A stretch of DNA of 32,118 nt from Acidimicrobiales bacterium (GTDB taxonomy: Bacteria; Actinomycetota; Acidimicrobiia; Acidimicrobiales; QHCF01). The notes beneath the pieces are model-generated. The model was not told the DNA's origin. It worked only from the letters and a program-made list of their open reading frames with translations, and did no database searches. This document shows positions 1 to 32,118 of this stretch, piece by piece. Made by a program: the position numbers and the translations under genes. Position 1 is the first letter of the stretch. The number at the start of each line of letters is the position of its first letter. The stretch lies in the NCBI GenBank assembly GCA_003244275.1, contig QHCF01000144.1:1-32118 (forward strand), in the 5' to 3' direction.

Positions 1-19
1 TCCGTGCTGGAAGGGCCTA

Positions 20-1054
20 CTAGCAGGAGTAGTCGCCGTCGAAGGCGCCGGCGCCAAACTGGGTGAACCAGACGGGTCCTCCGCCGAAGCCGAAGCTCGG
101 GCCGCACTCGGAGCCAGGATTGGAGCTGGGGGCGCCCCCGACCCACACGGGCAGCCGGGGCGAGAATCCTCCGGCAATCAGACGAAACTGGTACGACGTG
201 GAATAGATGCCGACGTTCATGCCCCTTGCCTGCAGTCCGGCGATAGCCCCAGCAATGGCGCTGGCGTTGACTGATTGGTTGGAGGTCCAATAGGTGTCGT
301 CCGAGCTGACCAGTTCGACATCGAGCCACCAACGGTGGCCCTGCACCCCTGAGGCGTTGGCATAGGACACCGAGTACACAGCGGCGTTGTAGCCGTAGTT
401 GTAGGCCAGACAGGCCGGGTTGGCGGCTGAGCACTTCCCGGCCGGGCCGTTCTGATCGTGGCTGTTGGGCGGCCCCGGTGGCGGGGCGTTGACGTTCATG
501 TAGGAGCTGGGCGCCCCCTGGGCGGCCCAGCGGGCCTGGCTGGACAGGCACGGATTGCCGGTGAAGGATCGTCCGTCATTGATGCCGATGATTGCCATGT
601 TGAAGGGTTGAGGCGGGTAGGGCGACCCGCACTGGGGCCAGGAGATGTCGTAGCCCCTCGAGAACGCCCGGTAGGGATTGGGACCGGCCGGGGCCTGGCT
701 CACTGCCCTGGGTGGGCTCTCGACGACGGCACTCGATGGCGGGCTGTGGGGAGCCGGAGGTGGGTTGTTGGCGGCCGACCCGCCCCCGCCTGTCGATCCG
801 CCCGCGCCCGTCATGGTCTTGACCGCACCGTTCAAGAGCGACCCCAGGCCCTGACCGAGGCCGCCGAGGAGGCCACCCTGGTTGGACACCACCGCGAGCC
901 CGCCGCCCGCGCCGGCCGCCATCCCTGCTCTGGCCGGGACACCGACAGCTACTGCCGTCAGGGCGACTATAGCCACCGCGGAGACGACCCTCCTCGGGCC
1001 AAATGGATCACGTCCCCATCCGTGGCGCCGCCTTCTCAACTGTGTAATGAGCAC
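20..1054 (-). CDS. Secreted GH25-like (glycoside hydrolase-like) protein
   Basis: A 344-aa exported protein. A GTG start is preceded by a strong GAGGAGG site about 5 nt away. Residues 7-22 are Arg-rich and a hydrophobic segment (about 23-42) ending in PARAG looks like a cleavable signal peptide. Residues 45-130 are a Gly-rich, then Pro/Ser-rich linker, probably spanning the wall. The rest resembles the GH25 lysozyme-like barrel: YDISWPQC (135-142), the WLDVE strand (243-247) with the two acids expected at a GH25 active site, GIYSTSYQF (282-290), VWFTQFG (328-334) and DGDYSC at the end. Eight cysteines in the domain suggest disulfides. Activity on peptidoglycan is inferred; many actinobacterial relatives are uncharacterised. 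It is a single gene, separated from its upstream neighbour by a hairpin. Confidence 0.75.
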   Translation of the reverse strand: MLITQLRRRRHGWGRDPFGPRRVVSAVAIVALTAVAVGVPARAGMAAGAGGGLAVVSNQGGLLGGLGQGLGSLLNGAVKTMTGAGGSTGGGGSAANNPPPAPHSPPSSAVVESPPRAVSQAPAGPNPYRAFSRGYDISWPQCGSPYPPQPFNMAIIGINDGRSFTGNPCLSSQARWAAQGAPSSYMNVNAPPPGPPNSHDQNGPAGKCSAANPACLAYNYGYNAAVYSVSYANASGVQGHRWWLDVELVSSDDTYWTSNQSVNASAIAGAIAGLQARGMNVGIYSTSYQFRLIAGGFSPRLPVWVGGAPSSNPGSECGPSFGFGGGPVWFTQFGAGAFDGDYSC

Positions 1055-1160
1055 CCTGCCTCCTCGAGTCGGCGGCCGGTGCCTCCCGCGCTGGGACAGC
1101 TGGCTCGCGGCGATGAACGTCGTCGGGGGAGCATTATTGCATCACTCGGGGGGCTTTCAC

Positions 1161-1186
1161 ACTTGGGGGGGGTCTGCCCCCCAAGT
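1161..1186 (-). terminator. Strong GC hairpin downstream of DAHP synthase
   Basis: A perfect inverted repeat with arms ACTTGGGGGG and CCCCCCAAGT and a 6-nt loop. Outside it lies a second weaker pairing (CGGGGG near 1147 with CCCCCG near 1189). It sits about 80 bases past the end of the DAHP synthase gene and 107 bases before the secreted protein gene on the same strand. There is no T-run, so it is either an actinobacterial-type terminator without a U tract or an mRNA-stabilising hairpin. Confidence 0.55.
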
Positions 1187-1267
1187 ATCCCCCGACTGCG
1201 TAGTCGCGCCTCCGGCGGGACTGTCCTCCTGTTCCGACCAGCCAAGGCCCTTCGGGCGGCTTGTCGG

Positions 1268-2614
1268 TCAGGCCCTGAGCAGCTCCGCCACCCGAAAGGC
1301 CAGGTCGATGGCCTGGCGGGCGTTGAGGCGGGGGTCGCACCGGGTGGTGTAACGCAGCTCCAGCTGCTCCTCCAGGATGTCCTCGGCTCCGCCCAGGCAC
1401 TCGGTGACGTCCTCGCCGGTGAGCTCGACGTGGACCCCGCCCGGCCACGTACCCTCGGCCCGATGGGCCGCGAAGAATCCCCTTATCTCGGCCAGCACAT
1501 CGTCGAAGCGACGAGTCTTGCGCCCGCTCTGGCTGACGAAGGTGTTGGCGTGCATCGGGTCGCAGACCCAGGTCACCGGGTGGCCGGCGTCCGCTACCGC
1601 CCGTAACAGCGGAGGAAGGTCCTCGGTCACCCGGGCCGCCCCCATGCGGGCGATGAGGGTGAGACGGCCCGGCGCCCGCAAGGGGTCCAGTCGCTCGCAC
1701 AGGCTGACCACCTCCTCAGGCGTGGCCGTGGGACCGAGCTTGGCGCCCAGCGGATTGTGCACGCCGGAGAGGAACTCCACGTGGGCGCCATCGGGCGCCC
1801 GGGTACGCTCGCCCACCCACAGCATGTGAGCCGAGCAGTCATACCAGTCACCGGTCAGGGAGTCCTGCCTGGTGAGGGCCTGCTCGTAGGCCAGGACCAG
1901 GGCCTCGTGGCTGGTCCAGAACTCCACCTGGTGCAGGGTGGCCTCCCGGTCCAGATCGATCCCGCAGGCCCGCATGAAGCGAAGGGCCCGGTCGATCTCA
2001 CCGGCGATGGCCTCGAAGCGTCGTCCCTCGGCGCTGGCGGCCACGAATTCCTGGTTCCAGCTGTGGACCTGGGACAGGTCGGCGAAGCCGCCGGTGGTGA
2101 AGGCCCGCAACAGGTTGAGGGTGGAGGCTGACTGGTGGTAGGCGGCCAGCAATCGTCCCGGGGCCGGCGCCCGGGCCTCGGCGGTGGGAGCGTCGTCGTT
2201 GACCATGTGGCCCCGAAAGGACGGCAGGTCGTCGGCTCCCACCCGCTCGGTAGGGGCCGACCGGGGCTTGGCGAACTGTCCGGCAATGCGACCGACCTTG
2301 ACCACTGGCACCCCGGCCGCATAGGTCAACACCACCGCCATCTGCAGGATGACCTTGAGCTTGTCCCGGATGGCATCGGCGGTGAATTCGGTGAACGACT
2401 CGGCGCAGTCCCCGGCCTGGAGCAGGAAGGCCCGTCCGGCAGCCACCTCGCCCAGGGCCTCGGTGAGCCGGCGCGCCTCCCCGGCGAAGACCAGCGGGGG
2501 CACGGTGGCCAACTCGGCAATGGCGGCCTGCAGCTCGATCTGGTCGGGCCAATCGGGCTGCTGGACGGCCGGATGGGCCAGCCAGCTCTCAGGATTCCAC
2601 GCCAGCGCAGCCAT
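1268..2614 (-). CDS. aroF: 3-deoxy-7-phosphoheptulonate synthase, class II
   Basis: Catalyses condensation of phosphoenolpyruvate and erythrose 4-phosphate, the first step of the shikimate pathway, in the cytosol. The 448-aa product from the ATG at 2614 has the normal length of the class II (plant/mycobacterial AroG type) family. Visible motifs are QAGDCAESF (66-74, metal-binding Cys70), KVGRIAGQFAKPRS (106-119), EFLSGVHNPLGAKLGP (280-295), WVCDPMHANT (349-358, His355), and VHVELTGEDVTEC (395-407). The reading frame stays open up to 2755, but that would run into the divergent gene at 2721 and adds non-conserved residues, so 2614 is preferred. A GGTGGG lies directly before it. The gene symbol is generic; aroG is equally used. 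Confidence 0.93.
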   Translation of the reverse strand: MAALAWNPESWLAHPAVQQPDWPDQIELQAAIAELATVPPLVFAGEARRLTEALGEVAAGRAFLLQAGDCAESFTEFTADAIRDKLKVILQMAVVLTYAAGVPVVKVGRIAGQFAKPRSAPTERVGADDLPSFRGHMVNDDAPTAEARAPAPGRLLAAYHQSASTLNLLRAFTTGGFADLSQVHSWNQEFVAASAEGRRFEAIAGEIDRALRFMRACGIDLDREATLHQVEFWTSHEALVLAYEQALTRQDSLTGDWYDCSAHMLWVGERTRAPDGAHVEFLSGVHNPLGAKLGPTATPEEVVSLCERLDPLRAPGRLTLIARMGAARVTEDLPPLLRAVADAGHPVTWVCDPMHANTFVSQSGRKTRRFDDVLAEIRGFFAAHRAEGTWPGGVHVELTGEDVTECLGGAEDILEEQLELRYTTRCDPRLNARQAIDLAFRVAELLRA

Positions 2615-2705
2615 CCCACCAAGATACTCAGCGAAAAGGGAGTCTCCCCACCGTGACCCCCTCGCCCACCCACGATCGGCCGCCCCCGGCCGCAGGCGCC
2701 ACCGG

Positions 2706-2711
2706 TAGGCT
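2706..2711 (+). promoter_or_regulatory. Possible -10 element, near-leaderless promoter
   Basis: TAGGCT fits the actinobacterial TANNNT -10 pattern. It lies 9 nt before the ATG at 2721, which would give a transcript with almost no leader. There is no clear Shine-Dalgarno before this ATG, which agrees with leaderless translation. No convincing -35 is seen. Confidence 0.3.
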
Positions 2712-2720
2712 CGGCGTGCG

Positions 2721-3650
2721 ATGCCGCCCCTGCGCTTCGCGGTCCAGTCGGGCAAGGCCGACAGCCCCGGGGCCTGGCGGGAACGAGCCCGCCGGGTGGA
2801 GGATCTCGGCTACTCGACCCTCTACCTGCCCGACCACCTGGGAGACCAGTGGGGGCCCCTGGTGGCCATGACGGTGGCGGCCGAGGCCACCCGGACCCTG
2901 CGGGTCGGTTCGTTGGTGTTCGACAACGACTACCGCCATCCGGTGGTGCTGGCAAAGGAGATCGCGACCTTGGACCTGTGCAGCGAGGGCCGGGTGGAAG
3001 CAGGGTTCGGTGCCGGCTGGAAGCGCAGCGACTACGACGAAGCGGGACTCGACTACGACGGGCCGGGGGAGCGGGTGGCGCGGTTGGCCGAGGCGCTGGC
3101 CATCATGAAGGCCCTCTGGTCGAAGGGCTCGGCCACCGTGGAGGGCTCTCACTATCGTGTGCGGGGAGCCCAGGGCCTTCCCAGGCCATTTTTGGCGTCT
3201 GGCCCAACCGTGGTGGTGGGAGGGGGAAGTCGCGGCGTCCTGTCCCTGGCTGCTGCTGAGGCCGATGTGGTGGGAGTCAACCCCAGTCTGGCGACCGGCA
3301 GGGTGGGCCCCGAGACGGCGGCGTCGGCTCTCCCCGAGCGCTACCGGGAGCGCCTGGGCTGGATCCGCCAGGCGGCCGGTGAACGCTTCTGCGACCTCGA
3401 GCTCCAGTGCCTCACCTTCGTCGCCCACGTCGGCTCCGGTGGGCCCGAGCGAGTCGAGTTCATGGCGCCGCTGTTCGGGCTGACCCCTGAGGCGGCAGCA
3501 GAGGCCCCCGTGGTCCTGGCCGGGACGGTCGAGCAGGTCTGTGACACCATTCTCGCCCGTCGGGAGGAGTACGGCCTGTCCTACTGGGTGGTCCACGACG
3601 CCGAGATGGAGGCGTTCGCCCCGGTGGTCGCCCGCCTGGTCGGACGGTGA
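2721..3650 (+). CDS. LLM-class F420-dependent oxidoreductase (MSMEG_2516-like)
   Basis: A 309-aa luciferase-like TIM-barrel oxidoreductase. The start (PPLRFAVQSGKAD), the YLPDHLGDQWGPLVAM region (33-48), VGSLVFDNDYRHPVVLAKE (62-80) and the glycine-rich GFGAGWKRSDYDEAG are typical of actinobacterial F420-dependent LLM proteins, in particular the small family named after MSMEG_2516. The substrate is unknown, and the use of F420 rather than FMN is inferred from family membership. It is transcribed divergently from the DAHP synthase gene, 106 bp apart. The 25-bp gap to nadD suggests they could share a transcript, though nadD has its own strong ribosome binding site. Confidence 0.85.
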   Translation: MPPLRFAVQSGKADSPGAWRERARRVEDLGYSTLYLPDHLGDQWGPLVAMTVAAEATRTLRVGSLVFDNDYRHPVVLAKEIATLDLCSEGRVEAGFGAGWKRSDYDEAGLDYDGPGERVARLAEALAIMKALWSKGSATVEGSHYRVRGAQGLPRPFLASGPTVVVGGGSRGVLSLAAAEADVVGVNPSLATGRVGPETAASALPERYRERLGWIRQAAGERFCDLELQCLTFVAHVGSGGPERVEFMAPLFGLTPEAAAEAPVVLAGTVEQVCDTILARREEYGLSYWVVHDAEMEAFAPVVARLVGR

Positions 3651-3675
3651 CAGCCGGCCCGGGAGGCGGCCCGGA

Positions 3676-4296
3676 ATGACTGCCCGTCCGGGAGGGGGGC
3701 CTCGCATCGGAGTCTTGGGCGGGACGTTTGACCCGGTGCACGTGGGTCATCTGGTGGCCGCGGTAAATGCCCGCCACGCCCTGGATCTGGATCGGGTCCT
3801 ACTGGTGGTGGCCGGCCAGCCCTGGCAGCGGGCGGCTGGTCCGTTGGCGACCCCGGCCGATCGCCTGGCGGTGGTGGCGGCCGCGGTGGCCGACCAGGAC
3901 GGGCTGGAGGCCAGCGATCTGGAGATCGCACGAGGTGGGCCCTCTTACACAGCCGACACTCTAGAGACCCTGGGATGCTCTTGTCCGGGAGCCGAGCTGT
4001 TCCTCATCGTGGGGGCCGACGTTGCTGACCAGCTGGACACCTGGGAGCGGGTCGGGGCCTGCCGGGAACTGGCCACCCTGGTGGTGGTGAACCGGCCGGG
4101 GGCGTCGGTGGGCCGGCTCTCGGCAAAGTTGGAGGCGCTGGGCTGGCGGACGATGACCGTGGAGATACCAGCCCTGGACATCTCCAGCACCGACCTGCGG
4201 GCCCGGGCGGCTGACGGACGTCCCTTGGATTTCCTCGTCCCCGAGGCGGCGATCCGACACATCCGGCGGGTCGGTCTGTACGCTGATGAGCGATGA
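3676..4296 (+). CDS. nadD: Nicotinate-nucleotide adenylyltransferase
   Basis: Adenylates nicotinate mononucleotide with ATP to give deamido-NAD, an essential step of NAD synthesis. The 206-aa product has the nucleotidyltransferase signature GGTFDPVHVGH (15-25), in which the two His contact ATP, the central GADVADQLDTWERV segment, and the late ISSTDLR motif. The start at 3676 is set by GGGAGG 9 nt upstream; the open frame extends back to 3541, but that part overlaps the preceding gene and is not conserved. The stop overlaps the start of rsfS by 11 bp, the usual bacterial pairing of these genes, implying translational coupling. Confidence 0.95.
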   Translation: MTARPGGGPRIGVLGGTFDPVHVGHLVAAVNARHALDLDRVLLVVAGQPWQRAAGPLATPADRLAVVAAAVADQDGLEASDLEIARGGPSYTADTLETLGCSCPGAELFLIVGADVADQLDTWERVGACRELATLVVVNRPGASVGRLSAKLEALGWRTMTVEIPALDISSTDLRARAADGRPLDFLVPEAAIRHIRRVGLYADER

Positions 4297-4696
4297 CCGG
4301 ATGACCGCTCACACGAGGTCGGCCGACAGGGAGCGAGCTGGCGCGCTCTCGCCCGACCAGACCCGGGAGTGGGCCGTTGCCGCCGCCCGGGCCGCGGCGG
4401 ACAAGGGGGGACAAGACACCCTTCTGCTGGATGTCAGTGACATCCTGGCCATCACCGATGCCTTCGTCATTACCAGCGGCCTCAACACCCGCCAGGTACG
4501 GACCATGGCCGAGGAGGTCGAGGCCAGGGTCAAGGAAGCGGGGGGTGCTGCCCCGCTTCGGATCGAGGGTCTGAACGACGCCCGGTGGGTGCTGCTGGAC
4601 TTCGGCGACTTCGTCGTTCACATCTTCTTGGACGAGGCTCGCCGCTACTACCAGCTGGAGCGGTTGTGGGCCGACTCGGCCCGAATAGCCTGGTAG
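4286..4696 (+). CDS. rsfS: Ribosomal silencing factor RsfS (Iojap family)
   Basis: A 136-aa member of the RsfS/Iojap family. It binds ribosomal protein uL14 on the 50S subunit and blocks joining of the subunits during nutrient limitation. Family hallmarks are present: ILAITDAFVITSG (about 53-65), NTRQVRTMAEEVE, and DARWVLLDFGDFVVHIF. The N-terminal 24 residues are charged and variable. The ATG overlaps the end of nadD by 11 bp, so the two are probably coupled. It converges on the lipoprotein gene, with 27 bp between the stops and no good terminator hairpin visible. Confidence 0.95.
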   Translation: MSDDRMTAHTRSADRERAGALSPDQTREWAVAAARAAADKGGQDTLLLDVSDILAITDAFVITSGLNTRQVRTMAEEVEARVKEAGGAAPLRIEGLNDARWVLLDFGDFVVHIFLDEARRYYQLERLWADSARIAW

Positions 4697-4723
4697 GGGC
4701 CTCGTTGGCCGCAACTTCGGGGC

Positions 4724-5344
4724 TCAGGGCGGGGCCAGGGTGGCGAAGTCCTGGCGCACCAGGGGGCCCGAGGTGAGCGTTCCGTCACCTGCTGGCGCGT
4801 CCACCGGCTGACCAGCATCGGTAAAGGTGACTCCCGTCACCGACGGAAGGTTGGTGACGGTGAAGATCACCTGGGCCACGGCCAGGATCTGCTCCCGCCC
4901 CCCGATCCGCCCGAAGGCCCTCCCCAGGTCGATGGTTGCCACGCCGCCCGAAACCCCGGTGGCAGTGAGCTGGGCCTGACTACTGATGGCACTCTGGAGG
5001 CCCGAGGTGGTCTCGCTGTCAGTCGGTCCCTGGACCAGGGCGCCGAGGACCTTCTGCAGCGACAGGGGTGCATCCACGCTGCGCACAGTCGGTACCAGGT
5101 GGCCGGCCTGGAGGAGATAGACCACCGTCGCCGCCTGGGGCCTGCTGGGATTGGCCCGGGGGCTGGTGGCCGAGGGCGACAGGAGTCCGAAGGGAACATT
5201 CCCCCGGGAGAGGGCCTGGGGGGCGGAGCTGGCCGGTATGCCGCATGCCCCCGACAGGAGGGTCAGGGCGAGGATCGCAGCAACCAGGTACGCCCGGCGC
5301 CTGATCCGGTGCCCGGACCGGCACCTGGTGCGGCGCCTGGTCAT
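4724..5344 (-). CDS. Short LpqB-like lipoprotein with GerMN domain
   Basis: A 206-aa predicted lipoprotein. An Arg-rich N-terminus and hydrophobic stretch end in LLSGAC, with Cys34 as the likely lipidation site. The remainder (about 70-175) resembles a GerMN domain: TVVYLLQAGHLVP, a helix with QKVLGALVQGPTDSE, GVSGGVATIDLGRAF and the ILAVAQVIFTVTNLPSVTGVTF pair. The start is the ATG that forms an ATGA overlap with the kinase stop, so the three genes mtrA-mtrB-this form one unit. In other actinobacteria this place is taken by LpqB, an MtrB partner of about 580 aa with a GerMN domain and a C-terminal propeller. Here only the GerMN part exists. A role in tuning MtrB is inferred from position. 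Confidence 0.8.
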   Translation of the reverse strand: MTRRRTRCRSGHRIRRRAYLVAAILALTLLSGACGIPASSAPQALSRGNVPFGLLSPSATSPRANPSRPQAATVVYLLQAGHLVPTVRSVDAPLSLQKVLGALVQGPTDSETTSGLQSAISSQAQLTATGVSGGVATIDLGRAFGRIGGREQILAVAQVIFTVTNLPSVTGVTFTDAGQPVDAPAGDGTLTSGPLVRQDFATLAPP

Positions 5345-6726
5345 GGGCCGGATGCCGGGAGCTCGACCACGAAACGAGACCCTCCGCCCGGGCGGTCCTC
5401 GACCCATGCCCGACCGCCATGTAAGTGGGCGTGCTCGGTGACCAGGGCCAAACCCAATCCGGTGCCCTCCCCGTCGCCCCGGCGGCCACCGGTCGACCCC
5501 CGAGAGAAGCGCTCGAACACGCGGCGGCGGTCCTCGGCCGGCACGCCGGGGCCGGCGTCCTCCACCACCAGGCGGACCTGTCCCTCGTGGGCCTCCACTC
5601 CCACCATGGTGGCGCCCCCTGCGTAGGTGTACGCGTTGTCGACCAGGTTGGTGATGATCCGCTCGATCCTGCGCTTGTCCACCCGTACAACGAGGGCTGT
5701 GGCCCCGGGGCCGATCTCCACCGGGACGTCTGGTGCCCGGGTGACTCGCACGGCCTGGCGCACCACCTCGTCAAGGGGCACCTCGTCCAGCGACAGCTCG
5801 GCCGCCCCAGCATCAAAGCGGGAGATCTCCAGCAGGTCGGTGACCATGTGCTGGAAGCGGCTCATCTCGGCTATCAGGAGGTCGAGGGCCTGGCGGGACC
5901 GCTCGGGCAGCTCCTGGCGGCGGGACTGGATGATCCCCAGCGAGGTGGCCAGGGTGGTGAGCGGGGAGCGCAGCTCGTGGCTCACGTCGGAGGTGAACCG
6001 GGCTTCCCTCTCGATGCGGGCCTGCAGGTTGTCGGCCATCTGGTTGAAGGAGGAGGCGAGGGTGGCCAGATCCGCCTCGTCAGCCGTCTCCAGGCGGGTG
6101 TCGAGACGTCCCCCGGCAATGGCGGCGGCCACCTCGGCCACCTCGCCCAGTGGCCGCAGAGCCCGGCCGCTGGCCCACCGGCCCAGCACGGCGCCGCCCA
6201 CGGTGGTGGCCAGGGCCGCCCCGGCCAGCGACAGTGCCAGGATCCGAAGGGTGCGTTGCAGATCCTGAAGGGAGAAGACCTCGAAGTAGGCGGCGCCCAC
6301 CTCGGGCACGGGTAGGCCCACCTCGAGTTGCGGCACGCCCCCCACCTGGTGGTACTGGCGCGCTGGCGCGCCATGGGTGACCACCAGGTCCTGCATGGCC
6401 GGGGAGATGGCATCCTGGCCCACGCCGAGCGAGGTGGCGTACCAACGTCCCCGGTCGTAGAGCACCGAGTTGGACCCCGGCACGGTGTCCAGCGAACCCA
6501 ACAACCCAACGATGTCGGCGCCCGGCGAGCGAAGGGTGCTGCGAACCAGGGCGGCGTTGACGTAGGCCTGGCGCAGGACGGCGGCGCTCTGGTTGGCCAG
6601 GGTGGACTGACGGGCAGCTGCATAGGTGATGATCGACATGGACGCCGACAGGACCAGTGCTCCGAGGGCGAAGGCGGCCGTGACCCTGGCCCGCAGCCCG
6701 AGGCGCAATCGGCGCCGGGGCCTCAT
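5341..6726 (-). CDS. mtrB: Sensor histidine kinase, MtrB-like
   Basis: A membrane histidine kinase of 461 aa. It has an Arg-rich N-terminus, TM1 (about 14-37), an extracytoplasmic loop (38-158), TM2 (about 159-182), HAMP (183-236), and HisKA with phosphoacceptor His250 in SDVSHELRSPLTTL. The ATPase part has NLVDNA (360-365), DAGPG (390-394) and GTGLGLAL (421-428). It lies 37 bp after an MtrA-type regulator and overlaps the GerMN lipoprotein by 4 bp, the MtrA-MtrB-LpqB order. In mycobacteria and corynebacteria that system senses envelope or osmotic state and controls wall hydrolases. The periplasmic loop is somewhat shorter than in mycobacterial MtrB. The start is uncertain: ATG 6726 or GTG 6744, neither with a clear ribosome binding site. 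Confidence 0.85.
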   Translation of the reverse strand: MRPRRRLRLGLRARVTAAFALGALVLSASMSIITYAAARQSTLANQSAAVLRQAYVNAALVRSTLRSPGADIVGLLGSLDTVPGSNSVLYDRGRWYATSLGVGQDAISPAMQDLVVTHGAPARQYHQVGGVPQLEVGLPVPEVGAAYFEVFSLQDLQRTLRILALSLAGAALATTVGGAVLGRWASGRALRPLGEVAEVAAAIAGGRLDTRLETADEADLATLASSFNQMADNLQARIEREARFTSDVSHELRSPLTTLATSLGIIQSRRQELPERSRQALDLLIAEMSRFQHMVTDLLEISRFDAGAAELSLDEVPLDEVVRQAVRVTRAPDVPVEIGPGATALVVRVDKRRIERIITNLVDNAYTYAGGATMVGVEAHEGQVRLVVEDAGPGVPAEDRRRVFERFSRGSTGGRRGDGEGTGLGLALVTEHAHLHGGRAWVEDRPGGGSRFVVELPASGP

Positions 6727-6763
6727 GGCGTTCGGCTGGGGCACGAAGTCAGGACGCCCAGCG

Positions 6764-7444
6764 TCAGGCCACCACCTTGTAGCCGAGACCCCGTACCGTG
6801 ACCACATGGCGGGGGTTGGCCGGGTCGTGCTCCACCTTGGTGCGAAGCCGACGGACGTGGACGTCCACCAGACGGCCGTCACCAAAATAGTCGTAACCCC
6901 ACACTCGTTCCAGGAGCTGTTCGCGCGAGAGCACCCGACCCGGATTGGCGGCCAGCTCGCACAGCAGGCGGAACTCGGTGCGGGTCAGATGGACCTCCTC
7001 GCCGCTGCGGCGTACCAGGCCCTGGTCAGGCATGATCTCCAGGTCGCCGAAGGCCAGGGGGGCGGAGCCGGGATCGGCTGCCTTGGCCCGGCGCAGCAGG
7101 GCTCGGATGCGAGCGGCCAGCTCCTTGATCATGAACGGCTTGGTGACGTAGTCGTCTGCCCCCGCCTCCAGGCCGGCCACCACGTCGTGGGTGTCGGAGC
7201 GGGCGGTCACCATGATCACCGGGACGGCACTGACCCGGCGAAGGGCTCGACAGCACTCGAAGCCGTCCATGCCCGGCAGCATGATGTCGATCAGTACGAC
7301 GTCGGCCGGCCGGCGGGCGAACGCCTCTAGGGCTTCTTCGCCGCTGGCCGCCTCGTCCGCCTCGTAGCCCTCGTCGTCCAGGGCCAGGCGCAGGGATGTA
7401 CGGATTCGCTCGTCGTCTTCCACGAGCAGGATTCGGCTGGCCAT
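6764..7444 (-). CDS. mtrA: OmpR-family response regulator, MtrA-like
   Basis: A 226-aa DNA-binding response regulator, partner of the kinase that follows. The receiver domain (1-118) has acidic pocket E9-D10-D11, phosphoacceptor Asp53 in LIDIMLPGMDGF, Thr80 and Lys102 in DDYVTKPF. The winged-helix domain (about 128-226) contains LTRTEFRLLCELAANPGRV and the segment VWGYDYFGDGRLVDVHVRRL, which closely follows actinobacterial MtrA. ATG 7444 is used; a TTG 6 nt further out is also possible. Two copies of a 13-bp repeat lie 29-63 bp upstream and may be an operator. Confidence 0.9.
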   Translation of the reverse strand: MASRILLVEDDERIRTSLRLALDDEGYEADEAASGEEALEAFARRPADVVLIDIMLPGMDGFECCRALRRVSAVPVIMVTARSDTHDVVAGLEAGADDYVTKPFMIKELAARIRALLRRAKAADPGSAPLAFGDLEIMPDQGLVRRSGEEVHLTRTEFRLLCELAANPGRVLSREQLLERVWGYDYFGDGRLVDVHVRRLRTKVEHDPANPRHVVTVRGLGYKVVA

Positions 7445-7472
7445 GCCCAAGATGGTGACCGATCAGTCGCCA

Positions 7473-7507
7473 TGCCGCCAGGCGGGGACCGCCGTGCCGC
7501 CAGGCGG
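7473..7507. repeat. Paired 13-bp repeats upstream of mtrA
   Basis: TGCCGCCAGGCGG occurs twice, at 7473-7485 and 7495-7507, exactly 22 bp apart (two helical turns). Each copy contains the palindrome CCGCC-A-GGCGG. The pair lies in the likely promoter region of mtrA, which suggests a two-site operator on one face of the helix. The binding protein is unknown; the repeat does not look like the published MtrA box. Confidence 0.5.
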
Positions 7508-7661
7508 AGGTTCCCCGAGGTGGGCAATCGTCACCAGATCGACACGCAATCGCCCTTGGATGGAAGCTCCGAAGGAGGGATGATGGACAGGTCGACCCCC
7601 CAGCCAGGCGCCCCGGCCGGGGCGCTGCGGGGCCGAGCAGGCCGGGTGGACGGAGAGTTCG

Positions 7662-8012
7662 TTGGAGCTTGTCGACATTTTGGCCCGGCGAAGCGCCAGG
7701 TCGCCTCGTCGTGCCCCATTGGTGATCGAGTCGTGCAACAGCACCTGGCTGTTCGACGCCGAACGCCATCGCTTTCGGCGGGTGCCCAGGGGCTCCAGTC
7801 TGGACATTCCCCCTCCGGCCAGCGCCTGGCAGCCCTACTTCGCGCTCGAGCTCGACCAGGCCTCAGAGGCATTCACGGTGGTGCTCAATCAGGCTGGGAC
7901 CCGGCTGCTGCGCTCCTGGCGCCACGTGGACCGATGCGAGCAGTGCGGCACCGAAGCCACCGCCGAGCTGACCTGTGTCGATGCCATGGGAGCGGCGCCA
8001 GGCGAGGGGTGA
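7662..8012 (+). CDS. Hypothetical protein, overlapping its downstream partner
   Basis: A 116-aa protein that I do not recognise. The frame has strong GC bias at third codon positions, and its composition (PLVIESCNSTWLFDAERH, FALELDQASEAFTVVLN, then a WRHVDRCEQCGTEATAELTC tail) looks protein-like. The C-terminal CEQCG and later Cys could bind metal, but this is only a guess. The start is the TTG at 7662, 5 nt after GGAGAG. TTG 7680 or GTG 7722 are alternatives. Its stop overlaps the GTG of the next gene in a GTGA arrangement, so the two are probably co-translated. Confidence 0.6.
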   Translation: MELVDILARRSARSPRRAPLVIESCNSTWLFDAERHRFRRVPRGSSLDIPPPASAWQPYFALELDQASEAFTVVLNQAGTRLLRSWRHVDRCEQCGTEATAELTCVDAMGAAPGEG

Positions 8013-8302
8013 GGCGGACTCCGGCTGGCGATTACGACCTCGATGCTCGGATCGAAGCGCTTGACGAACTCATAGCGCGCCTGCGCAGACGCCAGCCCCA
8101 GCCTCCACCCCCGCCCCGGGAGGTGGGTAGGTGGGACGACAAAGCAGCGAACGTGCCCCTGGACAAGCATCTCTGGGAGATCAGTGAATCACTGGGGGTC
8201 ACGGCGATGGCGGTGGCGGGCACTCTTCGCATTGTCGGCGCAGCCAGCAGGCTCTACCGGCGCCACCGCCAGCGAAGCCGTGGAAACGCCTCGGCGGCCT
8301 GA
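8009..8302 (+). CDS. Hypothetical small helical protein
   Basis: A 97-aa protein beginning with GTG inside the stop of the preceding gene (GTGA), with GCGAGGG just upstream. Residues 9-28 (DYDLDARIEALDELIARLRR) look like an amphipathic or coiled-coil helix. A PQPPPPP stretch follows (30-36), then a helical C-terminal part (GVTAMAVAGTLRIVGAASRL) that might associate with a membrane, and a basic tail. I do not recognise a family. The same frame is open upstream to 7472, but the upstream part is a shadow of the preceding gene. It converges on the mazF-like gene with 12 bp between. Confidence 0.55.
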   Translation: MRRTPAGDYDLDARIEALDELIARLRRRQPQPPPPPREVGRWDDKAANVPLDKHLWEISESLGVTAMAVAGTLRIVGAASRLYRRHRQRSRGNASAA

Positions 8303-8314
8303 CGCGGAACCGAG

Positions 8315-8632
8315 TCAACGGAGTCCGAGGATGGTCATGAGGCTCTCATCGATCCCCCAGATCTCCTCGGGGCTGGCGTGGCCCACGTGATCACCGAGGC
8401 GATTGACGTCGACCGCCCCCAGTTGCTCGATGAGGACGTAGGTGGTCTCACCCTCGATCACCATCTCCGGGCGAAAGGTCGCCGGCCGTGCCGCCCGAGA
8501 CGTCGGAGCGACCAGAATCACAGACCGTGGCAGGAAGGCATCCGCTTGGACGACGACGCCGAAACGTCGGCCTTGCTGCGGGTGGCCGGTCCGGCGCGGT
8601 GGTCGCAGCCGGAAGACGTCACCCCTCTGCAC
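8315..8632 (-). CDS. mazF: MazF/PemK-family toxin
   Basis: A 105-aa protein of the type II toxin-antitoxin MazF/PemK family, predicted sequence-specific endoribonuclease. It starts with the typical QRGDVFRLRPP strand, followed by GRRFGVVVQADAFLPRSVILVAPTSRAARPATFRPE (Arg24, Thr45 and Ser46 in the usual catalytic neighbourhood), the EQLGAVDVNRLG segment (68-79) and a C-terminal helix. The GTG start overlaps the antitoxin stop by 14 bp and has GGAGA upstream, inside the antitoxin gene. The toxin is therefore translated after the antitoxin. The frame is intact, so the module looks functional. Confidence 0.88.
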   Translation of the reverse strand: MQRGDVFRLRPPRRTGHPQQGRRFGVVVQADAFLPRSVILVAPTSRAARPATFRPEMVIEGETTYVLIEQLGAVDVNRLGDHVGHASPEEIWGIDESLMTILGLR

Positions 8633-8858
8633 GCAGAGTCTCCATCAGCGAGGCGACCTCCTGCATCTCCCGACGATCCGCCTCGTCAGCCTCGAGCGCC
8701 GCCACCTCGGCACGGAGTGCCTCATAGCGACGCAGAGCCAGGGCAGCATCGCGAATTGACTTGCGGATCGCCTCTGAGCGGGTCAGACCGGAAGCCTCCA
8801 GCGTGCGCAGTGCCCGCTGTGCGTCGTCATCCAGTCGAACCGACACCGCCCGGGTCAT
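8619..8858 (-). CDS. Ribbon-helix-helix antitoxin
   Basis: A 79-aa antitoxin of the ribbon-helix-helix (CopG/MazE-like) type. The N-terminal strand TRAVSVRLDDDAQRALRTLE followed by SGLTRSEAIRKSIRDAA is the standard dimeric DNA-binding fold. The C-terminal 40 residues are acidic and helical and should wrap and neutralise the toxin. ATG 8858 is chosen over TTG 8867 because it leaves the operator outside the gene. A perfect inverted repeat lies 4 bp upstream of the ATG, as expected for an autoregulated module. Confidence 0.85.
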   Translation of the reverse strand: MTRAVSVRLDDDAQRALRTLEASGLTRSEAIRKSIRDAALALRRYEALRAEVAALEADEADRREMQEVASLMETLRAEG

Positions 8859-8862
8859 GGTG

Positions 8863-8893
8863 GTCAATGTATCACATTAAGTGATACATTGAC
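8863..8893 (-). promoter_or_regulatory. Operator and promoter of the toxin-antitoxin pair
   Basis: A perfect inverted repeat with 13-bp arms GTCAATGTATCAC (8863-8875) and GTGATACATTGAC (8881-8893) around a 5-bp centre ATTAA. It is strikingly AT-rich for this genome. On the minus strand TACATT (8870-8865) would serve as a -10, and the ATG begins 7 nt later, giving a leaderless transcript covered by the repressor site. Binding by the antitoxin is inferred from position. Confidence 0.7.
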
Positions 8894-8995
8894 GGCATCG
8901 CCGACACGTGTGATGTGTGAGTTGCTGCGCGCAGCTGTACCGGTGAGTAGCTGACCGCAACGGTGCCCCGCTTTGAGGTGGCGGGCTGGCCGTCG

Positions 8996-9001
8996 TAGTG
9001 T
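8996..9001 (+). promoter_or_regulatory. Probable -10 of a leaderless ctaB promoter
   Basis: TAGTGT matches TANNNT and is followed by 6 nt and then the GTG at 9008, so transcription would begin at the start codon. No Shine-Dalgarno is present before this GTG. A perfect 12-bp palindrome, GCTGCGCGCAGC (8924-8935), lies further upstream and may be regulatory. Confidence 0.4.
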
Positions 9002-9007
9002 CGGCTC

Positions 9008-9901
9008 GTGCAACCTGTCGTATCGTTCTCCGGGCCGGACCGACTCCGGGGATACGTGGCCCTCACCAAGCCACGGATCATCGAGCTCCTGCTGGTCACG
9101 ACCGTGCCCACCATGGTGGTGGCCGCTCGGGGCCTGCCGTCGGGATGGTTGGTCCTGGCCACTCTCGTGGGGGGGACTCTGGCCGCCGGGGGGGCCAATG
9201 CCATCAACATGTTCGTCGACCGGGACATCGACCAGGTCATGCACCGGACCCGAAACCGCCCCCTCGTCACCGGCGTAGTAACGCCGGGCCGGGCCCTGGC
9301 CTTCGCGGTAGCCCTCGAGGTAGTGGCCTTCGTCGAGCTGTGGCTGCTGGTCAACCCGCTCAGCGCCGGCCTGGCGGTGGCCGCCACCTTGTTCTATGTC
9401 TTCGTCTACACCCTGTGGCTCAAACGAACCTCCACCCAGAACATCGTCATCGGTGGGGCGGCCGGGGCCGTGCCCGTCCTGATTGGCTGGGCAGCCGTGA
9501 CCGGCGGCCTGGGCTGGGCGCCCGTCGTGTTGTTCGCGGTGATATTCCTGTGGACGCCTCCCCACTTCTGGGCCCTGGCCGTTCGCTACCGGGACGACTA
9601 CTCAGCCGCTGGGGTCCCCATGCTGCCCTCAGTGGCGCCCTTCGAGCACACCTCCCGCCAGATCCTGATCTACACGGTTGGCCTGTGGGTCATCTCCTTG
9701 GTGTTCGCCCCGGTCGCTCACATGGGCCTCATCTACCTGGTGTCGGCCATCGTCTTGGGGGCGGTGTTCCTGGGCTTTGCCCTCCAGCTGCGCAAGGAGG
9801 CCACCAGCAAGGCCGCCATGCGGCTTTTCGGCTACTCGATCACCTATGTGACCCTGCTGTTCGGGGCCATGGCTGTCGACCAGCTGGTACATCTGCTCTG
9901 A
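9008..9901 (+). CDS. ctaB: Protoheme IX farnesyltransferase
   Basis: A membrane prenyltransferase (CyoE/CtaB/COX10 family) of 297 aa. It adds a farnesyl group to heme b to make heme o for terminal oxidases. The UbiA-type motifs are present: [20 protein letters not shown] (about 67-86), with the Asp-rich diphosphate-binding site, and [13 protein letters not shown] (about 197-209). There are about eight or nine hydrophobic segments. It begins with GTG, and the TAGTGT six nt upstream points to a leaderless message. It heads a compact run with a TlpA-like thioredoxin and serS, suggesting joint expression with cytochrome or oxidase assembly. Confidence 0.93.
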
Positions 9902-9930
9902 GCCCTGCCCGTACTCGACCGGCCTGGCAG

Positions 9931-10464
9931 GTGGCTGCCGTGGGCGCCACCGTGGCCACGGGGGCGATCGTCGTCATCTTTGCCCTGGTCTTCGGGGTAG
10001 TCGTGGGTCGCTCAGCCCCTTCGCCCAACAGTGCGGTGCCCCAGGACCGCGGGTGGGTGGGCCGACTGGCCCCTGACTTCGCCGCCCCGCGACTGAGGGG
10101 CGGGTCAACCTTGTCCCTCGACAGCCTGAGAGGCCGACCGGTGGTGGTCAACTTCTTCGCCTCGTGGTGCCCGCCCTGTCGCCAGGAGCTGCCTGCCCTG
10201 GCGGCAGCCCAGCGCCGGGCCGGCAGCCGGGTGGCCTTCGTCGGCGTCGACGTGGCCGACAGTGCTGGCCCGGCGTCCGCCCTCGTCAGGACCAGCGGCG
10301 TCGCCTACCCGGTGGTGGTCGATCCCAATCGGATACTCTCGGGCGGTCGGTATGACCTGGCCGGCCTGCCCGACACCTTCCTGATCAGTCCGACCGGAAG
10401 GGTGGCCGACGTGATGAGAGGGCCGGTGGATCAGGCCACCCTGTCTCGCTGGCTGGGCCGGTGA
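9931..10464 (+). CDS. TlpA/ResA-like membrane-anchored thiol-disulfide oxidoreductase
   Basis: A thioredoxin-fold protein facing the outside of the membrane, anchored by an N-terminal hydrophobic helix (VAAVGATVATGAIVVIFALV). The redox motif WCPPC sits in VNFFASWCPPCRQELPAL. The cis-Pro region LAGLPDTFLISPTGRV, and the APDFAAPRLRGG and LRGRPVVV lead-in, are typical of TlpA/ResA. Such proteins reduce apocytochrome or copper-site cysteines, which suits the neighbouring ctaB. The start is unsure: GTG 9931 is the first standard codon, but it leaves no positive residues before the helix. A CTG at 9898 that overlaps the ctaB stop would add [10 protein letters not shown], which looks more natural. 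The longer frame upstream is a ctaB shadow. Confidence 0.85.
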   Translation: MAAVGATVATGAIVVIFALVFGVVVGRSAPSPNSAVPQDRGWVGRLAPDFAAPRLRGGSTLSLDSLRGRPVVVNFFASWCPPCRQELPALAAAQRRAGSRVAFVGVDVADSAGPASALVRTSGVAYPVVVDPNRILSGGRYDLAGLPDTFLISPTGRVADVMRGPVDQATLSRWLGR

Positions 10465-10471
10465 GCTGTAG

Positions 10472-11740
10472 ATGATCGACCTCCGCCGCCTTCGCGACGA
10501 GCCGGCCTACCGGGTCGGTATCGAGCGCAAGCGCTGCACTCCTGACCTCATCGATGCCGTGCTGAGCGCCGACGACCATCGTCGGGTTCTCCTGGCCGAG
10601 GTCGAGGCGGCCAGGGCCGAGCAGAATGCCGCCTCCCGGGGGATCGCCCAGGCCGCCCCCGATCAGCGCCCAGCCCGCATCGCGGCGGCCACCGCCCTCA
10701 AGGCCACCCTGGCTCGCCTCCAGCCCACCCTGGCCGAGGCCGAGAGCCACCTCCGGGAGCTAGCCCTGCAGGTGCCCAACCCAGCCGCTCCCACGGTGCC
10801 CGACGGTGGCGAGGAGGACGCCGAGGTCCTACGGGAGATGGGCGAGCGCGGCCCGGTCCCGTTGCTCGACCATGCCTCCTTTGGTGAGCGCCATGGTGTG
10901 GTCGAGGTCGAGAAGGCCGCCCGTACCAGCGGAGCCCGTTTTGCCTATCTGATGGGACAGGCCGTCCTGGTGGAGCTGGCCCTGGTCCGCTGGGTGACCC
11001 AGTTGCTGGTGGAGGAGGGTTTTTGTCCGGTGGTGCCACCCGTGCTGGTGCGAGAGGAGGCCATGGAGGTGGCCGGCTTCTTCCCCACCGATCGCAACCA
11101 GGTCTACGAGGTGGACGGGTCCGAGCTGTTCCTGGTGGGTACCAGCGAGATCCCCTTGGCCTGCCTGCACCGGGAGGAGATCCTCGGCGCCGACCATCTG
11201 CCCCTTCGCTACGCCGGGCTGTCCACCTGCTTTCGCCGGGAGGCAGGGACCTACGGCCGGGACACGAGGGGGATGTTTCGAGTGCACCAGTTCGACAAGG
11301 TGGAGATGTTCTCCTACGCCGATCCCGATGCTTCGCTCGACGAGCACCAGCGCCTGCTGGCCATCCAGGAGCGCATCGTGGGTGCCCTGGGCCTTCCCTA
11401 CCGGGTGGTCAACGTGGCCGCCGGCGACCTCGGGCCAGCGGCCGCCAGCAAGTTCGACATCGAGGTGTGGCTGCCCTCGGAGGGCCGCTACCGGGAGTTG
11501 ACCTCGTGCTCTAACTATGGCGACTACTCGGCCCGCCGGCTGGGCACCCGGGTCCGGGCCGACGCGGGGGCACCCAACCGCCTGGTCCACACCCTCAACG
11601 GGACGGCCTGCGCGGTGGGCCGGACACTGCTGTTCCTGTTCGAGAACCACCAGACCGCCGAGGGCGCCTTGCGGGTCCCCGAGCCCCTGGTACCCCTGTG
11701 CGGGTTCGAAGAGCTCCCGTCGGGGCCGCGACCGGTGTAA
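10472..11740 (+). CDS. serS: Seryl-tRNA synthetase
   Basis: A class II aminoacyl-tRNA synthetase of 422 aa, normal length. It charges tRNA-Ser with serine. The N-terminal tRNA-binding domain (about 1-110) is the expected long helical hairpin, though here it is Ala-rich and less conserved. The catalytic domain shows FLVGTSEIPL (TSE serine site), motif 2 in FRREAG through RGMFRVHQFDKVEMF, ELTSCSNYGDYSARR and motif 3 NGTACAVGRTLLFLFEN. It starts 7 bp after the TlpA-like gene and probably shares its transcript. A hairpin follows its stop immediately. Confidence 0.96.
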   Translation: MIDLRRLRDEPAYRVGIERKRCTPDLIDAVLSADDHRRVLLAEVEAARAEQNAASRGIAQAAPDQRPARIAAATALKATLARLQPTLAEAESHLRELALQVPNPAAPTVPDGGEEDAEVLREMGERGPVPLLDHASFGERHGVVEVEKAARTSGARFAYLMGQAVLVELALVRWVTQLLVEEGFCPVVPPVLVREEAMEVAGFFPTDRNQVYEVDGSELFLVGTSEIPLACLHREEILGADHLPLRYAGLSTCFRREAGTYGRDTRGMFRVHQFDKVEMFSYADPDASLDEHQRLLAIQERIVGALGLPYRVVNVAAGDLGPAAASKFDIEVWLPSEGRYRELTSCSNYGDYSARRLGTRVRADAGAPNRLVHTLNGTACAVGRTLLFLFENHQTAEGALRVPEPLVPLCGFEELPSGPRPV

Positions 11741-11783
11741 GTGGGCAAAAAAGGCCTTAGTGATCCGACGCTATTTTGCCCAC
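11741..11783. terminator. Bidirectional hairpin between serS and the fur-like gene
   Basis: Perfect 10-bp arms, GTGGGCAAAA (11741-11750) and TTTTGCCCAC (11774-11783), begin right after the serS stop. The interior holds the small palindrome AAGGCCTT and the stop codon of the convergent Fur-family gene. The right arm supplies a T-tract on one strand and the left arm on the other, so it could terminate both genes. Confidence 0.6.
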
Positions 11784-12215
11784 TCCAGCGCAGTCGGCGC
11801 AGCGCCCGAGCACTGCGAAGTGGCTGGGCCGGATGGTGAAGGAGTAGCCCTGGCGGAGCTGGTCGGCCAACTGGGCGAAAGTCGAGTCAGGGACCTCGAC
11901 CACTGCCCCACACCCCTCGCACACCAGGTGCTGGTGGGGCTGGTCGGTGAGGTGGTAGATGGCCCGGCCGTGGCCCAGGTGGACGTGGTCCACCAACCCC
12001 AGGTGCTCGAGGGCGTCGAGGGTGCGGTAGATGGTGGAGATGTGGATGTCAGGAGCGCTCTGCTGGACCAGGACGCCCAGGTCGTCGGCCGTCAAGTGGC
12101 TGCGGGCCATGGCCAGGGCGTCGATCACCGCTCGCCGGGCGTTGGTCAGGCGGGCACCGCGCTCTCGCAGGAGCTCGATGATGCGTTCGGTGCGCTCGGT
12201 TCCCGCCTCAGCCAT
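11757..12215 (-). CDS. Fur-family metal-responsive repressor
   Basis: A Fur/Zur/PerR-type regulator of 152 aa. The N-terminal winged helix includes GARLTNARRAVIDALAMARSHLTADDL and the recognition-helix region ISTIYRTLDALEHLGLVDHVH. The C-terminal dimerisation domain has a His-rich stretch and two CxxC pairs (CEGCG and CADCA) for structural zinc. Which metal it senses cannot be told by eye. The ATG at 12215 overlaps the phoU stop by 8 bp; a GTG at 12236 is the alternative. Its position at the end of the phosphate regulatory run is unusual for Fur. Its last codons lie in the terminator hairpin. Confidence 0.85.
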   Translation of the reverse strand: MAEAGTERTERIIELLRERGARLTNARRAVIDALAMARSHLTADDLGVLVQQSAPDIHISTIYRTLDALEHLGLVDHVHLGHGRAIYHLTDQPHQHLVCEGCGAVVEVPDSTFAQLADQLRQGYSFTIRPSHFAVLGRCADCAGVGKIASDH

Positions 12216-12903
12216 CGGGAGTGGTCGGTCGGGCACCTACGGGGGCGGGGGTCGGGAAGTCACCGGTGACCATGAACTTGACCCGCTCGCCGATGTTGAC
12301 GGCGTGGTCCGCCGTACGTTCGTAGAACCTGCCCACCAGGGCTATCTGCACGGCTCGCTGGATGGCCACCTCGTCGATGGTGGTGGCTCCCAGGACGGTG
12401 CGAAAGAGGTCTTTTTGCAGGTCGTCCATGACGTCGTCCATGTCCTCCAGGGCAGCCGCCTTGACTGGGTCCAGCTCGGCGAAGGCATCCATGGCCAGGC
12501 GCAGCTGGATGGTGGCCTGCTCGCGCATCCTGTCGATCAGGCCCCGTAGCTTGGGCCCGATGCCGTGGGGGTAGAGGCGCCGGCTGGCTTTGGCCACGTT
12601 GACCATGAGGTCGCCGGTGCGCTCCAGTTCGTGGATGACCCGCAGGATGGCTACCAGGACTCGCAGGTCAGTGGCCATGGGCGCCTGGCGGGCCAGCAGC
12701 AGGTAGGTGCTCTGCTCGATGGAGTGAGTGAGGGCGTCGATGGGTCGATCCTGCACGATGACCTGCTCCACCTCGGCCAGGTCGGCGTCGAGCAGAGCGG
12801 CGGTGGCCAGCTGGACCGACTCGACCACCAGGGCGCCCAGCCGGATGACATCCGAGGTGAGCTCGTGAAGGCTCTCGTGGAACGCCTTACGGGTCTCGGC
12901 CAT
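12208..12903 (-). CDS. phoU: Phosphate transport regulator PhoU
   Basis: A 231-aa all-helical PhoU protein, two repeats of a three-helix bundle. It links the Pst transporter to the two-component system and restrains signalling when phosphate is plentiful. The metal-binding E/DxxxD-type motifs are visible as ELERTGDLMVNVAK (first repeat) and RFYERTADHAVNIGER (second repeat). RQAPMATDLRVLVAILRVI is the standard conserved inter-helix region. Its ATG shares one base with the stop of the preceding regulator gene, so they are coupled. A Pro-rich tail follows the last helix. Confidence 0.94.
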   Translation of the reverse strand: MAETRKAFHESLHELTSDVIRLGALVVESVQLATAALLDADLAEVEQVIVQDRPIDALTHSIEQSTYLLLARQAPMATDLRVLVAILRVIHELERTGDLMVNVAKASRRLYPHGIGPKLRGLIDRMREQATIQLRLAMDAFAELDPVKAAALEDMDDVMDDLQKDLFRTVLGATTIDEVAIQRAVQIALVGRFYERTADHAVNIGERVKFMVTGDFPTPAPVGARPTTPDG

Positions 12904-13637
12904 CAGCCGGGTCCCTGGGCCTGGTCAGCAGTGCTGCGGGCCCGGGTAGTAGTGCGGGCCAGCTCGTACCGGTAACCGAGGCCCCGAATGGTGGTGATGA
13001 GCACCGGGCTGGCCGGGTCGATCTCGATGCGGGTCCTCAGCCGCTTGATGTGCACATCGAGGGTCTTGGTGTCACCCACGTAATGCGGACTCCACACCTG
13101 GTTGATCAGGGTGTCACGGGTGAGCACCCGACCGGCGTTGGTGAGCAGCAGCTCCAACAGCTCGAACTCCTTGAGCGGTAGCTGGACCTCCCGGCCCCGG
13201 ACGACGACCTCGTGGCGGCTGGGGTCGAGGCGGACCTCGCCCACCTCGATGGCCTCCAACCGGTCATCGCCCGCTTCGTCAGGCCGCGGTGCTCGGCGCA
13301 GGGCGGCTCGCATCCGGGCCACCAGCTCCCGCATCCGGTAGGGCTTGGTGACGTAGTCGTCGGCACCCACCTCCAAGCCGACCACGGTATCGATTTCGGC
13401 ACCCTTGGCCGTGACAATGATGATGGGCACGGTCGAGCGGGCTCGGATGGACCGGCACACGTCGATACCCGAGACCCTGGGCAACATCAGGTCGAGCAGG
13501 ACCAGGTCGGGGCGAACCGAATCGAACTTGTCGAGAGCTTCAGCACCGTCGCGAGCCACCTCGACCAGGAACCCCTCTCGCTTGAGTCCCAGGACCAGGG
13601 CATCGACGAATGACTCCTCGTCCTCTGCGACCAGCAC
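12903..13637 (-). CDS. regX3: Phosphate response regulator, RegX3/PhoB-like
   Basis: An OmpR/PhoB-family DNA-binding regulator of 244 aa. Receiver: acidic residues E5-D6-E7, phosphoacceptor Asp49 in LLDLMLPRVSG, Thr76 and Lys98 in GADDYVTKPY. The wording around VVGLEVGADDYVTKPY follows mycobacterial RegX3. The winged helix ends in VDP-type HIKRLRTRIEIDPASP and IRGLGYRYE, followed by a 20-residue Thr/Arg-rich tail. GTG 13637 is the only plausible start, since a stop lies four codons upstream in the same frame. It lies 17 bp after the kinase gene and next to phoU, so it very likely controls the pst genes above, where a PHO-box-like repeat is seen. Confidence 0.92.
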   Translation of the reverse strand: MLVAEDEESFVDALVLGLKREGFLVEVARDGAEALDKFDSVRPDLVLLDLMLPRVSGIDVCRSIRARSTVPIIIVTAKGAEIDTVVGLEVGADDYVTKPYRMRELVARMRAALRRAPRPDEAGDDRLEAIEVGEVRLDPSRHEVVVRGREVQLPLKEFELLELLLTNAGRVLTRDTLINQVWSPHYVGDTKTLDVHIKRLRTRIEIDPASPVLITTIRGLGYRYELARTTTRARSTADQAQGPG

Positions 13638-13654
13638 AGTGGCCTGTTAATCGG

Positions 13655-14968
13655 TCATCCAGTGCGGCCCGAGCGGCCTGGGATTTGCAGCCTGAAGGTA
13701 GACCCCTCTCCCTCCCGCGATTCCACCGTCACCCTTCCCTGATGATTGCTGGCCACGTGGCGAACGATAGCCAAGCCCAGCCCGGTGCCGCCCGTGTAGC
13801 GACTGCGACCCTGGTCGACCCGGTAGAACCTCTCGAAGATGCGTTCCAGGTCCCGGGCCGGGATCCCGACCCCGTGGTCGGCCACCACCAGCTCAACCAT
13901 GTCACCAGCCGCGGCAGAGCGGTCCTCCGGGGAGCACGGGACCACTCTCGCCGATATCTCGACCGACGAGTGGCGAGGGGAGTACTTGATGGCATTCTCG
14001 ACCAGGTTGTAAAGGGCCGACACCAGCTGGCGGCGGTCCCCCACGACGTAGAGGCCCTCAGGTGGCTCAGCGAGAGCCAGGGAGACACCGGCGGCCTCGG
14101 CCCCCGCCCGAGCCCGTTCCACGGCGTCGGCCATGACCAGGGCCACTGGGACAGGCTCGCGCGGCGGTGACTCCTCGGCCTCGATGCGCGACAGGTCCAG
14201 CAGGTCATCGATGATCCGGCTCACCCGAAAGGCCTCGTCCTCGATGCGCCTGGCCAGGCGCCGGATGACCATCGGCTCGCCCTCGGCCAGAATCGTCTCA
14301 GCCAGCAGGCCGAGCGCACCCACCGGCGTCTTGAGCTCATGACTGACGTTGGCCACGAAGTCGCGCCGCACTGCGTCCAGTCGGCGGCGCTCTGAGACGT
14401 CGTCGAGCACAGCCACCACGCCGAGCGGCCTGTACTCGTCGCCAATGGCATGCGTCCGCACGGTGAGGGTCTGGCGAGGTGGGCCATAGAGGTCTAGGGT
14501 GCGCTCGGCCGGCGTTCCTGCCGCGCTGGCGGCCAGGAGCTCCTCGACCGCCTGGGCAGCGATGACGTCGGTGTGCCGGCCGCCCATCAGGGCGGCCGCT
14601 CTGGCATTGCGGAAGGTGACGCGGCCTGAGTCGTCGCAGATGACCACACCCTGGGGCATGGCATCGAGGGCCTGGGCCAGGCGGGTCGCCTCAGCCCGGA
14701 CATTGCTCCTGGTCTCAGCGGCTCGCTCAGCGGCCCGATCGAGGAGGGAGAGGGTGGGTTCCAGGCGCATCCGGCGGCCAATCTCGGAGCTGTCGCTCAT
14801 CCGGTCAGCCAGGACCGCAAGTCGTTTGGCCAGTCCCGCCCGGGCCAAGTGCCGGCCGCTGATCCAGGCTCCCACGACGGCCAGTACAGCCAGGGCGATG
14901 GCGACACCGACCAGGGTGGCAGAGAGGGCCAGAGTGGCGGCTACGGCCGGGGTGATTGAGAAGGTCAC
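13655..14968 (-). CDS. senX3: Phosphate sensor histidine kinase, SenX3/PhoR-like
   Basis: A 437-aa kinase. One long or two short N-terminal membrane helices (about 8-37), a linker coil, a PAS domain (about 93-190, AMPQGVVICDDSGRVTFRN), HisKA with His210 in FVANVSHELKTPVGAL, then NLVENA (321-326), DHGVGIP (364-370) and GGTGLGLAI (393-401). The lack of a sizeable external domain and the PAS domain match SenX3/PhoR kinases, which read phosphate state through PstSCAB-PhoU rather than a ligand outside. Start GTG 14968 is chosen because it places the membrane helix at the N-terminus. The frame remains open to 15091, but that part would run through the inverted repeat at 15047-15099. Confidence 0.9.
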   Translation of the reverse strand: MTFSITPAVAATLALSATLVGVAIALAVLAVVGAWISGRHLARAGLAKRLAVLADRMSDSSEIGRRMRLEPTLSLLDRAAERAAETRSNVRAEATRLAQALDAMPQGVVICDDSGRVTFRNARAAALMGGRHTDVIAAQAVEELLAASAAGTPAERTLDLYGPPRQTLTVRTHAIGDEYRPLGVVAVLDDVSERRRLDAVRRDFVANVSHELKTPVGALGLLAETILAEGEPMVIRRLARRIEDEAFRVSRIIDDLLDLSRIEAEESPPREPVPVALVMADAVERARAGAEAAGVSLALAEPPEGLYVVGDRRQLVSALYNLVENAIKYSPRHSSVEISARVVPCSPEDRSAAAGDMVELVVADHGVGIPARDLERIFERFYRVDQGRSRYTGGTGLGLAIVRHVASNHQGRVTVESREGEGSTFRLQIPGRSGRTG

Positions 14969-15046
14969 CTCGTCGCCAGGGCAGCCGTCAAGCTGTCGGC
15001 CAGCCCGGCGCGGTCGCTGGACGGGGCGGCCGGCGGGGCGGCCGGT

Positions 15047-15099
15047 GGGCACTTGTGCGCGTTTGTGTCGTATATGAGAGCTGACGCGCACAAGTGCCC
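15047..15099 (-). repeat. Perfect 16-bp inverted repeat between pstB and the kinase gene
   Basis: Arms GGGCACTTGTGCGCGT (15047-15062) and ACGCGCACAAGTGCCC (15084-15099) match with no mismatch around a 21-nt AT-richer loop. It lies 9 bases beyond the pstB stop and about 80 bases before the kinase start. It may be a partial terminator or RNA-processing hairpin lowering expression of the regulatory genes relative to the transporter. The loop contains TATACG on the minus strand, which could be a -10, making an operator-promoter another option. Confidence 0.65.
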
Positions 15100-15107
15100 C
15101 AGGTTGG

Positions 15108-15884
15108 TCAACCGAACCGCCCGGTGATGTAAGCCTCCGTCCGGGGATCGGACGGTCGGGTGAAGATTTGAGAGGTGGGGCCCACCTCGACCAGCCGGCC
15201 CGGTTCGCCGGCTTCGGTGATGGTGAGGAAGGCGGTGGTATCGCTCACCCTGGCTGCCTGTTGCATGTTGTGGGTGACGATCACGATCGTGTAGCGGCCC
15301 TTGAGGTCGGCGATGAGGTCCTCTATGGCCAGGGTGGAGGACGGGTCGAGAGAGGAGCAGGGTTCGTCCATGAGCAGCACTTCGGGCTTCACCGCGATGG
15401 CCCGGGCGATGCACAGACGCTGCTGTTGGCCTCCCGAAAGACCAACGCCGGGTTTACCCAGACGGTCACGGACCTCGTCCCACAGCCCGACCAGTCGCAG
15501 AGACCGCTCAGCGACGTCGTCCATCTCGGCGTTGGAGACCGTTCCGTTGAGCCGCAGGCCAGCCACCACGTTGTCGCGGATCGACATGGTGGGGAACGGG
15601 TTGGGCCGCTGGAACACCATTCCGATGGTCCGCCGAACGGCGGTCGCGTCCTGGCCTCCGGCGTAGATGTCCTGGCCGTCCAGACGGACCTGGCCGGTGA
15701 TGCTGGCTCCGGTCACCACTTCGTGCAGGCGGTTCAGGACCCTGATGAAGGTCGACTTGCCGCATCCGGATGGCCCGATCAGGGCGGTGACCTGGCTGGC
15801 AGTGATGGCCAGGGAGACGTTCTCCAGGATCTGGTGGGCGCCAAACCAGGCACTCATCTCCTCCACGTCGATGCTCTTCGCCAT
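15108..15884 (-). CDS. pstB: Phosphate ABC transporter ATP-binding protein
   Basis: The ATPase of the high-affinity phosphate importer, 258 aa, normal length. Walker [10 protein letters not shown] (37-45), Q-loop in [10 protein letters not shown] (89-98), signature LSGGQQQR (149-156), Walker B VLLMDEP (169-175), D-loop SSLD and H-loop His205 in IVTHNMQQA are all intact. FQRPNPFP is characteristic of PstB among ABC ATPases. It follows the fused permease gene by 43 bp on the same strand. No clear ribosome binding site is visible before the ATG. Confidence 0.96.
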
Positions 15885-15927
15885 CAGGGGGTCACCGACG
15901 CGGAGGGGCTGATGGGCACGGACTCGC

Positions 15928-17856
15928 TCACGCCAGTCGATTGCGCCGGGTGATTACCCGGGCCAGGACAGTAAGGGCGACCACGATCAGGATCAGGACG
16001 AGTGCAGCCGCCCAGGCCCGGTTGACGGCCACCGCGAAAGCCGACGTCGCCTGGGAGAACACGAACAACGGCAGGCTGGATTGCGGACCGTGGAAGGGGT
16101 TGATCTTGATGGAGTCGAAACCGAAGGCGGTCAGCAGCAGCGGCGCCGCCTCCCCCGTCACCCGGGCTACCGCCAGTACCACGCCGGTGGTGATGCCGGC
16201 GGCTGCAGTGGGCAGCACCACAGAGCACACGGTACGCCACCGGGAGACCCCGAGGGCGTAGCTCGCCTCACGGAGGTCCGATGGGACCAGTTTGATCATC
16301 TCCTCGGACGAGCGGATGACTATGGGGAGCATCAGCACGGCCAGGGCCAGGGACGCGGCCAGTCCCGAGAAGCCCAGGCCAAGGCCGAGCACCCAGAAGG
16401 CGAAGATGAACAGCCCGGCCACGATGGACGGGATGCCCGTCATCACGTCAACGACGAAGCGGACCCAGTCGGCCAGGCGGCGATCGCTCTGCTCGACCAG
16501 GAAGACGGCTACCAACAGGCCCAGCGGTATGGACACCAGGGCGGCCATGCCGACCTGCTCGACCGTGCCCACGATGGCGTGATATGCCCCACCCGCCGGG
16601 TCGAGCGGCCCAACGCCCCGCATGGAATGAGTCAGAAAGGAGCCGGACAGATCCCTCGCCCCAGCGTGGGCCGTATAGGCCAGGACGGCCACCAGAGGCA
16701 CGAGGGCCACCGCCACCGCCACGGCCATGAGTCCTTTCATGGACCAGTCGACCAAACCACGATGTCGATGGCCCGGGTGCCGGCGGCCCGCGCCCCGCAG
16801 GCGGCGGAGACGGCGGAGCCGGTCGGGGGGCGCCGGGCGGGTCCGCACCCCTTCACCGCCCCTGCGGACCACCAGCCGGGCGGCCAGGTTGACGGCCAGT
16901 GAGATCACGAACAGGACGAGCCCGGAGGCGATCAGCGCGGCCCGTCCGTTGGCCCCGGCCTCGCCGAACTTGGTGGCGATGTTGGCCGCGATGGTGTTGC
17001 CGCCCGGTTGGAAGATTCGGAAGGTGATCTTGAACGAGGCCGACAACACCAGGGCGACGGCGATGGTCTCGCCTATGGCGCGACCCAGGCCGAGCATGAT
17101 GGCGCCGATCAGGCCGCTGCGACTCGGGGGCAGGACGGCCATGCGGATGGTCTCCCAACGGGTGGCACCCAGCGCCAGAGCCGCTTCTCGGGCCGATCCA
17201 GGAACCTGACGAAGCACCTCTCGGGAGATGGCGGCGATGATGGGCAGGATCATTATGGCCAGCACCACCGAGGCGGCGAAGACTGACCGCCCATAGGTCT
17301 GGTTGGGGCTGTGGAGGAAGGGGATGAAGCCGAGGAAGCCGTCCACTCCCCGCTCGAAGGGGACCAGCAGGGGAACGAGGAAGGCCACCCCCCACAGGCC
17401 GTAGACCACGCTGGGTACCGCGGCCAGCAGGTCGACCAGCCATCCCAGGGTTCTGCTGACCTTCGGGCGGGCTACCTCGGTCAGGTAGAGAGCGGTCCCC
17501 AGCGCTACCGGGGTGGCAATGAGCAGGGCGATGGCGCTGGACAAGACGGTGCCCCAGGCCAGTGCGGCAATGCCGAAATGTGGGGGTGTCGAGTCAGGCA
17601 GCCATTGCCGCATTGTGAAGAAGCCCGGGCCGGCCTGGCGAAAGGCAGGGACGGCCTGAACCACCAGGAAGGCCACGATGGCGCCCAGGAGCAGCAATAC
17701 CAACAGGCCGGCACCCCGGGTGACCATGGCGAATATGGCATCACCTCGTGCTCGTCGGTGGCCTGGTGCGGGCGGGTCGGTGCCCGCCTGGCTGATCTCG
17801 CCGGGCGATATGACAGGCGGCGGTGGCTGGACCCGACCCGGCGCCGAGCCGGGCAT
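15928..17856 (-). CDS. pstCA: Fused PstC-PstA phosphate permease
   Basis: One uninterrupted 642-aa frame encodes both permease subunits. Residues 1-332 are PstC: a Pro-rich cytosolic start, TM at about 46-70, and the coupling EAA motif [20 protein letters not shown] (224-243). Residues 333-370 are an Arg/His-rich linker. Residues 373-642 are PstA, with EAA motif [20 protein letters not shown] (530-549). The start ATG overlaps the pstS stop (TGATG). An internal ATG at 16740, where separate PstA would begin, has no ribosome binding site, which supports one polypeptide. Separate proteins made by internal initiation remain possible. The open frame continues upstream to 18807, but that part is a shadow of pstS. 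Confidence 0.88.
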
Positions 17857-19004
17857 CAGGGCACCACCCGGGCCAGGGCCGCCCGGTCGGCGGCGAGCAG
17901 GCTGGGCGGCAGGGGAGCGTAGAAGAGGGGGCGGGTGGCCACCTGGCCTGGCCCCAGGGCGTAGGTCAGGAACGATGAGAGCAGGGCGGCCTGCCGGGCA
18001 TCTGGCTGGCGGGTGTACACCATGACCCAGGTGAGGGTGGATATGGGGTAGGCGGCGGGACCGCCGGGCAGGGGGCTGAGCTGGGTGGTGCCGGCCCCTG
18101 AGGTCTGGCCGGCCCCGGTCCCGACCTGGCTGTCGCCGTCCTTTCCTCCGCTGGCGGTGGCCGACTGCAGGGCGGCCGAGACGGCGTTGGCGCTCGGTCC
18201 CACGAAGTGCCCGGCCGGGTTCTCGATCTGGGTGATCCCCAGACCGGTGGCCTTGGCGTAGGCGACCTCGGCGTAGCCGATAGCTCCTTCGGACTGCTCT
18301 ACGGCCGCGGTGACCTGGTCCGACCCCTTGGCCCCCTGGCCGGTCGGCCAGGCCACCTCCTTCCCCGATCCGGCCTTCCACAGCGAAGGGGCGGCGGCGG
18401 CCAGATAGCGGGTGAAGGCGGCTGTGGTCCCCGAGCCGTCCGAGCGGTGGACCACCTGGATACCCTCGGCGGGCAGCGCCGTACCTGGATTGTCGGCCTG
18501 AACGGCCGGCTCGCTCCACTTGGTGATGGTGCCGGCGAAGATGCCGGCGAGGGTACGCGGACGCAGACGTAAATGGTGCACGCCTTCTAGGTGATATTCC
18601 ACTGCGACCCCGCCGGCTGCCCACGGGATCTCCAGCACCGGGCCCCCGTGGGCCTGAGCGGACCGCAGCTCGGTCGGTGTCATCACCACGTCGGAGGCGG
18701 CAAAGCCCACCGTCTGGGCAGTGAGCTGTTGGATGCCTGCCCCTGACCCCGCCCCCTGGTAGTTGATGGTGGCCCTCGGACAGGCTCGCTGGTAGCCGCT
18801 GATCCATTCCTGGAGGATGGTCTGGACAAACGTCGAGCCGGCACCCGAGATGGTCCCGATCCCACAGGTGCTGCCCGGGCGCAGGTGAGAGGGGACGATC
18901 AGGGCCAAGCCACTGGTGTTGTCATCGGTGCCGAACCTGGCGCCCAGCGCCACCAGGGCCACCGCCACCAGGACACCAGCGAGGCGACCAGGCCAGCGAG
19001 GCAC
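17856..19004 (-). CDS. pstS: Phosphate-binding protein PstS
   Basis: The extracytoplasmic phosphate receptor of the Pst importer, about 382 aa. The N-terminus (PRWPGRLAGVLVAVALVALGA) is a signal peptide or anchor without a lipobox. Phosphate-site features are visible: ISGAGSTFVQTILQEW, NYQGAGSGAGIQQL, FAASDVVMT, and HRSDGSGTTAAFTRYL. A roughly 35-residue Gly/Ser-rich insert (ATASGGKDGDSQVGTGAGQT region) is unusual. The frame is open from 19097, but a PHO-box-like repeat and a possible -10 lie inside that extension. I therefore favour GTG 19004, 7 nt after TAGGGT; GTG 19013 is the other option. Confidence 0.9.
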   Translation of the reverse strand: MPRWPGRLAGVLVAVALVALGARFGTDDNTSGLALIVPSHLRPGSTCGIGTISGAGSTFVQTILQEWISGYQRACPRATINYQGAGSGAGIQQLTAQTVGFAASDVVMTPTELRSAQAHGGPVLEIPWAAGGVAVEYHLEGVHHLRLRPRTLAGIFAGTITKWSEPAVQADNPGTALPAEGIQVVHRSDGSGTTAAFTRYLAAAAPSLWKAGSGKEVAWPTGQGAKGSDQVTAAVEQSEGAIGYAEVAYAKATGLGITQIENPAGHFVGPSANAVSAALQSATASGGKDGDSQVGTGAGQTSGAGTTQLSPLPGGPAAYPISTLTWVMVYTRQPDARQAALLSSFLTYALGPGQVATRPLFYAPLPPSLLAADRAALARVVP

Positions 19005-19011
19005 CAGGTGC

Positions 19012-19055
19012 ACCCTAGGAGCCAGGATTGACCGCCAGGTGTACTCCAGATGAAC
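19012..19055 (-). promoter_or_regulatory. PHO-box-like direct repeats and -10 before pstS
   Basis: Read on the minus strand there are three contiguous 11-nt units: GTTCATCTGGA (19055-19045), GTACACCTGGC (19044-19034) and GGTCAATCCTG (19033-19023). They resemble the 11-nt G(T/G)TCA-type units bound by actinobacterial PhoP. Five bases later comes TAGGGT (19017-19012), a possible -10, then 7 nt and the GTG at 19004. The spacing places the repeats over the -35 region, as in activator-dependent phosphate promoters. The regulator encoded at 12903-13637 is the obvious candidate ligand. Confidence 0.65.
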
Positions 19056-19127
19056 ACCAGGCAAACGGCCGCCAACAAGCGGGGGTTGCCCCTTCACTGG
19101 CCGCCTGGCCGGGAGTGGAGCGGAGCA

Positions 19128-19146
19128 GTGGGGTGTTACACCTCAC
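19128..19146. repeat. Imperfect 19-bp palindrome upstream of the DUF2786 gene
   Basis: Arms GTGGGGTGT and ACACCTCAC flank a single T, with one mismatch. The core GGTGT-T-ACACC is perfect. It lies between the divergent pstS and DUF2786 genes, 132 bp from the latter's start, and could be a dimeric regulator site. Confidence 0.4.
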
Positions 19147-19230
19147 GGCCATGATGGATGGCGCCAGGTTGAGATCCCCCACCTTGGACTGGGCGGACGG
19201 GAGGATCACCAGGGCCGGCAAAGCACCTTC

Positions 19231-19242
19231 GCTCCGCGGAGC
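19231..19242. repeat. 12-bp palindrome upstream of the DUF2786 gene
   Basis: GCTCCGCGGAGC is a perfect palindrome 35 bp before the ATG at 19278. It may be an operator or part of a leader hairpin. In GC-rich DNA such a palindrome could be chance. Confidence 0.35.
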
Positions 19243-19277
19243 AGTGCACCGGTCCCATTCACAGAGGAGGAGCGGAG

Positions 19278-20720
19278 ATGGACAAACGGAGCCGCCGCCG
19301 CTGGCGGGAGCAGGGAGAGGGACGGCCACAGCCGGCAAGGCCCTCCGGCGGGCATACTCGGCAGCCCCGACCAACCCGACCGTGCCGACCAAGCGGCGCT
19401 CGGCGTTCCTTGGCCGAACCCAGAGAGATCGAAGAGGGGGTGGGTCTGGCCGTCAGCGCCTTTCGCCAAGGCCAGGAGGAAGTCTTCGCCATGCTGGTGG
19501 GGTCGCTCGCCCTTCGTTGGGACGAGGCGACTGTGGCCAGCTCAGAGGGAGCGGCCGGCTCGGTGACAACCGCGGCGCCTGTTCCATCGATCATCGAGCG
19601 TCGCTTGGAGGAGGCCATCGGTACAGCGTGGGCCCACGGATGGCAGCCCGCCGATCTTCCGAGGGCGGTGGGCCGCAAGCTCAGTGGCCGCCACCTACGG
19701 CTGAGTGTCGACGCCATCGCTGGGGAGAGTCGGCGTTACGCCGGATCGGAGGACGCCGATCCGGAGTGGTTGCGCCAGCTCGAGGAGATCGAAGCTCGCG
19801 TCTGGTGGAACAGTCAGTCCGATCACCTTGGTTGCTGGATCTGGCGAGAGGGGCTTGACCGGGCCGACGGCCTGCGCCACGCCCTCGAGCTCCTGGGCGC
19901 TCTCTGGGAGCTGCCAGGCCTGCCCCGACTGTGCGTTCCGCCGTCCGAGTGGGGCCACAGTGCTGGCAGTGCTGGCGGTGGCCGCGGAGGACGCCGGGCC
20001 GTCAGGGGCCAGGGTGCCGACCCCCGGGTACTCCACCGAGTGAGGGCGTTACTCGCCAAGGCTGAGTCCACCACCTTCCCCGACGAGGCCGAAGCCCTTA
20101 CCGCCAAGGCCCAGGAGCTCATGACCCGACACGCCATCGACCGCGCCATGATCGAGCCGGACGGTGGCCCGGGTGCCATCCCCAGCGCTCGGCGCATCGG
20201 GATCGACGATCCGTACGCCTCGGCCAAGTCCTACCTGCTGCACCAGGTGGCGGCGGCCAGCAACTGTCGAGTGGTCTTCAGCAAGGATCTGGGATTCTCG
20301 ACCGTGTTCGGTTTTGACTCCGAGCTGGACGCGGTTGAGCTGTTGTTCACCTCGTTGCTGGTCCAGGCGACGGCGGGGATGGCGGCGGCTGGAGTCGATC
20401 AAGCCAGCGGAGCTCGATGGCGCAGCCGCTCGTTCCGCCAGTCGTTTCTCGTCGGCTTTGCGGTTCGCATCGGCGAGCGCCTTCGGGAAGCAGCGGCGGC
20501 GGCCACCGAGGAGGCGGAGGCCGACCATGGAGGGCGCCTGCTGCCGGTGTTGATGTCGCGCGCCGAGGCCGTGAAGCAGGAGCGGGATCAGACCTTTCCC
20601 GACCTGGCCCACCATCGTTTGGGAGCGAACGACCCGGCCGGCTGGACGGCTGGCCGGGTGGCCGCCAATCGGGCCTCGCTGGGGACCGGGCCAGGCCTGG
20701 AGACTGCCCGATCAGCCTGA
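19278..20720 (+). CDS. DUF2786 domain-containing protein
   Basis: A 480-aa cytosolic protein with a very clear start (GAGGAGGAGCGGAG before the ATG). The first 45 residues are basic and disordered-looking. Residues 50-215 are helical and not recognised. A Gly/Arg-rich hinge (228-246) leads to a DUF2786-like domain (about 250-290: VLHRVRALLAKAESTTF, DEAEALTAKAQELMTRHAI). The C-terminal half contains FSTVFGFDSELDAVELLFTSLLVQA, ARWRSRSFRQSFLVGFAVRIGERL and HHRLGANDPAGW. Function is unknown; DUF2786 proteins also occur in phages and conjugative elements. It lies between the pst block and the secretion-like locus and may belong to neither. Confidence 0.8.
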   Translation: MDKRSRRRWREQGEGRPQPARPSGGHTRQPRPTRPCRPSGARRSLAEPREIEEGVGLAVSAFRQGQEEVFAMLVGSLALRWDEATVASSEGAAGSVTTAAPVPSIIERRLEEAIGTAWAHGWQPADLPRAVGRKLSGRHLRLSVDAIAGESRRYAGSEDADPEWLRQLEEIEARVWWNSQSDHLGCWIWREGLDRADGLRHALELLGALWELPGLPRLCVPPSEWGHSAGSAGGGRGGRRAVRGQGADPRVLHRVRALLAKAESTTFPDEAEALTAKAQELMTRHAIDRAMIEPDGGPGAIPSARRIGIDDPYASAKSYLLHQVAAASNCRVVFSKDLGFSTVFGFDSELDAVELLFTSLLVQATAGMAAAGVDQASGARWRSRSFRQSFLVGFAVRIGERLREAAAAATEEAEADHGGRLLPVLMSRAEAVKQERDQTFPDLAHHRLGANDPAGWTAGRVAANRASLGTGPGLETARSA

Positions 20721-20758
20721 GGGCTTCGTGAGCGTGAACGCATGTTGGCCGGCCGAGA

Positions 20759-21676
20759 TCAGCCAGGCCGGGTGGCACCCAGGTAGACCTCCGCCCCCCA
20801 GCCCGAGCCCACTGTGGTGGGGATGACCTCGGTTCGCACGGTAGCCCCGGTGTGGGGGGCATCGACCATCTCGGCCGGACCCACCACCAGGCCGACGTGG
20901 TCCGCCTGGGCTGGCAGGTTGCCGAAGAACACCAGGTCCCCCACCTCCAGGCCGGTCCCGGCGGGCAGGCGTGGTCCGGCGTCGAGTTGGGCCTGGGCGA
21001 TCCGGGGCAGGGCGATACCGCCGGCGGCGTAGGCGGCCTGGACCAGACCCGAGCAGTCGAATCCCCCGGGGCTGGTCCCGCCCCAACGGTATGGCGTACC
21101 CAGTTGAGCCAGGGCGAAGGCGGCCGCACGGGCGCCGGCTGGCGTGGGAGCCCCGCTGGGAGTGGCGGCATAGCTCGTTGCCAGAGCCAGCACCTTGTTC
21201 ACGTACCAGTCGGCGTGGTTGTAAGCGAAGATGGCGGCGGAGAGGTTGACGCCACGCTGAGCCCCGTTGGCGCACAGGTCTCGGGCGGCGGCATAGGCGG
21301 CGTCCACCATGTCGTAGGGGCTGGGCGGGTCAGCCCCGCCGGGTGGCACCGGCAGGGAGTAGTGAGCGAACGTCCCGGGCTCGAACTGCATCGGTCCTTC
21401 GGCCCCGGCTGAGTTGGCGCCCGACTGCACTCCAGGTGCGGTGCTGGTGCCGTTGCCCGACTCCACCGTGCCAACAGCGGCCAGGACCGTCCAGGGCAGT
21501 CCGGGACAGGTGGCAGCAGCTTGCTGGTACAGCGCCAGCGCGGATACTGGGATGGCCTGGAGTGCCTCCCCTGATGCTGCGGGGGCGCCTGAAGTGGGAG
21601 CCAGGGCGGCTACCCCGACGACCAGGCACAGACCGGCCAGGAAGGGTGCCCCCGCCGCCATCAACAGCTTCTTCAC
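20759..21676 (-). CDS. Exported lytic transglycosylase plus NlpC/P60 wall hydrolase
   Basis: A two-domain peptidoglycan hydrolase of about 305 aa. After a signal peptide (KKLLMAAGAPFLAGLCLVVGVAALA) comes a transglycosylase-like domain (about 45-165) with catalytic-type Glu72 in TVESGNG, EGPMQFEPGTF (93-103) and AYNHADWYV (151-159). A Pro/Ala linker follows, then an NlpC/P60 domain (about 181-305) with Cys208 in GGFDCSGLV, His260 in ADHVGLVVG and a later polar residue in MVDAPHTG. Such fusions accompany type IV secretion systems, opening the wall in a VirB1-like role. GTG 21676 is used; the frame is open to 21895 but would cover the divergent promoter and gene. Confidence 0.87.
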   Translation of the reverse strand: MKKLLMAAGAPFLAGLCLVVGVAALAPTSGAPAASGEALQAIPVSALALYQQAAATCPGLPWTVLAAVGTVESGNGTSTAPGVQSGANSAGAEGPMQFEPGTFAHYSLPVPPGGADPPSPYDMVDAAYAAARDLCANGAQRGVNLSAAIFAYNHADWYVNKVLALATSYAATPSGAPTPAGARAAAFALAQLGTPYRWGGTSPGGFDCSGLVQAAYAAGGIALPRIAQAQLDAGPRLPAGTGLEVGDLVFFGNLPAQADHVGLVVGPAEMVDAPHTGATVRTEVIPTTVGSGWGAEVYLGATRPG

Positions 21677-21685
21677 GGCTCGGGC

Positions 21686-21715
21686 TTGCCAAGTGGAAAC
21701 ATGAAAAGCTATGAT
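21686..21715 (+). promoter_or_regulatory. Sigma-70-type promoter of the secretion-like operon
   Basis: TTGCCA (21686-21691) and TATGAT (21710-21715) are each one base from consensus, with an 18-bp spacer. The stretch is AT-rich against its surroundings. Transcription from about 21722 would give a 40-nt leader to the ATG at 21762. On the other strand TATCAT (21716-21711) could be the -10 for the divergent wall hydrolase, making this a shared control region. Confidence 0.6.
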
Positions 21716-21761
21716 ACAACATGAAGCTGTTGACCTTATCCCTCGAAAGAGAGGCACCCAG

Positions 21762-22058
21762 ATGACTCGCTTCGTCGCCGTCACCGTCCAGTTGAGCCCT
21801 GATACCTCCCAGCTTCCCGGTGCGTCGGCGCTGCAGAAGATCACCAACGGTCTGGGCGGCTGGGCCCTGGTGTTGGTCCTCATCGCACTGCTCATCGGGG
21901 CGGTGACGTGGGCCCTCAGCTCCCACTCCCAGAACTATCAGCACGCCGCCACCGGGCGCCGTGCCGTGCTGGTGTCTGGCCTGGCCGCCCTGCTCATCGG
22001 GGCTGCTCCGACCATTGTCAGCTTCTTCTACAACCTCGGCAACACCTCCTCCCATTGA
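21762..22058 (+). CDS. Small two-helix membrane protein, VirB2/DUF6112-like
   Basis: A 98-aa protein with two hydrophobic helices, about 31-50 (GWALVLVLIALLIGAVTWAL) and 68-88 (AVLVSGLAALLIGAAPTIVS), separated by a short polar hairpin. Size, topology and place at the head of the locus match the VirB2/TrbC pilin-like or DUF6112 proteins of actinobacterial secretion loci. No cleavable signal is apparent. The ATG at 21762 has GAAAGAGAGG about 7 nt upstream; the frame opens at 21711, but that codon lies in the -10 element. The next gene begins 5 bp after the stop. Confidence 0.7.
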   Translation: MTRFVAVTVQLSPDTSQLPGASALQKITNGLGGWALVLVLIALLIGAVTWALSSHSQNYQHAATGRRAVLVSGLAALLIGAAPTIVSFFYNLGNTSSH

Positions 22059-22063
22059 GATCA

Positions 22064-23722
22064 GTGAATCTTCCCGCCCTGGTCCCTCCCAGCGTCCAGC
22101 CCCAGATCGGGCCGACTGTCGGCGACCTGCTCGGCAGTGGAGCCGATGCAGCCGTTGCCGCCATCAGCCATGGGGTGACCACCGCTGCCCTCTGGCTGCT
22201 CGACCAGGTGGGCCACATCCTGGCGGTCACCACCAAGCCCGAGCTTGGCTCTGGTTGGTTCAGCGAGCACTTCAAGGTGATGGCGGACGTGGCCGCCCTG
22301 GTGGTGGTGCCGCTGCTCCTCCTCGGGATCATCCAATCCGTGATTCGCCAGGACGCCTCGATGCTCGTGCGCTCGGTCCTGGTCCACCTGCCGCTTGCCA
22401 TCATCCTTACCGGAGTAGCCGTCCAGCTGGTCCAGCTGTCGTTGGCGGCGGTAGACGAGCTTAGCGCCATGGTGACGTCCGCTACCGGCGTCGACATTCG
22501 CCACTTCACCGGGGGCCTGGGCGCAGGCCTCCAGCACCCTGGCGGGTCGGGCGGCTTGGCACCGGCCTTCGTCGTGCTGGTGGTGGCGGTGGCTGTGGCC
22601 TTTGGGGCCTTCGTGGTGTGGATCGAGCTGCTGGTGCGCACCGCGGTCATATCGGTGGCGGTGTTGTTCCTGCCCCTGGCTCTGGTGACCCTGGTGTGGC
22701 CCGTCACCGCGGCCTGGTGCCGGCGGCTGACCGAGACCATTGCCGCCCTCATCCTGGCCAAACTGGTGATGGTCGGCGTCCTCAGCCTGGCCGTGGGCGC
22801 TCTCACCGGTGGGGCCAGCGCCACTCCTGACGTTGCCGGCGTGGTCGGGGGAGCGACGCTGCTGGTGCTGGCGGCCTCGTCGCCCTTCGCTCTCCTGCGG
22901 GTCATCCCCATGGTCGAGGCCGGAGCCGTCGCCCACCTGGATGGCGTCGGCCGGCGGGGAGCGTCGTCGGTACTTGCGACCGGCGGCGCACTGGCGTCCG
23001 TCCTGGCCGGGCGGGGTGGGGACGAGGGCGAGGGAGGCAACGACCAGGGAGGTGCTTCAGGGGCGGAGGTGGCAGCCGGAGCTCCCGAGCCGGCCGACAT
23101 CGGTAAGTGGGTCGGCGAACAGGCGGGCAGGGTTGGCCCGCCGTCCGTCAACGATGGGGCAGAGCCTGCATCCGGTGCAGGGACGCCAGCTGGGACAGGA
23201 GCGCCAGATGGGGCAGGGGCGCCAGCCGAGGCCGGCCCAGGAGGTGATGACAATCCAGGAGCCGGAGCCGGCCCCACCAGTGAGGCGGGGCCGGCAGTGG
23301 GCCACGATCGGGGGAGCGGCGGAAGCGGCCAGGGCGACGTAACCGGCCCGGGCATCGATGGGACCACCCTCAGTGGGTCGGACGATGACCCCGGTGCGAT
23401 CACGCCTGGGTCTGAAGACTCGGGCCCTTCAGGTTTGCTCACCGGGTCCGACTCCGGGGCTGACTCCTCAGCTGGCCCGGTGCTCTTGGGTGCCGAGCAG
23501 GCCAGAGACGTCGTCTCGCCCGGGCGGATTCCTGTCCCCGAGCAGCGGCCCTCCGGCGTGGAGGCCGGAGGCGGGATGGCTGGTCCGGTGAAGGATGGCT
23601 ACGACCGGGGCGGCCCCAACGAGGCCCTCGGGCCAGACGGAGGTCGCGATGTCGGAGGTCGCGATGTCGGAGGTCGCGATGTCGGAGGTCGCGATGTCGG
23701 AGGTATGGACGTTGGCCGGTGA
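22064..23722 (+). CDS. TrbL/VirB6-like membrane channel protein
   Basis: A 552-aa protein. Residues 1-310 hold several membrane helices (for example VAALVVVPLLLLGIIQSVI, SVLVHLPLAIILTGVAVQL, APAFVVLVVAVAVAFGAFVVW, ISVAVLFLPLALVTLVWPV) in the pattern of TrbL/VirB6 inner-membrane channel subunits. Residues 315-552 are hydrophilic, low-complexity and rich in Gly, Ala, Asp and Pro, probably a disordered cytosolic tail. The last residues repeat GGRDV four times and then GGMDV, encoded by the 15-bp repeats at 23641-23715. GTG 22064 is the start; the longer upstream frame is a shadow of the preceding gene. The 3' end overlaps the next gene. Confidence 0.8.
   Translation: MNLPALVPPSVQPQIGPTVGDLLGSGADAAVAAISHGVTTAALWLLDQVGHILAVTTKPELGSGWFSEHFKVMADVAALVVVPLLLLGIIQSVIRQDASMLVRSVLVHLPLAIILTGVAVQLVQLSLAAVDELSAMVTSATGVDIRHFTGGLGAGLQHPGGSGGLAPAFVVLVVAVAVAFGAFVVWIELLVRTAVISVAVLFLPLALVTLVWPVTAAWCRRLTETIAALILAKLVMVGVLSLAVGALTGGASATPDVAGVVGGATLLVLAASSPFALLRVIPMVEAGAVAHLDGVGRRGASSVLATGGALASVLAGRGGDEGEGGNDQGGASGAEVAAGAPEPADIGKWVGEQAGRVGPPSVNDGAEPASGAGTPAGTGAPDGAGAPAEAGPGGDDNPGAGAGPTSEAGPAVGHDRGSGGSGQGDVTGPGIDGTTLSGSDDDPGAITPGSEDSGPSGLLTGSDSGADSSAGPVLLGAEQARDVVSPGRIPVPEQRPSGVEAGGGMAGPVKDGYDRGGPNEALGPDGGRDVGGRDVGGRDVGGRDVGGMDVGR
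23641..23715 (+). repeat. Four exact 15-bp repeats carrying start sites, plus a degenerate fifth
   Basis: AGGTCGCGATGTCGG repeats exactly at 23641, 23656, 23671 and 23686; a fifth unit at 23701 is diverged (AGGTATGGACGTTGG). In the VirB6-like frame they encode GGRDV units. In the next gene's frame they encode VAMSE units. Each exact unit, with the two G before it, supplies GGAGG, a 5-nt gap and an ATG in frame with the SCO6880-like gene. Confidence 0.9.
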
Positions 23723-25226
23723 GGCGCCTCGCTACCGGTTCGGGCCTCTCGAGCGCCGCGGTCTGATGGCTGGGTGGCGCGGCGGTCAGATCGCGGCGGT
23801 GGCCGGCGCCCTCGTCGTGGCCGTAGTCGCCCTGCGGGTGTGGCCCAACCCGGCCGGGGCCCTGGTCGCCTTCGTGGTCGTGGCTGGAGGAGCGGCAATG
23901 GCCTGTTGGCCGATCGGCGGCCGTACCCCCGAGCAGTGGCTGCCGTTGATGGCCCGATGGTTGGCCGGCGGCCTGGTCCACCGGCGCCGACACATCTCGA
24001 CCGTTCCCGGCCTGGGCCGGCCAGTGGGGGCTGGTGTGGCCAGCGACGAGTTAGTGTCCCCGCCACCGCCCGGTCCCCTGGGCGGATGCCGCATCCTCCA
24101 GTTGCCGGTACGAGTTGGTGGGAGGCGGATCGGGGTGGTGAGGGATGGCCGAACCTTTTCCGCCGTGGTTGCAGTGAGGGGCCGGGCCTTTGCCCTCCAA
24201 GATGTCGGAGACAAGCACCGGCGGGTAGCCGGCTGGGCTGGTGTCCTGGCCGGCCTGGCCCGGGAGGGATCGGCCGTGCACCGCCTCCAATGGGTGGAGC
24301 GGAGCCTGCCCCTCGAGGCCGGTCCGGCCAGCCCGGCGACCGGCGACCGTGCCAGCCCCATCGATGCGGACACCGCTCCCGCTCGCTCCTACGCCCAGTT
24401 GGTGGAACAAGCCGGCCCGGTGACCCAGGACCACCAGGTGTTCCTGATCGTGGCGGTCAACGCGGCTCGGTCGGCTCGCGCCATCCAGGCGGCCGGTGGT
24501 GGCGATGAGGGGGCTTGCGCGGTCGTCGAGGAGGAGGTAAGGGCCCTGGAGGCAAGGCTGCGCACCGCGGACGTGATCGTGGAAGGAGCACTTGCTCCCG
24601 TTGCCCTGGCCGGCATCCTGCGCCAGGCAATCGACACCCGGCCGGCGCCGACGCGAGGGCCCCACCCGTCCGGGTCGGTGGGCGGGGATCCCGGTCTGGA
24701 CGCTCGATCCCCTTGGCCATGGCCTCTTGCCACCGAGGCCACCTGGTCGGCCTATCGCACCGACGGGACCTGGCATGCCACCTACTGGGTGGCCGAGTGG
24801 CCTCGGGTGGACGTCGGGCCTGACTTCTTGTCCCCGTTGCTGCTGCACGCCGGCATCAGGAGGACGGTGGCAGTGGTGATGGAGCCGATGAGCCCCTCGC
24901 GAGCCGCTCGCGAGGTGGAGCGGGACAGGACCGCAGACGTGGCCGATGCCGAGCTCAGACGCCGGGGCGGCTTCCTCCAGAGCGCCCGGCGACGCCGTGA
25001 GCAGGACGGAGTGGTCCAGAGAGAGCGAGAGCTGGCTGACGGTCACGCCCATTTTCGATTCTCCGGCTACGTGACGGTCAGCGCTGTCTCACCGGCCGCC
25101 CTGGAGACCGCCTGTCGCCATGTGGAGCAGGTGGCCGGTCAGGCCCGTCTCGAGCTGCGCCGGCTCTACGGCGAACAGGATCGGGCCTTCACCTGGACCC
25201 TGCCCCTGGCCCGAGGACTGTCTTGA
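23649..25226 (+). CDS. SCO6880-family type IV secretion protein
   Basis: A protein of 510-525 aa depending on which of four repeated ATGs (23649, 23664, 23679, 23694) is used. After the MSEVA repeats comes TLAGEAPRYRFGPLERRG, then two membrane helices (IAAVAGALVVAVVALRVW and LVAFVVVAGGAAMACWPIGG), a PrgI/VirB3-like arrangement. The large cytosolic remainder includes FSAVVAVRGRAFALQD, ATYWVAEWPRVDVGPDFLSP, EPMSPSRAAREVERDRT with an R-rich segment, and the C-terminal GYVTVSAVSPAALETACR region. This layout matches actinobacterial SCO6880-family proteins, found directly before a VirB4-like ATPase. Here they overlap by 4 bp. The VirB4 N-terminal functions may be carried by this protein, as the following ATPase is short. 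Confidence 0.82.
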   Translation: MSEVAMSEVAMSEVAMSEVWTLAGEAPRYRFGPLERRGLMAGWRGGQIAAVAGALVVAVVALRVWPNPAGALVAFVVVAGGAAMACWPIGGRTPEQWLPLMARWLAGGLVHRRRHISTVPGLGRPVGAGVASDELVSPPPPGPLGGCRILQLPVRVGGRRIGVVRDGRTFSAVVAVRGRAFALQDVGDKHRRVAGWAGVLAGLAREGSAVHRLQWVERSLPLEAGPASPATGDRASPIDADTAPARSYAQLVEQAGPVTQDHQVFLIVAVNAARSARAIQAAGGGDEGACAVVEEEVRALEARLRTADVIVEGALAPVALAGILRQAIDTRPAPTRGPHPSGSVGGDPGLDARSPWPWPLATEATWSAYRTDGTWHATYWVAEWPRVDVGPDFLSPLLLHAGIRRTVAVVMEPMSPSRAAREVERDRTADVADAELRRRGGFLQSARRRREQDGVVQRERELADGHAHFRFSGYVTVSAVSPAALETACRHVEQVAGQARLELRRLYGEQDRAFTWTLPLARGLS

Positions 25227-26521
25227 CACCGCCTGCCCATCGAGTGACCACCGCCCACCTGGGGGCCGCCTATCCGTTCATCTGTGAGGGCGGTCTGGGT
25301 GCCGATGGCGCCCTGATCGGTGAGGACCTGCTGGGTGGGTGGTTCGTCTACGACCCGTTCGAGCTGTACGCCCGGGGCATCCTCACCAACCCCAACATGG
25401 TCGTGCTGGGCCAGATCGGCAGGGGCAAGAGCGCCTTCGTCAAGTCCTATCTCTGGCGCCAGGCTGCCTTCGGGCGCCGAGCCTGGGTCATCGATCCCAA
25501 GGGGGAGTATTCCTCCCTGGCTTCGGCCTGGGGAACCGAGCCCATCCGACTGCGCCCCGGAGGCCCGATCCGCCTCAACCCCCTGGACACCGGGCCGGCA
25601 GAGGCTGATTGCCGTCGCCCAGACGTGACCCAGACCGAGTCCGGACGGCGTCAGACGGAGTTGCTGGGTTCACTGGCTGGCGCCTGCCTGGGCCGTCCGG
25701 TGACGCCTCGGGAGCGGGCCGCAGTCGAGCTGGCCCTGGCCAGCGCCGTCTCCCGGTCCAGCCAACCGCCCACCCTCCCCGCCATCATCTCGGCCCTGCT
25801 CGATCCGTCGGCGCAGGCGGCGGCCATCATCCGCACGGACCGTGCAACCCTGGCCGAGGATGGGCGCGACGTGGCGCTGGAGCTGCGTCGCCTGGTGGAG
25901 GGCGACCTGCGGGGCATGTTCGACGGTCCCACGACGCCCGGCATCGACCTCGATGGCTCACTCGTGGTCCTGGATCTCTCGGCCCTCTACCGTTCGGCTG
26001 CCCTGGGAATCCTCATGACCTGTGCAACTGCGTGGCTCCAGGCCGCCCTGGCTCGCGGTGACGGGCACCGCCGCATCGTCGTGATCGACGAGGCCTGGGC
26101 CATCCTGGCCAACCTGGGCGTGGCCCGCTGGCTCCAGGCGTCCTGGAAGCTGTCCCGGGCCTACGGGGTGGCCAATGTCGCCGTCCTGCACCGCCTGTCG
26201 GACCTGGGCTCGGTGGGTGCCGCCGGGTCCGAGCAGGTGGGACTGGCTCAGGGCCTGCTGTCGGACTCAGAGACGCGGGTGATCTACGGGCAGTCACCGG
26301 GCGAGGCCGAGGCCTCGCGCCAGCTGCTCGGCCTGACCACGACCGAGGCGGACCTGCTGTCCCAGCTCAGCCGAGGCGTGGCCCTGTGGAAGGTGGGACG
26401 GCGGTCGTTTCTCGTCCGCCATCGTCTGGGACCGAGCGAGCGAGCCCTGGTGGACACCGACGCGGCCATGGCGGCCCGGCCGGCGGTGCCCCCGGGTCCT
26501 CTCTCGACAGGGCTCCGATGA
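25223..26521 (+). CDS. VirB4-like ATPase of type IV secretion locus
   Basis: A 432-aa P-loop ATPase with Walker A GQIGRGKSA (63-71), the VirB4/HerA-type VIDPKGEYSSL (89-99), Walker B IVVIDEAW (285-292) and a late QSPGEAEASRQLLGLTTTE segment. It corresponds to the C-terminal motor half of VirB4/TraC. It starts with TTG overlapping the previous stop (TTGA), with CGAGGA about 6 nt before; GTG 25244 is an alternative. It should power assembly or substrate transfer at the inner membrane. It overlaps the coupling-protein gene by 4 bp (ATGA), so all genes from 23649 to 28041 are translationally coupled. Confidence 0.88.
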   Translation: MTPPAHRVTTAHLGAAYPFICEGGLGADGALIGEDLLGGWFVYDPFELYARGILTNPNMVVLGQIGRGKSAFVKSYLWRQAAFGRRAWVIDPKGEYSSLASAWGTEPIRLRPGGPIRLNPLDTGPAEADCRRPDVTQTESGRRQTELLGSLAGACLGRPVTPRERAAVELALASAVSRSSQPPTLPAIISALLDPSAQAAAIIRTDRATLAEDGRDVALELRRLVEGDLRGMFDGPTTPGIDLDGSLVVLDLSALYRSAALGILMTCATAWLQAALARGDGHRRIVVIDEAWAILANLGVARWLQASWKLSRAYGVANVAVLHRLSDLGSVGAAGSEQVGLAQGLLSDSETRVIYGQSPGEAEASRQLLGLTTTEADLLSQLSRGVALWKVGRRSFLVRHRLGPSERALVDTDAAMAARPAVPPGPLSTGLR

Positions 26522-28041
26522 CCGGGTTCCCTTCCATCGGGTGGCCGCTCACCTCGCTGCCCGGATTGCCCGTGGGGATCATCGTCGTGGCCGTGGGCGT
26601 GTCCATCGGTATCGTGATCAGTCTGGCCAGGGCGGCGGCTGGCACCGGCCGGGGCCGGTTTAGACGTCGGGGCTGGTTGGCCGATCTGATCCATGACGGG
26701 CGCGCCAGGTCCGGGGCCGCCTGGGCCAAGAGCCGTGACCTGCGCCCGCTCGTGGTCTCCGGCCCAGTGCCGGGACGTCTGGTGCTGGGCCGGTCGGGGC
26801 GGCGGTGGGTGGCGGCCGAGCTCGCCCAGTCGGTGATCGTGGTCGGGCCCACCCAGAGCCACAAGACCACCGGCTTTGCTGTGCCGGCGCTTCTCGAGTG
26901 GGAAGGGCCGGTGGTGGCCACCAGCGTCAAGACCGACCTGGTCCGGGACACCCTGGCCTGGCGGGAGGGGCGGGGACAGGTTTGGCTGTATGACCCCACC
27001 GGCAGTACCGGTCTGCCCAGTGCCCGCTGGTCTCCTCTGGCTGCCAGCCGCACCTGGGAAGGGGCTCGGCGAACGGCGGCCGGCTTGTGCGGGACGGCCC
27101 GCTCCCACGCTGGCGGCCCGGCAGAGGCAGACTTCTGGTTCGCCTTGGCCGCCAAGCTCCTGGCTCCCCTCCTGCTGGCCGCGGCCTGCGGCGGGCGGTC
27201 CATGGCCGACGTCGTGCGCTGGGTCGACGAGCAGGAGGTCGACGAGGTGGTCACCCTCCTGGAGATGGCTGGCGCGGCCCAGGCCCTCCAGGCCGCCAGG
27301 GCCACCTGGATGCGCGAGGAGCGCCAGCGCTCCTCGGTGTACACCACCGCCGAGGCGGTGCTGGAGGCCTTCGCCGACCCCACCGTGGCTGCGTCGGCGG
27401 CTTGGTCGGAGATCGATCCGGGGCGCCTCCTGGACGGGGGCACCCATACACTTTTCGCGTGTGCGCCGGCTCACGAGCAGCGACGCCTCCAACCAGTCTT
27501 CGCCGCTCTGGTGGACCAGGTGCTGGCCAGCGCGTACGACCTGGTCACCCGATCCGGGCGCCCACTCTCACCTCCACTGCTGGTTGTGCTGGACGAGGCG
27601 GCCAACATCGCACCACTGGCCGACCTGGACACCCTGGCGGCCACGGCCGCCGGTCACGGTATTCAGCTGGTGACGGTCTGGCAGGACATGGCCCAGATCA
27701 CCGCTCGCTACGGCGAACGGGCAGCCACGGTGGTCAACAACCACCGGGCCAAGGTCGTACTGTCGGGCATCTCCGACCCAGGGACGCTGGAGCATGTGAG
27801 TCGGCTGGTGGGCGAGGAGGAGTTCTCTCAGGCTTCGACCACCAACGACCGCCAGGGCGGCCGGTCGACGACCCAGTCGCAGTCATCTCGGCGCCTGGCC
27901 CCCGCTGATGCCCTGCGTCGCATCCAGCCCGGCCACGGGGTGCTGGTATACGGCCACCTGCCTCCCTGCCGGCTGCGCCTACGCCCCTGGTACGCCGACG
28001 CCCGACTGTCGGCCAGGGCCCGCCCGGACCCGGCTCGGTGA
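26518..28041 (+). CDS. VirD4/TraG-like coupling ATPase
   Basis: A 507-aa type IV coupling protein. One N-terminal membrane helix (about 18-40, LPVGIIVVAVGVSIGIVIS) is followed by a basic stretch and the ATPase domain. The P-loop is GPTQSHKTT (110-118), with His in place of the Gly normally found before Lys. Walker B is LLVVLDEAANI (354-364), and the WQDMAQITARYG motif, typical of TraG/VirD4, follows. Such proteins dock substrates (DNA-protein complexes or effectors) at the channel. The ATG overlaps the VirB4-like stop. The longer frame back to 26386 is a shadow of the previous gene. No relaxase gene is nearby. Confidence 0.88.
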   Translation: MTGFPSIGWPLTSLPGLPVGIIVVAVGVSIGIVISLARAAAGTGRGRFRRRGWLADLIHDGRARSGAAWAKSRDLRPLVVSGPVPGRLVLGRSGRRWVAAELAQSVIVVGPTQSHKTTGFAVPALLEWEGPVVATSVKTDLVRDTLAWREGRGQVWLYDPTGSTGLPSARWSPLAASRTWEGARRTAAGLCGTARSHAGGPAEADFWFALAAKLLAPLLLAAACGGRSMADVVRWVDEQEVDEVVTLLEMAGAAQALQAARATWMREERQRSSVYTTAEAVLEAFADPTVAASAAWSEIDPGRLLDGGTHTLFACAPAHEQRRLQPVFAALVDQVLASAYDLVTRSGRPLSPPLLVVLDEAANIAPLADLDTLAATAAGHGIQLVTVWQDMAQITARYGERAATVVNNHRAKVVLSGISDPGTLEHVSRLVGEEEFSQASTTNDRQGGRSTTQSQSSRRLAPADALRRIQPGHGVLVYGHLPPCRLRLRPWYADARLSARARPDPAR

Positions 28042-28058
28042 GCTGGGGTGACTCACCG
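28036..28058. terminator. Small hairpin between convergent genes
   Basis: Arms CGGTGAG (28036-28042) and CTCACCG (28052-28058) with a 9-nt loop overlap the coupling-protein stop and lie 17 bp before the end of the convergent NTPase gene. It is short and has no T-tract, so it is at best a weak terminator. Confidence 0.35.
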
Positions 28059-28074
28059 CCGTCCAGCCGCGCCG

Positions 28075-30015
28075 CTACCTGACGTCGAGGCCCACCGTCT
28101 TGACCAGATGCGCGAACGGCGGCCTGTCGGCATCGGGCAGCAGCCGCCTCCACAGTTCCGCCAGGTCGGCATCTTGCACCCCGGGCAACGCCGCTGCCAC
28201 GGCATCGGCGACGACCGTTACCGCGGCCTGGTCGGACCAGCACTGGGTGGCACCCAGTTCGTCAGCCAGGACCGCGTACCGGTGGAAATTGAGGCGCGTC
28301 GGCTCGTCCCACTTGGGGGTGACCTTCTGGCCCAGATGGGAGCATGCGCTGAGCAGCCGTTGAAATGTCGGCCCCATCTTGGCTCTGTCCATGTCGGCAC
28401 AAGCCCTACCCAGACCGTCGAAGGCCAGCTTGGCCTCGGTGAGCGAGACATGGCCCAGCCTTTCAACATCGGAGATTGACAGACCAACCAGCAGGATGCT
28501 TTCCATGACGTGGCCGGCATCGCACTCGGAGACGCTCAGGTCGTGGAGATAGCGGCGCCCCATGGCGCCCCAGTCACCTCGTGCGGTGACGTCGCCCAGC
28601 GCCGACCTCAGGATGGCCAGCGCCTCATCACGCTCGTCGGTCTGGCGGTAGGTGAGAGCCCGGGAAAGGGCGAACATCAACAGGTCGGGCAGGACGCGGG
28701 CCGACTCGTCAGCCGCGGTCCGGGCGACCTGAGCCGCCCGAGCCTCCGGTATGCCAAGCTCGCCCAGCTTGGCTGCCAGCGTTGGACCACAATTCATGAT
28801 GGCTCCGCCGGCGGCCAGACCCTTCATGTCAGTCCCGGTCTCGCCGGTGCCCCGAACCAGGTCCTGGTAGATTTGCTCCAGGTCAACGCCAAACCCGGCA
28901 TCCTCGGTCAGGCCGATGGCGCCCCGTGCCAGGTCGTGGTGGCGAATCCGCAGCACGCCGGCACTCCCGCTGGCCAGTCCCTCTTGGCCAAGCCGATCAA
29001 GAATCTGGAACCGATGTGTGCGGTCCAGACCCAGGAGGTCGGCCAGCACGTAGAGGTCCATGCCACCATCTCCAGCCACGTCGGCGGCCGCCGCGTAAAA
29101 GAAGGCCTCTTTGACGCTGCGTCCGTTCTCGAAGCGGTGATCGCCATCCCCCAGGTGAGGCAGCAAACCAGTCATATGAGCCTTGAGACCGTCGGGGCCG
29201 TACCGCAACCCAAGGGAGGCGTCCAGGAATGTGGTGGCCGACAATCCGCTGCGGCCATGGTAGGCCTCGATGAGCGCCTCGCCCCGAGCATCGGCGGCGG
29301 TGTCGACCAGCGCCCCCAGGCAATCGGCGGCCCCCCAGGCCCCGATGACCGTGGCCGCCTCTTGGGGGGTGAGGGCAAGCATCCGGGCGGTGGCACCGAC
29401 GCCGGGCCAGAGATCGAGGACGGAGGCCCATGCCGGCTCGATGCTGCGACCACCCTGGCGGAAACGTGCCCTCCAGTCGTCGTAGCCGGCGGCCAGCAAC
29501 CACTGGATGTCCCGCCTCCCGGCAGCCTGGACTCGGTTGACGGCTTCCTCCAGATCATCGGCGATCTCGTCGGCACTATCACTGGCCAGGACCCAGTTGC
29601 TGGTGGTCGAGGGCAGCGCCATCACGGCCTCGATGTCGAGATTGGCCCCAGTTTCCCGGTAGAGCACCCGATGTCTCTCACCGACCAGGTCCACCGCTGT
29701 CTGGCGCAGCGCCGTGCTCTTCCCTTCGCCATCCGACGCCACCAATAGGATCATCGACTGACCAACCGGGGCCCGCAGCAGGCCCAGTGCCCCGGCAACG
29801 ACATGGCGTCGGGGAATCTGGTCGTGGGGCGCCAAGGCGTGGCGCCACTCCGGTACCTGGCCATCGTAGAAGCGCTTCAGAGCCTGCGAGCTCAGCGCCA
29901 TGCGATGGTCCTCGAGAAGGTCCGAGGTGATCTCGGTCCAGCCTGCCAACGGGGCTGGCTGGGCTCCTCGAACTGGTCGGGATGCGCCGCCAGGGTGGGT
30001 GGGGCTCATGGTCAC
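28075..30015 (-). CDS. STAND-like P-loop NTPase, unknown function
   Basis: A 646-aa cytosolic protein. Residues 45-72 (ALKRFYDGQVPEWRHALAPH, then DQIPRRHVV) form a lead-in resembling that of STAND-type NTPases in bacterial defence and signalling proteins. The P-loop VASDGEGKSTAL (92-103) has Ala in place of the first Gly. LASDSADEI (142-150) is a Walker B-like region, and WLLAAGYDDWRARF (172-185) could be the sensor segment. Residues 200-400 look like winged-helix and helical-bundle parts, and the C-terminal 200 residues are helical, perhaps repeat-forming. No catalytic effector domain or transmembrane segment is seen. GTG 30015 has AGGA 9 nt upstream; ATG 30009 is equally possible. It converges on the secretion-like locus. 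Assignment to STAND is by eye. Confidence 0.7.
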   Translation of the reverse strand: MTMSPTHPGGASRPVRGAQPAPLAGWTEITSDLLEDHRMALSSQALKRFYDGQVPEWRHALAPHDQIPRRHVVAGALGLLRAPVGQSMILLVASDGEGKSTALRQTAVDLVGERHRVLYRETGANLDIEAVMALPSTTSNWVLASDSADEIADDLEEAVNRVQAAGRRDIQWLLAAGYDDWRARFRQGGRSIEPAWASVLDLWPGVGATARMLALTPQEAATVIGAWGAADCLGALVDTAADARGEALIEAYHGRSGLSATTFLDASLGLRYGPDGLKAHMTGLLPHLGDGDHRFENGRSVKEAFFYAAAADVAGDGGMDLYVLADLLGLDRTHRFQILDRLGQEGLASGSAGVLRIRHHDLARGAIGLTEDAGFGVDLEQIYQDLVRGTGETGTDMKGLAAGGAIMNCGPTLAAKLGELGIPEARAAQVARTAADESARVLPDLLMFALSRALTYRQTDERDEALAILRSALGDVTARGDWGAMGRRYLHDLSVSECDAGHVMESILLVGLSISDVERLGHVSLTEAKLAFDGLGRACADMDRAKMGPTFQRLLSACSHLGQKVTPKWDEPTRLNFHRYAVLADELGATQCWSDQAAVTVVADAVAAALPGVQDADLAELWRRLLPDADRPPFAHLVKTVGLDVR

Positions 30016-30141
30016 TGCCCCGCATCCTACGGCGTGCCTCCCCTTCGTTGGTCAGGCCAGGAGGCTGGGACGGGTGAGAATGTTTGCCCACTGTTCAGCT
30101 CCTGGTTACCGTCCAGCCCCTCGCCAGTCGGAGGCCGGGTC

Positions 30142-30147
30142 TAGGTT
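30142..30147 (+). promoter_or_regulatory. Possible -10 before uppP
   Basis: TAGGTT fits TANNNT, 26 nt before the uppP GTG. Initiation near 30154 would place the small ATG at 30160 almost at the 5' end. No -35 is evident. Confidence 0.25.
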
Positions 30148-30173
30148 GAGCACCTGCCCATGGATGCCCGAGC

Positions 30174-31058
30174 GTGAGCTTTTTACAGGCCATCATCATC
30201 GGGCTGATCCAGGGCGTGACCGAGTTGTTCCCGGTGTCCAGCCTCGGCCACGCCGTGGTGCTACCCGCCCTGTTCGGATGGCACAACGTGGTGGCGGCCC
30301 AGAGCGCCAAGGAGTCCTTCTTCCTCGCCTTCCTGGTCGGGCTGCACGTGGCCACCGCCCTGGCCCTGCTGGCCTTCTACTGGCGAGACTGGGTGGCCAT
30401 CGTCTCGGCGCTGATCCGCTCCATTCGTCGGCGCAGGATTCAGACCAGCACCGAGCGCCTGGCGTGGCTGCTCGTCATAGCTACCATCCCGGCCGGTCTG
30501 ACCGGCCTCGTGTTCGAGAAGACCCTGCGGACACTGTTTGCCAAGCCGCTGGCGGCCTCAGTCTTCCTGTTCCTCAACGGGTTGGTGCTCCTGGGCGGCG
30601 AAGCGGTCCGTCGGCGGGCTGCGGTCCGCCAGAAAGTTCCGATCAGGGGACCCGACCCAGGACCGCATCGTCGCCTGGAGACCTTGCAGTTCCGGGAGGC
30701 CGGAGTTATCGGAGTGGCCCAGGTCCTGGCCCTGCTGGCCGGGATCAGCCGCTCGGGGATCACCATGGTGGCCGGCCTGGTCAGGGGCCTGGACCATGAG
30801 GATGCCGCCCGGTTCTCCTTCCTGCTGGCGACCCCCATAATCCTGGCCGCCGGCGTTTACAAGCTGCCTGATCTCCTCGGGCCCAATGGACACGGCGTGA
30901 GGGCTCAGATCCTGGTCGGGAGCCTGGTTGCGGGAGTCGCCGCCTACCTGTCGGTCCGCTACCTGGTGCGCTACTTCCGCTCCCACAACCTGGTCCCGTT
31001 CGCCGCCTACTGCCTGGTGGCCGGCGCCTTGTTGATCGTCCGCTTCAGCGTGGTTTGA
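30174..31058 (+). CDS. uppP: Undecaprenyl-diphosphate phosphatase
   Basis: A polytopic membrane enzyme (UppP/BacA), 294 aa, that recycles the lipid carrier for peptidoglycan and other wall polymers by hydrolysing undecaprenyl diphosphate. The first conserved region is GLIQGVTELFPVSSLGH (10-26), carrying the catalytic-type Glu and the SSxGH motif. The second is AQVLALLAGISRSGITMVAG, where the usual Pro before G-x-SRSG is Ala. RGLDHEDAARFSFLLATPIILAAGVYKLPDL follows, a wording I associate with an actinobacterial branch of the family. The GTG overlaps the stop of a five-codon reading frame that begins at 30160. Confidence 0.93.
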   Translation: MSFLQAIIIGLIQGVTELFPVSSLGHAVVLPALFGWHNVVAAQSAKESFFLAFLVGLHVATALALLAFYWRDWVAIVSALIRSIRRRRIQTSTERLAWLLVIATIPAGLTGLVFEKTLRTLFAKPLAASVFLFLNGLVLLGGEAVRRRAAVRQKVPIRGPDPGPHRRLETLQFREAGVIGVAQVLALLAGISRSGITMVAGLVRGLDHEDAARFSFLLATPIILAAGVYKLPDLLGPNGHGVRAQILVGSLVAGVAAYLSVRYLVRYFRSHNLVPFAAYCLVAGALLIVRFSVV

Positions 31059-31095
31059 AGCGTCCACCGACCACCGAACAGCTCTGGGGCCTGAC

Positions 31096-31317
31096 GTGAA
31101 CGTAGTCAGTCGACACCCCCATCGAGCGATCCTCGCCCCTCCGGGAACCATCGGGCGACGCCTGCTGGGAACTGCGGCAGGTGTCGTCGGGTCAGTCATG
31201 CTCGTCCTCGGCGCCCGTGCCGCCACCGACTTGTACCAGTGCCTGGGTGTCGTTTGTGGAGTGTGGTCGATTGGGGCAGGGGTGGCCCTGTGGACGTCGG
31301 GGCGTCGGCCCGAGTGA
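31096..31317 (+). CDS. Small two-helix membrane protein, hypothetical
   Basis: A 73-aa frame beginning with GTG 37 bp after uppP. A basic N-terminus precedes two hydrophobic segments (RLLGTAAGVVGSVMLVLGA and LGVVCGVWSIGAGVALWT), which makes it look like a genuine small membrane protein. There is no good ribosome binding site and I recognise no family. It could be expressed with uppP. It converges on the ChrB-like gene with 17 bp between. Confidence 0.45.
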   Translation: MNVVSRHPHRAILAPPGTIGRRLLGTAAGVVGSVMLVLGARAATDLYQCLGVVCGVWSIGAGVALWTSGRRPE

Positions 31318-31334
31318 GGGCTCCCCCCGCCGTC

Positions 31335-31922
31335 TCAGTGGGCGTCTGACTCTCTGGCGTAGACCTGCGCCGCGTAGGCCTCCAGGGAGACCTCACACCT
31401 GGCCAACGCCTCCTCGGTCGCCTCGCGTCCCGGCGCCGAGAAGGCGTCCCGTCCGCGCACCTTGGCGAACCAGCTCTGCAGCTTGGCCAGGTCCACCTCG
31501 TTCTCCTCCAACTCGGCGTAGCTGAAGTGCTCAGCCACGTGCTCCTTCTCCACTTGGATCAGGAAGTCCCGGGCCCGGTCCACGATCTCCTCGTACTCGT
31601 CGTCACGCGCGGCCTGAAAGGCGGCCAGGATCTCTGACTCTCCCGCCAGGGCGTCACAGCTGAGCAGTACCGCCGTGCCGCTCATCTCCATTATCTCCCG
31701 GCGCAGCTTGCGCAGGGCCCGCTCACCGGCCGGACTGGCCGGCAAGGCGGCGGCCGAGTTCTGCAGGTAGATGGCACCCAGACCCTTCAGCCGTCGCCAC
31801 ACCGCCGCCCGCAGGCGCGTCGGTTCAGAAGGCACCCGATAGATCAGTACCAACCAGGCACTCGGGTGCCCCGCTTCGGCCCGGTCCGCAGCCGCAGGCG
31901 GAGGCTCGGGTTTGGCGATCAT
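31335..31922 (-). CDS. ChrB N-terminal-domain protein
   Basis: A 195-aa soluble protein resembling the N-terminal domain of chromate resistance regulator ChrB: WLVLIYRVPSEPTRLRAAVWRRLKGLGAIYLQNSAAALP near residues 23-61, then a long charged helical part (EYEEIVDRARDFLIQVEKEH, EENEVDLAKLQSWFAKVRGRD). The C-terminal ChrB domain is absent and no chromate transporter ChrA lies nearby. Stand-alone versions are common in actinobacteria and their role is unclear, so a chromate function should not be assumed. ATG 31922 is the start. Confidence 0.75.
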   Translation of the reverse strand: MIAKPEPPPAAADRAEAGHPSAWLVLIYRVPSEPTRLRAAVWRRLKGLGAIYLQNSAAALPASPAGERALRKLRREIMEMSGTAVLLSCDALAGESEILAAFQAARDDEYEEIVDRARDFLIQVEKEHVAEHFSYAELEENEVDLAKLQSWFAKVRGRDAFSAPGREATEEALARCEVSLEAYAAQVYARESDAH

Positions 31923-32068
31923 CGCCCCAGTCTGCCTGACCGAGATGCGACCCTGTTCGTCGTCCTCACTTCACCTGGACGCTACCCAATGGCTACTCAC
32001 CGTCAATGTCGGTTCGGTACTGTCCCAAACGATCGTTACTCGAGACTTGCAACCATTGGGGGGCGTCC

Positions 32069-32118
32069 ATGCCGTTTCGCTTTCGTGGCAGTATCCTGAT
32101 CGCCACCCTGCTCGCCAC
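32069..32118 (+). CDS. Start of a secreted or membrane protein, cut by window edge
   Basis: The ATG at 32069 follows GGGGGGCG and opens a frame reading MPFRFRGSILIATLLA, a basic start and hydrophobic run typical of a signal peptide or anchor. It runs off the window, so nothing can be said of the function. The 146 bases before it (31923-32068) hold no gene I can support and are less GC-rich, as expected of a promoter region. Confidence 0.4.
   Translation, partial: MPFRFRGSILIATLLA

Follow-up and report, generated by a model that had tools for sequence, protein, structure and literature searches.

The window, i.e., the whole stretch of 32,118 nucleotides analyzed here, carries two small overlapping genes on its minus strand that together resemble a toxin-antitoxin pair. 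They are preceded by an inverted repeat, beyond which the heme o synthase gene (ctaB) starts at 9008. The features of this locus are as follows:

8315-8632, minus strand: toxin gene, 105 aa, PemK/MazF family (PF02452), GTG start, 14-bp overlap with the antitoxin gene.
8619-8858, minus strand: antitoxin gene, 79 aa, probable RHH type, ATG at 8858 and stop codon at 8621-8619.
8863-8893, no strand: perfect 13-5-13 inverted repeat and proposed operator, with the core GTATCAC-N5-GTGATAC plus flanks, conserved before relatives of the antitoxin gene.
8866-8874, minus strand: extended -10 element TGATACATT (TGN-TANNNT), reading leftward for the toxin-antitoxin operon, inside the repeat and 7 nt before the ATG.
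8882-8890, plus strand: mirror-image TGATACATT, a speculative second -10 element towards ctaB (mirrored A in only 17/56 related loci).
8970-9001, plus strand: probable ctaB promoter, with GCTTTG from 8970 and TAGTGT at 8996-9001, 6 nt before GTG 9008 and outside the operator.

A Pfam search of ten other frames in the window left six without a match and identified the following:

2721-3650: luciferase-like monooxygenase.
10472-11740: seryl-tRNA synthetase.
13655-15091: PAS histidine kinase.
15928-18807: ABC-transport permease.

The toxin matches PF02452 well above its cut-off (54.6 bits, E 1.5e-14, vs 23.1), and its PDB matches include the mRNA interferases EndoA/MazF (E 0.0008-0.0023); its NCBIfam matches stay below cut-off. 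Immediately upstream, the small gene for the antitoxin overlaps that of the toxin by 14 bp, which gives the layout of a type II system. A match to the window's toxin also follows 71 of the 74 antitoxins of our first set (window included), usually at the same offset. RHH_1 matches the window's antitoxin weakly, at 16.1 bits vs a Pfam cut-off of 20.5, but is found at E <= 0.01 in 15 of 28 aligned family members (best 3.2e-07), and DUF6290 is found in 18 of the 28. Arg8, Gly24, Ser28 and Arg32 are among the residues that are invariant in this alignment. A single-sequence PDB search placed histidine ammonia-lyases on top (E 0.01), probably by chance, whereas a profile search returned RelB as best match together with CopG-type regulators and Rv0298 (E 0.0074-0.044). 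The AlphaFold2 monomer (mean pLDDT 88, pTM 0.53) has helices at residues 11-22, 27-57 and 59-78 and a nonhelical N-terminus in which no strand was called. Foldseek found no match to this model at E <= 0.001; the top hit was the RHH domain of ParD (E 1.1), followed at E values also above 0.001 by CopG, AtaR and DinJ, as well as MatP and TCP-type transcription factors. The 79-aa product is thus a probable RHH antitoxin, its own Pfam match being below cut-off, and the gene pair is probably a type II toxin-antitoxin operon with a PemK/MazF toxin.

An upstream TTG start, which would lengthen the antitoxin to 82 aa, was rejected because it overlaps the -10 element and because the codon aligned with the present start is ATG or GTG in most relatives. 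The three of 74 antitoxins lacking a match to the window's toxin behind them are L064, L080 and L081. The latter two, with a TTTVR strand, nonetheless carry GTAGCAC...GTGCTAC as a repeat ahead of the start, so this layout may extend beyond MazF partners. Altered-looking frames at L006, L046, L034 and L009 (antitoxins of 92 or 70 aa, or partial toxin matches in another frame) are perhaps decaying copies or assembly errors. In 3 of 36 scanned loci, 36 bp separate the start of the antitoxin gene from a preceding tRNA gene (Val, Val and Ala; L002 1389-1464, L005 1389-1464 and L011 1391-1464, respectively), which would fit insertion beside tRNA genes.

The sequence-only reading of this DNA had described an error-free 13-bp inverted repeat ending 4 bp from the antitoxin ATG and enclosing the hexamer TACATT, all of which we recovered. 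The 13-nt arms, 8863-8875 and 8881-8893, are 100% complementary around 5 nt, and positions 8859-8862 separate them from the ATG (8858-8856, minus strand). TACATT occupies 8871 to 8866 on the minus strand and, with the preceding TGA, forms TGATACATT from 8874 to 8866. This is the longest perfect inverted repeat of the window for loops of up to 10, and it is 68% AT within a window that is 69% GC. None of 100 shuffles of the whole window that preserved dinucleotides reached a perfect arm of 13 nt; their maximum was 12 nt (5/100), and a chance repeat was accordingly rejected. The core TGTATCAC-N5-GTGATACA, allowing up to three mismatches, occurs once in the window and in none of 100 shuffles. Across the 2.27-Mb genome (88% completeness, 6.5% contamination), the same search returned this one site with 0 mismatches and no other within three. 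The backward control pattern gave two sites, so a 3-mismatch site would be unremarkable at the genome scale; the actual site has none.

The repeat is not peculiar to the window. Relatives of the antitoxin occur in at least 11 loci on named contigs, with titles including Acidimicrobiales, Acidimicrobiaceae, Streptosporangiaceae and Frankiales, and in 64 of 397 sampled genomes of the window's order and 37 of 396 of its phylum, its own genome being counted in both samples. Upstream regions carry the core TGTATCAC-N5-GTGATACA at 12 or more of its 16 bases in 60 of 74 cases (window included), vs 0/74 in coding sequence, 0/73 further upstream and 3/1480 in shuffles. The phylum sample, which had no part in the choice of the core, gave at least 12/16 in 21 of 33 regions and at least 10 in 27 of 33, vs 9/16 for the best of 33 controls. 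Reduced to its fixed bases, GTNNNAC-N5-GTNNNAC, the site stands perfect before 60 of 106 related antitoxins and with at least seven of eight fixed bases before 88 (window included), compared to 0/106 coding-sequence controls at the latter level. This form was picked after viewing the data, but the controls and the spacer test were scored identically. Looking for this site in front of related antitoxins, as had been suggested from the window alone, thus gave a strongly positive result. Spacing is kept as well, i.e., a spacer of 5 gives 61/107 perfect pairs and any other from 0 to 11 at most 2/107. At the looser 7/8 level, spacers of 7, 8 and 1 give 27, 15 and 10 of 107, respectively. The pair ends 9 nt from the start codon in 46 of 89 sites and 10 nt in 20. 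No clear spacer-5 GTNNNAC pair was found in 18 of the 106, including the Ser6 members L009, L034, L057 and L128.

These counts rest on a first set of 81 rows (window included), reduced to 74 by dropping L012, L073, L075, L078 and L082, whose matches fell short of the N-terminus, and L014 and L016, copies of L002 and L009. The phylum set comprised 41 loci, 5 of which were already in the first set; 3 of the other 36 lacked the N-terminus, leaving 33. L118, a copy of L010, was removed from the joint set of 107 to give 106, although the spacer counts use 107. One of 71 matches (G356:C148) was left out of the order sample and one of 42 (G747) out of the phylum sample. A free-form palindrome search of the upstream regions was noisy, with all 8/8 positions paired in only 8 of 74, because most relatives have imperfect arms; scoring by consensus and by half-site took its place.

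The start-proximal half of the repeat usually doubles as an extended -10 element (TGATACANT) 6-7 nt before the start codon. Of the 56 Ser6 antitoxins whose site scores well (window included), 45 have TANNNT 5-9 nt before the start, and TGN precedes it in 40 of these. The spacing is 6 nt in 30 of the 45, 7 nt in 13, including the window, and 5 and 9 nt in one each. Shine-Dalgarno-like words were found in none of the 56 loci when 17 bases were searched per region. The two halves are not kept alike. The final T of the -10 element, which falls outside the half-site, is retained in 50 of the 56, whereas its mirrored A is present in 17 (window included). Likewise, base 5 of the right half-site, the first T of the -10 element, is T in 83 of 88 sites and its mirrored counterpart A in 61. 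This asymmetry between a T that is kept and a mirror that is lost suggests that the right half has promoter duty besides its operator role. TANNNT and the stronger TGN-TANNNT are -10 patterns of Mycobacterium tuberculosis, in which, according to PMC3898074, leaderless transcription applies to 32 of the 37 toxin-antitoxin pairs that have a primary start. The -10 element 6-7 nt before the start codon and the lack of a Shine-Dalgarno sequence give the same leaderless anatomy here, and transcription of the toxin-antitoxin pair probably begins at the ATG or right beside it. A sigma-70 consensus scan called no promoter at the locus, which remains compatible with a promoter without a -35 element.

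TANNNT is missing at the expected place in 11 of the 56 loci. Five of them (L019, L026, L029, L030 and L033) have CATACT instead, with TTGNNN 17 bp upstream, and L020, below the score limit, has the same arrangement. Among the other loci, one (L044) reaches 4/6 matches to TTGACA. Weaker or displaced -10 elements are seen in L006, L008, L039, L042, L046 and L048.

We therefore regard it as very likely that the repeat serves as operator for a leaderless type II operon that represses itself and encodes an RHH antitoxin and a PemK/MazF toxin. The earlier proposal of a repressor site over a leaderless toxin-antitoxin promoter finds support in the comparative evidence. In the mechanism that we propose, antitoxin dimers, probably one per GTNNNAC half-site, would occupy the repeat, and bound toxin would probably help them to repress as a corepressor. 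With the repeat occupied, RNA polymerase would lose access to the extended -10 element of the one promoter that is obvious for this operon, and transcription would rise once antitoxin is lost. Antitoxin binding, dimer stoichiometry, repression, the toxin's part and the start site are all features that we infer. Such an operon is ordinary in kind, antitoxin self-repression being a well-known design.

The neighboring gene at 9008 matches heme o synthase with 406 bits vs a cut-off of 246. From the repeat, it is about 114 bp to its GTG, about 103 bp to the probable -10 element TAGTGT and 77 bp to the -35-like GCTTTG (the promoter-like site as a whole spans 77-108 bp from the repeat), in agreement with the distance of about 100 bp to the ctaB promoter given in the sequence-only reading. 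The possible effect on ctaB raised there is, in contrast, unsupported. TANNNT occurs 5-9 nt before a possible start at 25 of 29 other ctaB loci (26/30 with the window), a lenient count in which several starts were allowed, and ctaB seems to have a recurring leaderless-type promoter of its own. In L083-L112, a CTTTG-like word often lies further upstream of TANNNT. Neither the antitoxin nor the toxin was found beside ctaB at the 29 other loci, which mostly provided about 1.5 kb of upstream DNA (almost none for L093 and under 0.9 kb for L086 and L100); the best other matches had E values of 0.14 and 0.055. By eye, the nearest other case among the matches listed is a partial antitoxin match about 4 kb from ctaB in G197. 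Direct control of ctaB by the antitoxin is therefore unlikely, given the promoter-like site of the gene itself and the absence of the pair at the other loci, and ctaB was rejected as a direct target.

An indirect route would add to the operator function rather than replace it. The repeat could act as a two-way promoter and operator, its mirror-image TGATACATT also firing rightwards into ctaB so that the antitoxin tunes this gene. In the window, the symmetry extends to the last T of the -10 element, and a second extended -10 element faces ctaB at 8882-8890. Since the mirrored element is complete here, a mirror promoter in this repeat, and through it an indirect effect on ctaB, is possible. This addition is nonetheless improbable, as the mirrored base is A in so few of the 56 relatives, ctaB has a promoter-like site near its start as most other ctaB loci do, and the pair was not encountered next to ctaB elsewhere.

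Two further readings would take the repeat away from the antitoxin. Palindromic operators are common to many repressors, and a host factor might be the protein that binds. We think this very improbable because many genomes of the order and phylum have the site ahead of their antitoxin gene, its right central bases vary with antitoxin residue 6, and the incomplete genome to which the window belongs yielded a single site. A perfect 13-bp stem with a 5-nt loop might also suggest that the repeat acts as RNA, in the form of a hairpin or a terminator stem in a transcript. Under the leaderless model, the repeat lies upstream of the transcript, and the terminator scan called nothing at this position. 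Only 25 of 89 sites have central triplets that are reverse complements of each other, which indicates that conservation applies to the bases and spacing of the half-sites and not to pairing. The hairpin or terminator was accordingly rejected, and we give it next to no credence. The autorepression operator remains the reading that we favor.

Within this operator family, the central bases of the half-sites tend to vary together with residues 4 and 6 of the antitoxin, with exceptions. Going by the RHH fold in general, residues 4, 6 and 8 of the strand would face the DNA. Of 69 Ser6 antitoxins, 62 have A in the middle of the right triplet, vs 2 of 19 others, although Fisher tests on such counts overstate independence because the antitoxins share descent. 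The middle base of the left triplet, T in 48/69 Ser6 antitoxins and 10/19 others, separates the classes poorly. The left triplet is CTT in 5 of 7 Thr6 and 3 of 4 Asn6 antitoxins, AGC (there followed by AT, not AC) in 3 of 3 His6 antitoxins, and AGC, GGC and GCC, once each, in Arg6 antitoxins. Ser6 antitoxins with Leu4 (n = 7) have TGTCNGAC on the left in six and GTGATAC on the right in six, L143 being the exception in both. Contrary to a simple code, the Thr6 antitoxins L080 and L081 have GTAGCAC/GTGCTAC with a spacer of 4. Several residue classes look like single clades, so that the covariation is suggestive and does not represent independent events.

A family-wide operator code could nevertheless be proposed, in which GTNNNAC-N5-GTNNNAC is a fixed frame, perhaps read by Arg8, and the central triplet is set largely by residues 4 and 6. 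In such a code, Ser6 would pair with ATC/GAT, Thr6 or Asn6 often with CTT, His6 with AGC/GCT or ACT, and Arg6 with GGC/GCC or AGC/GCT, and the start-proximal half would additionally be confined to NNTAC because it also serves as the -10 element. We advance this code as a whole tentatively and would sooner expect it to fail than to hold, since the triplets of L080 and L081 and the poor separation by the left triplet lower its odds. If true, it would make operators predictable from antitoxin sequences, and the reverse. A limited, mainly open-access literature search found no description of this operator family or of such a code. The 106 natural antitoxin-operator pairs examined here, in which operator and -10 element share bases and the half-site sequence tends to follow residues on the antitoxin strand that putatively faces DNA, provide a set for testing how coexisting toxin-antitoxin systems keep their regulation apart.

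MazEF6 of M. tuberculosis closely resembles the system proposed here. It pairs an RHH antitoxin (MazE6), the probable type here as well, with a MazF toxin. As described in PMC9477884, MazE6 binds an 18-bp site containing the -10 element TATACT, directly upstream of the start site as proposed for the window, and mycobacterial toxin-antitoxin operators are usually centered on the -10 element. The same source sets the MazE6 operator apart from that of Escherichia coli mazEF, which is palindromic, whereas the window has a perfect inverted repeat. Rv0298, of the M. tuberculosis pair Rv0298/Rv0299, is among the weak PDB matches of the antitoxin, at nonsignificant E values of 0.35 (single sequence) and 0.034 (profile).

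Kis is an AbrB-type antitoxin, unlike the probable RHH type at this locus. In the Kis/Kid system, a perfect palindrome overlaps the -10 element, as here, with the toxin acting as corepressor, but there is another palindrome, an imperfect one, upstream of the -35 element (PMC4803016). The Omega repressor of omega-epsilon-zeta is, according to the same source, an RHH protein that recognizes 5'-NATCACN-3' heptads, which the commonest Ser6 half-site of our family, GTATCAC/GTGATAC, resembles. Omega, however, is a third component that acts on arrays of heptads, whereas the putative operator of the toxin-antitoxin operon described here consists of one inverted pair with 5 bp between its halves.

Follow-up and report, generated by a model that had tools for sequence, protein, structure and literature searches.

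A predicted phosphate-starvation promoter and a putative leaderless pstS start in an Acidimicrobiales genome

Genes and promoter elements at the pst locus

The minus strand of the window, by which we mean the entire 32,118-nt stretch of DNA analysed, carries an apparent phosphate-acquisition operon running from pstS to phoU (Table 1). Directly upstream of pstS, positions 19066-19004 read GTTTGCCTGGT GTTCATCTGGA GTACACCTGGC GGTCAATCCTG GCTCC TAGGGT GCACCTG GTG. An original prediction for this region had described, at 19055-19012, three 11-nt units followed by TAGGGT and, 7 nt further on, a GTG. Each of these elements is exactly as described, while the count of units fell short by one: four positions lie in register, the upstream unit (19066-19056) having been overlooked. 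PHO boxes are recognised as contiguous 11-nt direct repeats, at least two in number, that share a GTTCACC-like core and are situated in the -35 area of a promoter and upstream of a phosphate-acquisition gene. Here, four in-register units match the core at 5, 6, 6 and 4 of its 7 positions and precede pstS (TIGR00975), where they extend into the -35 area. The core used for these comparisons is the Streptomyces PhoP consensus, taken from reviews.

Table 1. Positions of the promoter elements and genes of the pst locus in the window.
Feature	Position	Strand	Remarks
Unit 1 (weak), GTTTGCCTGGT	19056..19066	-	5/7 core matches; R1 of the relatives' model aligns from 19061
Unit 2 (strong), GTTCATCTGGA	19045..19055	-	6/7 core matches
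Unit 3 (strong), GTACACCTGGC	19034..19044	-	6/7 core matches
Unit 4 (weak, -35 position), GGTCAATCCTG	19023..19033	-	4/7 match to GTTCACC
Spacer GCTCC, 5 nt	19018..19022	-	Length constant among relatives
-10 element TAGGGT (TANNNT)	19012..19017	-	
Predicted transcription start, G of the GTG start codon	19004	-	Predicted from the 7-nt spacing
pstS, 382 aa from the putative leaderless GTG	17856..19004	-	TIGR00975 equivalog
pstC + pstA, one uninterrupted frame	15928..17751	-	TIGR02138 then TIGR00974; pstC start approximate
pstB	15108..15884	-	
senX3/phoR-like sensor histidine kinase	13655..15091	-	PAS, HisKA, HATPase
regX3-like OmpR-family response regulator	12903..13637	-	Predicted reader of the repeats
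phoU	12208..12903	-	TIGR02135

From pstB to phoU the intergenic gaps measure at most about 20 nt, and the order pstS-pstC-pstA-pstB-kinase-regulator-phoU recurs in L225, L226 and L126 (G007, G014 and L126). The single frame at 15928-17751 possibly encodes a PstC-PstA fusion; among the relatives, L127 aligns across both parts in one stretch and L225 does not. Two flanking genes may be mentioned in passing. Upstream of the promoter, a divergent gene (19278-20720) encodes a DUF2786/DUF7168 protein, while at the other end a gene for a Fur-family regulator (11757-12236) overlaps the 3' end of phoU. No counterpart of the latter was found in L225 or L226 by tblastn.

Specificity of the promoter pattern

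Chance similarity within G+C-rich DNA is the first alternative to be weighed, and loosely defined patterns lend it some substance. Two-unit matches with at most one mismatch are frequent, with 142 in the genome as compared to 67 in a reversed control, and this pattern was dropped as unspecific. The complete layout was evaluated with a calibrated, sequence-only model, for which 36 pstS promoters from same-order relatives were used and the window was left out. A genome scan had been suggested with the original prediction. Run with this model over a fragmentary, G+C-rich assembly (247 contigs, 88% complete, 6.5% contaminated), and with scores being those of the best 150 of the first-look candidates, it gives the site at 19012-19055 the top rank in the 2.27-Mb genome (E = 2.2e-5, 25.8 bits). 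Within the window only, and with filters off, the site has an E value of 3.4e-7, the next place reaching 0.019. A matrix made from relatives only scores the site at 37.4, whereas nothing in 1.93 Mb of sequence generated by a first-order Markov model attained 14. Since the model excludes the site it detects, and since position and register are conserved among relatives (see below), a comparative result which in practice refutes chance, coincidence is hardly credible as an explanation.

Conservation of the layout

Upstream regions of pstS from same-order genomes formed the comparison set. Genome contigs were searched with an alignment as query, a single-protein query giving no match. Most same-order pstS genes are preceded by two GTTCACC-N4 units, with TANNNT lying 5 nt, or 5 nt and whole 11-nt steps, beyond the end of a unit. 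Two units in a fixed 5-nt register with TANNNT score at least 12 of 14 in 69% of the 88 upstream regions. At a threshold of 11 of 14, the same geometry is present in 78% of these regions, whereas 1760 dinucleotide-shuffled sequences yielded no case.

When 60 promoters are aligned, column counts resolve four unit positions, followed by 5 nt and TANNNT. The first two positions are strong, the third is unconserved, and the fourth shows partial conservation, with the pattern G-[GT]-[CT]-C-A-C-C. Unit 4 of the window is in keeping with the first five letters of this pattern, G-[GT]-[CT]-C-A. The strong pair occupies positions 2-3 in the window as opposed to positions 1-2 in most relatives; this is the window's only variation in layout, and L010, L066 and L068 tend in the same direction. 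The reading of the repeats as a PHO box is thus borne out by comparison, the same geometry of repeats, -10 element and start recurring before pstS across the order.

Beyond the order, the same register was observed upstream of pstS in loci from Micromonospora, Actinomadura, Streptosporangiaceae, Planosporangium and, from metagenomes, Frankiaceae. Five loci from cultured Frankia score low: both strong units are present and the hexamer is absent from its expected place. The layout was absent from the non-actinobacterial control loci (Gemmatimonadetes, cyanobacterial and Pseudomonas). Given its recurrence in several actinobacterial groups and its absence from these controls, the architecture of units and -10 element is, as far as sequence comparison can tell, a general actinobacterial feature rather than one peculiar to this genome.

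The start codon of pstS

The longest pstS frame begins at GTG 19097, as originally noted, and the GTG at 19004, which shares its frame with the stop codon at 17856-17858, lies well inside it. Leaderless starts in actinobacteria are marked by TANNNT about 12 nt upstream (PMC3160421), and in M. tuberculosis the centre of this motif falls 7-12 nt ahead of mapped transcription starts (PMC3898074). The first T of TAGGGT at 19017 lies at a comparable distance from GTG 19004, and the 18 nt preceding this codon, GCTCCTAGGGTGCACCTG, contain no Shine-Dalgarno sequence.

Relatives provide a broader view of this arrangement. Among same-order pstS genes with the module, 17 of 69 (window included) have an in-frame ATG or GTG 6-9 nt past TANNNT. 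A Shine-Dalgarno-like motif precedes two of these 17 genes as opposed to 45 of the other 52. The counting rule left out two further close relatives, L063 and L069, whose starts lie at a distance of 6 nt. With its 7-nt distance and no Shine-Dalgarno motif, pstS of the window falls into the leaderless class, like most of its closest relatives. In addition, alignment of PstS with its same-order relatives revealed no homologous N-terminal extension, the relatives' proteins starting at this same promoter or just past it.

These observations must be set against the possibility that PHO box and promoter are real and pstS is nonetheless translated from GTG 19097 or another leadered start, with a promoter further upstream. 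No stop codon interrupts the frame as far back as GTG 19097, long open frames being cheap in a G+C-rich genome. Translation from that codon would, however, turn the operator itself into coding sequence and give PstS a terminus that its relatives lack. A leadered start also sits poorly with a gene whose class is nearly devoid of Shine-Dalgarno motifs, and another upstream candidate, GTG 19013, straddles the end of the -10 hexamer. We regard GTG 19097, the first of the frame, as very unlikely to be the start, and the leadered alternative as a whole as highly improbable. Class membership, the lack of an N-terminal extension and the published distances between TANNNT and start led us to accept the leaderless GTG 19004, which is well supported by these comparisons and agrees with what was originally predicted. 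The N-terminus of PstS would then be 31 residues shorter than that of the longest frame.

A peculiarity of the protein itself is a phenylalanine codon (TTC, 18933-18935) where aligned relatives have the lipobox cysteine (GARFGTDD as compared to GACGTDN), which may mean that PstS is not lipidated or else that the sequence is in error. A PstS paralogue on another contig (C50) retains a lipobox-like AACGS.

The regulator

The gene at 12903-13637, located as originally noted, encodes receiver and OmpR-type DNA-binding (winged helix) domains beside the PAS/HisKA kinase and phoU, and qualifies as RegX3-like. Its best match among solved structures is RegX3 of M. tuberculosis (2oqr, E = 5.4e-80), for which the site G[T/G]TCAcc-n4-cG has been reported (PMC7884335); the proposed link between a regX3-like gene and the repeats is strengthened accordingly. 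In the C-terminal recognition-helix region, 27 of 38 residues are identical to RegX3.

Conceivably, another OmpR-family protein, MtrA-like or orphan, reads the repeats, with phosphate as one input among several. The genome encodes about 15 response-regulator homologues, and in Microlunatus a GTTCACnnnnnGTTCaC motif is bound by PolR (PMC6754071). Still, the operon's own regulator is nearest to RegX3, clearly ahead of MtrA (E = 3.8e-57), and both its recognition-helix region and the reported RegX3 site point to the repeats as its target. We therefore consider another reader unlikely and the RegX3-like protein the probable one.

A second response-regulator gene in the window (6716-7429) is 44% identical to the RegX3-like one and contains two in-frame TGA codons; it may be a pseudogene or else reflect a frameshift or an assembly error.

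Proposed regulation of the operon

We hold it to be highly probable, judging from sequence comparison, that 19066-19004 is the promoter by which the pst operon responds to phosphate starvation, at which a RegX3-like regulator occupies four units and from which a leaderless pstS and a self-amplifying transcript are produced. Upon phosphate limitation, the SenX3/PhoR-like kinase would phosphorylate the RegX3-like regulator, which would then bind head to tail on the four in-register units, the middle two being strong. Unit 4, 5 nt from TAGGGT, occupies the place of the -35 element, and bound regulator may substitute for the missing -35 contact and recruit RNA polymerase. It is this position of unit 4 from which we infer activation rather than repression. 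Transcription would start at GTG 19004 or within one base of it, yielding a pstS mRNA that has neither a leader nor a Shine-Dalgarno sequence, and would run on through pstCA, pstB, kinase, regulator and phoU. Given the short gaps from pstB to phoU, one transcript would produce its own activator, and the operon may thus amplify itself while supplying its own PhoU brake, forming a feedback loop.

Each component of this arrangement resembles a known system. As in mycobacterial SenX3-RegX3, a phosphate-starvation response would be mediated by a regulator whose closest solved homologue is 2oqr, on units resembling the reported RegX3 site. In mycobacteria, senX3-regX3 and the pst genes lie apart. 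Here, unlike in mycobacteria, kinase, regulator and phoU share an apparent operon with pstSCAB, downstream of the PHO promoter. The PHO boxes of Streptomyces PhoP are likewise 11-nt direct repeats with a GTTCACC core, arranged before pstS as core and weaker extension units (PMC7866108, PMC4415409, PMC2605767, PMC6283541), as in S. coelicolor and S. lividans. The boxes of S. lividans pstS, however, lie at -141 to -113, and the gene hence probably has a leader, whereas in the window the four unit positions abut a putative leaderless start. An experimentally leaderless Pho gene is known in phoR of S. filipinensis (PMC6283541). Relative to the leaderless TANNNT promoters of M. tuberculosis and S. 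coelicolor, in which the first T lies about 12-13 nt before the start and no Shine-Dalgarno sequence is present (PMC3160421, PMC3898074), there is no substantial difference, save that here a regulator unit fills the -35 position.

There is good reason, from these likenesses, to see the site as a new instance of the actinobacterial PHO box with a leaderless start and not as a new system. We found no literature on pstS or the Pho regulon in the Acidimicrobiia. The results indicate that the phosphate-starvation regulon of this little-studied, uncultured actinobacterial class uses the same operator code as those of Streptomyces and mycobacteria.

Related sites elsewhere in the genome

The layout is not confined to the main pst promoter. 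The second-best match in the genome (E = 0.0045) reads GCTCACCGCCT GTTCACCAATG GTGCACCTGGC CGTCAACCACG CCTGT CACGGT GTGACCC ATG and lies ahead of a gene for a 586-aa PF04185 phosphoesterase that seems to bear a signal peptide (L220:2592-4411, contig C64). It shares the register and a leaderless-type ATG 7 nt past the hexamer, with CACGGT in place of TANNNT. A different PF04185 phosphoesterase in G027 carries the module as well, with an ATG 8 nt past TAACGT. Upstream of the second pst operon on contig C50 (pstB-pstS-pstC-pstA; L221:5361-5424) the sequence is CAGCACCGTAG CGTCGCCTCCC GTTCGCCTGTC GTTAACCAGGG TTCGT TACCTT GGCGTC GTG, in which GTTCGCC/GTTAACC units are followed by 5 nt, TACCTT and, 6 nt on, a GTG. 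Its score is weak (8.1 bits with the relatives' model) and its register is that of the main pst promoter. In relatives, matches to the model precede genes for pstC, pstB, PhoU, PhoX and calcineurin-like phosphoesterases, and also genes for ammonium transporters, tyrosine phosphatases and response regulators.

It seems somewhat more probable than its opposite that the regulator units keep a fixed 11-nt phase relative to the -10 element across the Actinomycetota, that one Acidimicrobiales-related branch additionally keeps the start codon 6-9 nt past this element, and that the units, promoter and start codon there make up a single module, about 65 nt long, which is found again at different phosphate genes and is suited to predicting both the regulon and true start codons in uncultured genomes. 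A matrix in strict register could, if so, correct start codons and predict regulon members without cultures. The strict phase, and the locked start codon in one branch, are useful for annotation and unsurprising to the specialist.

Two weaker PHO-like sites occur in the window. One, at 30093-30174 (matrix score 14.5), lies upstream of uppP. No such site was found upstream of uppP genes in relatives, and given this lack of conservation we rejected it as a regulon site, it being probably fortuitous or lineage-specific. The other, at 31969-32069 (matrix score 18.5), is followed just beyond the end of the window by an assembly gap (N). Its conservation before an ABC transporter found no support in a relative, in which the match at the corresponding position belongs to a different gene, that of a phosphoesterase. 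This second site precedes, by 45 nt, the ATG of a gene for a substrate-binding protein, with permease and ATPase following, and the binding protein resembles, below the cut-off, 2-aminoethylphosphonate transporters.
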